This document shows positions 1-64,000 of a stretch of 64,000 bases of DNA, one piece after another. Numbering within the stretch: the stretch's first letter is position 1; each line of letters starts with the position of its first letter. The stretch comes from an uncultured Spirochaetia bacterium (GTDB taxonomy: Bacteria > Spirochaetota > Spirochaetia > CAKZLE01). The notes beneath the pieces were generated by a model, which was not told the DNA's origin, did not search any database, and saw only the letters and a program-made list of their open reading frames with translations. The stretch is taken from contig CAKZLE010000035.1 of NCBI GenBank assembly GCA_937125225.1, forward strand, positions 1-64,000. Reading direction: 5' to 3'. Position numbers and translations under genes: made by a program.

Positions 1-1
1 T

Positions 2-31
2 TTTGAAGATTTGGGAGGCTACCAGGCGTAA
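2..31 (+). CDS. possible C-terminal tail of a gene lying left of the window
   Basis: The second reading frame is open from the window edge and ends in TAA at 29-31, giving a short tail FEDLGGYQA. Only nine residues are visible, so no family can be assigned. It is offered because a hairpin follows the stop at once, which is what the end of a gene often looks like. It may equally be a chance open stretch. Confidence 0.2.
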   Translation, partial: FEDLGGYQA

Positions 32-33
32 TC

Positions 34-51
34 CAAAGGAGAGATCCTTTG
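34..51 (+). other. perfect 7-bp hairpin with a GAGA tetraloop
   Basis: CAAAGGA, GAGA, TCCTTTG forms a perfect stem closed by a GNRA tetraloop; AAT/ATT flanks extend it beyond one mismatch. It sits directly after the possible gene tail ending at 31. There is no immediate T-tract (a T8 run follows only near 80), so it is a weak intrinsic terminator candidate or an RNA 3' structure. Confidence 0.35.
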
Positions 52-171
52 AATTACACAGAAAAACTTCTTGAGCCCTTTTTTTTGCCTCAATGCAAAA
101 AATTCGGAACCAAGGTTTGTATGAGGGACTCCAAGGAACTGTTATAGTTATGAGAAGGTAATATGTTTCAT

Positions 172-202
172 CAGATAAAGAGGTGATTCACCTCAATATC
201 TG
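172..202. repeat. 31-bp near-perfect palindrome in the intergenic region
   Basis: The arms are CAGATA / TATCTG (172-177 and 197-202) and GAGGTGA / TCACCTC (180-186 and 188-194), separated by symmetrical AA/AA mismatches and centred on T187. No T-tract follows on either strand, so it does not look like a terminator. The gene-free stretch 32-242 otherwise shows nothing recognisable. It could be an operator or a folded RNA element downstream of the minus-strand DUF502 gene. Confidence 0.5.
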
Positions 203-242
203 GTTGTAAAAAGAATATGGCTGTAGTGTTTGAGGGTAGTAC

Positions 243-827
243 CTATTCTGCCTGAAGATGTTCAGGTAGTAATGTTCCCATAGATACTATCATCTTCAAT
301 GCCTGATCCACTGGTATATTCACCTCTGTATAATCACCTTTCTTGACCATGATTAAAAATCCATTAGATGGGTTTGGGGTAGTTGGGATGAAAACAGAGA
401 CAAGTTCTTCTTCTCCGAAAGAGATCTCTTCATTCGTGATGAATCCAACACTCTTTGTTACAGCATTCGGAAAGTTCACAACAACAACTTTCGAAAAACT
501 CTTATTTTTCCCATTTGTAAAGGTCTGCATGATCTGTAGGAGAGACCCGTAGATGTTTTTGATCAGAGGTGCTTTCGAAAGACTGTTGTTAATGACCTTC
601 ATCACCCATCTTCCCAATACATTACTCGTGAGCAGGCCCACAAGAAATATAAATATGATTAAAGAAAGAAATCCCATTCCAGGATAATAGGTGCCGAGTA
701 GGGCCTCAATCGGTATCTTTAAGATATTATCAGCACTCTTGACTAACCAGAACAGCAGATAAAAAGTGAGGGCTATAGGAATGATAGCTAAAAGTCCTGA
801 GATAAAGAGTCTTCGAATTTTTTTCAT
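243..827 (-). CDS. DUF502 family membrane protein
   Basis: This is a 194-residue integral membrane protein of the DUF502 family, whose function is unknown. Two hydrophobic segments lie near the N-terminus: one after MKKIRRLF, about residues 7-27, and a second around 50-70. A soluble domain follows, with the family-typical stretch SVFIPTTPNPSNGFLIMV. The frame is open further upstream, but the ATG at 827 is preferred: GGGGA lies about seven bases before it and the protein then begins exactly at the basic, membrane-directed sequence expected of the family. The neighbouring genes give no hint of a role. Confidence 0.85.
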   Translation of the reverse strand: MKKIRRLFISGLLAIIPIALTFYLLFWLVKSADNILKIPIEALLGTYYPGMGFLSLIIFIFLVGLLTSNVLGRWVMKVINNSLSKAPLIKNIYGSLLQIMQTFTNGKNKSFSKVVVVNFPNAVTKSVGFITNEEISFGEEELVSVFIPTTPNPSNGFLIMVKKGDYTEVNIPVDQALKMIVSMGTLLPEHLQAE

Positions 828-928
828 GATTGATCCCCGATATTTAAGTGTACATGCTACTTCATATATTTGATGACGAAAAATGCTCAGTCTTAGCAAT
901 AAATTAACTAGAAAAGTGTTACTTAGCT

Positions 929-957
929 TTGACTTAAGCAGGTTTTAGTACTATATT
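929..957 (+). promoter_or_regulatory. sigma-70-type promoter for the secreted protein gene
   Basis: TTGACT (929-934) and TATATT (952-957) are separated by 17 bp, a near-consensus vegetative promoter. It lies about 40 bp before the start codon at 996. Confidence 0.6.
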
Positions 958-995
958 TTTATTATAATAAAAAAAGTAATGATTTGGAAGGAAGT

Positions 996-1511
996 ATGAA
1001 CATTAACAAGAATAAAACAAGATTGAAAAGATTTGTGGGAATCCTAATCATGTTATCTGTTGTCACCTCATTGTCAGCAGCTACCGCAGGGGTTCTTAGA
1101 CTACAGGCTTATGTTCCAGAACTTGTCGAGATAACTGTATCATCGAATCAAGATGTTGGGACTCTTAATCTCACATTGAAAGAAGATAACCTTACCGTCG
1201 GTCATGTTGAAGAGCGTGCGAACTCTCAGACTGGATATGAAGTAGAACTTGTATCAAAAAACGCAATAGGTACAGGCATACCCTCAATGGTTGCTGAGGA
1301 TGGCTCAAATCAGAGTCTTGAATACTCAATCTATTATCATGGGAATCAGGTAGTATTCGATACTACGGGTAAGGCCATTGTGACAAGTGCAACGACCTTG
1401 GTAAGTTCAGGTGTTACAAAGAGTGTCTCCATCTCCTATGATGGAACAGTAGTCGACCTTGATACAGGATATTATTCTGATACTCTTACTTTCTCGATTG
1501 TTCCAAAATAG
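996..1511 (+). CDS. small secreted beta-rich protein, unknown function
   Basis: The 171-residue product has a classical signal peptide: a basic start (MNINKNKTRLKRF), a hydrophobic core (VGILIMLSVVTSL) and a probable cleavage site after SLSAATA. The mature part is rich in Ser, Thr and Val in alternating beta pattern and has no cysteine. Its end, GYYSDTLTFSIVPK, resembles the closing strand of spore-coat-U and pilin-like beta sandwiches, but this is only a visual likeness. The ATG at 996 is preferred over an in-frame TTG at 984 because GGAAGGAAG lies just before it. The gene has its own promoter and ends one base from the convergent PAP2 gene. A surface or periplasmic structural protein is likely. 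Confidence 0.75.
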   Translation: MNINKNKTRLKRFVGILIMLSVVTSLSAATAGVLRLQAYVPELVEITVSSNQDVGTLNLTLKEDNLTVGHVEERANSQTGYEVELVSKNAIGTGIPSMVAEDGSNQSLEYSIYYHGNQVVFDTTGKAIVTSATTLVSSGVTKSVSISYDGTVVDLDTGYYSDTLTFSIVPK

Positions 1512-1512
1512 A

Positions 1513-2100
1513 TTAATAGAGAAGATAGGCACATAAACCACCCGTCACTGTCCCTATAAGCGCCCCTGCGAAAATATCAATAGGAAAATGTGATCCCGAA
1601 CTAAATCTAAAAGTCCCACTCAATGTTGAGAATCCGAAGCTTATAGCTGGAATTGCGAGGGCCATAGAAGAATCCCTGTGTTCTTTTGCATAGGCTACAG
1701 AGACAAAAGAGGCAGCGGCAAAACTCAATGCAGTATGACCTGAAGGAAAAGAATCGGATGATTTTTGACCTTCTACCCCGAATCTATCTATATAGGCAGG
1801 GGGACGTTGTTTTTCAATAAAAAGCTTTAAGGTACTCTTTATGAGGAGAGTCGAACCTATAGCAGTTCCATAAGCTAATGGTAAACCCCAAGGGGAGTCT
1901 TGTTCTTCAAAGAGAAGTAGGGCAGGTAGAGCAAGGGTCGTATAGGTGAGCGTTGATGATAGCGTATCAGCTGTAGGATCGAAGAATTCTATCTCAAATA
2001 GGTCATTGGTCAGGTTGAGCTCCATAGAGTTATCATCTGCTGTTAGAGGTGACATGACAAACAGTATAAAAGACAACAAAAAGAACATTCTCTTAAACAA
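1513..2100 (-). CDS. PAP2-family membrane-associated phosphatase
   Basis: This phosphatidic-acid-phosphatase type 2 superfamily protein probably dephosphorylates a lipid phosphate or undecaprenyl pyrophosphate at the membrane. All three catalytic motifs are present: KLFIEKQRP (K-x6-RP), PSGH, and R-x5-H-x3-D in RFSSGSHFPID. An N-terminal hydrophobic segment ending in SPLTA looks like a signal sequence, followed by several membrane spans. The frame is open to an ATG at 2139. A TTG at 2100 is preferred because GGAAGGAG sits seven bases before it, whereas neither the ATG at 2139 nor the one at 2088 has a well-placed site. The TTG overlaps the end of the upstream kinase gene, so the two are translationally coupled. 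Confidence 0.85.
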   Translation of the reverse strand: MFKRMFFLLSFILFVMSPLTADDNSMELNLTNDLFEIEFFDPTADTLSSTLTYTTLALPALLLFEEQDSPWGLPLAYGTAIGSTLLIKSTLKLFIEKQRPPAYIDRFGVEGQKSSDSFPSGHTALSFAAASFVSVAYAKEHRDSSMALAIPAISFGFSTLSGTFRFSSGSHFPIDIFAGALIGTVTGGLCAYLLY

Positions 2101-3088
2101 AGAATAGCTCCTTCCAGGAATCTCCCTCATATCTTTCATTCAAAAAAGTTTGTAGTTCTAGATGTGTTGGACAACTTCTTGCATCCTGCTGTGTGATACT
2201 GAAAGCTGCACAGGCATTCCCCATGTTGATAGCCTTATGTGGGGATGCTCCCCTATAAAGAGCTGCAATGAAGCCACTATCAAAGGCATCACCTGCTCCT
2301 ATAGTATCTAGGACATCAACTTCAAAAGCAGGGATGAAGGTGGTCTTTTTTGAATCAACACAAAGGACTCCATCTTTACCCAGTCTAGAGATGACAGTCT
2401 TGTCCTCTGCTAATGCTCTAGCGGCTTTTTCGGGATCATGGATTCCTGTCAGAGGAATGATCTCATCATATGCGGAACCAAGTATGATATCAGAAGCAAG
2501 TAATGCGCGTTTGAGATTGTCTTCAAAATGGGCATCATCCTTGAAGAACTCCATTCTGAGGTTTAGGTCGAACGTAGTGATGATCTCAGATTCTTTTACA
2601 GATTCTATACACCAGAGTATCGCATCTGCAGAAGGTTCCTCCCGCAGATTGATCGTTGAGATATGTAAATGAGAGAAATCAGTCTTGGGGAAAGATAAAT
2701 CAGTTCTTAAGAGTCTTGATTGGGCAGCACCTTCAGGTGGCCATACGAAGATTGTCCTTTCACCATCTGGTTCTATGACACCCAATACCATGTTAGTGAA
2801 ATATTCGTCATCGTAGGTAAGATGCGTTAGATCGACACCATCTTCTGCGAGCTTCTTTGCCATGAGATGCCCGAAGGCATCATTTCCGGTCTTGCCACAG
2901 AAAGAGACTGGGATTCCAAGTCGTCCCAGTCCACTTGCTACATTTGCGACTGTTCCTCCTCCGGATACCCCAGCACGAAGCAACTCTTGAGCACTACGGT
3001 CTGATGCGAGAGGTAGGATGATATCAGGATTCACATCTCCAAGTGTCAGTACACCTTTAGAGGCTCTTTTAATCATTTGTTTCGTCAA
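2093..3088 (-). CDS. PfkB-family sugar/nucleoside kinase
   Basis: This is a 331-residue ribokinase-fold (PfkB) kinase that transfers phosphate from ATP to a sugar or nucleoside; the exact substrate cannot be read from sequence. The N-terminal substrate region contains GGTVANVASGLGRLG and the C-terminal signature DTIGAGDAFDSGF carries the catalytic Asp and the anion-hole glycines. The first codon at 3088 is a TTG with AAGGA and GAGG upstream; an ATG at 3076 is the alternative. It overlaps the coiled-coil gene upstream and the PAP2 gene downstream, so the three form one minus-strand unit. Confidence 0.88.
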   Translation of the reverse strand: MTKQMIKRASKGVLTLGDVNPDIILPLASDRSAQELLRAGVSGGGTVANVASGLGRLGIPVSFCGKTGNDAFGHLMAKKLAEDGVDLTHLTYDDEYFTNMVLGVIEPDGERTIFVWPPEGAAQSRLLRTDLSFPKTDFSHLHISTINLREEPSADAILWCIESVKESEIITTFDLNLRMEFFKDDAHFEDNLKRALLASDIILGSAYDEIIPLTGIHDPEKAARALAEDKTVISRLGKDGVLCVDSKKTTFIPAFEVDVLDTIGAGDAFDSGFIAALYRGASPHKAINMGNACAAFSITQQDARSCPTHLELQTFLNERYEGDSWKELFFV

Positions 3089-3566
3089 TAGTCCTTACCT
3101 CATTTTGAGGTGTGACATCTTCAATTCGAAGTGCGGCATCAGATTTATCGGTGATCTTACCTGCGACTGCTTTTCTCATAAAAGGCTTAAAACCGAAGAA
3201 TACCTTCTCAAGTTCATCTTCACTTTCTCGTAATGCAGTCTGCCACGCTGGTGCGAAGCCAGGGGCTTTCAAAGACATAATCTCTATTGCTCTATCATAG
3301 ACCTGAAAACGAGTGAGTTCCTTTTTTGAGGTCTTTGTAGAAAGGGAACGAACACTTACTCGTAGATTCTCATTCTGTTCTTTCAAGCCTTTGATTTCAG
3401 TCTTCATAGAGGTAAGTGAGTCAGATTCGATATCGAGTTTCTGAGATACGATATCCTTGATCTTCTGAATCTCTTTTTTGTTTATGCTCTTGATTCTTAC
3501 TGTGTTGATGATAGATATGAGACAGAGGAGTAAACCGATACCAAGACCAATTAAAAAAAGTTCCAT
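3069..3566 (-). CDS. single-TM protein with coiled coil, unknown function
   Basis: The 165-residue product starts with a single membrane span (LIGLGIGLLLCLISIINTV, about residues 5-23). A charged coiled-coil-like region with heptad-spaced Leu and Ile follows (about residues 30-80). The C-terminal half is soluble, with FGFKPFMRKAVAGK. It is not a family I recognise. An anchored scaffold is a guess from architecture only. It is the first gene of a three-gene overlapping minus-strand unit with the PfkB kinase and the PAP2 phosphatase. Confidence 0.7.
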   Translation of the reverse strand: MELFLIGLGIGLLLCLISIINTVRIKSINKKEIQKIKDIVSQKLDIESDSLTSMKTEIKGLKEQNENLRVSVRSLSTKTSKKELTRFQVYDRAIEIMSLKAPGFAPAWQTALRESEDELEKVFFGFKPFMRKAVAGKITDKSDAALRIEDVTPQNEVRTIDETND

Positions 3567-3650
3567 ATGATACTCTCCAATATTATTCTGATTTGATTAT
3601 TCTACTATACCATGTTGCTTTATCTCGTACAACTATTAGAGAAGATACAA

Positions 3651-3675
3651 AAAATCCTGCCGGATGGCAGGATTT
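3651..3675 (-). terminator. intrinsic terminator after the threonine-synthase-like gene
   Basis: A perfect 10-bp stem (3652-3661 and 3666-3675) with a GGAT loop is followed on the minus strand by a run of T residues. It begins seven bases after the minus-strand stop at 3682 and separates this unit from the next. Confidence 0.85.
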
Positions 3676-3681
3676 GATCTC

Positions 3682-4905
3682 TTATTTATTCATATAGGTG
3701 CGCATTGCATCAATATCTGGTTCGATTGAGGGAGGTATGGAAACTTTGCCGTCAAAAGATTTCATATCCTTGAATCCTGTTCCGGTAAGTAGTACCAGAA
3801 CTTCAGCTTCTTCCCCAAATCTTTCAATGATAGTCTCTTTATCAGCAATGACACCAGCCCAAGCAGCAGCAGCTGCAGGTTCAGCAAATAGACCTGAATC
3901 TCTTGCAAGTTCAAGCTGAGCCTCTGAGATATCATCATCATTGATGATAGTTGACCAGCCCTTAGATGACTTAATGTATTCTACTGCCATCCGTCCATTC
4001 GCAGGTGATGAGACAGATATAGAATCGGCTGTTGTTGTTGCCTTTTCCAATACCTTATAATCACCACTTTCCCAAGCTCTACTGATCGCATCACTACCTG
4101 AGGATTGAACACAGACTAGAGCCGGTACCTTATCTGTGATACCTGCTGCCATCAGATCATAAAACCCTTTATAGACACCTGAGATGATGACTCCATCACC
4201 CACGGGTACATATACCACATCGGGGAGTTTTCTTCCCATCTGTTCGAAGAGTTCTATACTGATACTCTTCTTTCCTTCAATCGTCATGGGGTTATAGGCA
4301 GTATTTCTGTTTATACCACCATATTCTTGTGAATAGGCGATTGAGAGGGCAAAGGCATCATCATAGGTACCATTAACCGGTATTACATGTGCTCCATACA
4401 ATACTGACTGCATTAATTTGTTCACTGGTGCAGAAGCTGGTACGAACAGAACGATCTCAAGACCATAGGCTGCTCCCGCACAGGCCATTGCAGATCCCGC
4501 ATTCCCAGTAGAAGCAAGGACTACTTTGTTCTCACCTTTACTGAGAGCTTGAGCAGCTATGAGTTGGGATGCTCTATCCTTGAATGAACCTGAAGGGTTT
4601 TGACCATCTAGTTTGAATCTCAAGTTCTTTATCCCATAGGTCTTACTGAGTCGTGGTGATGTGGCAAGAGGAGTATTCCCTACCGGGTATGCTTCTGGTG
4701 TTGGGATCTCATAAGGAAAGAAGTCCTGGGGTGTTATATGTTCTCTGGTACTCAACTCTTTAAGGTCCTCATGGTTAAGATCAACAATGAGGTTTCCTCG
4801 TTGAAAATCACCACTAGTCGGAAAATCGCAGGCAGGACATCGATACATGATCTCATCAGTATCATAACGGGTTCCACAATCTGCACATCTATAGGTAAAA
4901 CGCAT
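3682..4905 (-). CDS. thrC: threonine synthase-like PLP enzyme
   Basis: This 407-residue fold-type II PLP enzyme most resembles threonine synthase, which converts O-phosphohomoserine to threonine. The N-terminus has two CxxC pairs (CADC and CPAC) like the zinc-ribbon start of many threonine synthases. PLP is expected on the Lys of SGSFKDRAS, and ASTGNAGSA and LLTGTGFKD are the cofactor-phosphate and closing motifs. AAGGAG precedes the ATG. No homoserine kinase or dehydrogenase lies nearby. The neighbour is another PLP enzyme, and the pair is divergent from the purine operon, so a role on 2,3-diaminopropionate or another amino acid from purine breakdown cannot be excluded. Confidence 0.8.
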   Translation of the reverse strand: MRFTYRCADCGTRYDTDEIMYRCPACDFPTSGDFQRGNLIVDLNHEDLKELSTREHITPQDFFPYEIPTPEAYPVGNTPLATSPRLSKTYGIKNLRFKLDGQNPSGSFKDRASQLIAAQALSKGENKVVLASTGNAGSAMACAGAAYGLEIVLFVPASAPVNKLMQSVLYGAHVIPVNGTYDDAFALSIAYSQEYGGINRNTAYNPMTIEGKKSISIELFEQMGRKLPDVVYVPVGDGVIISGVYKGFYDLMAAGITDKVPALVCVQSSGSDAISRAWESGDYKVLEKATTTADSISVSSPANGRMAVEYIKSSKGWSTIINDDDISEAQLELARDSGLFAEPAAAAAWAGVIADKETIIERFGEEAEVLVLLTGTGFKDMKSFDGKVSIPPSIEPDIDAMRTYMNK

Positions 4906-4930
4906 CGTATTACTCCTTATATATGAAGAA

Positions 4931-4957
4931 ACCGGGCAGGTCTGCCCGGTCTTTTTT
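4931..4957. terminator. strong GC-rich hairpin between the two PLP enzyme genes
   Basis: ACCGGGCA and TGCCCGGT (4931-4938 and 4943-4950) enclose a GGTC loop. A T6 run follows on the plus strand; on the minus strand, in the direction of the genes, the hairpin is followed by TTTCTTC. It lies 14 bases after the stop of the 487-residue PLP enzyme and 25 bases before the next start. It probably acts as a full or partial terminator on the minus strand. Confidence 0.6.
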
Positions 4958-4970
4958 ATGTAAGAATGAC

Positions 4971-6431
4971 TTACAGCCCAACTTTCTCGTTGAATTCTGT
5001 GATAAGTGCATCGATCTTTGGTTCAAGAGCCTGGATTCTAGTCCAATATTCTCTGTCATACCATTGTGCATTGAGGTCTTCAAGTTCTTTTCCCTGCTGC
5101 TCGATCCATGTGTAGTATTTGAGGTTGTGCACTGCGAGTCTGTCATAGTAGCTGAGTTCTTTTGCATGTTCCATGGTCTGGTGCATGAGAGAAGCCTGAT
5201 AGGTTCCTGCAGCATCCTTAGGAGTGAACTCTCCTCGAGCCTTATTCATCTCTACAAGACGAGATTCATACATCTCAGCTGAGTCTGTTAGAACAGTCAC
5301 GATTACATCATCTGCTTCCATCTCATAGTATTTAGCCATTTTGATAGCACCAAGAACATTTCCGATTCCTGAGATTCCAAACAGTTCCAGTTTTTCGATG
5401 AACTCTTTAGTGACACCATCTTCTAGAAGTTCTTTTTTTCCGTTCTCTTCATTGAAGAGTCTGAAAAGGTCCATACAGTCATTATCATCAACAGCAAGGA
5501 TCATATCGGTGTTTCTTACGTTGTGTATCCAAGGAACATGTTTGTCACCGATTCCTTCGATTCTATGACCACCAAAACCATTTCTTAAAAGTGTAGGGCA
5601 CTGGAGTGCCTCAGCAGCTCCGACTAGTACTTCTGGATATCTCTGTTTTAGGTAATCTCCAGCAGCTAGAGTTCCACCAGAACCTGTTGCTGATACATAA
5701 GCTTTGAGTTGACCTTTGGAGATTTTCTCAGCATTGAGTAACTCTTCGATAGCAGATCCTGTGATAGAGTAGTGCCAGAGGTAATTCTCGAACTGGTCGA
5801 ACTGATTGAAAATTACGATGTTGTCACCCCGTTCAGCATTCAATTCATGACACTTGTCAAAGATCTCTTTTACATTACTCTCACAACCAGGAGTTGCGAT
5901 GACTTCACCAGCTACTTTCTGTAACCAATCGAATCTCTCTTGGCTCATCTCTTCAGGAAGTATAGCTATTGAGTCACAACCGAGAAGCTGTGAGTTATAG
6001 GCTCCACCTCTACAGTAGTTACCAGTTGAGGGCCAAACTGCTTTTTGAGCTGTTGAGTCAAAGTTTCCAGTAGTAAGCGCAGGGGCTAGACATCCGTAAG
6101 TCGCTCCTACTTTATGAGCTCCTGTTGGGAACCATTTACCGACTAGAGCAAAGATCCTAGCTTTTGTTCCTGAGATCTCTCTAGGGATTTCAATATAGTT
6201 TACACCATAATGTTTCCCACCTTTTTCTACAGGTTCGTTTTTCCATGTGATTCTGAAGAGATTCACAGGATCTACATCCCAAAGACCTGTCTTAGCGAGT
6301 TTATCCTCGATATTCTTAGGGTTGAGTGAAGGGTCCTTCATCTGTGCGAATGTAGGATATACAATCCCTTTTTCTCTACATCTTTGAATGTTTTTTTCTC
6401 TAATCTCTTCATGCATGGTTAAATCTATCAT
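4971..6431 (-). CDS. fold-type II PLP-dependent enzyme (cysteine synthase/tryptophan synthase beta superfamily)
   Basis: The 486-residue product is a PLP lyase or synthase of uncertain substrate. The likely Schiff-base Lys is in WFPTGAHKVGATYG, STGNYCRGGAYNS is a substrate-binding loop and SATGSGGTLAAG is the glycine loop for PLP phosphate. It is longer than cysteine synthases (about 310 residues) and than YgeX diaminopropionate ammonia-lyase (about 400). I see no YgeX-type signature. GGAGG lies five bases before the second ATG (6431), preferred over 6434. A minus-strand promoter lies upstream. Its place back-to-back with the purine operon makes a role in ammonia-releasing steps possible, but that is inference. 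Confidence 0.8.
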   Translation of the reverse strand: MIDLTMHEEIREKNIQRCREKGIVYPTFAQMKDPSLNPKNIEDKLAKTGLWDVDPVNLFRITWKNEPVEKGGKHYGVNYIEIPREISGTKARIFALVGKWFPTGAHKVGATYGCLAPALTTGNFDSTAQKAVWPSTGNYCRGGAYNSQLLGCDSIAILPEEMSQERFDWLQKVAGEVIATPGCESNVKEIFDKCHELNAERGDNIVIFNQFDQFENYLWHYSITGSAIEELLNAEKISKGQLKAYVSATGSGGTLAAGDYLKQRYPEVLVGAAEALQCPTLLRNGFGGHRIEGIGDKHVPWIHNVRNTDMILAVDDNDCMDLFRLFNEENGKKELLEDGVTKEFIEKLELFGISGIGNVLGAIKMAKYYEMEADDVIVTVLTDSAEMYESRLVEMNKARGEFTPKDAAGTYQASLMHQTMEHAKELSYYDRLAVHNLKYYTWIEQQGKELEDLNAQWYDREYWTRIQALEPKIDALITEFNEKVGL

Positions 6432-6459
6432 CATTTCCTCCGTCGATAGGTAATAAAAA

Positions 6460-6487
6460 ATTTTAAGCTAACTTAGTAAAAAGTCAA
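6460..6487 (-). promoter_or_regulatory. sigma-70-type promoter for the PLP enzyme gene
   Basis: On the minus strand TTGACT (6487-6482) and TAAAAT (6465-6460) are 16 bp apart. They lie about 30 bp before the ATG at 6431. Confidence 0.55.
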
Positions 6488-6590
6488 ATAACAATTAAAA
6501 TATTTATGTAAACATAGAAATATCATCTGTTTCTTTATTTTTACACCAACTATAAAGGTAAGTCAACTATTATTTATTCTTATTATACAA

Positions 6591-6610
6591 TTTGTTGCGA
6601 ATTGTTGCAA
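6591..6610 (+). promoter_or_regulatory. putative operator, two TGTTGC units 10 bp apart, upstream of ygfK
   Basis: TTTGTTGCGAATTGTTGCAA contains TTGTTGC at 6592-6598 and again at 6602-6608, exactly one helical turn apart. TTGTTGA follows at 6615-6621, running into the -35 box. The same arrangement, identical at 16 of 20 positions, occurs at 29404-29423 in the ade/permease promoter region. It also reads as an imperfect inverted repeat TGCGA-N4-TTGCA. A regulator shared by the purine genes is the simplest explanation. Confidence 0.55.
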
Positions 6611-6617
6611 CTTATTG

Positions 6618-6645
6618 TTGACAGAACCAGTATAGGCAGTACAAT
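6618..6645 (+). promoter_or_regulatory. promoter of the purine/xanthine dehydrogenase operon
   Basis: TTGACA (6618-6623) and TACAAT (6640-6645) are 16 bp apart: a consensus -35 and a five-of-six -10. It drives the long operon beginning with ygfK at 6687. The operator-like repeats end about nine bases upstream of the -35 box. Confidence 0.7.
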
Positions 6646-6686
6646 ATTATTAGGGATTTTTATAATCACGATTTTAAGGAGAACTT

Positions 6687-9600
6687 ATGGGTGATATTAT
6701 GAGACCTGTACCTTTTCGAGAGCTTTTGACTCGAATCGCGGCAGAATATAAAGAGAATCAAACAATTTTCGGAATTCATAAAGAAGATTTTTATAAGACA
6801 ACAGAAAAGACTATAGATGTGTTAGGACAAAGCTGTTCGACACCAATTGGGCCTGCAGCAGGTCCACATACACAACTTTCACAGAATATCATCGCCTCCT
6901 ATCTTACAGGTGGAAGGTTCATGGAGTTGAAGACTGTTCAGATTATGGATACCCTGGAGATCGATAAACCGTGTATTGATGCAAGGGATGAGGCCTATAA
7001 TATAGAATGGTCTACAGAATATACTTTAGAGAAAGCCTATGATGAGTACATCAAGGCTTGGATCATATTACATCTGTTAGAGGAGACTTTCTCGGGGATA
7101 AAGATTAAAGATCCCTCATTCATCTTCAATATGAGTGTCGGCTATGACCTCGATGGTATAAAAACTGAGAAGATGCAGACATATATAGATTCTATGATGG
7201 ACTCTTCAGGTAATGAAGTCTTCAACAGTTATATAGAGGAGATCGAGGCGCTCATCGTAGAAGGCGAATTCCTTGACTGCTTTGGTGCTGATGTAGATTA
7301 TGCTCTACTTAAAGGAATAGGAGAGAGGATCGGTAGGACCATCTCTCCCTCAGTCACTCTATCGACAATGCATGGATGCCCTCCAAAAGAGATCGAGGCG
7401 ATTTGCTCCTATATGCTCACAGAGAAAAAGATCAACACTTTCGTAAAACTCAACCCCACACTGCTCGGATATGAGTTCGTACGAAATACACTAGATTCAC
7501 TAGGTTTTGATTATTTGCATCTGAGTCAGGAATCTTTCGATCATGACCTTCAATATCCTGATGCCGTTGCAATGCTTACAAGACTCATAGCTATTTCTAA
7601 AGAGCATGGAAGACTGTTTGGAGTGAAGCTTACCAATACCTTAGGATCTGTGAATGATCAGGGCGAGTTGCCTGGCTCAGAGATGTATATGTCAGGTAGG
7701 GCATTATTCCCTCTGAGTATCAATCTTGCTAACAAGCTCTCAATAGAGTTTGGTGGTGATCTTCCTATTTCATATTCCGGAGGTGCTAATGCTAAGAATG
7801 TGAAGAAGATTTTCGAATCAGGGATACACCCCATCACGTTAGCTACAGACCTCCTCAAACCGGGTGGATATGTGAGGATGAATCAGCTTGCAACAATCTG
7901 TGAGGAGTCTAAGGGGTGGATTGTTAACAAGATCGACCTCCCGGCATTGAATACATTAGCGGCAGAGTCTGTAAGCGCTGAATACAGTAACAAAGATTTT
8001 AGAGGAGTCGAAGCGATTTCGACTAAGAAGCCCCTCCCTATGTTTGATTGTTATGTCGCACCTTGTACAGTGGCCTGTCCGATACATCAGGATGTACCTG
8101 AATATCTTTATCTCATCGGAGAGGGGCAATATGCTGAGGCTTTAGCTGTAATCTATGATAAGAATGCACTTCCCAACATCACAGGACATATTTGTGATCA
8201 TCAGTGTATGTACAACTGTACTAGAATGGATTATGAGGGCGCGGTAGAGATAAGAGAGATGAAGAGGATAGCCGTAGATAACGGCTATGATGAATATATC
8301 AAAGACTGGGAAGCTCCAGATCAGAGTGACTTCTCTGCAGCAGTCGTTGGTGCTGGGCCTGCAGGTTTATCTGCTGCTTATTTCCTAGCTCGTGCCGGTT
8401 TCAAGGTTACTGTCTTCGAACGAGAAGAGAGTGCTGGTGGTGTCGTTAGACATGTCATTCCAGGTTTCAGGCTTCCTGAAGCTGCGATTGAAGCCGATAT
8501 TGAATTTATCAAAAAACATGGAGTCAAATTCGAGTTTGGTGTAGCAGAAGATTCTATTTCTGTTGAGGCCTTGAAAAAGGATGGATTCTCCTTCGTTTTC
8601 GTTGGAGTCGGAGCTGAGGTCGACAATCCAATGCCGTTAGAAGGTGACCGGACTAAAGTCCTTGAAGCGCTTTCTTTCCTCGGAGCGTACAGAAAAGATC
8701 CTTCATCAGTCTCCTTGGGAGAACATGTAGCGATTGTTGGAGGTGGAAACACTGCGATGGATAGTGCTCGAGCGGCATTGACAGTTCCTGGAGTGAAATC
8801 TGTAGATGTACTGTATAGAAGAACCAAAAGAGAGATGCCTGCCGATCTTGAAGAGTACGATAATGCAATAGAAGAAGGAGCTGTATTTAGATTCCTGACA
8901 AATCCAGAATCGATGAGTAAAGAGGGTGAACTAGTCTGTAGAGTTATGGAACTTGGGGCTCCTGATGCTTCAGGGAGAAGAAGGCCTGTAGCTACTGATG
9001 AGACTTTTACCTTACAGGTAGACTCTATGATCACAGCGATCAGTGAACATGTTGATGGTGAAGCACTAGAAGATATGGGTATTGGACTCAATGAACAGGG
9101 TTGGGCTATCGTTGACGACAAGACCCTTGAGACATCAGTTGAAGGGGTTTTCCTTATCGGTGATGCGAAAACGGGGCCTTCAACGGTCGTTGAGTGTATT
9201 GCAAGTGCAAGAAAAGCAGTAGAAGCTGCGATCGATAAGATTCTTGGTCCTGAGGAACATGATCACGAACATGAGCATGAACATGAGCACGAAGAGGAGT
9301 ACGAAGAACTTTCAGAGCAAGAGAGCGAAGAGATTGAAAGTGCAGAGAATGCATTCTTCGGTGATATCGAAGCAAAGAAGGGACGAATACTTGATGCCGC
9401 ACAGCGCACCATGAGTGATACAGAATTCGGTAAACTCGAAGCAAAGAGATGCCTTGAATGCTCATATATCTGTAATAAATGTGTAGAGGTCTGTCCTAAT
9501 AGAGCTAATGTGACCATCGATGTAAGAAACAGTGGAATGTATGACAATCCCTTTGAGATCGTTCACTTAGATGCCTATTGTAACGAATGTGGTAACTGCG

Positions 9601-9863
9601 CTAATTTCTGTCCTTGGGATGGCCGACCCTATAAAGATAAGTTCAGCATTTTTAGTAGAGAGGATGATTTTAAGAATTCTGAGAATCCAGGGATGTATCT
9701 TACTAATGATGCATTGGTGGTAAGACTCGAGGATAAAACTGTCATGAATCTGACTATGGAAAGCGATGGAACCATCATAGAAGAGATCGATGAGCAATTT
9801 GCTGTTCTCATTGAGACGATCATGCTGAATTATAGCTATCTACTAGGGCCTGTTGGAGAATAA
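6687..9863 (+). CDS. ygfK: YgfK-like FAD/iron-sulfur oxidoreductase (putative selenate reductase subunit family)
   Basis: This 1058-residue flavo-iron-sulfur protein belongs to the YgfK family, found with selenium-dependent molybdenum hydroxylases and required in anaerobic urate/purine degradation clusters. Domains in order: a dihydroorotate-dehydrogenase-like barrel (about 1-440); a glutamate-synthase-small-subunit-like cysteine cluster (about 452-515, CYVAPCTVACPIHQ then CDHQCMYNC); an FAD Rossmann motif GAGPAGLSAAYFLA (about 552); an NADPH motif GGGNTAMDSARAA (about 682); and a C-terminal ferredoxin part (CNKCVEVCPN, CNECGNCANFCP, about 925-975). A His/Glu-rich linker at 856-871 with six alternating His is unusual. 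AAGGAG precedes the ATG. It probably channels electrons between flavin and Fe-S centres for the operon's hydroxylases or a reductive purine step. Confidence 0.9.
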   Translation: MGDIMRPVPFRELLTRIAAEYKENQTIFGIHKEDFYKTTEKTIDVLGQSCSTPIGPAAGPHTQLSQNIIASYLTGGRFMELKTVQIMDTLEIDKPCIDARDEAYNIEWSTEYTLEKAYDEYIKAWIILHLLEETFSGIKIKDPSFIFNMSVGYDLDGIKTEKMQTYIDSMMDSSGNEVFNSYIEEIEALIVEGEFLDCFGADVDYALLKGIGERIGRTISPSVTLSTMHGCPPKEIEAICSYMLTEKKINTFVKLNPTLLGYEFVRNTLDSLGFDYLHLSQESFDHDLQYPDAVAMLTRLIAISKEHGRLFGVKLTNTLGSVNDQGELPGSEMYMSGRALFPLSINLANKLSIEFGGDLPISYSGGANAKNVKKIFESGIHPITLATDLLKPGGYVRMNQLATICEESKGWIVNKIDLPALNTLAAESVSAEYSNKDFRGVEAISTKKPLPMFDCYVAPCTVACPIHQDVPEYLYLIGEGQYAEALAVIYDKNALPNITGHICDHQCMYNCTRMDYEGAVEIREMKRIAVDNGYDEYIKDWEAPDQSDFSAAVVGAGPAGLSAAYFLARAGFKVTVFEREESAGGVVRHVIPGFRLPEAAIEADIEFIKKHGVKFEFGVAEDSISVEALKKDGFSFVFVGVGAEVDNPMPLEGDRTKVLEALSFLGAYRKDPSSVSLGEHVAIVGGGNTAMDSARAALTVPGVKSVDVLYRRTKREMPADLEEYDNAIEEGAVFRFLTNPESMSKEGELVCRVMELGAPDASGRRRPVATDETFTLQVDSMITAISEHVDGEALEDMGIGLNEQGWAIVDDKTLETSVEGVFLIGDAKTGPSTVVECIASARKAVEAAIDKILGPEEHDHEHEHEHEHEEEYEELSEQESEEIESAENAFFGDIEAKKGRILDAAQRTMSDTEFGKLEAKRCLECSYICNKCVEVCPNRANVTIDVRNSGMYDNPFEIVHLDAYCNECGNCANFCPWDGRPYKDKFSIFSREDDFKNSENPGMYLTNDALVVRLEDKTVMNLTMESDGTIIEEIDEQFAVLIETIMLNYSYLLGPVGE

Positions 9864-9864
9864 T

Positions 9865-11199
9865 ATGGGAATAACAGTTATAAAGAATGCTACTGTAATA
9901 GGATTTGCTCCCTGTGAAGTCAGGAAGAATGTCGAAATCATAATCGATAACGATCTTATCACCGCTGTCGGTCCTTCTGCTTCAGAAGGGGTAGATGCAG
10001 ACAAAATCATAGATGTGAAGGGTAAGATAGTTCATCCAGGAATGGTATGTTCTCATCATCATTATTATTCAGGGTTATCTCGAGGGATTACTGCAAATAT
10101 CCCCCCATCCCCGGATTTTATCTCAACATTGAAGAATCTCTGGTGGAGGATGGATAGAGCTTTAGATGAGGAATCGACCTATTATTCCTCCTTGATCTGC
10201 TCTTTGGATGCCATTAAAGCAGGGACGACTGCGGTGGTTGATCACCATGCAAGTCCCAATTTTATCAAAGGTTCACTACACCAGATAAAAAGAGGATTTG
10301 AAGATACCGGTCTGAGAGGGATGACTTGTTATGAGGTTACCGATCGAAATGGTGGCCTCGCAGAGATGCAAGCTGGAGTAGAAGAGAATATTGCCTTTGC
10401 AAAAGAGGTTGATGCAGATAAGAAAGACCCTGAGCGGACCTATCTCGTTGAGGCTGCAATTGGAGGACATGCTCCGTTCACCATTGCAGATGAGGGTCTT
10501 GAGATGATGGCAGATGCAATTAGCTCGACTGGGAGAGGGATGCATCTCCATATTGCAGAGGATGCATATGACATTTCCTGGTCTCATCATCATTATGGGA
10601 TGGATATCATAGATAGACTTGATAGCTTTGGATTGATCGATGACAAGGCGATCCTCGTACATGGGATCTTCCTCTCTGATGATGAGATTGATCTCTTGAA
10701 TGAGAAGGATGCTTTCTTAGCTCATAATGCTAGATCGAACATGAATAACCATGTTGGTTATAATAAGAATCTTCCCAAGATCAAGAATCTGCTTATCGGA
10801 TCTGACGGCATCGGTGCAGATATGTTCGAAGAGATGAAGTTCGCGTTCTTCAAGCATAGAGACGCAGGTGGTCCGATGTGGCCCGGAGACTTTCTCCCAG
10901 CCGTTGCAAGAGGAAATGAACTGCTTTCGAGATATTTCGGGTCTCAGTTCGGCAGGATTGCTCCTGGTTATAAAGCTGACCTTGTCATCTCCGATTATCA
11001 GTCTCCGACTCCTCTTGTTCCAGAGAACATCGCAGGTCATATTGCGTTCGGTCTTGGTTCCGGCAGTGTGAACAGTGTGATCGTCGATGGTAAGATCGTC
11101 ATGGAGAATAGAGAGTTCCCATTTGATGTGGAGAAGATGTATGCGGATGCTTCACAACAGGCAAAAGCGGTTTGGGATCGAGTAGATTCTTTGGTTTAA
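9865..11199 (+). CDS. ssnA: SsnA amidohydrolase
   Basis: The 444-residue protein is a metal-dependent aminohydrolase of the SsnA family, part of the conserved anaerobic purine degradation set. The metal-binding motif is HPGMVCSHHHYYSGLSRGI, the second site is HLHIAEDAYD, and the late Asp is in LIGSDGIGADM. Deamination or ring hydrolysis of a purine-derived heterocycle is expected; the exact substrate is not deducible. The ATG at 9865 lies two bases after the ygfK stop and has GGAG six bases upstream. An in-frame TTG 12 bases earlier is rejected because it overlaps ygfK and lacks a site. Confidence 0.9.
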   Translation: MGITVIKNATVIGFAPCEVRKNVEIIIDNDLITAVGPSASEGVDADKIIDVKGKIVHPGMVCSHHHYYSGLSRGITANIPPSPDFISTLKNLWWRMDRALDEESTYYSSLICSLDAIKAGTTAVVDHHASPNFIKGSLHQIKRGFEDTGLRGMTCYEVTDRNGGLAEMQAGVEENIAFAKEVDADKKDPERTYLVEAAIGGHAPFTIADEGLEMMADAISSTGRGMHLHIAEDAYDISWSHHHYGMDIIDRLDSFGLIDDKAILVHGIFLSDDEIDLLNEKDAFLAHNARSNMNNHVGYNKNLPKIKNLLIGSDGIGADMFEEMKFAFFKHRDAGGPMWPGDFLPAVARGNELLSRYFGSQFGRIAPGYKADLVISDYQSPTPLVPENIAGHIAFGLGSGSVNSVIVDGKIVMENREFPFDVEKMYADASQQAKAVWDRVDSLV

Positions 11200-11205
11200 G
11201 AATGT

Positions 11206-11225
11206 AAGTGAACGTTTATTCACTT
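11206..11225 (+). other. stem-loop between ssnA and ygeY
   Basis: AAGTGAA and TTCACTT form a perfect 7-bp stem around a six-base loop in the 66-bp gap between ssnA and ygeY. No T-tract follows, so it is more likely an mRNA processing or stability element, or an operator, than a terminator. Confidence 0.35.
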
Positions 11226-11265
11226 GTGATATATATAATTAATAACTATTAGGAGATTTTTTAAT

Positions 11266-12486
11266 ATGGAAATGCAGAACAAGATCCTTGAGATGGCAAA
11301 AGAGTACAGAGATTATACAGCGATCAATCTATCAAAGATGGTACAGGCAAAATCATACAGCAGCCAGGAAGAAGAAGTATGTAGACTTATCGTGACACTT
11401 TGCGAAGAGGCTGGGTTTGATGAGGTTCGTATCGACGGACTCGGTAGTGTCGTTGGTAGAGTAGGGTATGGACCTAAAGAGATTGCATATGATGCTCATA
11501 TCGATACAGTAGAGGTCGGTGATCCTTCACAGTGGACCTTCGATCCATTCTGTGGGACTATCAAAGATGGTTTAATCTTGGGGCGAGGTACTTCGGATCA
11601 GAAGGGTGGTGCTGCATCAATGATCACAGCCGGTAGGATTCTCAAAGAACTCGAATATGGTGGAGAATACAGCTGTTATTTTACCTTTACCGTTATGGAA
11701 GAGGATTGTGATGGAATGTGTTGGAAATACCTGATTGAAGAAGAAGGGTTCAAACCAGACCTTGTAGTCTCAACAGAACCAACCTCTTGCCAGATCTACA
11801 GAGGTCATCGAGGACGAATGGAGATCCAGGCATTCATCAAGGGTGTATCATCTCATGGCTCTGCTCCAGAACGTGGAGTCAGCGCTGCATACAAAGCTGC
11901 AAAAGCTTGTCTGGCTATCGAACAACTCAATGCTGATCTACAGCCTGATGATGATAATTTCCTCGGTAAAGGTACAATTGTAGTTTCTCAGATCGATGTA
12001 AAAGGACCTTCACAGTGTGCAGTTCCAGATCAGGCTATGATCTATATGGACAGAAGATTGACTTGGGGCGAAGATGCTGAACTTGCTATCGGTCAAGTGA
12101 AGAAATATATGTCAGAAGCAATCGGAGAATCAGTAGATGCTATAGAAGTCATCATGCCGGAATATACAAAACGTGGATGGAAGGATGCTGATTATGGTCA
12201 GGAACTCTATTTCCCAACTTGGAAGATCCAAGAAGATCATTACCTTGTTCAATCAGCTGTTGAATCCTTTAAAGCACTCTATACTAAAGATCCAGTCGTA
12301 GATAAATGGACCTTTTCAACAAACTGTGTAGCTACTACAGGAAGACATAAGATCCCTGCTATCGGATTCGGTCCTGGAGATGAGAATCAGGCTCATGCTC
12401 CTAACGAGATCAACAGAGTAGAAGACCTTGAGATCTGTTCAGCATTCTATGCGATGCTACCCTATTCGTTAGAAGGAAAAAATTAG
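11266..12486 (+). CDS. ygeY: YgeY-family M20 peptidase/deacetylase
   Basis: The 406-residue protein is an M20 metallohydrolase of the YgeY type (the E. coli protein is of similar length), one of the core genes of anaerobic urate degradation. Metal and catalytic residues are visible in AYDAHIDTVEVGD (His and catalytic Asp), RGTSDQKGG (bridging Asp), VMEEDCDGMC (Glu pair) and near the end GFGPGDENQAHAPNE (His ligand). It should hydrolyse an amide or ureido bond in a ring-opened purine product. AGGAG precedes the ATG. It is followed 27 bases later by the molybdenum subunit gene. Confidence 0.88.
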   Translation: MEMQNKILEMAKEYRDYTAINLSKMVQAKSYSSQEEEVCRLIVTLCEEAGFDEVRIDGLGSVVGRVGYGPKEIAYDAHIDTVEVGDPSQWTFDPFCGTIKDGLILGRGTSDQKGGAASMITAGRILKELEYGGEYSCYFTFTVMEEDCDGMCWKYLIEEEGFKPDLVVSTEPTSCQIYRGHRGRMEIQAFIKGVSSHGSAPERGVSAAYKAAKACLAIEQLNADLQPDDDNFLGKGTIVVSQIDVKGPSQCAVPDQAMIYMDRRLTWGEDAELAIGQVKKYMSEAIGESVDAIEVIMPEYTKRGWKDADYGQELYFPTWKIQEDHYLVQSAVESFKALYTKDPVVDKWTFSTNCVATTGRHKIPAIGFGPGDENQAHAPNEINRVEDLEICSAFYAMLPYSLEGKN

Positions 12487-12513
12487 TATATTCAGTGCGG
12501 AGGATATGATCCT

Positions 12514-14652
12514 ATGAAAAAAAGAATAAGTGATTCTATCCGCAGAGTCGATGCATTCGATAAGGCCGGCGGTATTACGAAGTATATCTCAGATATGGAT
12601 TTTGAGGATCTTCAATACGGTCGGTTAGTCCGTGCTCTACGCTCTCATGCTAGAATCAAATCAATAAAAAGTCCAAAACTCCCGGATGGGTATTATTTCA
12701 TCACCAAAGATGATATTCCCACCGGAGGTAAGAATGAGATCCAGCAGATCAGTAACGATTGGCCTGTATTCGTAAAAGATGAGGTACTCTTCTATGGTGA
12801 GACTGTTGGTATGCTCGTTGGTCCTGACAGACAGAAGATCCTAGACCTCGAAGATGCTATCTCGATAGAATATGAAGAGCTTGAAGAGGCCTTCTCGATA
12901 GATGAGGGATTAGCTCTAAAAAGTGGTAAGATCTACGGTGAAGATAACTGTTATGGTGATTACCATCTAAATAAAGGTGATGTCAAAAAAGGCTTCGCTG
13001 AAGCTGTGACTGTCTTCGAAGAGGAAATCAATACAGGCTATCAAGAACATGTCTACATGGAACCACAAGGACTCGTTGGTTATTACGAAAATGGCAAGTA
13101 TGTCATCATCGCCTCAAGCCAGTGTCCTTTCTATATCAAGAAAGCTATATCTCCTGTGTTGAATACTGATCAAGATAATATCGTGATCAAGCAGGCTACG
13201 ACTGGTGGGGCTTTCGGAGGAAAAGAACACTTTCCAGATATCATCGCTGCACCATTAGCTGTAGCTGTCGATGTGATCAGGAAGCCTATTCAGGTGGTCT
13301 TCGACAGAAAAGAGGACCTGAGCTTTACCGCTAAGAGACACCCCAGTCGAGGTATCTTCAGAACCGGTCTTGATGCTAAGGGGAATATAGTAGCAATGGA
13401 TGTTGATGTGACCATCAACGCCGGGGCCTATATGAGTTGTTCCAATATCGTATTACAGAGAGCGATCTTCTCGATCAATAGTGTATATGACATAGCGAAT
13501 GTACATGTTCATGGTCGATCTGTAGCGACGAATGCTTTCCCTTCAGATGCCTTCAGGGGTTTTGGTGCTCCGCAGGGGCTTTTCTTGGCTGAAATGCATA
13601 TGTCTCATATTGCTCGAAACCTTGGTATCTCTCCTGTAGAATACAAAAGAAGATATTTTATGAAGAAAGGTGATACTACGATCACTAATGGTATCATGCA
13701 TGATGAAGTCAAACTCGAAGAGATGCTTGAGAAGGTATATGCAGCTGGTTCCATTGAAGAGAAACTAGCTGAGTATACTCCAGGTTCCGGTAGAGGAATA
13801 GGAATATCTTTCTATCAGCATGGTGCTGGTTTCACTGGAAACGGTGAACAAGAGATTATTAAAGCAAAACTTAAGATGCTCAAACATGGGGATGGAAATG
13901 TTGAGATCCTACTCTCGAATGTAGAGATGGGGCAGGGGTTACAAACCACTTTCCCAAAGATCGCCGCACAGGTTCTCGAGATTCCAATTGAAATGATCTC
14001 TTGTGATAACCCAGATACCTCAAAAGTTCCAAATTCTGGACCTACTGTTGCATCACGATCATTGATGGTAGTTGGTAAATTGGTTGAGCGAGCTTCCCGA
14101 GAACTCAAAGAGCGATGGGATGAAGATGAAGAGGTCGAAGTACTGGTGAATTACATACATCCCGAAGGGTGTGAATGGGATCAGGCGACCCTACAGGGAG
14201 ATGCCTATCCGACCTATGGTTGGGGTGTTTGTGCTATAGAGGTAGAAGTCGATCCTGCGACTGCAGAGGTCGAGACCAAGGGGATTTGGACCGCTCATGA
14301 TGTTGGAGTGGCTATCGACGAGATGATCGTTCATGGTCAAGTAAACGGTGGAGTGATACAGGCACTAGGATATGGCTCACTGGAGAAATTAGATTATAAA
14401 GATGGCAAGTTCCAGCAGAATACTCTAGCTGATTATATCATACCAACCTCGATGGATTTCCCTATGATGAGCAGTCAGCTCATTGAGAATCCCTACGAGA
14501 ATGGGCCTTTTGGTGCTAAAGGTTTAGGAGAACTCGTATTTGACGGTGGAGCTTCAGCTTTTGCTGATGCAGTCGAATATGCGATCGGAAAGAAGGTCTA
14601 TAAGATTCCGGTTACTCCTGAATATATCATGGAGGTTAAGAATCGTGACTGA
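12514..14652 (+). CDS. xdhA: xanthine dehydrogenase-type molybdenum-binding subunit
   Basis: The 712-residue large subunit of a molybdenum hydroxylase binds molybdopterin and hydroxylates a purine-like substrate. After the a/b hammerhead start (about 1-120) come the cofactor motifs TTGGAFGGKEH (about 229), RGFGAPQG (about 348), NVEMGQGLQTT (about 469) and GPFGAKGLGEL (about 668), whose Glu is the expected base. GGAGG lies upstream of the ATG. The end overlaps the GTG of the [2Fe-2S] subunit. Order in the operon is Mo, Fe-S, FAD, unlike E. coli xdhABC (Mo, FAD, Fe-S). The nearby YqeB, YqeC and SelD genes suggest a labile selenium ligand. Substrate xanthine or hypoxanthine is inferred, not shown. 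Confidence 0.88.
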   Translation: MKKRISDSIRRVDAFDKAGGITKYISDMDFEDLQYGRLVRALRSHARIKSIKSPKLPDGYYFITKDDIPTGGKNEIQQISNDWPVFVKDEVLFYGETVGMLVGPDRQKILDLEDAISIEYEELEEAFSIDEGLALKSGKIYGEDNCYGDYHLNKGDVKKGFAEAVTVFEEEINTGYQEHVYMEPQGLVGYYENGKYVIIASSQCPFYIKKAISPVLNTDQDNIVIKQATTGGAFGGKEHFPDIIAAPLAVAVDVIRKPIQVVFDRKEDLSFTAKRHPSRGIFRTGLDAKGNIVAMDVDVTINAGAYMSCSNIVLQRAIFSINSVYDIANVHVHGRSVATNAFPSDAFRGFGAPQGLFLAEMHMSHIARNLGISPVEYKRRYFMKKGDTTITNGIMHDEVKLEEMLEKVYAAGSIEEKLAEYTPGSGRGIGISFYQHGAGFTGNGEQEIIKAKLKMLKHGDGNVEILLSNVEMGQGLQTTFPKIAAQVLEIPIEMISCDNPDTSKVPNSGPTVASRSLMVVGKLVERASRELKERWDEDEEVEVLVNYIHPEGCEWDQATLQGDAYPTYGWGVCAIEVEVDPATAEVETKGIWTAHDVGVAIDEMIVHGQVNGGVIQALGYGSLEKLDYKDGKFQQNTLADYIIPTSMDFPMMSSQLIENPYENGPFGAKGLGELVFDGGASAFADAVEYAIGKKVYKIPVTPEYIMEVKNRD

Positions 14653-15118
14653 AATAGCATTCGTTTTAAATAATAAGAAGATCTCTGTAGAAGCTGAGGG
14701 AGCTACCCGTCTTTTGGATATCCTTCGTGAGGACCTCGGACTTACTGCGGTCAAAGAGGGGTGTGGCGAGGGTGAGTGCGGGGCCTGCTCTGTACTCAAA
14801 GATGGGCTTCTCGTCAATTCTTGTATGGTTCCTATAGGGACTGTAGCAGGTTGTAGCATCGAAACCCTAGAAGGATTGAGAAACTCAGATGAGGGTCGAT
14901 GCATCATTGATGCTTTCGCAGATTCAGGAGCGGTACAATGCGGGTTCTGTACACCCGGTATGGTCATGGCTAGTATTGCCCTGTTAAGAGTTAATGCTCA
15001 TCCGACGATCGATGAGATCAAGGTAGGACTGTCTGGGAATCTTTGCCGTTGTACCGGTTATGATATGATCATCAAAGGTGTTCAGTTAGCTTCAGAGAGA
15101 GGAGAAGGCATATGGTAA
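14645..15118 (+). CDS. xdhC: xanthine dehydrogenase [2Fe-2S] subunit
   Basis: The 157-residue iron-sulfur subunit relays electrons from the molybdenum site to FAD. Both clusters are intact: CGEGECGAC with a fourth Cys in LLVNSC, and CGFCTPGM with CRCTGY. The frame extends upstream, but the GTG at 14645 with GGAGGT eight bases before it gives the normal start (TEIAFVLNNKKISVEAEG). It overlaps the end of the Mo subunit by eight bases and overlaps the next ATG, so the three subunits are translationally coupled. It is the only separate [2Fe-2S] subunit gene here and may serve both Mo subunits. Confidence 0.93.
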   Translation: MTEIAFVLNNKKISVEAEGATRLLDILREDLGLTAVKEGCGEGECGACSVLKDGLLVNSCMVPIGTVAGCSIETLEGLRNSDEGRCIIDAFADSGAVQCGFCTPGMVMASIALLRVNAHPTIDEIKVGLSGNLCRCTGYDMIIKGVQLASERGEGIW

Positions 15119-15963
15119 AGACATTTCACCCACGAACTCTCGAAGAGGCATTGAAGATCAGAAAAGATGAAAAAGCAATACCTCTTGCAGGTGGAACCGA
15201 TCTGATGGTCAGATTTAGAAGTTGGGCTGGTACCCAACCCGATTTCCCATGGCCTGTCATGTTCATCAATCATCTCTCAGAGATCAGATATATTGATATA
15301 CAACCGAAAGAGATACGAATTGGTGCTGGAGCCACATTATCAGAGGTAGAACAATGCTCTGAGGTTCCTAAAGTATTAAGAACTGCTGTCAGCCAAATGG
15401 CAGCACCTGCTTTGCGTAATCTTGGTACTGTAGCAGGAAATATTTGTAATGCTTCCCCGGCAGGTGATACGATAAGTGTACTCTATGCACTCAATGCTAG
15501 AGTAGAACTTACATCTCTCCATGGGGCTAGACAAATCTCAATCATGGAATTCATCTCAGGACCAGGTCGAAAGGACCTAGGAGATGATGAGATCATGACA
15601 GCTGTCATGATACCGATTGAGAGTTTCACCCATACACTGTATAGAAAAGTTGGCACGAGAAAAGCCAATGCTCTATCAAAGCTATCCTTCTGTGGACTGG
15701 CAAAGATCAAAGCCGGACGCATAGATGATATAAGACTGTCATTCGGAGCCGTTGGCCCGACTGTAGTTCGTTCAGTAGAGACTGAAAAAAAACTCATCGG
15801 ATTATCCATTGAAAAGCTGAAGGAGCTATATTCTGAAATTCGTCCCGATTATGTGGCGATGGTTCAGCCAATTGATGATCAGAGATCCACTGCTGTCTAT
15901 AGAAAGCAGGTTTCTCTCAATCTACTTGATCAGTATATTGAATCATTAACTATGGAGTCCTAA
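15112..15963 (+). CDS. xdhB: xanthine dehydrogenase FAD-binding subunit
   Basis: The 283-residue FAD subunit of the CO-dehydrogenase/xanthine-dehydrogenase medium-subunit family completes the three-subunit enzyme. FAD-binding motifs are PLAGGTDLMV (about 23-32) and LRNLGTVAGNICNASPAGD (about 100-118). The ATG lies in ATGGTAA, overlapping the stop of the Fe-S subunit. The next gene starts two bases after its stop. Confidence 0.92.
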   Translation: MVKTFHPRTLEEALKIRKDEKAIPLAGGTDLMVRFRSWAGTQPDFPWPVMFINHLSEIRYIDIQPKEIRIGAGATLSEVEQCSEVPKVLRTAVSQMAAPALRNLGTVAGNICNASPAGDTISVLYALNARVELTSLHGARQISIMEFISGPGRKDLGDDEIMTAVMIPIESFTHTLYRKVGTRKANALSKLSFCGLAKIKAGRIDDIRLSFGAVGPTVVRSVETEKKLIGLSIEKLKELYSEIRPDYVAMVQPIDDQRSTAVYRKQVSLNLLDQYIESLTMES

Positions 15964-15964
15964 T

Positions 15965-17329
15965 ATGAGTACTGTTGTCCTAAAGAACATCTACTATCTG
16001 CATATCTCATCAGATAAAGAGGCATTGAGAGGGTATGATCTGCTCATGGCAGATGGAGTTGTTAAGAAGATTGCTAAGGAAATCACGGTTCCCGCAGGAG
16101 CTAGATCGATCGATTGTTCTACCCATGTGGTAGTCCCTGGTTTCGTCAACACTCACCATCACTTCTATCAGACCCTTACAAGGAATCTTCCTGCTGTACA
16201 GGATGCTAAATTGTTCGATTGGCTCAAACATCTGTATGAAGTTTGGAAGTATATAGACGAAGATGCGGTGTACTACTCATCTCTTCTTGCTATGGGTGAG
16301 TTGTTAAAGACTGGTTGTACGACTTCAACCGATCACCATTATCTCTATCCAAGATCTTTCACTGCCGATATGATGGGAGTCCAATTCAGTGCTGCCGATA
16401 GATTGGGGATGCGATTCAGTCCTACCAGGGGTTCAATGTCTCTTAGTAAGAAAGATGGTGGACTGCCACCTGATTCCGTGGTTCAGAGTGAGAAGGAGAT
16501 TCTTGAGGATAGTCTTCGAGTGATTCAAGAATATCATGATGATTCATCTCACGCGATGAGAAAGATCGTTCTTGCACCTTGTAGCCCTTTTAGTGTTACT
16601 AAAGAATTGATGAAAGATTCAGTGAAACTTGCAAGAGAATATGGTGTTTCGATCCATACCCATTTAGCAGAGACCATTGATGAGAACGACTTCTGTGTGG
16701 AAGTCTATGGGAAAAGACCTCTTGCACTTATGGAAGAGTGTGGCTTTATCGGAGATGATGTATTCTATGCTCATGGGATCCATTTCAATGATGATGAATT
16801 GAAGTTGCTACAGGAAACACATACGCATATAGCTCATTGTCCCTCTTCTAACATGAGATTAGGATCAGGTATCTGTCGAGTTCATGAGATGCTCCCGATG
16901 GGAATCAACGTTGCTCTTGGTGTTGATGGCTCAGCCTCTAATGACTCCTCCGATTTTCTTGGAGAGATGAGGAATGCGCTTCTGCTTCAGAGAGTCAAAT
17001 ATGGTTCTGATGCGATACGCACAAAGGATATCTTCAAGATGGCTTCGGAGAATGGTGCTGAACTTCTCCACTTTGATGGTGTTGGAAAACTCGAAGAGGG
17101 GTATGCAGCTGATGCAGCAATCTTTGATATAAGCACATTCGAGTATGCAGGATCTTTATCTGATCCGCTTGCCTCACTCATCTTCACCGGCTATAACCAT
17201 GGGACGGCATATACGATCGTACAGGGTAAAGTAGTCGTTGATGAAGGGAGATTGGTAGGTATATCAGAAGAGGAACTCTCCACTAAGGCTAATACTATAG
17301 CGGAGAGGATCATGAATTTGTCAAAATAA
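15965..17329 (+). CDS. 8-oxoguanine deaminase-like amidohydrolase
   Basis: The 454-residue amidohydrolase carries the metal motif PGFVNTHHHFYQTLTR, a second site HTHLAETIDEN, the His in FYAHGIHF and the Asp in GVDGSASNDSSD. This last motif and the overall sequence are typical of the 8-oxoguanine deaminase and hydroxyatrazine hydrolase branch, which turn 8-oxoguanine into urate or deaminate related rings. Lying between the FAD subunit of one molybdenum hydroxylase and the YgfM/XdhD pair, it probably feeds deaminated purines to them. Guanine deaminase activity is an alternative. GGAG precedes the ATG. Confidence 0.85.
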   Translation: MSTVVLKNIYYLHISSDKEALRGYDLLMADGVVKKIAKEITVPAGARSIDCSTHVVVPGFVNTHHHFYQTLTRNLPAVQDAKLFDWLKHLYEVWKYIDEDAVYYSSLLAMGELLKTGCTTSTDHHYLYPRSFTADMMGVQFSAADRLGMRFSPTRGSMSLSKKDGGLPPDSVVQSEKEILEDSLRVIQEYHDDSSHAMRKIVLAPCSPFSVTKELMKDSVKLAREYGVSIHTHLAETIDENDFCVEVYGKRPLALMEECGFIGDDVFYAHGIHFNDDELKLLQETHTHIAHCPSSNMRLGSGICRVHEMLPMGINVALGVDGSASNDSSDFLGEMRNALLLQRVKYGSDAIRTKDIFKMASENGAELLHFDGVGKLEEGYAADAAIFDISTFEYAGSLSDPLASLIFTGYNHGTAYTIVQGKVVVDEGRLVGISEEELSTKANTIAERIMNLSK

Positions 17330-17342
17330 TAGGGAGGAGAAG

Positions 17343-18182
17343 ATGATTTCAGATTTGATTATCAGTAAATCACTTACAGAACTTCTACAACATAGAGCAG
17401 AACTAGGATCACGAAGTCTGTTCATTGCTGGTGGTACGGAGATAAACAGGCTAGACTCTCCTCATTCCGATGGTTCTTTCATCGGTCTGAGTATGGAGAA
17501 TCTTGGTTTAGATGAGATTAGGGAGACTGAGGCTGGTATCACCATTGGTGCGATGGTCACTCTTCAACAGCTGATCGATTCGCCTGTAATCCCTGACTAT
17601 ATAAAAGCTGCTGCAGGATTCGCAGGATCCAGGACTTTAAGGAATATGGCTACAATTGGCGGAAATATTGCCTCATGTAGGGATGATTCCTACCTGCTAC
17701 CTACCTGTATTGCAGCTAAGGCTAGGATACATACTATCGATATCGATCGAAAAGGGGAGATCCTCAATGAGGATATTCCAATAAGAGAATATGTTGAAAA
17801 TTTCGAGAATTTCTCAGGCTGTTGTCTGTCAGAGATATTCATCAAGAAACAGGATCGTTTCGTGAAGACCCGAAGATACTCTCGGACGGCTCAAAGAACA
17901 CCTGATGCCCTTATCTCTTTTGGTTCAGATCTGAAAGAAGGTGTTTTGACTGATGTTCGGATTGCCGTCGGGTCTCTTGGATGTGGGATCAAACGTCTTC
18001 CTATTATCGAACAAAGTGTGATGAATAGAGATCTTCAGAATGAGGAACAATGCTTGATGGCTGTGAAAAAAGTGATTGAACCTGCTGATGATATAACAGG
18101 AAGTTCGGAATATAAACAATATTTAGTTGGTATTACCATAACAGACCTTATGAATGAGGCCTTAGGGGGTCATGAAAGATGA
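17343..18182 (+). CDS. ygfM: YgfM-like FAD-binding subunit
   Basis: The 279-residue protein is a second FAD-binding molybdenum-hydroxylase subunit, with FIAGGTEINRL (about 27-37) and LRNMATIGGNIASCRDDSYL (about 99-118). It resembles E. coli YgfM, which likewise precedes xdhD. GGGAGGAG lies just before the ATG. Its last codons overlap the start of xdhD, so it is the natural FAD partner of that protein. Identity to the other FAD subunit in this operon is limited to the family motifs. Confidence 0.85.
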   Translation: MISDLIISKSLTELLQHRAELGSRSLFIAGGTEINRLDSPHSDGSFIGLSMENLGLDEIRETEAGITIGAMVTLQQLIDSPVIPDYIKAAAGFAGSRTLRNMATIGGNIASCRDDSYLLPTCIAAKARIHTIDIDRKGEILNEDIPIREYVENFENFSGCCLSEIFIKKQDRFVKTRRYSRTAQRTPDALISFGSDLKEGVLTDVRIAVGSLGCGIKRLPIIEQSVMNRDLQNEEQCLMAVKKVIEPADDITGSSEYKQYLVGITITDLMNEALGGHER

Positions 18183-21052
18183 AGATCGCTTGTAAGATAA
18201 ATGGTGTATTCAAAGAACTCTTTGGTGATGCTGGGATAAGTCTACAGAAAGTACTCAAGAAAGAGGGCTATATATCAGTAAGAGACAGTGATGATGCAGA
18301 GGGGTTTGCAGGAAGTGATACGATACTGGTAAATGGTATACCCGTCTATGCAAATCTTATTACCTTGGCTCAAGTTGATGGAAAGGAGATTGTCACCCCA
18401 GAATCACTTTTAAGGGGTAGACGACTCAGTGTCGTACAACAGGCAATGATCGATGCTGGAGTAGTTCAGTCAGCATATAATGCTCCTGCAGCAGCACTCT
18501 TGATCACAGAACTCCTCGAAAGGATCAAAGATCCCACAGAGGTAGAGATTAAAGATGCTCTATCAGGGCTTTTCAATAGGGCTACAGGATATAAACAGTT
18601 TTTTACCGCTGTAAAACTAGCAAAGGAACGTATGAATGATCCTGGCTATACGACTGAGATAGCTCCTGAATTCAGGGATGATCTGAGAATCGTAGGAAAG
18701 GTGAAACCAAAGGTTGATGGGGCTAAACTCGTATCTGGGCAAAGAGCTTTTGTAGAGGATATGGTTGAGCAGGGTTCCTGCCATCTGAAGATGCTCCGAT
18801 CTCCTCATGCCCATGCCTATATCACTCAGATTGACACTCAGGATGCAGAAGAACTACCTGGTGTGGTATCAGTTATAACCTATAAGAACTGTCCCGATGT
18901 CTATTATGGCTCTGCTGGTCAGGGATTCCCTGAGCCTTCACCTTATGACAGTAGGATGTTCAACCAGAAGGTCAGACATGTTGGTGACAGGGTCGCTGCA
19001 GTAGTAGCCGAGACTCCTGAGATCGCCCTTGAAGCGATCAGCTTGATCAAGGTTGAGTATGAAGTCTTGAAACCGATATTTACCGTTGATCAGGCAATGG
19101 CACATGACGCTCCAGTCGTGCAGAATGGGGTGGTTGAGTATGTAGTCGGTGCACCAGATAATCTAAATGAATATAATCAGAGTTCTGATAGTCGGGATGG
19201 TAAGGTCATTTATCAGTTCCCGCTTCATGCTGATTCACATAAGAACATCGCAGCAGGAGCACATGGGGCTATTGGTGATATAGATTCTGGTTTCAGTGAG
19301 GCAGATACGATCATTGAGAGGACCTATGAGACTTCACAGATTCAATGTACTCCATTAGAGACCCATATCTCCTATGCGAAGATGGATAATGACCGAGTCG
19401 TGATTCATGCATCGACTCAGGTACCATGGCATTTAAGAAGGATTGTTGCAGCTGCGCTCGGAATCAGCGAAAACAAGATACATGTAATAAAAGAGCGAGT
19501 TGGTGGAGGCTATGGTTCAAAACAGGATATCTTGTTAGAGGATGTAACAGCTTATGCAACATTCACTACGGGAAGACCAGTACTCTATCACTATTCCCGT
19601 GAAGAGGAATTCATTGGTAATAGTACTCGCCATCCTATGAAGATAACTGTTAAACTCGGTTCTAAGCGTGATGGAAAACTCACAGCTGTATATATGGATG
19701 TCAGAGCCAATACAGGACCTTTCGGAAACCATTGTCTGACAGTTCCGATGAATGCTTGCTCGAAATCCCTACCTCTTGTCCTCTGTGATAATATGAAGTT
19801 CGATGTGACTACCTATTATAGTAATATACCTCCTACCGGGGCTTATCAGGGGTATGGAGCACCTAAGGGAAGTTATGCGCTCATGACGGCTCTCGGAGAA
19901 CTTTCAGCAGAACTTGGTCTCGACCTCCTCGATATCCTTGAGATGAACAGAGTTCGTGAGGGTTCTCTGTTGGAAATCTTAAGATGCCTTGGTGAAGGCA
20001 GAGAAGGAACACCTGCCCTAGTAAAGAGTTGTGGCCTCGATGGCGCGCTCTCTATAGGATCAGAGATGATTGACTGGAAAAAAGATGAACTATCAGATGA
20101 TCCGAATATTTCGGTTGGAAAGGGTGTTGCTATTATACAACAGGGCTCTGGTCTTCCTGGTTTGGACCATTCTTGTGCTGACATCAAGATGCTTGCAGAT
20201 GGGACGTTCATGTTACACTCTGGTGGAGCAGATCTCGGTACAGGTCTAGATACTGTATCAGTGAAATTTGCAGCAGAGGTCCTCTGTGTTGATATGGAGC
20301 AGGTATCGATACTTTCAGGTGATACCGACAATACTCCCTTCGATACAGGCGCCTATGCATCAAGCGGGACCTTCTTTTCTGGGAGTGCTTCTAAATTAGC
20401 GGCTGAAGACCTAAAAGCTAAGATCCTTGAGGCTGCAGCAGTCTCTTTAGAGGAAAAGGTAGAATACCTTAGTCTTCAGACCCCTGGAAAGGTAGTCTCT
20501 CAGAGTGGAAAGGAGATCACCTATTGGCAGTTAGCTCAGGATACTCAGGCAGGACTTGGTATGGGGCAACTCATGGGTTATGCATCATTCACAACAGAAG
20601 ATGCAGCTTTCCCTTATGGTGCGCATTTCTGTCAGGTCTCAGTTAACAAGAGGACTGGTGAGATCAAACTCGATAAATACTATGCTTTGCAGGATTGTGG
20701 TACACCAATAAATCCTGAGTTGGCTTTGGGCCAGATCTATGGTGGAAGTTTCAAATCTATAGGTCATACTCTTTATGAGGATATGATCTTAGATGACAAT
20801 GGTACTTGTCTCACTACTGATCTCAAAGATTACGGAGTTCCGATGATCTCAGAGCTTCCAGAAGATTTTCAGGCCATACTGATCCCCACTGATGATCCTT
20901 ATGGACCATTCGGTAGTAAATCGGTATCAGAGATCAGTTGTAATGGAGCCGCTCCTGCTATAGCGAATGCAATATATGATGCAGTAGGTGTATGGATGAG
21001 AACATGGCCTTTCACCCCTGAGAAGGTACTTAAGGCTTTAGGAAAAATTTAA
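18179..21052 (+). CDS. xdhD: XdhD selenium-dependent molybdenum hydroxylase
   Basis: The 957-residue protein matches the E. coli XdhD layout and length: an N-terminal ferredoxin-like region (about 1-160) fused to a full molybdopterin-binding part. Every cysteine that would bind [2Fe-2S] clusters in that N-terminal region is absent; the positions read SDDAEGFAGSD and GVVQSAYNAPAAAL, and the CRCTGY site is NRATGY. This degenerate domain also occurs in E. coli XdhD, as I recall it, so it is a family trait rather than damage. Molybdenum-site motifs are intact: ERVGGGYGSKQD, GAYQGYGAPKG, GGADLGTGLDT and GPFGSKSVSEIS with the catalytic Glu. It probably acts on xanthine, hypoxanthine or urate-related purines with YgfM. 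The start overlaps the ygfM stop. Confidence 0.9.
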   Translation: MKIACKINGVFKELFGDAGISLQKVLKKEGYISVRDSDDAEGFAGSDTILVNGIPVYANLITLAQVDGKEIVTPESLLRGRRLSVVQQAMIDAGVVQSAYNAPAAALLITELLERIKDPTEVEIKDALSGLFNRATGYKQFFTAVKLAKERMNDPGYTTEIAPEFRDDLRIVGKVKPKVDGAKLVSGQRAFVEDMVEQGSCHLKMLRSPHAHAYITQIDTQDAEELPGVVSVITYKNCPDVYYGSAGQGFPEPSPYDSRMFNQKVRHVGDRVAAVVAETPEIALEAISLIKVEYEVLKPIFTVDQAMAHDAPVVQNGVVEYVVGAPDNLNEYNQSSDSRDGKVIYQFPLHADSHKNIAAGAHGAIGDIDSGFSEADTIIERTYETSQIQCTPLETHISYAKMDNDRVVIHASTQVPWHLRRIVAAALGISENKIHVIKERVGGGYGSKQDILLEDVTAYATFTTGRPVLYHYSREEEFIGNSTRHPMKITVKLGSKRDGKLTAVYMDVRANTGPFGNHCLTVPMNACSKSLPLVLCDNMKFDVTTYYSNIPPTGAYQGYGAPKGSYALMTALGELSAELGLDLLDILEMNRVREGSLLEILRCLGEGREGTPALVKSCGLDGALSIGSEMIDWKKDELSDDPNISVGKGVAIIQQGSGLPGLDHSCADIKMLADGTFMLHSGGADLGTGLDTVSVKFAAEVLCVDMEQVSILSGDTDNTPFDTGAYASSGTFFSGSASKLAAEDLKAKILEAAAVSLEEKVEYLSLQTPGKVVSQSGKEITYWQLAQDTQAGLGMGQLMGYASFTTEDAAFPYGAHFCQVSVNKRTGEIKLDKYYALQDCGTPINPELALGQIYGGSFKSIGHTLYEDMILDDNGTCLTTDLKDYGVPMISELPEDFQAILIPTDDPYGPFGSKSVSEISCNGAAPAIANAIYDAVGVWMRTWPFTPEKVLKALGKI

Positions 21053-21115
21053 AACAGCATACTAGATGATGAAAGTATGAGTAATAAACCGTTTGTTGGA
21101 GGATGGGAAAAGAAT

Positions 21116-22312
21116 ATGGATAAAAACGAAATTAAGAATCTTATCGAAAAATTAAGTGAGTTGGATACAGATAACATGTATCTCAATGACTTCTTTCATA
21201 CTTGGAAAGAAAGTGATGATGAACTGTCAGCAACCTTTGCTGTAGCTGATATCCTGAGAGGAATGAGAGAGAATAATATTTCGTCTAAGGTCTTTGACAG
21301 TGGATTAGGGATCTCTCTATTCAGAGATAACTCAACTAGGACTCGATTCAGCTATGCTAGTGCTTGTAACCTTCTAGGCCTTGAAGTTCAAGATCTTGAT
21401 GAGGGGAAAAGTCAGATTGCTCACGGTGAAACAGTACGTGAGACTGCAAACATGATCTCTTTCATGGCTGATGTTATTGGAATCAGAGATGATATGTATA
21501 TCGGAAAAGGTCATACCTATATGAAAGAGGTAGCAGAGGCAGTCGAAGAAGGTAACAAAGATGGTGTTCTTGAACAGAGACCGACTCTTGTGAATCTTCA
21601 GTGTGATATTGACCATCCAACCCAATCTATGGCTGATATGCTTCATGTCATTCATGAGTTAGGTGGAGTAGAGAACCTCAAAGGAAAGAAGATAGCCATG
21701 ACTTGGGCCTATTCACCTTCTTATGGAAAACCACTTTCAGTTCCTCAGGGAATCATAGGGCTTTTCACTAGAATGGGTATGGACGTAGTTCTTGCGCATC
21801 CAGAAGGGTATAATGTGATGCCTGAGATGGAAGAGATTGCTGCAGAGAATGCAAAAAAGAGTGGTGGTTCTTTCACTCGTGTAGATAGTATGGAAGAGGC
21901 TTTTGTAGATGCCGATATCGTTTACCCAAAGAGTTGGGCTCCTTTTTCCGTCATGGAAGAGAGAACACAGCTTGTTGAGGATGGAAAATTCGATGAACTC
22001 AAGGATCTTGAGAAGAAATGTCTTGATCAAAATGCTCAGTTCAAGGATTGGGAATGTACTGAAGAACTTATGGCAAAGACAAAAGATGGTAAAGCACTCT
22101 ATATGCATTGCCTACCTGCCGACATAACTGGTGTGAGTTGTGAAGAGGGAGAAGTTGCTGCTTCAGTATTTGATAGATATAGAGTTCCACTCTATAAAGA
22201 GGCTAGTTTCAAACCTTATATCATTGCTGCAATGATCTTCTTGAGTAAGTTCGAAGATCCTGCTACTAAATTACAGGAATTATTAGATTCTGCTGAGAAG
22301 CGAATCAAATAA
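21116..22312 (+). CDS. ygeW: YgeW knotted carbamoyltransferase
   Basis: This is a carbamoyltransferase of the YgeW type with a trefoil-knotted fold, one of the core anaerobic urate-degradation genes. Carbamoyl phosphate is bound by FRDNSTRTRFS; the family-typical DEGKSQIAHGETVRETANMIS and the late HCLPADITG are present. It may release carbamoyl phosphate from a ureido product, feeding ATP formation via carbamate kinase (none in the window). An earlier in-frame ATG at 21077 exists; 21116 aligns better with known YgeW starts, and GGAGG lies upstream, although 13 bases away. It is the last gene before a strong terminator. Confidence 0.9.
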   Translation: MDKNEIKNLIEKLSELDTDNMYLNDFFHTWKESDDELSATFAVADILRGMRENNISSKVFDSGLGISLFRDNSTRTRFSYASACNLLGLEVQDLDEGKSQIAHGETVRETANMISFMADVIGIRDDMYIGKGHTYMKEVAEAVEEGNKDGVLEQRPTLVNLQCDIDHPTQSMADMLHVIHELGGVENLKGKKIAMTWAYSPSYGKPLSVPQGIIGLFTRMGMDVVLAHPEGYNVMPEMEEIAAENAKKSGGSFTRVDSMEEAFVDADIVYPKSWAPFSVMEERTQLVEDGKFDELKDLEKKCLDQNAQFKDWECTEELMAKTKDGKALYMHCLPADITGVSCEEGEVAASVFDRYRVPLYKEASFKPYIIAAMIFLSKFEDPATKLQELLDSAEKRIK

Positions 22313-22344
22313 TCAGGTTGTTATAACCTATATAACCCAAACCC

Positions 22345-22374
22345 GCCGACTGTCCCCGCAGTCGGCATTTCTTT
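22345..22374 (+). terminator. intrinsic terminator of the purine operon
   Basis: GCCGACTG and CAGTCGGC (22345-22352, 22359-22366) form a perfect 8-bp GC-rich stem with a six-base loop, followed by ATTTCTTT. It lies 33 bases after the ygeW stop and closes the operon that starts at 6687. Confidence 0.9.
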
Positions 22375-22407
22375 ATTATAATGAAATAATTTGTAATGTA
22401 TTATTCT

Positions 22408-23436
22408 TTAGTGGTCATAGATCTCATTATCAATGAAGATATCTACTAGGCGTGGGTCAAATTGAGTACCTGAACTGATCTTAAGTTCTTCGGTAGCGAA
22501 TTCTTTAGGAAGTGCCTCCCGGTAGGGACGGGTACTTGTCATCGCATCAAATGAGTCTGCTATGGTAACTATTCTTACTAGAAGTGGGATCTCTTTTCCT
22601 TTAAGTCCATCAGGATATCCTTTCCCATCAAAACGTTCATGATGATTCCTGATAATAGGCAGATATGGTTTAAACAAGTCAATATATTCAACGATTTTAA
22701 CTCCTGCCTCTGGGTGTAGCTTAATCGTTGCGTATTCTTCTTTGGTAAGGAGCTCTTTCTTGTTGAGTATCTGTTCAGATATTCCGATCTTTCCGATATC
22801 ATGAAGAAGTGATCCTCCTTCTAATATGATCATTTCTTCAGAACTCAATGGTAGGAATTCTGCTATCTTCAAGGCTAATGTTCGAACCCTACTACAATGA
22901 CCCTTTGTATAGACATCTTTCTGTTCTATGGTCTCAGAAAGAGCCTCGATAGTTGCCATTGCTGTCTTCATGATTGTTGAGTATGCCTCATCAAGTTTGA
23001 ATTCAAGGTCCTTCTGATAGGTTGTATTTATATTGAATGCATTTGATTTAGCTCGTTCTTCCTGAGCTTTAGCTAGTACTCTTTTTACACAGTCAAGAAG
23101 TTCCGCTTTTCTTACCGGTTTTGAAAGAAAATCTGCAGCACCCTCTCTGATTGAATGCATTCCAGTCTCAAGATCACTGAACGCCGTCATCATGATGATG
23201 GGAATACTCGGATAGTTGCGATGAATGATCGGTAGTACCTCTAGGCCTGATTTTCCAGGCATCTTGATATCTAGGATGATCAAGTCGATTTTTTCACTAT
23301 TCTCTAAAAGAGACTCGAGCAATTCATCCCCGTTGGTACATTTAGTAACTTGATAATCAGCTTTCATTAATATGAGTTCAAGGACTTTTCGAATCGCTGG
23401 GTCATCATCAGTTGTAATAATATGTTGCTGTCTCAA
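22408..23436 (-). CDS. response regulator with HD-GYP cyclic-di-GMP phosphodiesterase domain
   Basis: The 342-residue two-domain regulator has a receiver (about 1-120) with the acidic pocket D10-D12, phospho-acceptor D56 in IILDIKMPG, T84 and K106, followed by an HD-GYP domain (about 150-340). The latter shows HCSRV, LLHDIGKIGI and HHERFDGKGYPDGLKG, so c-di-GMP hydrolysis is likely. Its ATG overlaps the stop of the ICMT-like gene by four bases. The large histidine kinase starts divergently next to this pair and is the obvious candidate partner, although pairing is inferred from position only. Confidence 0.92.
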   Translation of the reverse strand: MRQQHIITTDDDPAIRKVLELILMKADYQVTKCTNGDELLESLLENSEKIDLIILDIKMPGKSGLEVLPIIHRNYPSIPIIMMTAFSDLETGMHSIREGAADFLSKPVRKAELLDCVKRVLAKAQEERAKSNAFNINTTYQKDLEFKLDEAYSTIMKTAMATIEALSETIEQKDVYTKGHCSRVRTLALKIAEFLPLSSEEMIILEGGSLLHDIGKIGISEQILNKKELLTKEEYATIKLHPEAGVKIVEYIDLFKPYLPIIRNHHERFDGKGYPDGLKGKEIPLLVRIVTIADSFDAMTSTRPYREALPKEFATEELKISSGTQFDPRLVDIFIDNEIYDH

Positions 23437-23999
23437 GCTTTATGATCTCCCTTTAGAAAAACGTTCTTGCAGGATAGAATGAATGGTACAGCTTTTTTAT
23501 AGGTGTCATATCCCTTAAAAGTCTTAGGGAAGATATACTTATCTTCTATAAGGATAAGTAAAAAATTCCAAGCTGTCAGAATCATCATAAGAAGAAAAAG
23601 CTTCAAATTCCAAGCTACGAACATTATATTTATACAAGTATACCAAATAAATCCTGGATGTCGAGAGAAACTATAAGTTCCATAACAATATATTTCAGGC
23701 TCATTTTTATCGCAGTTAATTGGTTTCGATCGATGATAATAAAGTGGTATCTCTATCAGTACAGAATACACCAATAACAGAGTGAGAAGGAATAAGACAA
23801 ATAGTATGATATACTCATAAAGAGTTAGCTGGACAAATCCGTATTTGCCTATTAATATGACATAGGGTAGACCTGTTAATAAAAAACCGACAGAACTCAT
23901 ATACCTGATTAGAGGTTTATTATATAATTGTGATAAATCATAAATGAATAGCAGGATATATCCTGCGGAGCCTAAAATAAATAATTTGATTAATTCCAT
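23433..23999 (-). CDS. ICMT-like membrane methyltransferase family protein
   Basis: The 188-residue membrane protein has about five hydrophobic segments and the signature FSRHPGFIWYTCINIMF, typical of isoprenylcysteine carboxyl methyltransferase and phospholipid methyltransferase-like proteins, followed by a conserved KYIFPKTFKGYDTYKKAVP end. In bacteria the substrate is generally unknown. It precedes the HD-GYP regulator with a four-base overlap. Its start lies within the divergent promoter of the histidine kinase gene. Confidence 0.75.
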   Translation of the reverse strand: MELIKLFILGSAGYILLFIYDLSQLYNKPLIRYMSSVGFLLTGLPYVILIGKYGFVQLTLYEYIILFVLFLLTLLLVYSVLIEIPLYYHRSKPINCDKNEPEIYCYGTYSFSRHPGFIWYTCINIMFVAWNLKLFLLMMILTAWNFLLILIEDKYIFPKTFKGYDTYKKAVPFILSCKNVFLKGDHKA

Positions 24000-24013
24000 T
24001 ATTTATCTATACT
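23986..24013 (+). promoter_or_regulatory. promoter for the histidine kinase-GNAT gene
   Basis: TTGATT (23986-23991) and TATACT (24008-24013) are 16 bp apart, about 44 bp before the ATG. The -35 box overlaps the first codons of the divergent ICMT-like gene. Confidence 0.5.
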
Positions 24014-24056
24014 ATTACGAACGGGCACAATTGAAAAGTACATAAGAGGATTCTAC

Positions 24057-27000
24057 ATGATAATTGATGTGTCGACCATAATTCCAGCTATCGCATTCAT
24101 CCTTTACGTCGTATTTGCCGTATTTGGTTTTTTGCAGTATCGAAAGGATAGATTCTACTGGTCATTTCAACTCTATATGATATTTTTTGCAATCTGGAGT
24201 TTTGGCTCGATGATGATGCATCTCAATAGCTCAATATTAACTCCACTAGCGTGGAACAAGGTAATGCTTGTTGGACTGCTTTCTGCACCATTCCCACTTG
24301 TTCATTTCATTCTTGATATAATGGAGATCAAGATCAGGTCCATTAGACTCTTTGTCTATTATAGTTATCTATTCATTTTGTTATTACTTTATCTGAATAT
24401 CTCTGGCCAGGTCGTATCTGGTGCTGAGTTCGATGAAATGGGAAACTTCCATTATATATTGGGTAGAGGTGCAGTAATTGCCTATTCCATAGCATATGTC
24501 TATATGATATTGACTCTGTTGATACTTTTCATCGGTAAGCGATCGAAGAACAATATGCATTACGGCAAAGATATCTATCTGCCACTTATTGGTGTTGCGA
24601 TCACGCTTATTGGTATTGCGACAAATATCAATCCTATCCTTGGAAGATATCCTTTCGATATACTTGGTGCTACTATCAATGCATTCCTTCTTTTCTATAC
24701 GATCTATAAGTTCAAGCTAATTAACTATTCTCGTCTGGGTCTGAGTATCATCTTTTCAACGATACTTGCCATTGTTGCAGCTTTAGCCTATTTTGTGATT
24801 CTTTTTATGATCAGTATATTCAATGAGGACTTTGCTCCCTACAATATTACTCAATTATCAATTGTGCTGGGTATTGTCACCGTTATTGTTATCCATCCTA
24901 TCCGGAATTTCATATCCTATCTCATCGATAAGATTATCATCCCTAAACGGCACCCCTATCAGGGAACGATCAAGGGGTTGAGTCAACGACTTACTACGAT
25001 CGTAGATCTCAATGAACTTGGAGAAGAGGTTGTCGGAACGTTGAAGAATGGATTGAAGACAGATTGGGTCTTATTTGTAGTTAAAGAGATAAATGACTCT
25101 GAGGACATGTTCAAAGTTATATCTAATAATAATTGTAAAACAAATGTTAAGCTAGGAGCTAAAGTGAAATTCACTTTCACCGAAAAGGTGAAGCGCCAAT
25201 TGATGAATTTTCAGAAAGAGAATTCCAGTTCTATACTCTACGCGACTCCAGATGAACCAAAATTCATGACAAGTGCTAAACTCCCTGATTCTGACGTAAT
25301 GATACCTCTCATCTTCAGAAAGAAGATAGCAGGTTATATCCTCATAGGTTTCGACTATGAGAAGATCATGATGTCAAAGATAGAACTCGAAGCTTTAGAG
25401 ATCCTTGCTGCTCAATGTTCACTTTCATTGAAGAACGCACTATCTTTTGAACAACTCAGGAATCAGGGAAATGAACTGATCATGAGTAATAATAAACTCG
25501 AGGCTATATTTAATGGTATCGCCTCTCCTGTCTGTATGATCGATATTGATTATACAATCAGAGAGGTCAACAGTGCTGCCTGTGGCTTTGTTGGTAAGAA
25601 TAGAGATGAAATGATAAGTAAGAAGTGCTACAGGGTCCTCTTCAATAGAACAAGACCTTGTTCCTACTGTAAAGCCTTGGATTGTCTACATGCGGGTGCA
25701 ATGAAGACTACAGAGGCGGAAGTAGAGGATAAGGTATATTCGTTCCAGTTCCATACCATTCGAGTTCCTCAAAACTCGAAAGGACAGTTCATTGAAATCA
25801 TCAACGATGTTACTGAGACAAAAACTCTTCAAGAAGAGTTGGTGAGAACTGAGAAAATGGCAGGAATCGGAACATTGGCAGCTGGAATAGCTCATGAGTT
25901 AAATAATCCCCTAGCTGGAATTCTTGGAACAGGAGAAATTATGCTTTCAGACATCGAAGAGGATTCCCCTATGAAGGAGTATATCGAAGATATTATATCG
26001 TACTCCAAGACAGCAGCAGATGTAATCAAAGAGTTATCAGTCTATACGAGAAAAGAAGAGAAAGAGATGCAAGAGGTAGATATCGTCAGGGTTCTTGAAT
26101 TCTCTTTAAGGTTGGCTTCTAGAGGGAGTGAATCAAAGAATATCACGGTAAAACGTAATTATCATGCATTACCGACGATAGAGGCGAATGAGAGTGAGTT
26201 ACAACAACTGTTCCTAAATCTCATAGTCAATGCAATGCATGCTATGGATGGAAAGGGCACTTTGACTCTTCATTGTAAAGAGATTAAAGGTTTTGTCCAT
26301 GTATCGGTAAAAGATACTGGATCTGGAATATCTGAGAAGAATCTAAACCAGATCTTCACTCCCTTCTTCACTACAAAAGCTCCTGGTAAAGGAACTGGTC
26401 TCGGTCTATCGAACTGTTATAAGATCGTAGAGAATATGGATGGTCGTATTAGAGTAAAAAGCGAAGAAGGCCAGGGTGCAGAGTTCCTTGTAATCTTTCC
26501 CATAAACGAAGATGGCAAAACGAATATAAGTTTCTCCCTGGTAACCGATGATGCAGCATTGAATGATGTATTCTATATACAGAGAAAAGTCCTAGTAGGT
26601 GAAAAAGGTTATCTTGAGGAATCGATCCATAGAGATATTGATGAGAAGGCAGTACATATTCTGGCCTATCAGGGTATACAACCAGTTGGAACCGTATCAC
26701 TACTCACATCAGACCATGTCTGGCCACTTCCAATATCTAAGAACTTTGATATCGAATCTGTTCTTCAGACGAGAAAATGTTCTGAGATCATACGATTAGC
26801 GGTACTTCCTGAGATGAGGAATACTACCGTTTCGATAGGACTGATCATGCTCGTATTCCTGTTTGCACGTTATCTTGGTGTAGAGGAGATGATCATCGAT
26901 GTATTCCAGAGTGATAAGAAGACTATCAAACTCTATAAGAAATTCGGCTTCAAGGAGGTCGGAGTATTCAATTCACCAGATCCCGTAACAGTTTTGATTC

Positions 27001-27200
27001 TACAAAGTAAGACTACCTATGAAAAGGATAACAAACAATTACATCATTTCATCAAACCCTTATATAAGAAGTTGATCAATATGTTTGATTTTGGTGAACA
27101 TACACCGGGGATCATTGAAGAGATGAACAGAATAGTACCATTAGAGGTTGTTGAACAGACTGCAGAAGTGAATGACTATCTAGATGAGTTCATACCTTAG
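24057..27200 (+). CDS. large membrane histidine kinase with C-terminal GNAT/N-acyltransferase-like domain
   Basis: The 1047-residue product combines sensing and a possible acyl transfer. The first 290 residues contain seven or eight membrane spans of the histidine-kinase 7TM type. A GAF-like region (about 310-460) and a PAS domain (about 475-590, with the Cys-rich stretch [15 protein letters not shown]) follow. Kinase motifs are the H-box [12 protein letters not shown] (phospho-His 613), the N-box [18 protein letters not shown] and [10 protein letters not shown]. Beyond the ATPase (about 825-1010) is a GNAT-like region with [17 protein letters not shown] and [14 protein letters not shown], resembling FeeM-type N-acyl-amino-acid synthases. 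AGAGG precedes the ATG. It has no receiver domain; the divergent HD-GYP regulator is a likely target. The end overlaps the convergent SDR gene by 21 bases. Confidence 0.85.
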
Positions 27201-27974
27201 TCGAATAAGATATTCTACCAATCTGGTTGGAAGGAATCTGCGTAGAAAGTACATTCTGCGTGTTCTCTTTCCAATCGGATTATAAAGAGCAGGACTTTTT
27301 TTGCCGATTATCTTGAAAATCTGATTTGCAACATACTCCGGGCTCATCCCGTCAGAAATACTCTTGTCTCTCTTTGTTTTAGAAGCTGAAAGTTGTTCCT
27401 CATAGATTTCTGTCACATCATCATTATTGATTTGAGGCAAGGATGTGTTTACAAAATCAAAAAAGACATTAGATACGAATACTCCAAACTGAAACATCTC
27501 ACTTCTAAAAGCGAAAGCATAGGCATCTAAAGCTGCCTTGGTCGCGGCATAAATAGAAGAGAAGGGAACCGGAGTGTGCGCCGCGAGGGAACTAACATGG
27601 AGAATCTTTCCTCTACCGGTGATACGCATCTTTCTAGCATAAAAGCTATCCAATTGTATGGTGCCAAATAAATTGATTCTAAAAAGATCCTCGACTGTCT
27701 CAGACCTGAGATCCTCTACAGCCCCTATCTGTGATAGTCCGGCATTATTGATTAGGATATCAGCCTCTGGTACAGTTTCACAAAATGAAGAAATCGAATG
27801 TAAATCTAATAGATCAAGGTTCACATAATGAACTCCGGGTATGATATTCTCACTACTTATGGTATGTATATTCCGTGAGGTACCAGTTACTTTATAACCT
27901 GCATCGATACAGATCTGAGCTAATGCTAGGCCGATTCCCTTAGATGCGCCAGTGATGATGATGTGTTCTTTCAT
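27180..27974 (-). CDS. short-chain dehydrogenase/reductase
   Basis: The 264-residue classical SDR uses NAD(P)H to reduce or oxidise a carbonyl or alcohol. TGASKGIGLALAQ is the cofactor-binding motif, NNAGLSQIG the structural motif, and the catalytic Ser-Tyr-Lys set is in HVSSLAA and YAATKAALDAYA. The substrate is unknown. It overlaps the end of the histidine kinase gene on the other strand and is separated from the permease gene by that gene's terminator. Confidence 0.88.
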   Translation of the reverse strand: MKEHIIITGASKGIGLALAQICIDAGYKVTGTSRNIHTISSENIIPGVHYVNLDLLDLHSISSFCETVPEADILINNAGLSQIGAVEDLRSETVEDLFRINLFGTIQLDSFYARKMRITGRGKILHVSSLAAHTPVPFSSIYAATKAALDAYAFAFRSEMFQFGVFVSNVFFDFVNTSLPQINNDDVTEIYEEQLSASKTKRDKSISDGMSPEYVANQIFKIIGKKSPALYNPIGKRTRRMYFLRRFLPTRLVEYLIRLRYELI

Positions 27975-27986
27975 ACGTACACTCTA

Positions 27987-28021
27987 TTCAAAATAAAGGC
28001 CGTCCTCAAGAGAGAACGGCC
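27987..28021 (-). terminator. intrinsic terminator of the purine permease gene
   Basis: On the minus strand GGCCGT and ACGGCC (outer stem at 27998-28003 and 28016-28021, extended by three more pairs after one mismatch) are followed by TTTATTTT. It lies just after the permease stop. Confidence 0.75.
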
Positions 28022-28044
28022 ATAAATCGTATAAAGTTGTTATT

Positions 28045-29325
28045 CTAAGCTAAGAGCTTTAATACGAACAGGATAGCGATAACGATTGTGAGGACGTTAA
28101 CCTCTTTTGCTTTTCCGGTACAAAGTTTGAGGAGTACCCATGAGAGCATTCCGACCATGATACCATCAGCAATACTATAAGCTACCGGCATGATGATGAG
28201 GGTCAAGAAAGCTGGAATTGCTTCTGTGTAGTCATCAAAGTTGATCTCTTTAACTGGTGAGATCATGAATAGACCTACAAGGATCAATGCTGGAGCTGTT
28301 GCAGCACCAGGGATCGCCAGGAATAGAGGTGATACGAAGAGTGCTAAGAGGAATAATACTGCAGTAGTAAGAGCTGTAAGACCAGTTCTTCCGCCTTCAG
28401 CTACACCTGCAGAACTCTCTACATAGGTTGTTACGGTACTTGTTCCAAGACATGCACCTACAGTTGTTCCAATAGCATCTGCCATAAGAGCTTGTTTGAC
28501 TTTAGGAATATTACCTTTACTGTCAATCATACCAGCTTTGGTAGATACACCAATAAGTGTTCCAACAGTATCGAACATATCGACAAAAAGGAATGTGAAA
28601 AGAACGATAAGCATATCGAATGTGAATACATTAGCAAACTCGAACTTGAACAGGATCGGAGCAAGTGAAGGAGGAGCCCAACTTCCGTTTGGAGCCTGTG
28701 TGATACCCATAGGAGCACCAATAAGAGTTGTCGCTACGATACCGATAAGTAACGCACCTTTTACCTTGAAAGCAAGAAGTACACCTGTGATGACAAGACC
28801 GATGACTGCAAGAAGAGCAGTACCAGAGGTGAGGTCACCTAGGGATACAAGAGTAGCACTGTCAACGATGATACCAGCATTCTGGAAACCAATGAATGCG
28901 ATAAAAAGACCAATACCTACAGATATAGCTTTTTTGATGTTCAGTGGAATACAGTTGATGATAGCTTCTCGTACGTTGAAGATCGTCAAGATAATGAAGA
29001 TGATACCTTCAAGGAATACAGCAGTTAATGCGAACTGCCATGTGTAGCCCATGGTCAATACGACTGTATATGCGAAGAACGCATTGAGTCCCATACCTGG
29101 AGCAAGAGCAAAAGGCAGATTAGCAGCAAAGGCCATAACCAATGTTGCAATAGCTGCTGAAAGAGCCGTAGCGGTAAAGAGTGCACCAAAATCCATTCCT
29201 GTTTCACTCATGATCAAAGGGTTTACAATAAGAATGTACGCCATTGTCAGGAATGTTGTAAGACCTGCTAGTACTTCAGTCTTCACATTGGTTTTGTGCT
29301 CCTGAAGTTTAAAGAATTTTTCCAT
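28045..29325 (-). CDS. NCS2-type purine permease (AzgA/PbuG-like)
   Basis: The 426-residue polytopic transporter of the AzgA-like branch probably imports adenine, guanine or hypoxanthine by proton symport. Family features are the start FKLQEHKTNVKTEVLAGLTTFLTMAYI (cut here into its motif positions 6-30), ALAPGMGLNAFFAY and FLFVDMFDTVGTLIGV, plus GTSTVTTYVESSAGV. About 12-14 membrane segments are visible. The ATG at 29325 with AAAGGAG upstream is preferred over a TTG one codon earlier. It is divergent from adenine deaminase, with a shared operator-like repeat between them, so uptake and deamination are probably co-regulated. Confidence 0.9.
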   Translation of the reverse strand: MEKFFKLQEHKTNVKTEVLAGLTTFLTMAYILIVNPLIMSETGMDFGALFTATALSAAIATLVMAFAANLPFALAPGMGLNAFFAYTVVLTMGYTWQFALTAVFLEGIIFIILTIFNVREAIINCIPLNIKKAISVGIGLFIAFIGFQNAGIIVDSATLVSLGDLTSGTALLAVIGLVITGVLLAFKVKGALLIGIVATTLIGAPMGITQAPNGSWAPPSLAPILFKFEFANVFTFDMLIVLFTFLFVDMFDTVGTLIGVSTKAGMIDSKGNIPKVKQALMADAIGTTVGACLGTSTVTTYVESSAGVAEGGRTGLTALTTAVLFLLALFVSPLFLAIPGAATAPALILVGLFMISPVKEINFDDYTEAIPAFLTLIIMPVAYSIADGIMVGMLSWVLLKLCTGKAKEVNVLTIVIAILFVLKLLA

Positions 29326-29360
29326 CAATCCTCTCCTTTAGAAATTGTTAATACCGAATC

Positions 29361-29389
29361 ATTGTACTATGTTTGGCTGGCCATGTACA
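29361..29389 (-). promoter_or_regulatory. promoter for the purine permease
   Basis: On the minus strand TGTACA (29389-29384) and TACAAT (29366-29361) are 17 bp apart, 36 bp before the ATG. The TGTTGC repeat lies about 15 bp upstream of the -35 box. Confidence 0.5.
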
Positions 29390-29403
29390 GAAAAAAATAA
29401 TTA

Positions 29404-29423
29404 TTTGTTGCAATATGTTGCAG
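29404..29423. promoter_or_regulatory. putative operator, two TGTTGC units 10 bp apart, in the ade/permease divergent region
   Basis: TTTGTTGCAATATGTTGCAG carries TGTTGC at 29406-29411 and 29416-29421. It also contains the perfect inverted repeat TGCAA-N4-TTGCA (29409-29422), so a dimeric regulator could bind. It matches 16 of 20 positions with 6591-6610 upstream of ygfK. It overlaps the likely -35 box of ade. Confidence 0.55.
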
Positions 29424-29446
29424 GCAAGTATGCCACATGGTATTAT
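29418..29446 (+). promoter_or_regulatory. promoter for adenine deaminase
   Basis: TTGCAG (29418-29423) and TATTAT (29441-29446) are 17 bp apart, 26 bp before the ATG. The -35 box is inside the second half of the operator-like repeat, a position that would suit repression or class II activation. Confidence 0.5.
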
Positions 29447-29471
29447 AAAAACACACCAGATTGGGGGAGTT

Positions 29472-31208
29472 ATGACAGAAATAGAGCGTATGACGCAATT
29501 TATAGATATAGCAGCTGGAAGAAAGAAGGCTGAACTTGTGATAAAACATGCAAAAATCGTAGATGTCTTCAATCATAGAATCATTGAAGGATCATTAGCC
29601 GTTGCTCAAGGAAAGATCATTGGTATCGGAGCTTATGAGGGGGAGCATGAGTTAGATGCACATAATTCATATATCATACCCGGTCTTATAGATTCTCATG
29701 TACATATCGAATCCGGTATGGTATCTCCGGAACACTTTATCAGAACAGTCTTACCGTGTGGTACAACTACTATCATAGCAGATCCTCATGAGATCAGTAA
29801 TGTCTCGGGTCTTGCTGGAATTAAATATATGCTTGATGCGACAAGGAATGTCCCTATGAATGTATATATGATGTTACCCTCTTGTGTTCCAGCGACTGAA
29901 TTTGAACATTCAGGTGCTAGACTAGACTCTGATGCTATCAGGTCACTCATCGATGAGGATAGAGTATTAGGTCTTGGAGAGATGATGGACTATCCAGGAG
30001 TAGTATCCGGTAATGAGCAGATTATCAAGAAACTTCTGGTGGTAAGTAACAATGGCAAGAGAATAGATGGACATAGTCCGATGTTGGAGGGGAAAGACCT
30101 CACAGCCTATGCTGCCGCTGGTATCTCAACCGATCATGAGTGTTCGACTGTAGATGAGATGAGGGACCGACTCTCCCGAGGGATGTATGTTCTGATTAGA
30201 GAGGGGTCAGCGGCGAGGAATCTGTCTGATCTGATCAGAGGGGTTAATGAACATAATTCAAGAAGATGTCTGTTTTGTACTGATGACAGACAGCCTGAAG
30301 ATATCCTAGAGACCGGTCATATCAATAACCATCTGAGATTAGCCGTCTCCTATGGAGTAGATCCAATCACAGCTGTTCAGATGGCAACCATCAACGCTGC
30401 AGAATGTTATGGACTCGCTAAGGTTGGTGCCATAGCTCCAGGATTTCAAGCAGATTTTCTTATTGTAGAGGATCTAGAAACATTTACAATCAAACATGTT
30501 TATGTGAAAGGACGACTTGAAGCTAGCAACGGGCAGATGGTCAGGACTTTCGATGAGCAGTCAATAAGTTCCGTATCAGGTACTATGCATGTAAAAGAGT
30601 TTCCGATCGAAGCATTGAGACTACCGCTAGAAAGTGATCTTGCAAGAGTTATCAGAATTACAGCCCATAGTCTTGTAACTGAGAATGTGATTAGGAAGGT
30701 TTTTCGTAATGAGGGTGGTGATTTTATCTCTCATGAGAATCTTGATCTATTGAAACTCGTTGTCGTGGAAAGACACAATTCTACAGGTAATATTGGGATA
30801 GGTATTGTTGAGAATTATCATTTGAAGGGTGGGGCCGTCGCGACTACTATCGCTCACGATTCTCATAATATCATCGCTATTGGTGATAATGATGAGGATA
30901 TTTATTGTGCTATTTCCGAACTAATCAGAATTGAGGGAGGTATCACGATGTGTGCTGATGGAAAGGTGATAGATTCTCTTCCACTACCTATTGCCGGTCT
31001 CATGACGAACAGAACATCCGAATTCGTGAAGGTGAAACTCCATGAGATGCATGAGAAGGCCACAAAGATCTTTGGTATTAATAGTGATATCGATCCCTTT
31101 ATGACCTTGAGTTTTATGTCATTGCCAGTTATTCCAGATCTAAAACTAACGGATATGGGACTTTTCGATGTTCGAAAGTTTGGTTTTACCAATATTTCGA
31201 TAATATAA
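29472..31208 (+). CDS. ade: adenine deaminase
   Basis: The 578-residue amidohydrolase of the bacterial adenine deaminase family turns adenine into hypoxanthine and ammonia. Family motifs include PGLIDSHVHIESGMVSPEHF, LPCGTTTIIADPHEISNV, GHSPML, STDHECSTVDEM and the C-terminal MCADGKVIDSLPLPIAG. The open frame begins at 29373, but the ATG at 29472 with GGGGGAG before it gives the usual length. Hypoxanthine made here would be the substrate of the molybdenum hydroxylases in the upstream operon. It ends three bases from the convergent ABC ATPase gene. Confidence 0.95.
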   Translation: MTEIERMTQFIDIAAGRKKAELVIKHAKIVDVFNHRIIEGSLAVAQGKIIGIGAYEGEHELDAHNSYIIPGLIDSHVHIESGMVSPEHFIRTVLPCGTTTIIADPHEISNVSGLAGIKYMLDATRNVPMNVYMMLPSCVPATEFEHSGARLDSDAIRSLIDEDRVLGLGEMMDYPGVVSGNEQIIKKLLVVSNNGKRIDGHSPMLEGKDLTAYAAAGISTDHECSTVDEMRDRLSRGMYVLIREGSAARNLSDLIRGVNEHNSRRCLFCTDDRQPEDILETGHINNHLRLAVSYGVDPITAVQMATINAAECYGLAKVGAIAPGFQADFLIVEDLETFTIKHVYVKGRLEASNGQMVRTFDEQSISSVSGTMHVKEFPIEALRLPLESDLARVIRITAHSLVTENVIRKVFRNEGGDFISHENLDLLKLVVVERHNSTGNIGIGIVENYHLKGGAVATTIAHDSHNIIAIGDNDEDIYCAISELIRIEGGITMCADGKVIDSLPLPIAGLMTNRTSEFVKVKLHEMHEKATKIFGINSDIDPFMTLSFMSLPVIPDLKLTDMGLFDVRKFGFTNISII

Positions 31209-31211
31209 AAA

Positions 31212-31985
31212 TCAACGACGGAAGACTAACGGCCTTTCGTTGTGATGTATCACTTCTATAGGGGTATCGTACAGATCCGAAATTCTTGCACTGGTAAGTG
31301 CTTCAGATACCGGAAGATGTGCAAGTAGTCTCCCCCTCTTTATCATAGCGATTGAATCGGCTGTCTCTGCTGCAAAGTTAGGGTCATGAGTAGTGAATAC
31401 TACCGTATGGCCTGATTCAACGAGTCCCGTTATGATGTCTTTAACAACAGCAGTATTCCCTGGATCTAGACTGCTTGTCGGTTCATCGAGAATGATCATT
31501 TGTGGTTCCTGTGCGATAGATCTTGCAAGCATGAGCAGTTGACATTGCCCTCCTGATAAAGAGGTGACACTTCGATAGGGTGAGAGTTCAAGACCCACCT
31601 GCTCCATCGCCTGTAGAGCAATATCAATATCTTGTTGTTTGGGATTTCCGAGTTGAGGAAGATATGGTGCCCTTCCGAACAGAACATAATCAAGAAGGGT
31701 GAAAGAGAATTGGATAGGTTCATTCTGTGGGACAAGACTAATCAGTTTTGACCTGTCTCGTTTACTATAGGAGTGTATGGGATTCCCTTTGAGTAGGATC
31801 TTTCCGGTATTTGGAGCTCTCCAACCAAGGAGTATATCGAGAAGTGTAGATTTTCCGGCTCCATTCGGTCCAAGTATAGCAGTTACCTTATTCTCTACGA
31901 TTGAAAGATCTACATGATATAGTGCATCCTGTATTGTTGTTGGGTAGGAGTAGGAAACTTGACACAAATCAAAGAAATGGTTCAT
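31212..31985 (-). CDS. ABC transporter ATPase, FecE/BtuD/MolC type
   Basis: The 257-residue ATPase of a type II metal-chelate importer has Walker A GPNGAGKST, signature LSGGQCQLLMLAR and Walker B MIILDEPTSSLD with the H-loop in VVFTTHDPNFA. It is translated from an ATG that overlaps the permease gene by four bases. It energises the permease and binding protein encoded upstream. Cargo is not shown by this subunit. Confidence 0.92.
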   Translation of the reverse strand: MNHFFDLCQVSYSYPTTIQDALYHVDLSIVENKVTAILGPNGAGKSTLLDILLGWRAPNTGKILLKGNPIHSYSKRDRSKLISLVPQNEPIQFSFTLLDYVLFGRAPYLPQLGNPKQQDIDIALQAMEQVGLELSPYRSVTSLSGGQCQLLMLARSIAQEPQMIILDEPTSSLDPGNTAVVKDIITGLVESGHTVVFTTHDPNFAAETADSIAMIKRGRLLAHLPVSEALTSARISDLYDTPIEVIHHNERPLVFRR

Positions 31986-33013
31986 ATGCTCTCTCCAAGA
32001 CCTCGGGAGGAACTAAGTAATAACACGAACAACACAGTCCCTGTGATACTCGTAACTATACCGAGAGGCATCTCTCCTGAGAAGAGAGACCTTCCAATAG
32101 TATCACAAACGAGAAGGTAAACGGCACCAATGAGCATCGAACCAGGAAGGGCCATAGAGGCATTCGCTCCGAAAACTCTTCTTGCTAGATGGGGGACGAT
32201 CAAACCAATCCAACCCACAAGGCCGGAGACCGATATGACTGATGCGGTACCTATGGTTGCAAAAAGAAGCATGATCCTCTTCTCCTGTATGGGAGAAATC
32301 CCCAATGTATGGGCAGTTCGGTCTTCTAGTGAGAGAATATTGATTCTCCATCTGAAAATATAGAGGACTACCAGAGATAGAAGAGTGACAGGAAGGATAG
32401 ATATGACTTGGGGCCAGGTTACATTCCAAAGGCCTCCAAGTAACCAAAATGTTATCTCCTGGAGTTCGCTCATAGGGTCTGCTGTATATTTCAAAAAACC
32501 TAGTCCAGAAGAGAATAGGGCTGATACTGCGATTCCTGAGAGAACTAGCCTAAGTATCCAGCCACCATAATGAAATCTTTTAGCTAATAGGAATGAGAGG
32601 AGTAGACCGAATACGGCAAACAGTGCAGAAATGATCTGTATGAGATAGGGATGGTATCCTATGAAAAGGATACATATGGCAGCACCGAAGGCAGCTCCTT
32701 GTGATACTCCTAGGAAACCTGGTTCAACAAGAGGATTCGAGAAAAGCATCTGAAAGACAAACCCAGAAGCTCCAAGAATAGCTCCAGCTATAATGGCTGT
32801 AATGATTCTGGGTAATCTCAATCGCAAGATGATGGTTTGGGCTAATGGATCCTGAATGATCGTTGAGATCGGAGTGAATCCTGCTTGAGGGTATCTTCCA
32901 ACGATGAGTGAAATGAGTCCAAGGATTAAGAGAATCAAAAAGATCCCTAAGGCTCTTTTTTTTGTATTCCCATTCTCTTTTACATATAAAGTTGCCTTAG
33001 AGTGATTTTTCAT
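31982..33013 (-). CDS. ABC transporter permease, FecCD/BtuC/MolB type
   Basis: The 343-residue membrane subunit has about ten spans and FecCD family motifs such as RLPRIITAIIAGAILGASGFVFQ (starting about residue 68) and the late SVSGLVGWIGLIVPHLAR. The start overlaps the binding-protein gene by 17 bases. Members carry iron-siderophore, haem, B12 or molybdate/tungstate. The adjacent molybdenum-hydroxylase genes make oxyanion transport an attractive possibility. Confidence 0.92.
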   Translation of the reverse strand: MKNHSKATLYVKENGNTKKRALGIFLILLILGLISLIVGRYPQAGFTPISTIIQDPLAQTIILRLRLPRIITAIIAGAILGASGFVFQMLFSNPLVEPGFLGVSQGAAFGAAICILFIGYHPYLIQIISALFAVFGLLLSFLLAKRFHYGGWILRLVLSGIAVSALFSSGLGFLKYTADPMSELQEITFWLLGGLWNVTWPQVISILPVTLLSLVVLYIFRWRINILSLEDRTAHTLGISPIQEKRIMLLFATIGTASVISVSGLVGWIGLIVPHLARRVFGANASMALPGSMLIGAVYLLVCDTIGRSLFSGEMPLGIVTSITGTVLFVLLLSSSRGLGESI

Positions 33014-34076
33014 AACGTAAGATGATATCCTTCAAAGTCTGTTCATCAGTAATCTGGTAGAGTTCTGTATAGAATGTTTTGATCTTCTCGGTAAAATCAG
33101 AAGAAGACCCGGTTAGATCTTGTGATAACCACTGTAGTCCTAGAATCCATCGGGTATCAGGTTGTGCCCAATTATGGAAATCTGCTGGAAATGCTTTTAT
33201 CTGTGAGTTCTTCGCAGCCTTAAGATTCTGCCATGCATCTGATCTTTCGATTTCATCTATGAACTGTGATACTGGGACCTTGTAGCTTACAAGATAGATT
33301 CTTTCAGGATCCCAAGAAGCAATCTGTTCAAAATTAATCTTCTTCCATCCTGAACCCATATTCGCCTCTTTCCAGATTGCCTGTGCCCCTGCAGTCTCAG
33401 TGATATAGGTCTGAATCCATGATGCAGGAGCACTCTGAAATGCAGTTACACCATCTTTTGCAGAACAGTACAGAAGAAGTGTACTATCTTCAGTTTCAAT
33501 TGATTTTGCGTTTCTCTCAACTTCTAAGAGCGCCTGTGCATAGAATTGTTCAATGTCTTTGGCTCTCTGTTCTTCTCCTAGAAGGATAGATAATTGATTG
33601 ATCTCATCAGTGAAGGTCTCAGGATTCTCCAGGTTCATCGTGAAGACTGGTATTCCTAAAAGTTCCAACTGTGTTCCTAGTGATTCATAGTTTCTTGATT
33701 TTATGAGAACTAGGTCAGGATTCTCAGAGGCTAGCTCTTCAGCACTGACTGAATGGGCATAGCGGTCAGTAGTAAGAAATTCTGGAGCAATATAGGAGTA
33801 AAAATCGCCCATTCCTTGATTTGTCAATCCAAGACCCACTACATGGTTACGAGCTTCTGGAAATAGATACAAAGCATCTGAAACAATTAATGTAGACTTT
33901 CCTGCAGCGATAATACGTTTTGGATAGGCATTCATCACAATCGTATGTCCCAAGGCATCGGTGGCTTGAATTGTCTTCGCTGATTCCATTTGGAGTTCAT
34001 TAGTACCCTGTGCGGTCAAAGAGACGGGAATTAGGATCAGTATCAGTAGTAATCCAATAAATGTATATTTGTTCAT
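32997..34076 (-). CDS. ABC transporter substrate-binding protein (iron/molybdate type)
   Basis: The 359-residue periplasmic binding protein has a signal sequence (MNKYTFIGLLLILILIPVSLTAQG) and the class III binding fold, with ATDALGHTIVMNAYPKRIIAAG at the start of the mature part and NPDLVLIKSRNYESLG in lobe one. No lipobox Cys is present at the cleavage site. The late segment DFHNWAQPDTRWILGLQWLS resembles oxyanion/metal binding relatives such as MolA more than typical siderophore receptors, by eye only. It follows the selenium cassette after a 63-bp gap that contains an AT-rich stretch with TATAAT on the minus strand but no convincing -35. Confidence 0.85.
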   Translation of the reverse strand: MNKYTFIGLLLILILIPVSLTAQGTNELQMESAKTIQATDALGHTIVMNAYPKRIIAAGKSTLIVSDALYLFPEARNHVVGLGLTNQGMGDFYSYIAPEFLTTDRYAHSVSAEELASENPDLVLIKSRNYESLGTQLELLGIPVFTMNLENPETFTDEINQLSILLGEEQRAKDIEQFYAQALLEVERNAKSIETEDSTLLLYCSAKDGVTAFQSAPASWIQTYITETAGAQAIWKEANMGSGWKKINFEQIASWDPERIYLVSYKVPVSQFIDEIERSDAWQNLKAAKNSQIKAFPADFHNWAQPDTRWILGLQWLSQDLTGSSSDFTEKIKTFYTELYQITDEQTLKDIILRYEKSL

Positions 34077-34139
34077 GGTTTCCTCGTGAATTAAAAAAGT
34101 TTATGTGATATTACCATTATATTAATAAAAAAACAATGG

Positions 34140-34721
34140 CTATGAGATATTAAGAACTTCACCATTCATCAATCTTTCTGTGATTGAATACATATTACTT
34201 ATGATACCTACCTTTAGATTCTCTTTCTCTCTGTAGAAGTCAAGACAGGTTCCACAGACCTGTATCTCAACACCGTTGCTCTCTAGTCTTAACAGGTCTT
34301 CCAAAGTATCGGATCCTTCTAAGGTGAGATAGATCGAGGAGTTCATGAAAATTAGAGAGGCTGGGGGACTTTCGAGCTCTGTTAGGGTATAGATGAATCC
34401 TTTCATGAGCATGGTGCCTAGTGCCGCATCACCTTCACCTAAATATCTTGAGGTGAAAAGAACTATTTTTTCATTCTTTTTTTCTTCATCTATAATCACA
34501 AGTTCTCTATCGCCGACTAATAGTAAAAAACCATACTCAGTCTCATCTACTTCTACATCAGTATAACCATAACGAGTGAGCATACGCAGGACATTTTCCT
34601 TTGCTGCAATATTATCAACAAGAATCTCTAATAAAGTAAAGTCCCCCTCATCAATGGCCTGTTTTGTCAAAACTACCGGTTTTGGACAGGGAAGCATTCT
34701 GGCATCAATCGATTTTTTCAT
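34140..34721 (-). CDS. yedF: YedF-type selenium metabolism protein
   Basis: The 193-residue protein has an N-terminal SirA/TusA-like domain (KSIDARMLPCPKPVVLTKQ with the conserved CPxP Cys) and a C-terminal DsrE-like domain with VQVCGTCLDFY-type cysteines (IQVCGTCLDFYREKE). This is the layout of the selenium-associated YedF family, thought to carry or transfer persulfide/perselenide groups. The gene overlaps the DUF3343 gene by 17 bases and is the last of the selenium cassette. Confidence 0.9.
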   Translation of the reverse strand: MKKSIDARMLPCPKPVVLTKQAIDEGDFTLLEILVDNIAAKENVLRMLTRYGYTDVEVDETEYGFLLLVGDRELVIIDEEKKNEKIVLFTSRYLGEGDAALGTMLMKGFIYTLTELESPPASLIFMNSSIYLTLEGSDTLEDLLRLESNGVEIQVCGTCLDFYREKENLKVGIISNMYSITERLMNGEVLNIS

Positions 34722-34944
34722 ATTTAATCCTTTTTTCGTTCTTTAGCATCCTGTAGATACTATCGAGACCTGCGACCCCAGGTAATTTTATAGAACAGAG
34801 TAGGGAGAAGCCACACTCTGAACTTATATCTGTAGGTGTTGGTATCATTCTGAATTCAATGGTTCCTTTTTTTTTAAGGATAGACTCCTGTTTCATAATG
34901 AAATGTGTAGAATAGAAGGTATGCAGGAAATGATAATCAGACAA
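34705..34944 (-). CDS. DUF3343 putative Se/S carrier-like protein
   Basis: The 79-residue protein is a DUF3343 member, recognised from HFLHTFYSTHFIMKQESILKK, the conserved MIPTPTDISSECGFSL and a short C-terminal tail. The conserved Cys after SSE is a plausible carrier site. Families of this kind co-occur with SelD and YedF. It overlaps selD by eight bases and yedF by 17, which points to strict co-expression. Confidence 0.85.
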   Translation of the reverse strand: MSDYHFLHTFYSTHFIMKQESILKKKGTIEFRMIPTPTDISSECGFSLLCSIKLPGVAGLDSIYRMLKNEKRIKYEKID

Positions 34945-35971
34945 TGATGATCTCCTCTTTACCAGGCTTGACCTCGCCGATCCTAACTACATTAATTTCT
35001 GATTCTTTCATCTGTCTTTCAAGTTCACTACATGACTCTTTGGGAATTGAGAATAGAAGTCCACCGGAGGTCTGGGGATCAAATAGTAGATCGATTATAT
35101 CTGGGTCGATAGAGTCATGATCCTTGATGAGACTTTTTCGAAATTCCTTGTTTCTATAGGTACCCTCAGGAATGAGACCCATACGAAGATATTCTTTCAC
35201 ATCTGGAAGTACCGGTATAGAGGAATGATCTATCTCAATGGTATAGCCATTACCGCTCAGCATCTCACAGGTATGACCTAGAAGTCCAAAACCAGTTACA
35301 TCTGTACAAGCAGTAATCGGTAGATTCCTAAGGATTTCAGAAGTCTTTCTATTCAACGTAGACATAGTCTTTGTCGCAGCATCAAGAGCTTTCTGAGAGA
35401 CCATCCCACCCCGAAGAGCCGTATTTATAATACCAGTACCTAGGGGCTTCGAGAGGTAGAGTTGATTTCCAGCTTCGATCCTGTTATTGAAAAGGATCGA
35501 ATCCATATCTAGAAGACCAGTGATAGAATAACCGAATTTTGGTTCTGGATCATCAATACTATGTCCTCCGACTAATGGTGTATCGGCCTCTCCGAGTGCT
35601 TCGAGACCTCCTTCAGTCATAGCTCTCAGATATGAGATATCTAATGTATCTTTCGGGAAACAGACAACAGATACTGCAGATATCGGCGTACCTCCCATAG
35701 CATAGATATCACTAAGTGCATTAGCAGCAGCAATCCTACCGAACAGGTATGGGTCATCTACAATAGGAGGAAAGAAATCAATAGTCTGTATGAGAGCCTG
35801 CTTATCATTGATTCTTACGATACCACAATCTTCACTCGTTCGGTAATCAGCTATGAGGTCCGGGTAATCCTTTTGTGAAAGACCACAAAGGGCTTTATCA
35901 AGTAGTCCAGGTCCCAACTTTGCTCCGCAACCTGAAAATCTGGTATATTCGGTAAGTTTAACAGTTTTCAT
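34937..35971 (-). CDS. selD: selenide, water dikinase
   Basis: The 344-residue SelD makes selenophosphate from selenide and ATP. The N-terminal catalytic loop is [13 protein letters not shown]: the first Cys (Cys17 in E. coli numbering) and Lys are kept, while the second Cys is Ala. It is the Cys form; no in-frame TGA is used here. [19 protein letters not shown] and [14 protein letters not shown] are further motifs. No selA, selB or selC is in the window, so the selenophosphate could be meant chiefly for the labile selenium cofactor of molybdenum hydroxylases. It overlaps both neighbours. Confidence 0.95.
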
Positions 35972-37103
35972 TGATGAATTCCTTTATTTGAAATATGAAT
36001 GCGTCTATCTCATCTTTTGTGGTAAAGAGCCCTGGGGAGACTCTCAGAGTCCCTCCCTCTTCAAGTGTCCCTAGATGCTCATGCGCCCAAGGTGAACAAT
36101 GCATACCTGAACGTATTGCGAATCCTCTTGAATTGAGGAATTCTGTAATATCTGAAGTTTGATTTCTTTTGATGGTAAAGGATACTACAGAGCCCCGATT
36201 ATGTGGTGGTGAGAACAGATTTATCTCTGATATTGATTTCAAGGCACTATAAAGATGATCTGAGTTCTCTCTTTTGATCGAATATCGGTCTGATCGGTTT
36301 AATAGATATTCTAGTGCAGCCTTCAAGCCTGCGATACCATGAAGGTTCAAGGTCCCACTCTCATATTGGTCAGGAAGAAATTCTGGTTGTGTATCAGAAT
36401 CAGATTTGCTTCCGGTACCCCCATAAATCAATGGACGAGGGTTTACCTGATCTCCAATTATCATGATTCCAACTCCAGTAGGTCCTAAGAGACCTTTATG
36501 AGCAGAACAACAGAAGATCCCATAATGCATTGCAGAAAGATCTATTGAAGTATCTCCAGTAATCTGAGCACCGTCAATGATATACGGTATTCTATGGTCT
36601 TCCAGGATAGGGAGAATATCATTGATTGGATTGATTGCCCCAGTCACATTTGATTCACCTGTAAAAATGAACAGATCAAAATGATTACTCTCAATACGGT
36701 TAGTCAAAGCCTTCAGAAGTATTGTCCCATAACTATCACAGGAGACAAGATCAATCTTGATTCCCTTTTCATGCTGCAGAACACGTAGTGGCCTTGATAC
36801 TGAATTATGCTCCATGGGAGTGGTGAGTACACGCATTTCTTCAGTAAGAAGTCCATTTATCGCAATATTCAAGGCCTCTGTTGAACCACTAGTGAATATT
36901 ATCCTATCACTAGAATGAAATGAGAAATAGGAAGCTATTTGCTCTCTGACTTCGAAAAGGAGTCTGCTAGCATCTATACTAGATCTATGGGAAGATCTGT
37001 TAGCATTACCCATTTCCTGAGAGAGGGCAACAAAGACAGCTTGAGCGACTCCAGGTGCCTTCGGATATGAAGTTGCTCCATTATTCAGATAGATGTTGCC
37101 CAT
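35958..37103 (-). CDS. cysteine desulfurase-like aminotransferase (EF2568 type)
   Basis: The 381-residue class V PLP enzyme is of the cysteine desulfurase / selenocysteine lyase kind. PLP Lys is expected in [13 protein letters not shown] and the mobile catalytic Cys in [17 protein letters not shown]. The start, [17 protein letters not shown], is typical of the branch found in selenium-dependent molybdenum hydroxylase clusters (the Enterococcus EF2568 type). It should provide sulfur or selenium for the cofactor or for SelD, whose gene overlaps its end by 14 bases. Confidence 0.9.
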
Positions 37104-37109
37104 AGTTAA

Positions 37110-38696
37110 TTAGTTTCTCCCCGATTTCCAGGATAGGATGGCTTCGATGACTCCTCCGGCTACTGCTCTCGCTTTATCAGATACTCGATAACAGTATTCA
37201 GGGTCATTTCTTGGATCAATATCTCCGATCTTAAACCCCTTGGTCACCGACATGTCAGTTGAAAGAAGTCCCCTGATTACTCCTGTGATTGTAGCTGGTA
37301 CTTCAGTCGTATCGATCAGGGCAATAGTCTCTCCTTTCTTGATGGAGTCCCCGATCTCATGTTCTGTAAAAAATCTTCCTTCACAGGGAGCTCGAAGAAC
37401 TCTTTGTGAAGTAACACCCGCTATCGTACCAGGGATCCCCGTATCTGCAGCAGCAGGTCCCTCCCAGATTACCCTTCCTAAATCATGACCTCTGTTGGTT
37501 TCGATTACCGCATCAACATCACTTTTTGCGGTAAAACCAGGCCCGAGTCCTATGACTAAAGGAGCCATATCCATTGTAGTACCCAGATTTCGTTTTGCAA
37601 GGATTGCATCTATCACGATGGTCGGCTTCATAGCCTTAAGAGCCTTTCCTGAAGGATCAGCCATGATTGGTATGATACCATCATCCATAAGGCTTTTAGC
37701 CTCACTGTATGAGGTTGTGGCAACCGCTTTGATTCCTTCAACCATTGTCTCTCCGTCGAAGATAGCCTGTGCGAAGGATACAGTTCTCCTAATGACGGTA
37801 GGATTATCTGCCTCTAGGGCCATAACCCTGAAACCACATCGTAGTAGACGAGTTATGGTGCCGGTAGCAATATCACCTGCACCACGAACGATGACAAGAT
37901 TCTCTGCTTTGGAAGAGAGCGGTAGGGCGCTTGTCTTTGAACAGACATGCATGATCTCTGAGACGACACTCACTGCAATCTGCTGAGGGGTCTCGGCCCC
38001 AATATCAAGACCTATAGGTGCTCTCAATCGTTTTATCCAAGCTTCAGAAACTCCTTCAGTCCTTAATTGTTCCTTTAGATGAGCGACCTTCTTTCTTGAT
38101 CCGAGCATACCTAGATAGGCAAGATCGACCTCTTTGAGATGACTCAAAGGGTCAAAATCATGATTATGAGTAGCAATCACCACTGCGGTATTTGGGTTGA
38201 GGCTGAGTTCTTTCATGATCTGTGTTATCGTGGGTGCGACAACAATGCTTTTTGCCATGGGGAAACGTTGCTTATCAGCGAATTCCGGTCGTGTCTCGGC
38301 TATGATGACAGCCATTCCGACTGAGTGTGCGAGCCGGGCAATCTCTAAATTGACATGTCCACCACCAAATAGGATGAGATGAGTGGGGGCTGCGATAACT
38401 TCTATATAGATATCTAGGTCACCACCGCAGAGCATATCGATACTGTTAACCGAGCCATCGGTATTCAATCGATAAGTTACCATCCCAGATTCATCAAGTA
38501 TGATCCTTTTCTTTGCCTCTTCTATAACATAGGCTTCTGCAATACCACCACCTATAGTCCCAAAGATCTCGCCTGATCCTGTTATGATCATACGAGCCTT
38601 ACTTCTAGGAGTAGAACCGGTAGCAGCGATGATTGTTGCAAGGGCGAATGCTTCAGATTTTATCTCTAGTTCAGCCGCTTTTTGAAATATATTCAT
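37110..38696 (-). CDS. yqeB: XdhC/CoxI-YqeB fusion, molybdenum hydroxylase maturation protein
   Basis: The 528-residue protein joins two maturation factors. The N-terminal part (about 1-262) is XdhC/CoxI-like, with TIIAATGSTPRSKARMI, GTIGGGIAEA, MLCGGDLDIYIEV and the Rossmann motif LILFGGGHVNLEIARLA, then LGMLGSRKKV and APIGLDIGAETPQQIAVSV. The C-terminal part (about 268-528) is YqeB-like, beginning LVIVRGAGDIATGTITRLL and containing GLGPGFTAKSDVDAVIETNRGH and the biotinyl-like RAPCEGRF segment. XdhC proteins guard and sulfurate the cofactor before insertion; YqeB is specific to selenium-dependent enzymes. In E. coli and many others these parts are separate genes. Gaps to both neighbours are under 16 bases. 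Confidence 0.9.
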   Translation of the reverse strand: MNIFQKAAELEIKSEAFALATIIAATGSTPRSKARMIITGSGEIFGTIGGGIAEAYVIEEAKKRIILDESGMVTYRLNTDGSVNSIDMLCGGDLDIYIEVIAAPTHLILFGGGHVNLEIARLAHSVGMAVIIAETRPEFADKQRFPMAKSIVVAPTITQIMKELSLNPNTAVVIATHNHDFDPLSHLKEVDLAYLGMLGSRKKVAHLKEQLRTEGVSEAWIKRLRAPIGLDIGAETPQQIAVSVVSEIMHVCSKTSALPLSSKAENLVIVRGAGDIATGTITRLLRCGFRVMALEADNPTVIRRTVSFAQAIFDGETMVEGIKAVATTSYSEAKSLMDDGIIPIMADPSGKALKAMKPTIVIDAILAKRNLGTTMDMAPLVIGLGPGFTAKSDVDAVIETNRGHDLGRVIWEGPAAADTGIPGTIAGVTSQRVLRAPCEGRFFTEHEIGDSIKKGETIALIDTTEVPATITGVIRGLLSTDMSVTKGFKIGDIDPRNDPEYCYRVSDKARAVAGGVIEAILSWKSGRN

Positions 38697-38711
38697 GACT
38701 TTCTCCTCAAT

Positions 38712-39521
38712 TTATAAACTCAAAGAATGGTACAGACAGAAATGTGGTTCTAGACTTGTCATGAGGATACCATCAATAGGTAACTGTTCAAGTATTAAGC
38801 TTTCCTTGATCATTTTTAGGGTCTTGCTTTTTATGGTATCTGCCTTATTCAAAACGAGTATTTTCAATGCATGTTCAGGAACCTGTTTAAATAATCCCTG
38901 AGGGTGTTCTATGAGATCAATATACGTTTTAACGTCTAAAGGTCTATCATCTATATCTGTAATTTTATTTGCATAGGCTATTCTCTGTATCACCTCTTCA
39001 GTCTTATGTTTACCAAAAGAATCTAACCCAATGACACCAAGAACTATATCCGTTGTGCTTGGATGCAGAGGCTCCCTTCCATTTGGAGCTTTTATTGATT
39101 TTCCTCTTGCACCATCTGACTCTGTAATGATCAGTGATATTTTTTTTCTATGTTTAAGATCATCGAGTATCTCAGGAGGGAGTCCCTGTACCTTATTGGT
39201 TTGAGGGTAGTATTTAGAAAAGAAGAATAGAGTTCTTGCAGAAAGACCATATGCTGTTTCATAAGTGATTATCTCATCATATAGCCCGTCATCTTCAGGG
39301 TAGAACATCTGTGTTGTTGTTGTCCCAATACAGATACCCGTGTCGCCCCTAGATTTCCATTCAGAGACTAATTGATGGAGAATTGAGGTCTTACCTCCTG
39401 CACCTGCTATTGATATGGTCATAGTAGGTAGGAAAGGGTGTGAGGTCTTGTTTTGATAAATCGTTTCTATAAGTGAAATCAAACAACAATCCATTATATT
39501 TCTTAATATATATTGGTTCAT
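38712..39521 (-). CDS. yqeC: YqeC, selenium-dependent hydroxylase accessory protein
   Basis: The 269-residue protein is YqeC-like: a P-loop-like SIAGAGGKTSILHQL after about 32 residues, ITESDGARGKSIKAP, and VLGVIGLDSFGK, all typical of the family. Its biochemical role is unknown, but it is restricted to genomes with selenium-dependent molybdenum hydroxylases. It is the first gene of the minus-strand selenium cassette. The start is uncertain: no good ribosome site precedes 39521, and an ATG nine codons on is the alternative. The 39522-39599 gap toward proA shows no convincing promoter. Confidence 0.88.
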   Translation of the reverse strand: MNQYILRNIMDCCLISLIETIYQNKTSHPFLPTMTISIAGAGGKTSILHQLVSEWKSRGDTGICIGTTTTQMFYPEDDGLYDEIITYETAYGLSARTLFFFSKYYPQTNKVQGLPPEILDDLKHRKKISLIITESDGARGKSIKAPNGREPLHPSTTDIVLGVIGLDSFGKHKTEEVIQRIAYANKITDIDDRPLDVKTYIDLIEHPQGLFKQVPEHALKILVLNKADTIKSKTLKMIKESLILEQLPIDGILMTSLEPHFCLYHSLSL

Positions 39522-39599
39522 AAAAAATGGGAAGTAGTCAGTTGCATAATAGCTAGATTCAAAGTAATCTTATGATACTTGTAAAGTAGGATGGTAAGG

Positions 39600-40895
39600 A
39601 TGAATCGATTGCATGATGAGATTTATGAACTGAATCAATCTCAAAAAAAATTATCTCTTGTTGATACGGAAACTCGGAACTCACTATTACTCAAGCTTAG
39701 TGCTTCATTGGTAGAGAAAAAGGAGGAGATATTCCGTGCTAATAGAGAAGATATCAGAGCTGCTGAATCTGCTAATTTAGCCCTACCGCTCCTTAAACGT
39801 CTTAAATTCGATGAACAGAAGTTGTCTTCTGCTTGTGAGGGATTGAGACAAATAGCATCCCTTAAAGATCCTATCCATGCAGTGATATCACAGAAAGAAC
39901 TTGATGATCGATTGATCCTGACTCAAGAAAGTTGCCCCATCGGTGTCATCGGTATGATTTTCGAATCACGACCTGATGCCCTTATACAGATAGCTGCACT
40001 ATGCCTGAAAAGCTGTAATGGGATCGTTTTGAAGGGTGGTTCTGAAGCCCTCAGAACAAATATGGTCCTTACAGATATCATTAAAGATGTGAGTAGGTCC
40101 GTACTTCCCGAAGAGATCTCTGATCGGTGGATCACTCTTCTTGAGAGCCGAGAAGCGGTAACAGAGATGCTGGAACTTAATAAACTCATTGATTTGATCA
40201 TACCAAGAGGTTCAAACTCTTTCGTACAATACATCATGAATAATACAACGATTCCGGTATTGGGACATGCAGACGGGATCTGCCATTGTTATATAGATGA
40301 ATATGCTTCGGTTGAGAAGGCCGTTAGGATCTCCATTGACTCCAAATGTCAATATGTTGCTGCTTGTAATGCTATTGAGACTATTCTCATCAATGAGAGA
40401 ATTGTAGAGAGAGTCCTCCCTGACCTTGCTAAGGTTCTGAGATCCGCAGGTGTTGAGATCAGAGGAGATAAGAGAGTTTCCTCTTTGATCGATTGTGTTG
40501 AGGCTGTCGAATCTGACTGGTCTGAAGAGTATCTTGATCTTATCATCTCAATAAAAGTGGTAGCAGATACAGGTAGTGCAATAGCACACATAAATACCTA
40601 TGGTTCATCCCATACAGATGTTATCGTCACAGAGAATAGGGAACAGGCTGAGTTTTTTCTAGAGGCTGTAGATTCTGCAGATGTATACTGGAACTGTAGT
40701 ACTCGATTTGCAGATGGCTTTCGATACGGACTTGGGGCAGAGGTTGGCATTTCGACACATAAGATCCATGCGAGAGGGCCGGTCGGCCTTGAGGGGCTCA
40801 TTAGTTACAAATGGAAGTTACGAGGTGATGGTCAGATAGTAGCTGATTACAGTGGAATAGAAGCGAAGAGTTTCACGCATAAGGACCTTCTTTAA
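39600..40895 (+). CDS. proA: gamma-glutamyl phosphate reductase (glutamate-5-semialdehyde dehydrogenase)
   Basis: The 431-residue ProA reduces glutamyl-5-phosphate to the semialdehyde for proline synthesis. Motifs include IGMIFESRPDALIQI, LKGGSEALRTN, the catalytic Cys in YVAACNAIETIL and the C-terminal RGPVGLEGLISYKW. An in-frame ATG nine bases earlier exists but the one at 39600 has GTAGGA at a proper distance. proB follows directly, and proC is encoded 6 kb away on the other strand, so the full pathway is present. Confidence 0.93.
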   Translation: MNRLHDEIYELNQSQKKLSLVDTETRNSLLLKLSASLVEKKEEIFRANREDIRAAESANLALPLLKRLKFDEQKLSSACEGLRQIASLKDPIHAVISQKELDDRLILTQESCPIGVIGMIFESRPDALIQIAALCLKSCNGIVLKGGSEALRTNMVLTDIIKDVSRSVLPEEISDRWITLLESREAVTEMLELNKLIDLIIPRGSNSFVQYIMNNTTIPVLGHADGICHCYIDEYASVEKAVRISIDSKCQYVAACNAIETILINERIVERVLPDLAKVLRSAGVEIRGDKRVSSLIDCVEAVESDWSEEYLDLIISIKVVADTGSAIAHINTYGSSHTDVIVTENREQAEFFLEAVDSADVYWNCSTRFADGFRYGLGAEVGISTHKIHARGPVGLEGLISYKWKLRGDGQIVADYSGIEAKSFTHKDLL

Positions 40896-40915
40896 TGGTG
40901 CTAGAGGATATTGGT

Positions 40916-42019
40916 ATGAAGAGGGACTTTTCAGACAGTAAAAGGGTAGTGATCAAAGTCGGTACGAACCTGCTGAGCACCAATGATGGTGTGGATATGC
41001 AGTTCATGGAAAAAATCGTCCATGAGATCCAGATGCTTCGAAACATGGGGTATAAACCGCTACTCGTCAGTTCAGGTGCTATTGGTATGGGTGCAAAAGA
41101 GCTTGGGATATCTCAACCAGCGAAGAACATCATAAAACGGCAGGCCTATGCCTCTATCGGACAGCCTCTTCTCATGCATAAATATCGACTACTCTTCTCC
41201 TCCTATGGTATCATTGTGTCACAGATACTCCTTACCCGTAATGTCTTGAATAACAGAAAGAGTTTTCTCAATCTGAAGAACTCTGTCGAGGACCTTCTTG
41301 CCATGGGAGTCGTTCCGATCTTCAATGAGAATGATTCGATTTCAACAGATGAGATTGGTACTGCTTTTGGGGATAATGACAGCTTGAGTGCACTTATCGC
41401 TAGTAAGATCGATGCGGACCTTTTAATCATCCTAACGGATATCGATGGACTATATACGGGGAATCCTAAGAAGGACCCAAAAGCTCAGTTGATGCATTAT
41501 ATCGAAAAAGTCGATGAACATATCATCTCCTGGGCTTCTGGCGCAGGTTCATCTTTTGCCACAGGAGGGATGAGGACAAAGCTGACCGCTGTTCAGATTG
41601 CCTCACAGGCCGGATGTGGCAGTGTGATAGCGAAAGGTACAGAACCGAATATTCTAAAGAGGATTCTTGAAGGTGAGGATATTGGGACCTATTTCCAATA
41701 CGCACAGAGGAAGTCCCAACGTGAACGATGGATTCTTCAATCTACCACGACAGGTCGGATCCTCGTAGATGATGGGGCCTTGGAAGCCTTAAAACGTCAT
41801 AAGAGTCTTCTCCCATCCGGTATTAAGGGGGTCGAAGGGGTCTTTGATAGGGATACGGTTGTCATGATAAATGATTGCGCTAAAGTTGTCCCATCTTTCA
41901 ATAGTAGTGAGATCGAGAATCTTATCGGAATGCATAGTAGTGACATTCGAGATAAGATAGGAAATGGTCGACGTGATGTGATTGCAAGACCAGAAGATAT
42001 TGTCTTCCTTGAAGATTGA
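40916..42019 (+). CDS. proB: glutamate 5-kinase
   Basis: The 367-residue ProB phosphorylates glutamate in the first step of proline synthesis. The kinase part starts VVIKVGTNLLS and includes LVSSGAIGMG, NENDSISTDE and GTGGM-like FATGGMRTKLTA; a C-terminal PUA domain (about 270-367) completes the usual length. The ATG at 40916 has AGAGG eight bases upstream and is preferred to the ATG at 40895 that overlaps the proA stop. Confidence 0.93.
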   Translation: MKRDFSDSKRVVIKVGTNLLSTNDGVDMQFMEKIVHEIQMLRNMGYKPLLVSSGAIGMGAKELGISQPAKNIIKRQAYASIGQPLLMHKYRLLFSSYGIIVSQILLTRNVLNNRKSFLNLKNSVEDLLAMGVVPIFNENDSISTDEIGTAFGDNDSLSALIASKIDADLLIILTDIDGLYTGNPKKDPKAQLMHYIEKVDEHIISWASGAGSSFATGGMRTKLTAVQIASQAGCGSVIAKGTEPNILKRILEGEDIGTYFQYAQRKSQRERWILQSTTTGRILVDDGALEALKRHKSLLPSGIKGVEGVFDRDTVVMINDCAKVVPSFNSSEIENLIGMHSSDIRDKIGNGRRDVIARPEDIVFLED

Positions 42020-42026
42020 GAGATCG

Positions 42027-42905
42027 ATGGAGAATAGGGGAATGGTTTCAGTATTTTCCTTCGTGATCTTATTGAGACGCGAATATCGAGACAGGCCTGA
42101 GGAGAGAGAACATCTACATGCCCTGATCGAGGAGCTCCATGAACGTTTTCGAGTTCCGATTACGATAGTTCTTTATAAGGGGAATAATGCATCTCTTATG
42201 AAACTCTCGCTATCTTCAGAGCTGATACAGACTATCATATTTGAAGAATACTCTTCAGCCGGACATTATATCAACAGTGCCTTAGATCAAGCTAAAAGTC
42301 CCTATTGTTGTGTGATTTGGAATGATATGAATATTGGGATAAACCTTGATGAAACATTGACTAGTTGGTTGTTAGAGCAAAATTGTATCTGTGCTGTCTC
42401 CTTTAACTTCGATCAGTTCAATGAACTTCAGCCCTCTTTAGTTCAACCAGTCTTTAATAAGGTGCATGGGTTTGGTACCATACCAGTTTTTCCTTCTACA
42501 GAAAGAGAAGACTCCCTTTTTCCGTATGATTATATGGGAATCTATGATGTAGAGCTCTTTAAGAGCGTTCATGGTTATGATACAGTATTCCTAGAAGGTT
42601 TCTGGCAATTATCAGATTTTGGGTTATCTTCTTGGGTGAGAGGACGGCCAATACGGATTTGTTCAGGATTCAAGACACGATACCTTGAAGAGATACCTGT
42701 ACTTGAGACCTCGAAGTCTAAACATATGAGAAGATTTGAAGCAAAACACTTCAATTTCTCTTTGGGCGTTGAGCTACAGATTCAAATATCAAGAAAGCAC
42801 TTGAAATTGATTCCTGAATATATGAAAGAGGACTACCAGAAAGAGTCTAGGGTGTTCTTACAGCAGGGAAAAGATCTGATCATTAACTGGAATCATGAGC
42901 TTTAG
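42027..42905 (+). CDS. glycosyltransferase-like protein, unknown function
   Basis: The 292-residue protein looks like a family-2 glycosyltransferase fold: an N-terminal beta-alpha region with VSVFSFVILLRREYRDRPEE and an early ITIVLYKGN, and CVIWNDMNIGI in place of a DxD motif. A middle part carries MGIYDVELFKSVHGYDTVFLEGFWQLSDFGL, typical of the acceptor region where such enzymes read GYDE..LEGEDWD-like motifs. I do not recognise a named family and the missing clear DxD leaves activity in doubt. The ATG at 42027 follows the proB stop by eight bases. The next gene is a cell-wall amidase, so envelope work is plausible. Confidence 0.6.
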   Translation: MENRGMVSVFSFVILLRREYRDRPEEREHLHALIEELHERFRVPITIVLYKGNNASLMKLSLSSELIQTIIFEEYSSAGHYINSALDQAKSPYCCVIWNDMNIGINLDETLTSWLLEQNCICAVSFNFDQFNELQPSLVQPVFNKVHGFGTIPVFPSTEREDSLFPYDYMGIYDVELFKSVHGYDTVFLEGFWQLSDFGLSSWVRGRPIRICSGFKTRYLEEIPVLETSKSKHMRRFEAKHFNFSLGVELQIQISRKHLKLIPEYMKEDYQKESRVFLQQGKDLIINWNHEL

Positions 42906-42915
42906 GAGTGAGTGG

Positions 42916-43692
42916 ATGAAGAGATTATTACTAGTAGCATTGATACTAATCACATTGGTATTACCCTCTGTGACATCTGCCGAAGCCTTCTTCTCGCTTC
43001 CTGTAGCGACGATCATTCTGGATGCGGGCCATGGGGGAAAGGATCCAGGTGCTGTTGGAAAGATCACTGAAGGTGAACAGAGTATTGATATCTATGAAAA
43101 AGAGATCAATCTACAATTAGTCAAGTTGATCGGAACAAATCTCGAAGAACTCTATCCTGGTATTGAAGTGATCTACACCAGAAATGGTGATGATTATATA
43201 TCCCTCTGGGAGAGGACACAAATAGCTAATTCTCATCCATATACACCTGACAGTAGTAAATTATTCGTCTCAATTCATGTGAATGCTGCGGGGACCGAAT
43301 CCGCTAGTGGCTTCGAGATCTGGAGATTACAGAAGAGCATAGAGAAGGACTTCTTCACGACTTCACTATCTGAGAGTGGAGTTCTTTCAATGACAGAAAC
43401 CTTGAATACTACCTTGAACGGTGAGTTAGACGCCATGACCACTCGACTCTCTCAGAGTATTGAGACTTCCCTGCAGTATAATCTTCCGGTAGGAGTGAAG
43501 GATAGGGGAATCAAAGAGGGGTCTTTTTATGTGCTTCACAATTCCTGTATGCCTGCGGTACTTATTGAGACTGGATTTATGACAAATGAAGATGAGATCA
43601 GAAGATTGATCGACCCCATCTATCAGCAAAGGCTATCAGAAGGGGTCGCGATAGGAATCATAACCTATCTAGAATCTCTCATTATCGAATAG
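42916..43692 (+). CDS. N-acetylmuramoyl-L-alanine amidase (Amidase_3)
   Basis: The 258-residue exported zinc amidase cleaves the bond between MurNAc and L-Ala in peptidoglycan. A signal peptide (MKRLLLVALILITLVLPSVTSAEA) precedes the Amidase_3 domain: zinc His in ILDAGHGGKDPG, Glu in YEKEINLQLV, His in FVSIHVNAA and the catalytic Glu in VLIETGFMTNEDE. The ATG at 42916 with GGAG upstream is preferred over an ATG 21 bases earlier. The 3' end overlaps the convergent nicotinate phosphoribosyltransferase gene by 11 bases. Confidence 0.92.
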   Translation: MKRLLLVALILITLVLPSVTSAEAFFSLPVATIILDAGHGGKDPGAVGKITEGEQSIDIYEKEINLQLVKLIGTNLEELYPGIEVIYTRNGDDYISLWERTQIANSHPYTPDSSKLFVSIHVNAAGTESASGFEIWRLQKSIEKDFFTTSLSESGVLSMTETLNTTLNGELDAMTTRLSQSIETSLQYNLPVGVKDRGIKEGSFYVLHNSCMPAVLIETGFMTNEDEIRRLIDPIYQQRLSEGVAIGIITYLESLIIE

Positions 43693-45133
43693 TCACTTGA
43701 TTCTCTCTATAGGTCTCAAGCAATGATTGTTTAAGGTCTTTCAACTCTTCTGAAAGAGAGACCTTGTAGATGTGTGGATTAATCTGTCGTTTATAAGACA
43801 TATGAAAAGCCTTCAATTCCTCTTTGACTCTTGTCTGCAATTCAAGAAGTGTACATTCTTTTGATATTCTTTTCCCATTCTCAACCTTACAGGATAATAA
43901 GGGTTTAATAGAATTGATCTCTGAAGCTCTCAAATCAAAGTAGTCTTTATCTATCATAGGGTGGAAAAATCGATAATTCCCATCTTCATTGACCTCTTCA
44001 TGAGTCAAGGCTATAAGGTCGGCTTTTGGATTTTCATTATTTCCAAAAAAACGATATACCTGTTTTATACCGGGATTAGTGGTCTTCTCGTAGTTGTTCG
44101 AGACCTTCATCGTAGGCTGAATGATATCATTGTCATCCCGTTTAGCAGCAAGCTTATAAACACCATTCATAGAAGATTGAACACCACCTGTTACAAGATG
44201 TGTACCAACTCCCCAGGAGTCTATTGGTACCTTGTCTGCAACGAGCATAGAGATGATCTCTTCGGTAAGATCATTTGATACCGCAATAAATGCATCATCA
44301 AGCCCCGCAGCATCCAACCGGAGACGTACCTCTTTACTGAGATAACTCAAGTCACCACTATCTATTCTGACTCCAAGTCTTTTTCCTTGAGCCTTCAATT
44401 CTTTTCCTACGATAATGGCATTCTCAATACCTGTTCCTAAGGTATCATAGGTATCAATAAGCAGGATACAGGAGTTTGGATAGAGATTTGCGAACTCCCT
44501 GAAGGATTCCAATTCTGATGAGTAGGACATGACCCAAGAGTGAGCCATTGTCCCACTGACTGGGATATCAAGGAGTCTTCCCGCATAGGTATTAGATGTT
44601 GCAGTTGCGCCACCTACAAAGGCCGCTCTAGTAGCCGAGAGCGCTCCATCGATTCCTTGGGCTCTCCTGAGTCCGAATTCCAAGATCTTTCCACATCCAG
44701 AGGCATGATAGATTCTAGATGTCTTTGTTGCAATCAAAGATTGAAAATTGATTGTATTGAGAAGAAAACTCTCGATAAGTTGAGCTTCGATAAGTGGAGC
44801 CTCAACGCGGATCATAGGTTCCCCTGGGAATATGATCGTTCCCTCATCCATAGCAAAGATCGTCCCTGAAAAAGAAAAATCCTTCAGATATTCAAGAAAT
44901 TCCTCATGAAAGGTATCCAAGGATCTTAGATATTCTATATCTTCATCAGAGAATCCCATAGATAGGATTCCCTTGAGTGCTGTGTCGAGGCCGGTAAAGA
45001 TCGTATACCCATTATTGAACGGTTGTGTCCTATAGAACATATCAAATACTACTTGCGGATTGTTCTTTGTGAGGTAATAACCTTGGATCATAGTCAATTC
45101 ATAAAAATCGGTAAGTAACCCTGAAATATTCAT
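43682..45133 (-). CDS. pncB: nicotinate phosphoribosyltransferase
   Basis: The 483-residue enzyme makes nicotinate mononucleotide from nicotinate and PRPP for NAD salvage. The family start is SGLLTDFYELTMIQGYYL; further motifs are FEFGLRRAQG-like LEFGLRRAQGIDGAL, the catalytic-His region SGTMAHSWVMSY, and RIDSGDLSYLSKEVR with VSNDLTEEII. The ATG at 45133 overlaps the serS stop; a longer open frame runs into serS and is not used. It is the last gene of the long minus-strand operon. It is also an NAD source for the dehydrogenases here, though no direct link is shown. Confidence 0.93.
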   Translation of the reverse strand: MNISGLLTDFYELTMIQGYYLTKNNPQVVFDMFYRTQPFNNGYTIFTGLDTALKGILSMGFSDEDIEYLRSLDTFHEEFLEYLKDFSFSGTIFAMDEGTIIFPGEPMIRVEAPLIEAQLIESFLLNTINFQSLIATKTSRIYHASGCGKILEFGLRRAQGIDGALSATRAAFVGGATATSNTYAGRLLDIPVSGTMAHSWVMSYSSELESFREFANLYPNSCILLIDTYDTLGTGIENAIIVGKELKAQGKRLGVRIDSGDLSYLSKEVRLRLDAAGLDDAFIAVSNDLTEEIISMLVADKVPIDSWGVGTHLVTGGVQSSMNGVYKLAAKRDDNDIIQPTMKVSNNYEKTTNPGIKQVYRFFGNNENPKADLIALTHEEVNEDGNYRFFHPMIDKDYFDLRASEINSIKPLLSCKVENGKRISKECTLLELQTRVKEELKAFHMSYKRQINPHIYKVSLSEELKDLKQSLLETYRENQVTIR

Positions 45134-45134
45134 A

Positions 45135-46418
45135 TTATCTATTCTCTTTGCTGATGTGATCCATACCCATATAGGGTTGAAGTGCAGTCGGAATGCTAAC
45201 TGTCCCATCGGCCTGTTGATTGATCTCTAGAATTGCAACAATTGCACGCGAAATAGCGATTGCTGTGCCATTAAGGAGATGTAGATATTGAACTTTCCCA
45301 TCCTCATCCTTATAGCGTGTCTGTAGTCTTCTTGCTTGATAATCTGTACAGTTAGAGGTACTTGTCACCTCTCCCCATTCTCCATTCTCTCCTCTTCCTG
45401 GCATCCAAGCCTCCATATCGAACTTACGATATGCAGGGGCGCCTAAATCGCCTGTACAGGTATCAACGATCCTATAGGGAAGATCTAACCCTTGGAATAT
45501 TTCTTCTTCGATCGCGAGCAACTCTTGGTGTATGGCATCAGATTCTTCTGGTAGTGCATAGATAAACATCTCTACTTTAGAGAACTGGTGTACCCTGTAG
45601 AGACCTTTAGAGTATTGTCCGGCAGCTCCAGCCTCTTTTCTGAAACAGTGAGAGAGACCTGCAAGTTTGATTGGAAGGCGTTCTTTTGCAATGATCTCTC
45701 CAGCATGATACCCCCCCAATGTTATTTCTGCAGTTCCAACAAGACAAGTACCAGTATCTTCTAATGAATAGATGTTACTCTCTTCACCTCTTGGATTGAA
45801 ACCGATTCCCTCGAGGACCTCTTCTTTAGCAATATCAGGGGTTATAGTCAGTGTGAATCCATGCTTTCTCAAAATATCGAGGGCATAGCGTTCAAGAGCT
45901 AGTTCTAGAAGAACTGCTTGGTTCTTTAGATAGTAGAACTTTGCTCCACTCACGCGTGCTGCTGTATCAAAATCTATTAGATCAAGATCCTGTCCGATCT
46001 GCACATGATCCTTAGTTTCAAAATCAAATTGCGGAATAGTACCCCAAGTACTTATTTGTAGATTGTCTTTATCTTCTTTACCGATGGGAGCATCAGGATG
46101 TGCATAGTTAGGAATTCTTTTTGCTTCGCTAAGATATTGCACTTCGACCTCTTTGAGGATCTCTTCTTGCTGTGCAATCTTGACTTTAAGATCCTTACCC
46201 TCTGCAATAAGAATTTGCCGTTCCTCAGGGCTCATTTTGCCTTTCATCTTCTTGGCGTTCTCGTTTCGTGATTTTCTCAAAGCATCAACTTCTTGAATAA
46301 GAAGAGACCTCTTTTCCTGAAGATCAAGAACTGTCTCGAGGTCGACATGCATAAATCTGTTTGTGATATTCTGTTGGATCTCATCTTTTCTAGTGGTCAA
46401 CTGTTTTAAATCAATCAT
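45135..46418 (-). CDS. serS: serine--tRNA ligase
   Basis: The 427-residue class II synthetase charges tRNA-Ser. It has the N-terminal tRNA-binding coiled coil (about 1-110), motif 2 in HCFRKEAGAAGQYSKGLYRVHQF and motif 3 in LNGTAIAISRAIVAILE. Length is normal. It starts 12 bases after proC and overlaps the next gene, so it is inside the operon. Confidence 0.96.
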   Translation of the reverse strand: MIDLKQLTTRKDEIQQNITNRFMHVDLETVLDLQEKRSLLIQEVDALRKSRNENAKKMKGKMSPEERQILIAEGKDLKVKIAQQEEILKEVEVQYLSEAKRIPNYAHPDAPIGKEDKDNLQISTWGTIPQFDFETKDHVQIGQDLDLIDFDTAARVSGAKFYYLKNQAVLLELALERYALDILRKHGFTLTITPDIAKEEVLEGIGFNPRGEESNIYSLEDTGTCLVGTAEITLGGYHAGEIIAKERLPIKLAGLSHCFRKEAGAAGQYSKGLYRVHQFSKVEMFIYALPEESDAIHQELLAIEEEIFQGLDLPYRIVDTCTGDLGAPAYRKFDMEAWMPGRGENGEWGEVTSTSNCTDYQARRLQTRYKDEDGKVQYLHLLNGTAIAISRAIVAILEINQQADGTVSIPTALQPYMGMDHISKENR

Positions 46419-46430
46419 GATAGTTCCTTA

Positions 46431-47225
46431 TTATTGTTTTTCAAGTTTCAAGCCACGTTCAGCAGCAGCTTTTACCGCTCCCATGACTGTTCCGGTGAAA
46501 TTCCCCTGTTCCAATGCATGGATTCCTTCGATTGTAGTACCTCCGGCAGAGGTGACTGAGGTGATGAGGGAGGCGGGAAGCTCTTCTGAGTCTTTCATCA
46601 ATTCGATTGCACCCGAAAAGGTCTCGGCAGCAATAGTGACCGATTGGTTATATGGTATACCTTGTTGAGTCCCCCCTAATGCGATAGCATGGAGGAACTG
46701 ATAGAAGAAGGCAATAGCCGATCCTGAGATACCGATGAATGCTGACATCTGCTTTTCCGGAATACGTGTGATAACTCCAAAAGTAGCCCCTATGGATTCC
46801 GCTAGCCTTGTGAGTTCTCGTGATGCCTCTTCATGAGGTGAGATCGCTGTTAAGGCCTTTCCTACAGATGCTGCGATATTTGGCATGAATCTTATGATCT
46901 GTTTAGAGGATAGTGATGAAGAGAGGGTCTCAAGAGAGACTCCTGCAGCGATCGAAATATAGTTCTGGTTAGGTTTTTTTGCCAGAATGGGGAATATTGA
47001 TGGTAAGATTTGGGGTTTGACAGCTAGAATTATCAGTTCCGAAGACTCATTGAGTTCTTCGACTGATCCTGCAATCTTAGCTGATACCTCTGTAGCCAAA
47101 GATGAGACCAATTCAGAATCAATATCATAAATGACAAGTTCAGTTATGAATTCACTGCTCTTAGCTAAAGCTCTGATGATTGCAGCACCCATGTTTCCAC
47201 AACCCAAGATCCCTATTCTATGCAT
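46431..47225 (-). CDS. proC: pyrroline-5-carboxylate reductase
   Basis: The 264-residue ProC finishes proline synthesis with NAD(P)H. The cofactor motif is IGILGCGNMGAAII, with VKPQILPS and the C-terminal ITSVTSAGGTTIEGIHALE. The ATG at 47225 with GGAGG at the right distance is preferred to one 15 bases earlier. An 81-bp gap to trmL upstream is the largest in the operon. Confidence 0.93.
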   Translation of the reverse strand: MHRIGILGCGNMGAAIIRALAKSSEFITELVIYDIDSELVSSLATEVSAKIAGSVEELNESSELIILAVKPQILPSIFPILAKKPNQNYISIAAGVSLETLSSSLSSKQIIRFMPNIAASVGKALTAISPHEEASRELTRLAESIGATFGVITRIPEKQMSAFIGISGSAIAFFYQFLHAIALGGTQQGIPYNQSVTIAAETFSGAIELMKDSEELPASLITSVTSAGGTTIEGIHALEQGNFTGTVMGAVKAAAERGLKLEKQ

Positions 47226-47306
47226 AGTTGCCTCCGACATATGAGAAAAAATCTTATGTGAATTGTAGAGATAAGATGAGATAATTGCAACAGATAGTCT
47301 TTATTA

Positions 47307-47819
47307 TCAGCTATTTTCAACTGAATCCCAAGTAGTCGTATGGAGTTCTCCCATGGTAAGTAGGGAGTTGAAGCTATTCTGTCGAAGGTATTCATATGCT
47401 GCTATTGAGACGGTATTAGAAAGATTCAACGATCGGGCTCCGGATATCATAGGTATTCTGACAGTTGTGTCTCTGTATTTGATGATGAGTTCTTCAGGGA
47501 GCCCTTTTGATTCCTTACCGAATAGAAGATAGGTGTCCTCTTCATAGGTGATATCAGAGTAGATATGTTCTGATTTTGTCGTATAAAGATAAAGAGGGTC
47601 TTCTCCATGTATCTTTAAAAAACATTCTAATGAGTCATATTCATGCAGATCTAGTAGGTTCCAATAGTCGAGACCAGCTCTTCTTACGGCTTTCTCATCA
47701 ATTTTGAATCCCAGTGGGTGCACAAGATGTAATGATGCTCCTGTGGCAGCACAGGTTCGAGCAATATTTCCCGTATTCTGAGGTATCTCCGGTTCTATGA
47801 GGACAATATGTAGACTCAT
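47307..47819 (-). CDS. trmL: tRNA (cytidine(34)-2'-O)-methyltransferase
   Basis: The 170-residue SPOUT-class enzyme methylates the wobble base of tRNA-Leu. Motif 1 is PQNTGNIARTCAATG, motif 2 LLFGKESKGLPEELI and motif 3 ISGARSLNLSNTVSIAAYE. Length is typical. It starts four bases after dinB ends. Confidence 0.92.
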   Translation of the reverse strand: MSLHIVLIEPEIPQNTGNIARTCAATGASLHLVHPLGFKIDEKAVRRAGLDYWNLLDLHEYDSLECFLKIHGEDPLYLYTTKSEHIYSDITYEEDTYLLFGKESKGLPEELIIKYRDTTVRIPMISGARSLNLSNTVSIAAYEYLRQNSFNSLLTMGELHTTTWDSVENS

Positions 47820-47823
47820 CTGT

Positions 47824-49017
47824 TTAATCCTTCTTTCTTTGTAGAGAGTGATCTGTATTCAATAGGTCTGAAGCTTTCATGATCTTATTCCCCTTTGAAC
47901 GTAATTTCAAGACAGTTTTCTCAACCGTATGTTTTCTTTTGTAATCATCATAGAATAGCTCTTCTTGCATCGGTTGGTCTCTTTTCTGTACTGAATTTAT
48001 TGATACGCCTATGAGTCTGATCGCAGAAGCCCCATCCCATCTCTCGATAAAAAGTTCCCATACATAAGCAAAGATCTCTTCGGCTGAATAGATAGGTTTA
48101 TTAGGGGTGTATTGGGCAGAGAATGTGGAAAAATTAGAGAGCCTGTACTTGATACCTACAGTGGTAGCTATGAGACCCTCTTTTAATAGCCTGAACATGA
48201 CGTGGTGGGCTAGTTGATGTATCAATCCTCTGAGTTGTTCTTTATCAACAGTATCTGCCTCTAATGTAATCTCATTACTGACAGATCGACTCTTTGCGGT
48301 AGTAGAGAAGAAGCCAGGATCCTGACCTCTTACAGCTTGGAAATAAAAAGAACCTGTAGAATCTCCAAAGACGCGTTTCAGGTAGGGAAGGGTGAATGAT
48401 CTGAGATTCTCTACTGTGTGAATATGATGTCTATTCAGATTCTCAATACCTTTCTTTCCGATACCCCAGATCTTATTAAGAGGCTGTTCTGAAATGAACA
48501 GATATTCCTCTCCCTGGGGTACAAAGCATATCCCATTCGGTTTATTTCGGTCAGATGCCATTTTTGCAATATATTTGTTTGAGGCGATACCTATTGAAGC
48601 AGTTAGTCCAGATTCTTGTTTGACAGCATCCTGAAGCCTTATGGCTGTCTGTTCTACCGGTCCCCATAAGCACTCTGTCCCACTCATATCAAGGAATGCT
48701 TCATCTATAGATATCTGTTGCATAGTTGGGCTGAATTCAGAGAATATCGACATGATATGCTCACTGACTCGTTGATACCGTTTCATTCTCCCTGGAAGAT
48801 AAATTCCATGGGGACATAATTCTCTTGCCTTGAATATCGGAAGAGCTGAATGAACACCATAGGTACGTGCTTCATATGAACAGGCAGAAACAACACCTCT
48901 ATTAGAGGTTGCTCCACCAACTATGACAGGCTTTCCTTTTAGTGAGGGATTATCGTATTGCTCGACCGATGCATAGAATGCATCAAGGTCAATATGAAAG
49001 AACCAAGTCTCACCCAT
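47824..49017 (-). CDS. dinB: DNA polymerase IV
   Basis: The 397-residue Y-family polymerase copies damaged DNA. The start HIDLDAFYASVEQ, VVSACSYEARTYGV, SIDEAFLDMSG (catalytic Asp-Glu) and SIGIASNKYIAKMASD are intact. Its start codon overlaps the ddl stop by one base. No LexA-like box is evident. Confidence 0.94.
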   Translation of the reverse strand: MGETWFFHIDLDAFYASVEQYDNPSLKGKPVIVGGATSNRGVVSACSYEARTYGVHSALPIFKARELCPHGIYLPGRMKRYQRVSEHIMSIFSEFSPTMQQISIDEAFLDMSGTECLWGPVEQTAIRLQDAVKQESGLTASIGIASNKYIAKMASDRNKPNGICFVPQGEEYLFISEQPLNKIWGIGKKGIENLNRHHIHTVENLRSFTLPYLKRVFGDSTGSFYFQAVRGQDPGFFSTTAKSRSVSNEITLEADTVDKEQLRGLIHQLAHHVMFRLLKEGLIATTVGIKYRLSNFSTFSAQYTPNKPIYSAEEIFAYVWELFIERWDGASAIRLIGVSINSVQKRDQPMQEELFYDDYKRKHTVEKTVLKLRSKGNKIMKASDLLNTDHSLQRKKD

Positions 49018-50087
49018 CAGCTTCGATTCTCATCAAGAGTATATGTTAAAGAGGTTTTACGATTAAAGCTCTTTTGAGCAGTGGTGATAATTACTTCGAT
49101 AAATTCTGCTTTTGATATCTCACTGGCCTCTAGCAATTTGAAGAATAGGCTGGTCTCGGTCATTCCTGGGATCGTATTGATCTCATTCAAATAGAGCCTA
49201 TTTGTATCTTTCTCCAAAAAGAAATCAACGCGAGCAAAACCAGAACAACCTAGATACTCATAGACCTCTTTTGCATAGGATTTAATTTGATAAATGATCC
49301 TCTGTTCGATAGCGGGAGGAATCGAATAGGTTAGTTCTGGTACAAGATATTTCTCTTGGTAACTATAGATTGAATCACCAGTTTCGATTGAACCTGGAAT
49401 GGTGATTCGCAAAGACTCCTTATATCCAAAGACTCCACATTCAATCTCTTGAACATCAAGAAACGGCTCGATAATTGCTTGATCATCATAGAGGAGAGCA
49501 GTTTTGACAGCAGCTTGGATACTTTCCCCATCAGTGACTTTTGAAACCCCTACAGAGGATCCTCCGCAATCAGGTTTTACAATCAATGGAAGTCCAACCG
49601 TTGTAACAATCTTATTGATATCGATTGAATCTTCTCGAGATATGATAAAGTAATCTGTCATCGGGATCATGGTATCTTTGAGTAGTTTCTTCGTAAGCGA
49701 TTTTTTCATCCCTATACCACTTGAGGTATGATCAGATCCAATGAATGGTATGGGAAGTAATGATAACATTCCTTGTAGTCTACCATCCTCTCCATGAGTC
49801 CCATGAGTTAAGGGTAGTAGGAGGTCTACCGGTACCTGTTCCCCTTTGCAAACAAGACCTACTCCTGGATTAATGAATATTTCCTGTTCTTTGTTCTGTG
49901 AGATTAGGATAGCATTCCCTTTTGATCTCATCTTCGGTTGTAGATAGAACCTTCCCCACAGATCGATGCCGATCAAGGTTACTTCGTATGAAAGATCTTT
50001 TAGAATATGATACATCTGAAATGCTGAGAGACAAGATATAGCATGTTCCGTCGACTTTCCACCATAGAATAATGCTATATTTCTCAT
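49017..50087 (-). CDS. ddl: D-alanine--D-alanine ligase
   Basis: The 356-residue ATP-grasp ligase makes the D-Ala-D-Ala dipeptide for peptidoglycan. Motifs include LFYGGKSTEHAIS, LTHGTHGEDGRLQGML, PLIVKPDCGGSSVGVSKV and the metal site YLNEINTIPGMTETSLF. It overlaps murE by four bases, giving a two-gene wall-precursor unit in the operon. Confidence 0.94.
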   Translation of the reverse strand: MRNIALFYGGKSTEHAISCLSAFQMYHILKDLSYEVTLIGIDLWGRFYLQPKMRSKGNAILISQNKEQEIFINPGVGLVCKGEQVPVDLLLPLTHGTHGEDGRLQGMLSLLPIPFIGSDHTSSGIGMKKSLTKKLLKDTMIPMTDYFIISREDSIDINKIVTTVGLPLIVKPDCGGSSVGVSKVTDGESIQAAVKTALLYDDQAIIEPFLDVQEIECGVFGYKESLRITIPGSIETGDSIYSYQEKYLVPELTYSIPPAIEQRIIYQIKSYAKEVYEYLGCSGFARVDFFLEKDTNRLYLNEINTIPGMTETSLFFKLLEASEISKAEFIEVIITTAQKSFNRKTSLTYTLDENRS

Positions 50088-51586
50088 ACCAATTCCTCCT
50101 GAAGATTCCCTAAGTGTTCTTCGATCAACTTCTGTTCATCCCAAATGATATTCTGCCCATCTATCTGAATGGAGGATTCATGACCTTTTCCAAGAAAGAA
50201 TATCATATCCCCATCATTTGATGCCTCAAAGGCCATCTCTATAGCTTGAGACCTATCGGGGATAGAAAGGCAATGTTCTTTTTGAGAATCATTCATCTTT
50301 GATAAGATCTCTTCATAGATATCTTGCGGTGCTTCATTTCTAGGATCTTCAGACGTTATGATAAGAAGTCTTCCATATTCAGCAGCGATAGATCCCATCA
50401 GAGAACGTTTTGAGTGATCTCGACTCCCCGCTGCTCCAAAGACGATGATACTCGTATGATCTGGATTAGTCAGATGATAATAGGAAAAGAGTTTCCTAAA
50501 AGAATCTGGAGTATGGGCATAATCGAAGATGATCAACCGTCCATATCGCCTATATTCCTTTCCTCGGCCGGTGATCAATTGAAGATCAGTGACTGCCTCT
50601 ATGACCTCTTTTCTATTGGCATCCTCAATTGATAGAACGGCAGAAAGAGCTGCTGCTACATCTAGTAGAAAGAAGGGTTGTTTGAAAGGTGCTGAAATAT
50701 GACTGTCGAGACCGAAATGGTCAGATTGTATATGTAGTGTTGAATCAGAGTTCTCAAGGGAAATTAGAAGATCAGCAGAGTCATCCTCAAGGGAGTAACT
50801 TATAAGATTCCTACATAGTAAGGTGATCTTCCGGTAGTGATTTCCATCTCGATGTGCAATCGCTATTCCTCTATCTTTCTTCAAACGTTTGAAAAGAGAT
50901 AGTTTATCATCGATATAGGAGGCTACATTCTCATGGAAATCAAGATGGTCAGATGTCAATGATGTTGTGATAGCCATATCAAATTGAACATCAGCTAACC
51001 GAAGTGTTTTTGATGACAGCGCATGAGAGGAGGTCTCTAATATCGCAAATCGTACACCATTTTTTTGAGAACAGGCTAGGAACCTATGAATATCAGGTGC
51101 TTCAGGTGTTGTCATCCTCGTGGGATTCTTCCGTAAACCCGATCCATCATCATAGGAGACGGTAGATAATAGTGATGCTTTGATACCAACCGTTTTTAAT
51201 AACTCATAGATGAAATGACAAGTTGATGATTTACCATCAGTACCGGTAATGCCGATGATCTGCACTTTGTTAGCTTCTGTACCAAAAAACCAGTTACTCA
51301 CTTTAGAGAGAGCCTGCCTTGATGATGAGACTTGAAGATATAGTATCTCAGGATCGTAATAGTCTAAAGGATTCTGGTGTATGATTGTGTGTGCCCCCTC
51401 TGATATCGCTTGCCTGATAAAATCATGACCATCAAAATGCTCACCTGGTAACGCAACATAGAGGGTATTTTCCTGTACTGATCTCGAATCATGAGTAACC
51501 TGAGTTATAACTGCGCCCACAGGTCCTTGTGAAGCAGAGTAGGGGATTAATGTAAATAGTTCAGAATTATTACGTTTGAAAACCAT
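50084..51586 (-). CDS. murE: UDP-N-acetylmuramoyl-tripeptide synthetase
   Basis: The 500-residue Mur ligase adds the third amino acid to UDP-MurNAc-L-Ala-D-Glu. ATP is bound by IGITGTDGKSSTCHFIYEL and the middle domain carries RFAILETSSHAL. The residue-selecting motif, DNPR in diaminopimelate-adding enzymes, reads EDPR here (TSEDPRNEAP), so L-ornithine or L-lysine, as in other spirochaetes, is plausible. The open frame runs up to 51685, inside the nitrilase gene; the ATG at 51586 fits MurE starts better, but no clear ribosome site helps. It overlaps ddl. Confidence 0.9.
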   Translation of the reverse strand: MVFKRNNSELFTLIPYSASQGPVGAVITQVTHDSRSVQENTLYVALPGEHFDGHDFIRQAISEGAHTIIHQNPLDYYDPEILYLQVSSSRQALSKVSNWFFGTEANKVQIIGITGTDGKSSTCHFIYELLKTVGIKASLLSTVSYDDGSGLRKNPTRMTTPEAPDIHRFLACSQKNGVRFAILETSSHALSSKTLRLADVQFDMAITTSLTSDHLDFHENVASYIDDKLSLFKRLKKDRGIAIAHRDGNHYRKITLLCRNLISYSLEDDSADLLISLENSDSTLHIQSDHFGLDSHISAPFKQPFFLLDVAAALSAVLSIEDANRKEVIEAVTDLQLITGRGKEYRRYGRLIIFDYAHTPDSFRKLFSYYHLTNPDHTSIIVFGAAGSRDHSKRSLMGSIAAEYGRLLIITSEDPRNEAPQDIYEEILSKMNDSQKEHCLSIPDRSQAIEMAFEASNDGDMIFFLGKGHESSIQIDGQNIIWDEQKLIEEHLGNLQEELV

Positions 51587-51641
51587 GGATATATGGTAAC
51601 AGGTGTTTGGGTTGTGAACAACGGAAATGATGAAAAAAGTA

Positions 51642-52424
51642 TTAGAGAGTATAGATATCCATTCGTCTATCTTCGATGATATCATTTCGTTTGCTTATCT
51701 GCTTGTTTAATGCCATCTTAGGTGTTATGTCAAAAGATATCAATTCTGTCCTATCCCTTGAAGCAGAACAAAGGACTTCTCCTTTTGGATCAGTAATCTG
51801 GGAGCCACCTGTGAAATTCAGATCTTGTTGTGTTCCACACCGGTTGCAAAGGCACCAGAAGATCCTGTTCTCCATAGATCTCACACGAGTGGTCAATTGT
51901 GCGGCTCCTTCGAGAACCAGATTAGAAGGATGACAGATGATCTGGGCTCCCTGTAACATGAGAGATCGAGCTGCCTCTGGGAAATAGTGGTCGAAACAGA
52001 CTAGCATCCCGATCTTTGCACTCTTATAGTCAAAGGTAAAAAAGCCGGAGTCACCTGAATCGAATACGAGTGTTTCTCGATCAAAGAGATGAGATTTCCT
52101 ATAAGTCACCGGATCAAGCCCCGGTCTAAAACAGATAGAACTGTTGTATATCTTTCCGTTGTAACTGTCGAGCTCTGCATATCCAAGGACTATAGCAGTT
52201 TGAGTATCTAGTGAGCACTGTTTTAGCTTCAATAGCCAAGGACTATCAATAGGGAGAGCATTTTCACGAAGTTGGTCTCTAGATTCGAAGATATATCCGG
52301 TCAAGGAGAGTTCAGGAAAAACGATAAGATCAAGCATGGTCTCTTTGATGACGTTACAGATTAATGAGACATTCTGTTCAATATCATAGGCTATAGGGTT
52401 AAACTGATAACATCCGATTCTCAT
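51642..52424 (-). CDS. carbon-nitrogen hydrolase (nitrilase superfamily)
   Basis: The 260-residue nitrilase-fold amidase has the Glu in FPELSLTGYIF, the Lys in YRKSHLFDRE and the nucleophile Cys in MLVCFDHYFPEAARSL. The length and motifs suit an omega-amidase or a similar amide hydrolase; the substrate is not deducible. It overlaps aroC by four bases in the operon. Confidence 0.9.
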   Translation of the reverse strand: MRIGCYQFNPIAYDIEQNVSLICNVIKETMLDLIVFPELSLTGYIFESRDQLRENALPIDSPWLLKLKQCSLDTQTAIVLGYAELDSYNGKIYNSSICFRPGLDPVTYRKSHLFDRETLVFDSGDSGFFTFDYKSAKIGMLVCFDHYFPEAARSLMLQGAQIICHPSNLVLEGAAQLTTRVRSMENRIFWCLCNRCGTQQDLNFTGGSQITDPKGEVLCSASRDRTELISFDITPKMALNKQISKRNDIIEDRRMDIYTL

Positions 52425-53476
52425 TTCAATATTTTTCCAAACTGTGAGTAGTAGGCATCTAGGATCGTCAGGGCTGTCATAGATTCTATCACTGGGATAA
52501 TCCTAGGACAGATACAAGGATCATGTCGCCCTTTGATCTCGATAGTCTCAAGTTCTCCAAGAGCGTTCATGGCCTGTTGCTGCTGAGAAATCGAAGGTGT
52601 TGGTTTTACAGGACACCGGAAAACGATCTGTTCACCTGAACTGATACCTCCAAGTATTCCACCAGCATGATTGGTGAATTTCTTACCATCAAAAGAATCA
52701 TTGTTCTCTGATCCTAAGAGAGCCGCGACCTCAAACCCTTTGCCAAACTCAATGCCTTTTACCGCACCGATCGAGACTATAGCATGTGCAAGGTTTGCAT
52801 CTAGTTTATCAAACATGGGGTCACCAAGGCCTGCGGGGATATTATCGCAAATACATTCGATGATACCACCACAACTGTCTCCTGAGTCTATGATCTTTTG
52901 TACTTGGTTTAACATCTTTTGAGCAGCTAAAGGATCAGGTGCTCTTAGACTGTTCTTTTCGATCTCTTCAAGGTCTATAGTATCACAACTGATTCCAGCG
53001 AGTTCTTTAGTATAGGCTGTGATAGTTATACCGATTTGATTGAGAAGTTGTTTAGCAATAGCCCCAGCAGCTACTCTTGCTGCCGTCTCACGCCCAGAAG
53101 ATCTTCCCCCACCTCTATGATCTCTTAAACCATATTTGAGTTGGTAGGTAAGATCAGCATGACCCGGTCTGTAGACATCTTTGATAGCAGAGTAATCAGC
53201 ACTATGATGATCACTGTTATTGATGATCATGGCTATCGGGCTTCCAAGTGTCTTATTCTCGAATAAGCCAGAAAGGATATGTACCGTATCAGATTCTTTT
53301 CGAGGGGTAGTAATACTACTTTGTCCTGGTTTTCTTCGATCGAGTTCATTTTGGATAAGTTCAGGATCTATAGTAAAGCCAGGCTCAATACCATCAAGTA
53401 TTACCCCGATAGCTATGCCATGAGACTCCCCAAAAGTGGTTATGGTAATCTTGTTACCAAAGGAATTGCTACTCAT
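52421..53476 (-). CDS. aroC: chorismate synthase
   Basis: The 351-residue FMN-dependent AroC converts EPSP to chorismate. Motifs are TTFGESHGIAIGVILDG, RPGHADLTYQLKYG and GRSSGRETAARVAAGAIA. It overlaps the shikimate-kinase-like gene upstream and the nitrilase gene downstream by four bases each, so the aromatic pair is co-translated. Confidence 0.96.
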   Translation of the reverse strand: MSSNSFGNKITITTFGESHGIAIGVILDGIEPGFTIDPELIQNELDRRKPGQSSITTPRKESDTVHILSGLFENKTLGSPIAMIINNSDHHSADYSAIKDVYRPGHADLTYQLKYGLRDHRGGGRSSGRETAARVAAGAIAKQLLNQIGITITAYTKELAGISCDTIDLEEIEKNSLRAPDPLAAQKMLNQVQKIIDSGDSCGGIIECICDNIPAGLGDPMFDKLDANLAHAIVSIGAVKGIEFGKGFEVAALLGSENNDSFDGKKFTNHAGGILGGISSGEQIVFRCPVKPTPSISQQQQAMNALGELETIEIKGRHDPCICPRIIPVIESMTALTILDAYYSQFGKILK

Positions 53477-54654
53477 GTACTGCTCCTCAATAGTTGTTCA
53501 ATAGCTTCAAGGAGTCTTTCAACACCATCTTCAATCGTAGAATCCGTAAGGGATTTTACTTTGATAGATGCACTCCCTCGATAACAGGCATCACGGGAGA
53601 TGAAGATCTCATGGAAACTTTCTTTGGGATTCGCTGAATCAAGGAATGGAGGAATACCATTTTTGATGATTCGTGAATACAGAACATCTTCTCCTGTTTC
53701 GATATAGATCATGGAACCGGTCCAAGAAAGAAGTTCAAGCAATGTGAGATTATCACAGATCCCACCTCCTAGAGCGATAATCTGAGTTGATGCATTGTCT
53801 TCTTCCTGTTGATTGAGGTAGATATATTGATGCATAGTCGCATATTCTAGGAGCATAAAGTTATCTTTTCCAACGGTATTATAAATCTCACGAATACTCA
53901 GATCTGACAATGGTGAGAATTCACAAAGTTCAAGCATGAGTTCATCTAGATCTTTGAAGGGAAGCCCAAGTTTTTGAGCTGCGAGTCTTCCCTTTGTAGT
54001 TTTCCCACTATGTTTGATCCCAGTGATATAGATATAGGTTGAATCTTTTTTAATCTTCTGTTTACTCGTAACTTCATTAAGGCGGTCGAAGAAAAGTTGG
54101 AATTGTCTTTCTTCTATCGAAGTTTCGGGTGAAGTTGGGGAAGGTCTATATTCTGTTTCTGTGGTAATACCACCAAGAATCTTTTTAGGAGTTATCTCCT
54201 CTTTTTCTGTCATAGAAGATGGGTTTTTAGGTTCTAGTGGAACACTCCGAACGAGAACAGGAGTTGATTCTCGTGTTTTAGGAGGGTCGGTTTTTGCATC
54301 TTCTAGGGGAATATGGTCATCGTCGAATGTATGGAGTTGTGATGCTGCAGGAATCTTCACCTTCTGAGGATTATTCCTATTCTTTATGCCAAAACGGAGA
54401 AAGAGACTGCTGAGAAAAAGGATCAAAAGAGCTGTAGGTGTCAACATCGCTATATAGAGGTCTGAACTCTCTACAATTGCAAAGGTAGTCTGTGGGTCTA
54501 TAAGGTCGAAGACTCTGATTGCACAGAGTATGGAAGCTGCAAGAAATGGGAGCAGCCAATACAATCCAGATTTTCGAAAAATCGCTAAAAAACAGGTCAG
54601 TGCGGTCAAGAAGAGAAAAAAGATACTTAAAAGATCGATATAGAATGTATTCAT
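53473..54654 (-). CDS. membrane-anchored shikimate kinase-like protein
   Basis: The 393-residue protein has three to four hydrophobic segments (about 1-90), a charged Pro-rich linker (about 95-210) and a C-terminal shikimate-kinase-like domain (about 215-393). The P-loop is GIKHSGKTTKG, followed by FKDLDELM and IALGGGICDN. Two Arg residues that bind shikimate in ordinary AroK appear lost: the FRxxE motif reads FMLLE, and the lid RPLL region reads IPPFL; the last Arg (SRDACYRGSA) is kept. Ordinary AroK is about 170 residues and soluble. The ATG at 54654 with AGAGG is preferred. Being directly before aroC suggests it still acts as the pathway kinase, but a changed substrate is possible. Confidence 0.75.
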   Translation of the reverse strand: MNTFYIDLLSIFFLFLTALTCFLAIFRKSGLYWLLPFLAASILCAIRVFDLIDPQTTFAIVESSDLYIAMLTPTALLILFLSSLFLRFGIKNRNNPQKVKIPAASQLHTFDDDHIPLEDAKTDPPKTRESTPVLVRSVPLEPKNPSSMTEKEEITPKKILGGITTETEYRPSPTSPETSIEERQFQLFFDRLNEVTSKQKIKKDSTYIYITGIKHSGKTTKGRLAAQKLGLPFKDLDELMLELCEFSPLSDLSIREIYNTVGKDNFMLLEYATMHQYIYLNQQEEDNASTQIIALGGGICDNLTLLELLSWTGSMIYIETGEDVLYSRIIKNGIPPFLDSANPKESFHEIFISRDACYRGSASIKVKSLTDSTIEDGVERLLEAIEQLLRSST

Positions 54655-54666
54655 AATCACCTCTGA

Positions 54667-54695
54667 TTGATTCAACTAAACCTTACCATTATACT
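54667..54695 (+). promoter_or_regulatory. promoter for the dNTP triphosphohydrolase gene
   Basis: TTGATT (54667-54672) and TATACT (54690-54695) are 17 bp apart, about 30 bp before the ATG at 54726. Confidence 0.55.
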
Positions 54696-54725
54696 TGATG
54701 ATATAGCAAGTAAAAGGGGTCGATA

Positions 54726-55847
54726 ATGTTGATTAATGAATTACCCATAGAGCAGCTCACCGCCCGAATGAAAGAGAAGAAAGAAGATATTAGAGGCTCA
54801 TATTTCAGAGATACGACAGCGATCATACACTCCTATCCATTTAGAAGACTTAAACACAAGACACAAGTATTTTTTGCTCCAAGTAATGACCATATATGTA
54901 CGAGAATCGAACACGTTCAACATGTGGCTACAATTGCAGCTACTATTTGTAAGGGGCTCTCTCTCGATGATGAACTTGCATGGGCTATAGGTCTTGGTCA
55001 TGATCTAGGACATGCACCATTCGGCCATGTTGGAGAAACCGTAATATCTGAACTCAATGGGGAGGGGGGGGGCTTTAAACATGAGATCTATTCTCTTAGA
55101 GTCGTAGACCATCTTGCCTACTATGGCACAGGCCTCAATCTTACCTATGCGGTGAGAGATGGTATCATCAGTCACTGTGGAGAAAAATTCGAACAGGTAC
55201 TTAGTCCCGATTTTGTGATTAAGGATCTTTCAACGATCAAAGAGCGAATCATACTTCCCTCGACATGGGAAGGGGTCGCTGTGAGGGTGGCAGATAAGAT
55301 AGCCTATCTCGGTAGAGATTTCGAAGATGCCGTGAAACTCAAGATCATCGATAGGGAGGAGATACCCAAAGAGGTTCTATCTGTCTTAGGTATGACGAAC
55401 AGTGAGATAATCAACACATTAGTATCTGATGTGGTAAAAACAGCCAATGTAGGGAAGGGGATCGGGTTCTCTGATAAGGTATTCCATGCAGTCACTATGT
55501 TGAAAGATTTCAACTATAAGAAGATCTACAAATCACATCTACTTGCAGATTACCATACCTATTTCGAACGTATTCTGAAGATCATACATGAATATCTATC
55601 AGGACTCTATACAAAATATGGAGATGATTGGGAAGGGTATAAACGAGAACGCAATCTCCTGGCCATCAGATTCGGAAACTATATCAAGAAGATGCAGGTT
55701 TTCTATGAACAGGTAGATGGTAACTATGATCATCTGATCATCGATTATATTGTTGGTATGAGTGATAACTATGCACTAGATTGTATCAATGAGATCATCA
55801 CACCTAAATATATGAATGAACAGTTCAATAGGTTCTTGATGGATTAG
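54726..55847 (+). CDS. dgt: deoxynucleoside triphosphate triphosphohydrolase (Dgt-like)
   Basis: The 373-residue HD-domain enzyme splits dNTPs into deoxynucleoside and triphosphate. The metal ligands are the His of CTRIEHVQHVATIA and the His-Asp of IGLGHDLGHAPFGHVGE, and the Asp in AVRVADKIAYLGRD. It follows its own promoter and ends three bases from the convergent nrdR gene, so two dNTP-pool genes lie end to end. Confidence 0.9.
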   Translation: MLINELPIEQLTARMKEKKEDIRGSYFRDTTAIIHSYPFRRLKHKTQVFFAPSNDHICTRIEHVQHVATIAATICKGLSLDDELAWAIGLGHDLGHAPFGHVGETVISELNGEGGGFKHEIYSLRVVDHLAYYGTGLNLTYAVRDGIISHCGEKFEQVLSPDFVIKDLSTIKERIILPSTWEGVAVRVADKIAYLGRDFEDAVKLKIIDREEIPKEVLSVLGMTNSEIINTLVSDVVKTANVGKGIGFSDKVFHAVTMLKDFNYKKIYKSHLLADYHTYFERILKIIHEYLSGLYTKYGDDWEGYKRERNLLAIRFGNYIKKMQVFYEQVDGNYDHLIIDYIVGMSDNYALDCINEIITPKYMNEQFNRFLMD

Positions 55848-55849
55848 GA

Positions 55850-56308
55850 TCAATTCGAAGAGAGTTTTTCAATCTCCTGGATGAACTGAGTCACATTGTC
55901 GAACATCCGATAGACAGAAGCGAATCTCACATAGGCCACAGGATCTATCTCATAGAGTTTCTTCAATACCAGATCTCCAATATCACGAGAGGAGACCTCT
56001 CGTTTGCTACCAGCTAGTATCATAGATTCATCTTCTATCTCATGGAGGAGATTCTCAACGACTTCTTGACTGATCTCTCGTTTTTGCAATGAGGTCTGAA
56101 GTCCCTGTTCGAGTTTGAGTATATCAAAAGCTTCACGCCTTCCATCTCGTTTGATGACCATGAGTGGTTTTTCTTCTATCCTCTCATAGGAGGTGTACCT
56201 ATAACCACAGGTGAGACATTCCCTTCTTCGACGAATAGTTGATCCGCTTGAGTTCTGACGTGATTCAAGTACTTTATCATCCATAGAATTACAATGGGGG
56301 CATCTCAT
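55850..56308 (-). CDS. nrdR: transcriptional repressor NrdR
   Basis: The 152-residue NrdR represses ribonucleotide reductase genes when dATP binds. The zinc ribbon is MRCPHCNSMDDKV with a second pair in RECLTCGYRYTSYER; the ATP-cone (about 49-139) contains MVIKRDGRREAFD. The ATG at 56308 with GGAG upstream is preferred over one 18 bases earlier. No nrd gene is in the window. Confidence 0.95.
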   Translation of the reverse strand: MRCPHCNSMDDKVLESRQNSSGSTIRRRRECLTCGYRYTSYERIEEKPLMVIKRDGRREAFDILKLEQGLQTSLQKREISQEVVENLLHEIEDESMILAGSKREVSSRDIGDLVLKKLYEIDPVAYVRFASVYRMFDNVTQFIQEIEKLSSN

Positions 56309-56379
56309 GGTAAAACTCCATAACACTTAATATAGGACTATTTTATCATAATTATTCAATGATGAAACCATTATTTATG

Positions 56380-56408
56380 TTGATTATTAAAAATATTGTA
56401 TATATAAT
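56380..56408 (+). promoter_or_regulatory. promoter for the ACT-domain protein gene
   Basis: TTGATT (56380-56385) and a consensus TATAAT (56403-56408) are 17 bp apart, about 33 bp before the ATG at 56442, in an AT-rich intergenic region between divergent nrdR and this gene. Confidence 0.6.
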
Positions 56409-56441
56409 AACAAATAGTTGTAATAATAACAAGGAAGACAG

Positions 56442-57089
56442 ATGGACACTATCAGTAACTGCGTGAAGCGAATAATAGATAAGAAACCCTTTCTCATTGA
56501 ATCGATGTCTAGAGGAATCGTGAGTTATGGAAATCTAGCTGATATCATATCTGAAGATATCGGGATGATGCTCGATAAAGAGGTCAAGCATTCTGCTGTC
56601 GTCATGGCTCTTCGCCGGTATGGGGATGAGTTGAAAAGACGAGATGAAAGCAAAGAGACTTCCACTATTCAGTATGAGTTATTGATGAAGACCAATATAT
56701 TCGATATCAATCTCGTAAAGACTACAAGTGTTCTTGAGAAGATAAAGAAGTTATACAATATCGTGACGATAGAGCGGGGAGATTTCCTCAATATCACCCT
56801 TGGTAATAATGAGGTGAGTATCGCGATCAGTGATAAGTATGTCAAACAACTGAAAGAACTTCTTAAAGATGAGAAGGTATTACATGAACTAGAGGATATG
56901 GTTGCTCTCACGGTGATATTCACCGGTGACTTCCTACATACACCTGGGGTAGTGTTCGAAGCTGTCAGAAAACTTTCCTGGAATAACATAAATGTATATG
57001 AGATCGTCTCCACTATGAATGAACTTACTTTCGTCATAGAGCGTTCTGATTCTATCAATGCCTATGAAGTCCTGCAGAGTTTCCTTTAG
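56442..57089 (+). CDS. ACT-domain protein of unknown function
   Basis: The 215-residue protein has a basic helical N-terminus (about 1-75, SRGIVSYGNLADII and SAVVMALRRYGDELKRR) that could be a winged-helix or similar DNA-contact region. The rest resembles a pair of ACT modules, ending FTGDFLHTPGVVFEAVRKLSWN and NVYEIVSTMNELTFVIERSD as in amino-acid-sensing ACT domains. Helix-turn-helix plus ACT proteins of this kind occur in archaea and some bacteria. The sensed ligand is unknown. Confidence 0.6.
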   Translation: MDTISNCVKRIIDKKPFLIESMSRGIVSYGNLADIISEDIGMMLDKEVKHSAVVMALRRYGDELKRRDESKETSTIQYELLMKTNIFDINLVKTTSVLEKIKKLYNIVTIERGDFLNITLGNNEVSIAISDKYVKQLKELLKDEKVLHELEDMVALTVIFTGDFLHTPGVVFEAVRKLSWNNINVYEIVSTMNELTFVIERSDSINAYEVLQSFL

Positions 57090-57090
57090 C

Positions 57091-57255
57091 TTAGCGGGTG
57101 ATCTTGATCTCTATAGTGTCCCATTGTTCAGTTTGTTTCAAAGTCTCTATAAAACTCTGGTTAATATTCAACAGTAACTCTTCTACAAATGGATTTAACG
57201 GGAAGGCTTTGTTATTGATGGAGATCTTGATCTCCGCACTCTTATCAGTTTTCAT
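57091..57255 (-). CDS. 54-residue hypothetical protein
   Basis: An intact minus-strand frame with ATG at 57255 and TAA at 57091 fills the gap between two plus-strand genes. GAGG lies seven bases before the ATG. The acidic product begins MKTDKSAEIKISINNKAFPL and ends QWDTIEIKITR, with two beta-like ends and a central helix (NPFVEELLLNINQSFIETL). I recognise no family. The ribosome site and gap fit argue that it is real. Confidence 0.55.
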   Translation of the reverse strand: MKTDKSAEIKISINNKAFPLNPFVEELLLNINQSFIETLKQTEQWDTIEIKITR

Positions 57256-57312
57256 GTTTATCCTCTTAATTTAGACTATAGTCGCTTTGGATAGTTCATG
57301 ATACCATAAATC

Positions 57313-57822
57313 ATGCATAAGAAGATCACTATCATAACTGGTGAAATAAACAGTGGTAAGACTACTCAACTCAAACATCTCATAGAGACATTTACTGATA
57401 AAAGAGTTGGTGGTGTCATAGCAGAGGGGCTTTTTGATAATTGTAAGGATCGGAAGTCAGGTTTTACTGTTAGATCATTGGAAAGTGGGGAGTCCAGGCT
57501 ACTTCTTTCCGAGGTTGAAGTAAAGGGAATGATCCCTGTAGGAAGGTTCTGGATGTCGGGTGAAGTGCTTACTTGGGCTTGCGACCAGATCAAATATGGG
57601 ATTAATGGCGATATAATTGTGATAGATGAGATAGGACATCTTGAATTGCAGTGCAAAGGATATTATGATGTGCTGAAATTGGTTCTCGATGAGTTTCTCG
57701 GTGAACTGATATTGGTGATCCGAAAAGAGTTGATCTTACAGGTCCAAGAGTTGTTTTGTCTGGACCCTGATGGTATTGACTTGATACAGGTAGAGAACCG
57801 GAAGCGTCAGGAGATTAAGTGA
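57313..57822 (+). CDS. THEP1-like nucleoside-triphosphatase
   Basis: The 169-residue P-loop NTPase has Walker A GEINSGKTTQLKHLI and Walker B DIIVIDEIGHLELQ, with GGVIAEG and the overall THEP1/DUF2478 pattern. Physiological role is unknown in this family. No good ribosome site precedes the ATG, so the mRNA may be nearly leaderless. A perfect palindrome GACTATAGTC lies at 57274-57283. The last codons overlap the transporter gene by four bases. Confidence 0.8.
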   Translation: MHKKITIITGEINSGKTTQLKHLIETFTDKRVGGVIAEGLFDNCKDRKSGFTVRSLESGESRLLLSEVEVKGMIPVGRFWMSGEVLTWACDQIKYGINGDIIVIDEIGHLELQCKGYYDVLKLVLDEFLGELILVIRKELILQVQELFCLDPDGIDLIQVENRKRQEIK

Positions 57823-58508
57823 TGAATAACGAATGGTTATGGCTAGTGATGTTGCTAGTCAATTTTATAGCAATACTAGTGAGTTATAGGATATGGGGTA
57901 AATTGGGTCTTTATATCTGGATACCGATCTCTGCTATCATTGCGAATATCCAGGTGACTAAGACGGTCAATCTCTTTGGTTTCGAGGCGACGCTAGGGAA
58001 TATTGTCTATGCTACAAGTTTCTTGGTCACAGACATTCTAAGTGAGAATTATGGGAAGAAAGAGGCGCAAAGAGCTGTAGGAATAGGTTTTTTCTCATTG
58101 ATCATCATGACACTGTTAATGAACCTTGCACTCTACTTCAATCCAGCAAAATCAGATTTTGTACAATCAAGTATGCAGACGATCTTCTCACTCATGCCCA
58201 GAATCGCTTTCGGGTCGTTAATAGCCTATGGGATTTCTCAACTTCATGATATATGGGCCTATGACTTCTGGAAGAGGAGATTCCCTGCTAAGAATAAGAT
58301 ATGGATCAGGAACAACCTCTCTACGATGGTGAGTCAGTTGATAGATTCTATAGTCTTCACCCTTATAGCTTTCATGGGAGTATTCCCTACTGCAGTGATG
58401 ATCGAGATCGTTATAACGACGTATATACTGAAATGGGTTGTAGCCATAGCAGATACTCCATTCATCTATGTTGCAAAGAACTGGAAGGACAAGAATCTCA
58501 TCTCCTAG
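57819..58508 (+). CDS. queuosine precursor transporter (YhhQ family)
   Basis: The 229-residue membrane protein of the VUT/YhhQ family has about six spans and ANIQVTKTVNLFGFEATLGN with YATSFLVTDILSENYGKKEA. The family takes up queuine-pathway precursors for tRNA modification. It starts in the overlap with the THEP1-like gene and ends overlapping the convergent phosphatase gene by 11 bases. Confidence 0.9.
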   Translation: MMNNEWLWLVMLLVNFIAILVSYRIWGKLGLYIWIPISAIIANIQVTKTVNLFGFEATLGNIVYATSFLVTDILSENYGKKEAQRAVGIGFFSLIIMTLLMNLALYFNPAKSDFVQSSMQTIFSLMPRIAFGSLIAYGISQLHDIWAYDFWKRRFPAKNKIWIRNNLSTMVSQLIDSIVFTLIAFMGVFPTAVMIEIVITTYILKWVVAIADTPFIYVAKNWKDKNLIS

Positions 58509-59292
58509 AGATCCTGTTGATCAAATCATCAATATGTTCGGGGGAGCAGACTACGACATACCCTGAAGAGGTCTCTCGTGCCAACATCTCATCTGTGTAG
58601 GTAAAAGTTCTTCCATCAATATATTTCATGGTAAGACCAACCGACTCAATCACTGCATGGGATGCAGCAATATCCCAGATAAAACTATCAGAGAATACTG
58701 CCGCTTGAATATGATTGAAGATCGCAGGAGCAAGAATGTGGAGGATATTTGATCCAAAGCTTCTGAGCTTCCCCGTAATCTTGGTAAAATCAAGTGTTTT
58801 ATAGGATCCTGAACAAACCACAAGCTGAGTTATTGTAGAGAAGTCTTTCTCACAGAGAAGAGGTTCCCCATTGATGAGAGTCTTCTCGCCGGGGAACAGT
58901 GTAAGTAATAATCCATCAGGTGTACCGACGCCCCATCTCGGGGCTGAGAGGATAGAACCTACCGGCTCCCTATCTCTATTGAGTATTCCTATAGCAATAC
59001 ACCATGAGGGAAAACCCTGAGAATAGACATCTGTACCATCTATAGGATCCAAGACGAAGATATAAGGGGAGTCCATCGAAAGAGAGGTCAATTTCTCTTC
59101 CGATATGATACTGCATTCGGGGAAGTTCTTTTCGATTGTCTCGATAAGATATTCACTGATATAGAGATCTGTCTCTGTGAGGACCGACCCATCATCCTTA
59201 TAAGATCTGATGATATTACTCTGTGCATTAACAGCATATTCAGAACAATGACCCACTGCGGTGATAAGTTTTTCAAATGGTTCTTTTCTCAT
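58498..59292 (-). CDS. inositol monophosphatase family protein
   Basis: The 264-residue magnesium-dependent phosphatase has the metal motifs SIISEEKL, FVLDPIDGTDVYSQGFP and IWDIAASHAVIES. Substrates of the family include inositol phosphate, histidinol phosphate and PAP, and cannot be chosen here. The ATG at 59292 with GGAG upstream is preferred over one 12 bases earlier. The region 59293-59423 shows no clear promoter for mfd. Confidence 0.88.
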   Translation of the reverse strand: MRKEPFEKLITAVGHCSEYAVNAQSNIIRSYKDDGSVLTETDLYISEYLIETIEKNFPECSIISEEKLTSLSMDSPYIFVLDPIDGTDVYSQGFPSWCIAIGILNRDREPVGSILSAPRWGVGTPDGLLLTLFPGEKTLINGEPLLCEKDFSTITQLVVCSGSYKTLDFTKITGKLRSFGSNILHILAPAIFNHIQAAVFSDSFIWDIAASHAVIESVGLTMKYIDGRTFTYTDEMLARETSSGYVVVCSPEHIDDLINRISRR

Positions 59293-59423
59293 TGTTCTCT
59301 CCAAGGTAATCTACGATACATTCATTATCAGTAAAAATCATCTTTTAGTCCATATAGCAAAACAGGGTAATAGCTGACGCTGTATTGAATGAAGAGACTC
59401 ATTATGTTAGGTTTCATCTAGTT

Positions 59424-62400
59424 ATGGATAAGAATAAAATCTACTCGAAAATACAGCTCGATCTCATCACTCAGGATATTCTACCAGGTATTCGTAAGAG
59501 AAAGAAGGATATATATATCGAGGGGGTGGAATCACCAGTGACTTCAGTTCTTATTGATGAAATAAGGACCCTTGAATCTGGGAATATATGGGTTGTGTTT
59601 CCTACCTTTGAAGGCGTCAAGAGCACACGAGATGATCTTAGAACTTTTGAAAAGGATTTTATTTTCTATCCATCGACGGAAAAGGAGCTCTACTCGACCA
59701 TTCTAGATAAGAGTATCAATACAGAGGATCAACAGCATCGACTTCATTCGATTCGGGAGAATCCCAAGGTTTCCAAAATCATTCTAACGACCGTAAGAGC
59801 CTTCATATCACCTGTTGTCGAGCCTTCAGGAATTGAAGAGCAGACCCATTCCTTTTCAGTAGGTAAACTTATAGAGCCTGAAAAAATTGCAGACCTACTT
59901 GGTACTGCAGATTTCTTGAGAGTTCCCAGAACAACAGCTCCAGGAGAGTTCAGCATCAGGGGTGAGGTCATAGATCTTTTCTGTATGGATCAGGATCTTC
60001 CGATAAGGATCTTTCTCGATTGGGATAGGATAGAGAACATCGTATTCTATGACCCCATATCTCAAGAATCTGTCAAACATGTCGAAGAGGTTACGGTCTT
60101 CATTGGTTCACAGAACAATGATATGTCTACGATCACCACCTTGAAGAGTTATATAAAGAAAGATGATGTGATCTGCTATATGGGTGATACGAGTATCCTT
60201 ACATCTCAGCAATCTGTCATTACAGAGAGTAAAGCTCGTTTCCCTGCACTTTATAATGAGAATCCTGAACTAATCAGGCCTTCTGATTTACTTCTCGACA
60301 TTGAATCTTTTCAGAAAGATCATGGTCGTAATATTCATTTTCTCGACCTGAAGGGACAGCGTGAAGACCGCTTGAGTTATGTGATGGGTGGACCGAGATC
60401 ATTCTTTGGGAATATCAACTATTTTAGAGAGGAGATAGACTCTCTTCTAGACGAATCCTATGATGTCATCATTTCAGCTGGTTCTAAACTTCAACAGGAG
60501 CGTCTCATCAATATGATTCATGATGAGAGGATCATGGTGTTGGAGGATTCCTTCAGTTCTGGATTCAATCTCCCAAAGAAGAAACTCATAGTGATCTGTG
60601 AGCATGAGATCTTTGGTCGAAGACGTAAGATTCAGAAAGCTCATGTACATTATAAATCTAGTCCTCTTGATTCTTTCATAGATCTTAATCAGGGAGACTT
60701 CGTTGTCCACATCAATTATGGGATAGGACGTTTCACCAAAATAGATAGAATCAAGGCTGGGGGAAAAGAGCGAGACTATATCGATATCGAATATGCGAAT
60801 GAAGATCATATCTTCATTCCTATTGAGCAGGCTAATCTCGTACAAAGGTATATTGGAAGTGAAGGTAAAGCGCCTAGACTCGACACGATCGGTGGTAAAT
60901 CCTGGGAAGGGAGAAAGGCTAAGGCTAGGAAGTCTGCTGAGGATCTTGCTAAAATGCTCATCGAATTATATGCAAAACGGCAACAGACACCTGGTTTTCC
61001 CTTTGCAAAGGATACCGATTGGCAGATCGAGTTCGAGGCTGCTTTTCCCTATGAAGAGACAGAGGATCAGTTGACCTGTATTCAGGATGTGAAGGATGAT
61101 ATGGAAAGCACGCAGACCATGGATCGATTGATCTGTGGTGATGTTGGTTTTGGTAAGACTGAGATCGCTATCAGAGCTGCTTTCAAGGCTGTCATGTCAG
61201 GAAAGCAGGTTGCTCTTCTAGCCCCTACAACAATCCTGGCAGAACAGCATTTTGAAACTCTCAAGGAGCGAATCGGTTCCTATCCCATAGGAATCGGGAT
61301 GCTATCTCGATTCGTTACGAAGAAAGAACAGAAGAAGACCGTTATATCTTTCAATGAACAGAAGCTAGATATACTTGTTGGCACCCATCGTATCATCCAG
61401 AAGGACCTAAATTTCAAGAATCTTGGACTTATGATTGTTGATGAGGAACAACGATTCGGAGTGAAAGATAAGGAGCGAATTAAACAGCTGAGGACAGCTG
61501 TTGATTCATTGGCATTGTCTGCCACACCAATACCTCGTACTCTTTATATGTCCCTCCTGAAGATTCGAGAGATGTCACTTTTAACGACCCCACCTTTCCA
61601 GAGAAGACCGATAAAGACAGTCATAGAGGAATTTGATGAAGAGCTCATAGCTCAGGCTATCAGAAAAGAGGTTGCACGAGGTGGTCAGGTATTCTTCCTC
61701 CATAACAGGATCAGAACTCTTGAAGAGGTTCATATGATGCTCAGAAGGATCGTTCCTGAGATCTCGGTCGATTTTGCCCATGGACAGATGGATGCAATAG
61801 AGATCGAGGAGAAGATGAGGAATTTCGTTCATGGTGCTTATCAGGTCCTTGTGGCTACAACTATCATCGAGAATGGAATAGATATACCGAATGTCAATAC
61901 TATCATCATAGATAGAGCAGATATCTATGGTATTAGCCAGCTCTATCAGTTAAGAGGTAGGGTAGGTCGTTCGAACAAAGAAGCCTATGCTATCCTACTC
62001 TATCCTAGTAGACATGTATTATCTGAGATTGCTATGAAGAGGTTGAAGATACTCTCAGAACATACGAACCTTGGTTCCGGTTTTAAGATCGCAATGAAGG
62101 ATATGGAGATCAGAGGTGCTGGGAATCTGCTTGGACGTGAACAGCATGGGCAGATGTCCGCAGTCGGATTGGATATGTACTTGAGAATACTCGATGAGGC
62201 TATCGCAGATCTGAGTGATCTCCCTACAGATAAGGATCGAGAGGTTTATCTTGATCTTGATTATTCAGGGTATATTCCCGATGAATATATCAAAGACCCT
62301 AGTGTGAAATTCGATATATACAAGAAGATCGCATCTATCTCCTCTCAAGAGAATCTGATGTTATTAGAGGCGGAACTCGAAGATAGATTCGGGAAGATGC

Positions 62401-62678
62401 CTGAAGATATGACTAATCTTCTCTATATTGCTGAATTGAAGATCCTTTGTAAGAGATTATCGATCTTCAGCCTCAAAGAGAGACGTGGTACTGTTTCAGC
62501 AGAGTTCTCAAAAGTTGCAGATATCTCCATAGAGAGGGTTTTGCAACTCATACGTGAGAGTAATGGTCAAGTCACCATCGACCAGAAAACTCCAAATATC
62601 ATGTTGTTAAGGACAGAAGCGGTCTCATTAAAAGATAAATCTTTGTTCATTCTAGAACGATTACAACGATTATTATAA
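59424..62678 (+). CDS. mfd: transcription-repair coupling factor
   Basis: The 1084-residue Mfd removes stalled RNA polymerase and recruits nucleotide excision repair. Domains: a UvrB-like N-terminal part (about 60-330), a CarD-like RNA-polymerase-interaction domain with GDFVVHINYGIGRF (about 420-490), a RecG-like translocase with Walker A ICGDVGFGKTEIA, VDEEQRFG, LSATPIPRTLYM and RGRVGRSNKEAY, and the C-terminal TRCF domain. The start is uncertain: a TTG at 59385 extends it by 13 residues and neither has a good ribosome site. It is a little shorter than E. coli Mfd. Confidence 0.93.
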   Translation: MDKNKIYSKIQLDLITQDILPGIRKRKKDIYIEGVESPVTSVLIDEIRTLESGNIWVVFPTFEGVKSTRDDLRTFEKDFIFYPSTEKELYSTILDKSINTEDQQHRLHSIRENPKVSKIILTTVRAFISPVVEPSGIEEQTHSFSVGKLIEPEKIADLLGTADFLRVPRTTAPGEFSIRGEVIDLFCMDQDLPIRIFLDWDRIENIVFYDPISQESVKHVEEVTVFIGSQNNDMSTITTLKSYIKKDDVICYMGDTSILTSQQSVITESKARFPALYNENPELIRPSDLLLDIESFQKDHGRNIHFLDLKGQREDRLSYVMGGPRSFFGNINYFREEIDSLLDESYDVIISAGSKLQQERLINMIHDERIMVLEDSFSSGFNLPKKKLIVICEHEIFGRRRKIQKAHVHYKSSPLDSFIDLNQGDFVVHINYGIGRFTKIDRIKAGGKERDYIDIEYANEDHIFIPIEQANLVQRYIGSEGKAPRLDTIGGKSWEGRKAKARKSAEDLAKMLIELYAKRQQTPGFPFAKDTDWQIEFEAAFPYEETEDQLTCIQDVKDDMESTQTMDRLICGDVGFGKTEIAIRAAFKAVMSGKQVALLAPTTILAEQHFETLKERIGSYPIGIGMLSRFVTKKEQKKTVISFNEQKLDILVGTHRIIQKDLNFKNLGLMIVDEEQRFGVKDKERIKQLRTAVDSLALSATPIPRTLYMSLLKIREMSLLTTPPFQRRPIKTVIEEFDEELIAQAIRKEVARGGQVFFLHNRIRTLEEVHMMLRRIVPEISVDFAHGQMDAIEIEEKMRNFVHGAYQVLVATTIIENGIDIPNVNTIIIDRADIYGISQLYQLRGRVGRSNKEAYAILLYPSRHVLSEIAMKRLKILSEHTNLGSGFKIAMKDMEIRGAGNLLGREQHGQMSAVGLDMYLRILDEAIADLSDLPTDKDREVYLDLDYSGYIPDEYIKDPSVKFDIYKKIASISSQENLMLLEAELEDRFGKMPEDMTNLLYIAELKILCKRLSIFSLKERRGTVSAEFSKVADISIERVLQLIRESNGQVTIDQKTPNIMLLRTEAVSLKDKSLFILERLQRLL

Positions 62679-62688
62679 GGATTGAGAG

Positions 62689-63372
62689 ATGGAGAATGAA
62701 AAACCAGAAGAAAGAAAGATAAAAAGTTTTGTGATCCGGGGAGGTCGACTGAGTTCACTACAACAGAGAGCAATAGACAACCTCTATGATGAACATGTCA
62801 TTCCCTTTAGCGAGACACCTCTGAACCTTCAAGAACTCTTCTCAAAGTCGCAAAAGACTATCATTGAGATCGGATTCGGGATGGGGGCCACCACGTCGAA
62901 GATTGCTGCAGAATTTCCAGACACCAACTTTATCGGTATCGAAGTTCATCGTCCGGGAATAGGTAAACTTCTCAGTGAGATAGATAATCTGAGATTGAAG
63001 AATCTTAAGATCATCGAACACGATGCAGTCGAGGTCTTGGAAAAGATGATAGAGCCTGAAAGTATTGATGGATTCCATATTTTCTTTCCAGATCCATGGC
63101 CAAAGAAAAAGCATCATAAGAGAAGATTGATTAAAAGTCCCTTCATTAATCTACTCTCTTCCAGATTGAAACAAGGTGGCTATCTCTATTCCGTTACAGA
63201 TTGGGTTCCTTATGCTGAACAGATGTTAGAAGTATATTCAAATGAGAAGATGCTAGAAAATAAATATAAAGAATATGCTTCTCCAATAAGTTGGCGTCCG
63301 AGAACCAAGTTCGAGATGAAGGGATTGAAAAAAGAGCATGAGATCAGAGAACTCTGGTTCACCCGAACATAA
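62689..63372 (+). CDS. trmB: tRNA (guanine-N7-)-methyltransferase
   Basis: The 227-residue Rossmann methyltransferase makes m7G46 in tRNA. SAM is bound at IIEIGFGMGATTSKIA and the RNA-active motif is FFPDPWPKKKHHKRRL. AAGGA precedes the ATG, ten bases after mfd, so the two are co-transcribed. Confidence 0.94.
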   Translation: MENEKPEERKIKSFVIRGGRLSSLQQRAIDNLYDEHVIPFSETPLNLQELFSKSQKTIIEIGFGMGATTSKIAAEFPDTNFIGIEVHRPGIGKLLSEIDNLRLKNLKIIEHDAVEVLEKMIEPESIDGFHIFFPDPWPKKKHHKRRLIKSPFINLLSSRLKQGGYLYSVTDWVPYAEQMLEVYSNEKMLENKYKEYASPISWRPRTKFEMKGLKKEHEIRELWFTRT

Positions 63373-63377
63373 AGAAA

Positions 63378-63400
63378 GGAGCACTTAACAAGTGCCCCTT
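63378..63400. terminator. bidirectional hairpin terminator between trmB and the EF-G-like gene
   Basis: GGAGCACTT and AAGTGCCCC (63378-63386, 63390-63398) pair with one mismatch around AAC. TTAATTGGTT follows on the plus strand and TTTCTTT on the minus, so it could end both convergent genes. Confidence 0.65.
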
Positions 63401-63422
63401 AATTGGTTATATAGTGAAAAAA

Positions 63423-64000
63423 CTATTCTTCTTCAGCTTTTGCCTTTTTGATCACCTCTTCGGCAGCCTTTCCAGATAGAATCTGATAATGATCGAATTC
63501 CAACTCGAAAGAACCAGTGCCTGAAGTCAATGATTTTAGATCGATAGCATATTTGAGCATCTCGGATTGAGGTACTTCTGCTTCAATCACTTGGATACCT
63601 CCACCTACATCTTCTTGTCCATGTACTCGACCACGTTTGCCACTGAGGTCTGAAAGAATATCACCAAGATATGTATCTTCAACAAAGACATGAAGCATCA
63701 TGATAGGTTCAAGGAGCACAGCATTAGCCTTTTCCATCGATGCTCTAAGGGCACCTTTTGCAGCAAGCTTGAAAGCCATCTCAGAACTATCTACAGGGTG
63801 TTCTTTACCATCAATGAGTTCAATACCAATATCTACAAGTGGATAACCGGCTAGGAACCCATCTTCCATAGCTTCGTGTATTCCTTTTTCGATTCCGGGC
63901 ATATATCCCTTTGATACTGATCCACCCTTTATGAGGTTTGCGAAACTGTAGTATTCTCCACGTGGCAGAGGTTTGACATTGAAGATGACTCTTCCATACT
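63423..64000 (-). CDS. elongation factor G-like protein, C-terminal part (runs off the window)
   Basis: The frame is open to the right edge; only about 192 C-terminal residues are seen. They cover domains IV and V: VIFNVKPLPRGEYYSFANLIKGG (starting about residue 4 of the visible part), GYMPGIEKGIHEAM, the hinge DLSGKRGRVHGQE and the end FELEFDHYQILSGK. The lack of the usual IVGGVIPxEYIPAV pattern and the SLTSGTGSFELEFDHYQILSG end suggest an EF-G-like paralog (EF-G2 type) rather than the main translocase. An internal ATG at 63902 is not the start. Confidence 0.85.
   Translation of the reverse strand, partial: YGRVIFNVKPLPRGEYYSFANLIKGGSVSKGYMPGIEKGIHEAMEDGFLAGYPLVDIGIELIDGKEHPVDSSEMAFKLAAKGALRASMEKANAVLLEPIMMLHVFVEDTYLGDILSDLSGKRGRVHGQEDVGGGIQVIEAEVPQSEMLKYAIDLKSLTSGTGSFELEFDHYQILSGKAAEEVIKKAKAEEE

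Follow-up and report, generated by a model that had tools for sequence, protein, structure and literature searches.

The window (the whole stretch of 64,000 nucleotides analysed here from an uncultured Spirochaetia bacterium) carries at 24057..27200 of the forward strand one uninterrupted frame with an ATG start, which encodes a histidine kinase-acyltransferase fusion of 1047 amino acids, as judged from the open frame, its domains and its orthologues. From the N- to the C-terminus the protein consists of a 7TM sensor, GAF, PAS, HisKA, HATPase and a C-terminal acyltransferase (AT), all on the same strand. The HisKA_7TM membrane sensor covers residues 12-223 (24090..24725; PF16927, E 4.6e-10) and is present in 14/14 orthologues. 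It is followed by a GAF-like domain at about residues 295-465 (24939..25451), a PAS domain at residues 480-589 (25494..25823; PF00989, PF08448; Pfam PAS match at 480-532), HisKA at residues 606-668 with the invariant phospho-acceptor H613 (25872..26060; PF00512) and HATPase_c at residues 711-816 with invariant N and G boxes (26187..26504; PF02518, E 3.2e-25). The two-component kinase signature is complete, and H613, N721/N725, D753/G755/G757 and G779/G781/G783 are invariant in 14/14 orthologues. The initial annotation had read the same series of domains in this single frame; Pfam recovers every one of them except GAF, which has no Pfam match in the window fusion protein itself and is represented by GAF_2 matches in 8 of the 14 full-length orthologues.

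The FeeM-like AT domain occupies residues 825-1008 (26529..27080) and was assigned from PF21926, its fold, Foldseek, hhalign, residue counts and dN/dS; E910 and R913 are invariant and the GxG loop is absent. Residues 1009-1047 (27081..27197) form a tail which is poorly conserved in the alignment, and the extent of 825-1047 first given for the domain is thus slightly longer than its conserved part, about residues 825-1008. The two GNAT-like motifs quoted in that annotation, of 14 and 12 residues, are present at residues 911-924 and 958-969.

In the PAS domain, alignment counts show C524, C535 and C538 invariant in 14/14 orthologues and C543 conserved in 10/14. The corresponding pattern CYxxF...PCxxC...C lies at 25626-25685 of the window and is possibly a metal or redox site, through which the kinase may receive a further redox or metal signal. 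Membership of the PrsK family (XrtA/PEP-CTERM/exosortase kinase) was also considered and rejected, as the protein scores 95.1 bits against the TIGR02916 cut-off of 300 and matches over the kinase core only.

Two genes are found divergently upstream on the reverse strand. An ICMT-like integral-membrane methyltransferase (MT) of 188 amino acids lies at 23433..23999, identified from hhalign to ICMT, ICMT Pfam matches and motif counts, and its stop codon is overlapped by the gene of a response regulator with an HD-GYP domain (342 amino acids, 22408..23436; PF00072 E 2.7e-28, PF13487 E 5.8e-34). Both neighbours had been noted in the initial annotation, as a methyltransferase-like gene and an HD-GYP regulator, and they proved to be real and conserved. 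A divergent spacer of 57 bp (24000..24056) is common to both transcripts and contains a TATACT/TAATA element conserved in relatives. In most close relatives this spacer measures 53-62 bp, and its conserved, nearly symmetric TATACTAATA element may serve transcription both ways. At its 3′ end the fusion gene shares 21 bp (27180-27200) with an SDR gene that runs towards it on the opposite strand; this SDR gene (27180-27974) is not conserved among the loci. The flanks at 17343-22312 and 28045-31208 hold putative genes for molybdenum hydroxylases, a YgeW-like carbamoyltransferase, a purine permease and an adenine deaminase, and the genes of the upstream flank are syntenic in several relatives and not in distant ones.

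In the MT the motifs GxYxxxRHPGF and (E/Q)D...FP...Y..Y...PF are conserved, and the RHP motif and acidic pair of ICMT are retained as RHPG in 32/32, D153 in 32/32 and E152 in 29/32 members. The hhalign comparison with ICMT gave E 5.4e-12, against 0.04 and 0.77 for the controls. The ICMT Pfam model matches 10/12 members with a best E-value of 1.7e-5; the window protein stays below the cut-off (10.9 bits vs 24) and one relative passes it with 24.4. When the MT structure model was compared with the PDB, ICMT ranked first at an E-value of 0.6, which is not significant, and a PDB sequence search with the MT alignment gave no matches. In the regulator the residues of the HD, HDIGK and HHE motifs, together with the phospho-Asp of the receiver (D56, H212/D213, H241, H265/H266/E267, P275 and D294), are invariant in 9/9 sequences and GYP is kept in 8/9.

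The linkage of the fusion to both genes is strong and not absolute. Among the 39 loci with enough upstream sequence, MT is found in 36 and the HD-GYP gene also in 36, the latter count including L059, which ends at the contig edge, among its exceptions. MT is absent beside the fusion in one clade (L065, L068, L071), where two of the genomes have a copy elsewhere (G103, G123). The HD-GYP gene is absent beside L057 and L067, and no close homologue occurs elsewhere in G017. As each gene is absent from some loci, neither is obligatory in cis.

The distribution of the fusion was surveyed in several sets of genomes. The AT domain occurs in 14/60 genomes of the same class, where it is always part of a fused frame some 1000 amino acids long, and the full-length proteins of 13 other genomes are collinear with the window protein along about 1030 residues, with identities of 40-72%. 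When GTDB contigs were scanned with the AT alignment, the kinase fusion was found in 45/45 loci. The collinearity and these 45 loci together exclude a chance architecture, and the loci rule out a rare, one-off fusion; the taxonomic survey proposed in the initial annotation thus reveals a widespread protein. All but one of the 45 loci belong to Spirochaetota, where they come from Sphaerochaetaceae and a number of uncultured groups; the exception is a contig of a Solidesulfovibrio MAG (L073, NZ_JARKOZ010000173.1). Presence in Desulfobacterota was rejected, since this contig proved to be a chimera joined within a histidine kinase gene, with 99.5% identity to the spirochaete contig LVBN01000048.1 from base 6314 onwards. 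No other FeeM match in a kinase-length frame was found in 198 Desulfobacterota genomes. In a Spirochaetota sample of 393 genomes, 15 of 16 matches are the fusion and one is an ordinary GNAT. One of these 15, in the complete genome G416 (L156:1879-4998), has a kinase frame broken in the sensor region into 216 and 776 amino acids, which reflects a sequencing error or else the decay of this copy. In the genomes and loci surveyed, no close relative of the AT domain stood outside a fusion, and no viral relative was seen.

The AT and kinase distances are strongly correlated (r = 0.956, Mantel p 0.001), and the distances of AT, kinase and sensor are almost proportional (r 0.96-0.98), so the parts have travelled together in evolution. 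In 8 close pairs the dN/dS of the AT is 0.006-0.06, as low as that of the kinase core. The domain is therefore under strong purifying selection and functional, and a frame artefact or a decaying domain is ruled out.

The nature of the AT domain was analysed by family models, profiles, structure and active-site residues, and the resemblance to FeeM held in each type of test. The Pfam FeeM model PF21926 matches residues 850-969 of the window protein at E 6.4e-10, and the score of 39.5-42.6 bits is above the curated cut-off of 27; the GNAT model PF00583 is weaker at 1.9e-6. Both models match 42/42 AT members, with best E-values of 2.2e-15 and 1.4e-10 respectively. PF21926 also catches an ordinary GNAT from the same genome, at 28 bits just above the cut-off, which makes the Pfam name weak evidence by itself. 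The profile-profile comparison by hhalign is more discriminating for this question than Foldseek: stand-alone FeeM proteins align at E 4.6e-16 over 140 columns and ordinary GNATs at 1.1e-9 over only 62. By its sequence profiles, then, the AT is nearer to FeeM-type N-acyl amino acid synthases than to ordinary acetyltransferases. The LuxI Autoind_synth model is absent from the Pfam matches of the domain, which were taken to E 1, and from those of every AT member.

The AlphaFold2 model gives a confident GNAT-type fold (pLDDT 87.9, pTM 0.85), as the initial annotation had expected, and Foldseek matches it across the whole GNAT superfamily. Among the matches listed, the highest query-normalised TM scores belong to the AHL synthase BjaI (0.61) and to FeeM 2g0b (0.60; chain 2g0b_D, rmsd 2.8), with acetyltransferases at about 0.45-0.56, in a fold that is common to the superfamily. 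By E-value, the top matches in Foldseek and in the PDB sequence search are acetyltransferases such as SACOL1063. In the active site, R843, E854 and D862 are invariant in 42/42 AT sequences along with E910 and R913, and hhalign places E910 on the Glu of the canonical FeeM strand AEvsRLAV (xExxRLAV). The acetyl-CoA pyrophosphate loop (Q/R)xxGx(G/A) is missing; R921 is kept and Gly occurs at position 924 or 926 in 0/42. A Glu at this strand is also found in some GNATs. Since this is so, and since an ordinary GNAT passes PF21926, the AT is here termed a divergent FeeM/LuxI-type acyltransferase, a name that stops short of calling it an N-acyl amino acid synthase. The equivalent catalytic Glu of Nas354 has been shown to be essential (PMC4897644), and in LasI Glu101 and Arg104 have the same spacing as E910 and R913 (PMC9654057).

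A second version of the locus was found by searching with the sensor region of the kinase, which retrieved more distant 7TM-GAF kinase homologues without AT (hhalign 5e-39, 452 columns). In G062, G095, G118 and G309 such a kinase lies directly behind MT and a GH3-family protein as an MT-GH3-kinase operon, and G103 has a GH3-kinase pair too. These loci are all in other Spirochaetota (L184:1881-7927, L185:1333-7403, L186, L187 and L231), and the G062 kinase bears a C-terminal REC. The MT of the GH3 operons is of the same subfamily (80-123 bits, vs at most 37 for ordinary ICMTs), all three GH3 domains are above their cut-offs in G062 and G095, and 9/9 genomes with strong MT matches in a 296-genome sample also have one or other kinase. 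GH3 proteins are best known in plants as acyl-acid amido synthetases, which join carboxylic acids to amino acids. A GH3-family synthetase apparently replaces the fused AT in these AT-less loci. That two unrelated amide-forming families stand at the same place beside the kinase and MT is the strongest argument for an AT substrate of the acyl-amino acid type, and not for proteins.

The computational work establishes the fusion architecture, its conservation in Spirochaetota, its linkage to MT and REC-HD-GYP, and catalytic signatures that are intact for each of the four activities. The best explanation of these, to which we assign a probability of about 0.5, is a membrane two-component sensor with a catalytic FeeM/LuxI-type N-acyltransferase at its C-terminus, feeding the HD-GYP regulator. 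The AT would transfer an acyl chain from acyl-ACP or acyl-CoA to the amino group of an amino acid or a comparable small molecule, and the ICMT-like MT would methylate the free carboxylate, giving an amphiphile like an N-acyl amino acid methyl ester. The 7TM/GAF/PAS kinase may monitor this AT/MT product, some condition that is altered by it, or the membrane or redox state; if it monitors its own product, synthesis and sensing would be coupled within one polypeptide. Phosphotransfer from the kinase to the HD-GYP regulator would then alter c-di-GMP hydrolysis. The GH3 replacement, the ICMT-like partner and the intact HD-GYP output are comparative evidence in favour of the suggestion in the initial annotation that the fusion might make or sense an acylated signal.

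Other readings of the AT were weighed against this one. The GNAT fold, the best PDB E-values and the PF00583 matches in 42/42 members would all suit a regulatory protein acetyltransferase acting on the kinase itself, on the HD-GYP regulator or on some further protein. We regard this as improbable, since no sequence out of 42 has Gly at either GxG position, the alignment with ordinary GNAT profiles spans no more than 62 columns, and the associations with ICMT-like and GH3 proteins are left unexplained by it. It is slightly less probable still that the domain is a non-catalytic sensor of acyl-ACP or acyl-CoA which informs the kinase of fatty-acid supply: a covalent kinase fusion is a natural site for a sensor and there is precedent for acyl-carrier binding by the FeeM fold, but the catalytic Glu and the other polar residues are invariant in 42/42, and it is an enzyme family, GH3, that takes the equivalent place.

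A catalytic AT could also act with MT to build a structural envelope aminolipid, the kinase reporting on the state of the envelope with no signalling molecule involved. Lipids of the N-acyl amino acid kind are known from cell envelopes, and the membrane MT partner and the 7TM sensor would fit such a role; however, the OlsB-type model PF13444 matches 1/42 members, weakly, and no lipid genes are conserved in the loci beyond the three-gene core, which makes this the least probable of the alternatives. Returning to the sensor with a catalytic N-acyltransferase, its fullest form would be a self-contained lipid quorum- or self-sensing system in Spirochaetota, in which one polypeptide makes and senses an N-acyl amino acid signal or its methyl ester and sets c-di-GMP, with a sister version where a GH3-family synthetase takes over from the fused synthase. 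We put this forward as a tentative idea that is possible and still rather doubtful.

In the open-access literature searched, neither a kinase-GNAT or kinase-FeeM fusion nor such a locus was found described. The parts are of known kinds; what appears to be undescribed is their covalent joining and its conservation, together with the GH3 alternative and the MT-GH3-kinase operon. There is a real chance that the locus points to an undescribed lipid signalling system. If so, signal synthesis, sensing and c-di-GMP output would be joined in a single conserved locus, in a phylum about whose cell-to-cell signalling little is known, and there would be a testable role for bacterial proteins of the GH3 and ICMT-like kinds.

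The components may be compared with known systems. Like the ICMT/PEMT methyltransferases, MT has the GxYxxxRHP and E(E/D)...Y..Y...P motifs and membrane helices, whereas it forms its own subfamily with EDxxxFP replacing EExxL and lies mostly below the Pfam cut-off. The MT-GH3-kinase operon (G062, G095, G118, G309) shares with the fusion locus a homologous 7TM-GAF kinase and an MT of the same subfamily, and differs in that a separate GH3-family protein replaces the fused AT and no adjacent HD-GYP gene is seen. The AHL synthases LuxI/BjaI resemble the AT in fold (TMq 0.61, BjaI) and in the E-x-x-R spacing, although the AT lacks a LuxI family match and the locus a LuxR partner.

The FeeM synthases (PF21926; 2g0b; Nas343/Nas354) have in common with the AT a GNAT-like fold, the absent GxG loop, the Glu of xEvxRLAV and profile similarity over 140 columns, but canonical stand-alone members reach 130-170 bits with the FeeM model against about 40-56 for the AT. 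Fusions of NAS enzymes with a c-di-GMP-binding domain have been described before, that of Nas354 being of the PilZ type (PMC4897644), whereas the AT is fused to a complete histidine kinase. A precedent for every step of the proposed logic comes from the Rpf system, where RpfC binds the synthase RpfF and holds it in check, perceives DSF and switches on RpfG, an HD-GYP protein (PMC5391125). No RpfF-type crotonase-family synthase is conserved in the spirochaete loci, where the FeeM-like synthase candidate comes from an unrelated family and is joined covalently to the kinase, the kinase is of 7TM-GAF-PAS type without REC or Hpt, and MT is an additional partner. The likeness to the Rpf/DSF system of Xanthomonas (RpfF-RpfC-RpfG) lies in the arrangement: a membrane kinase, an HD-GYP response regulator and a lipid-type signal synthase, putative here, which is physically coupled to the kinase.
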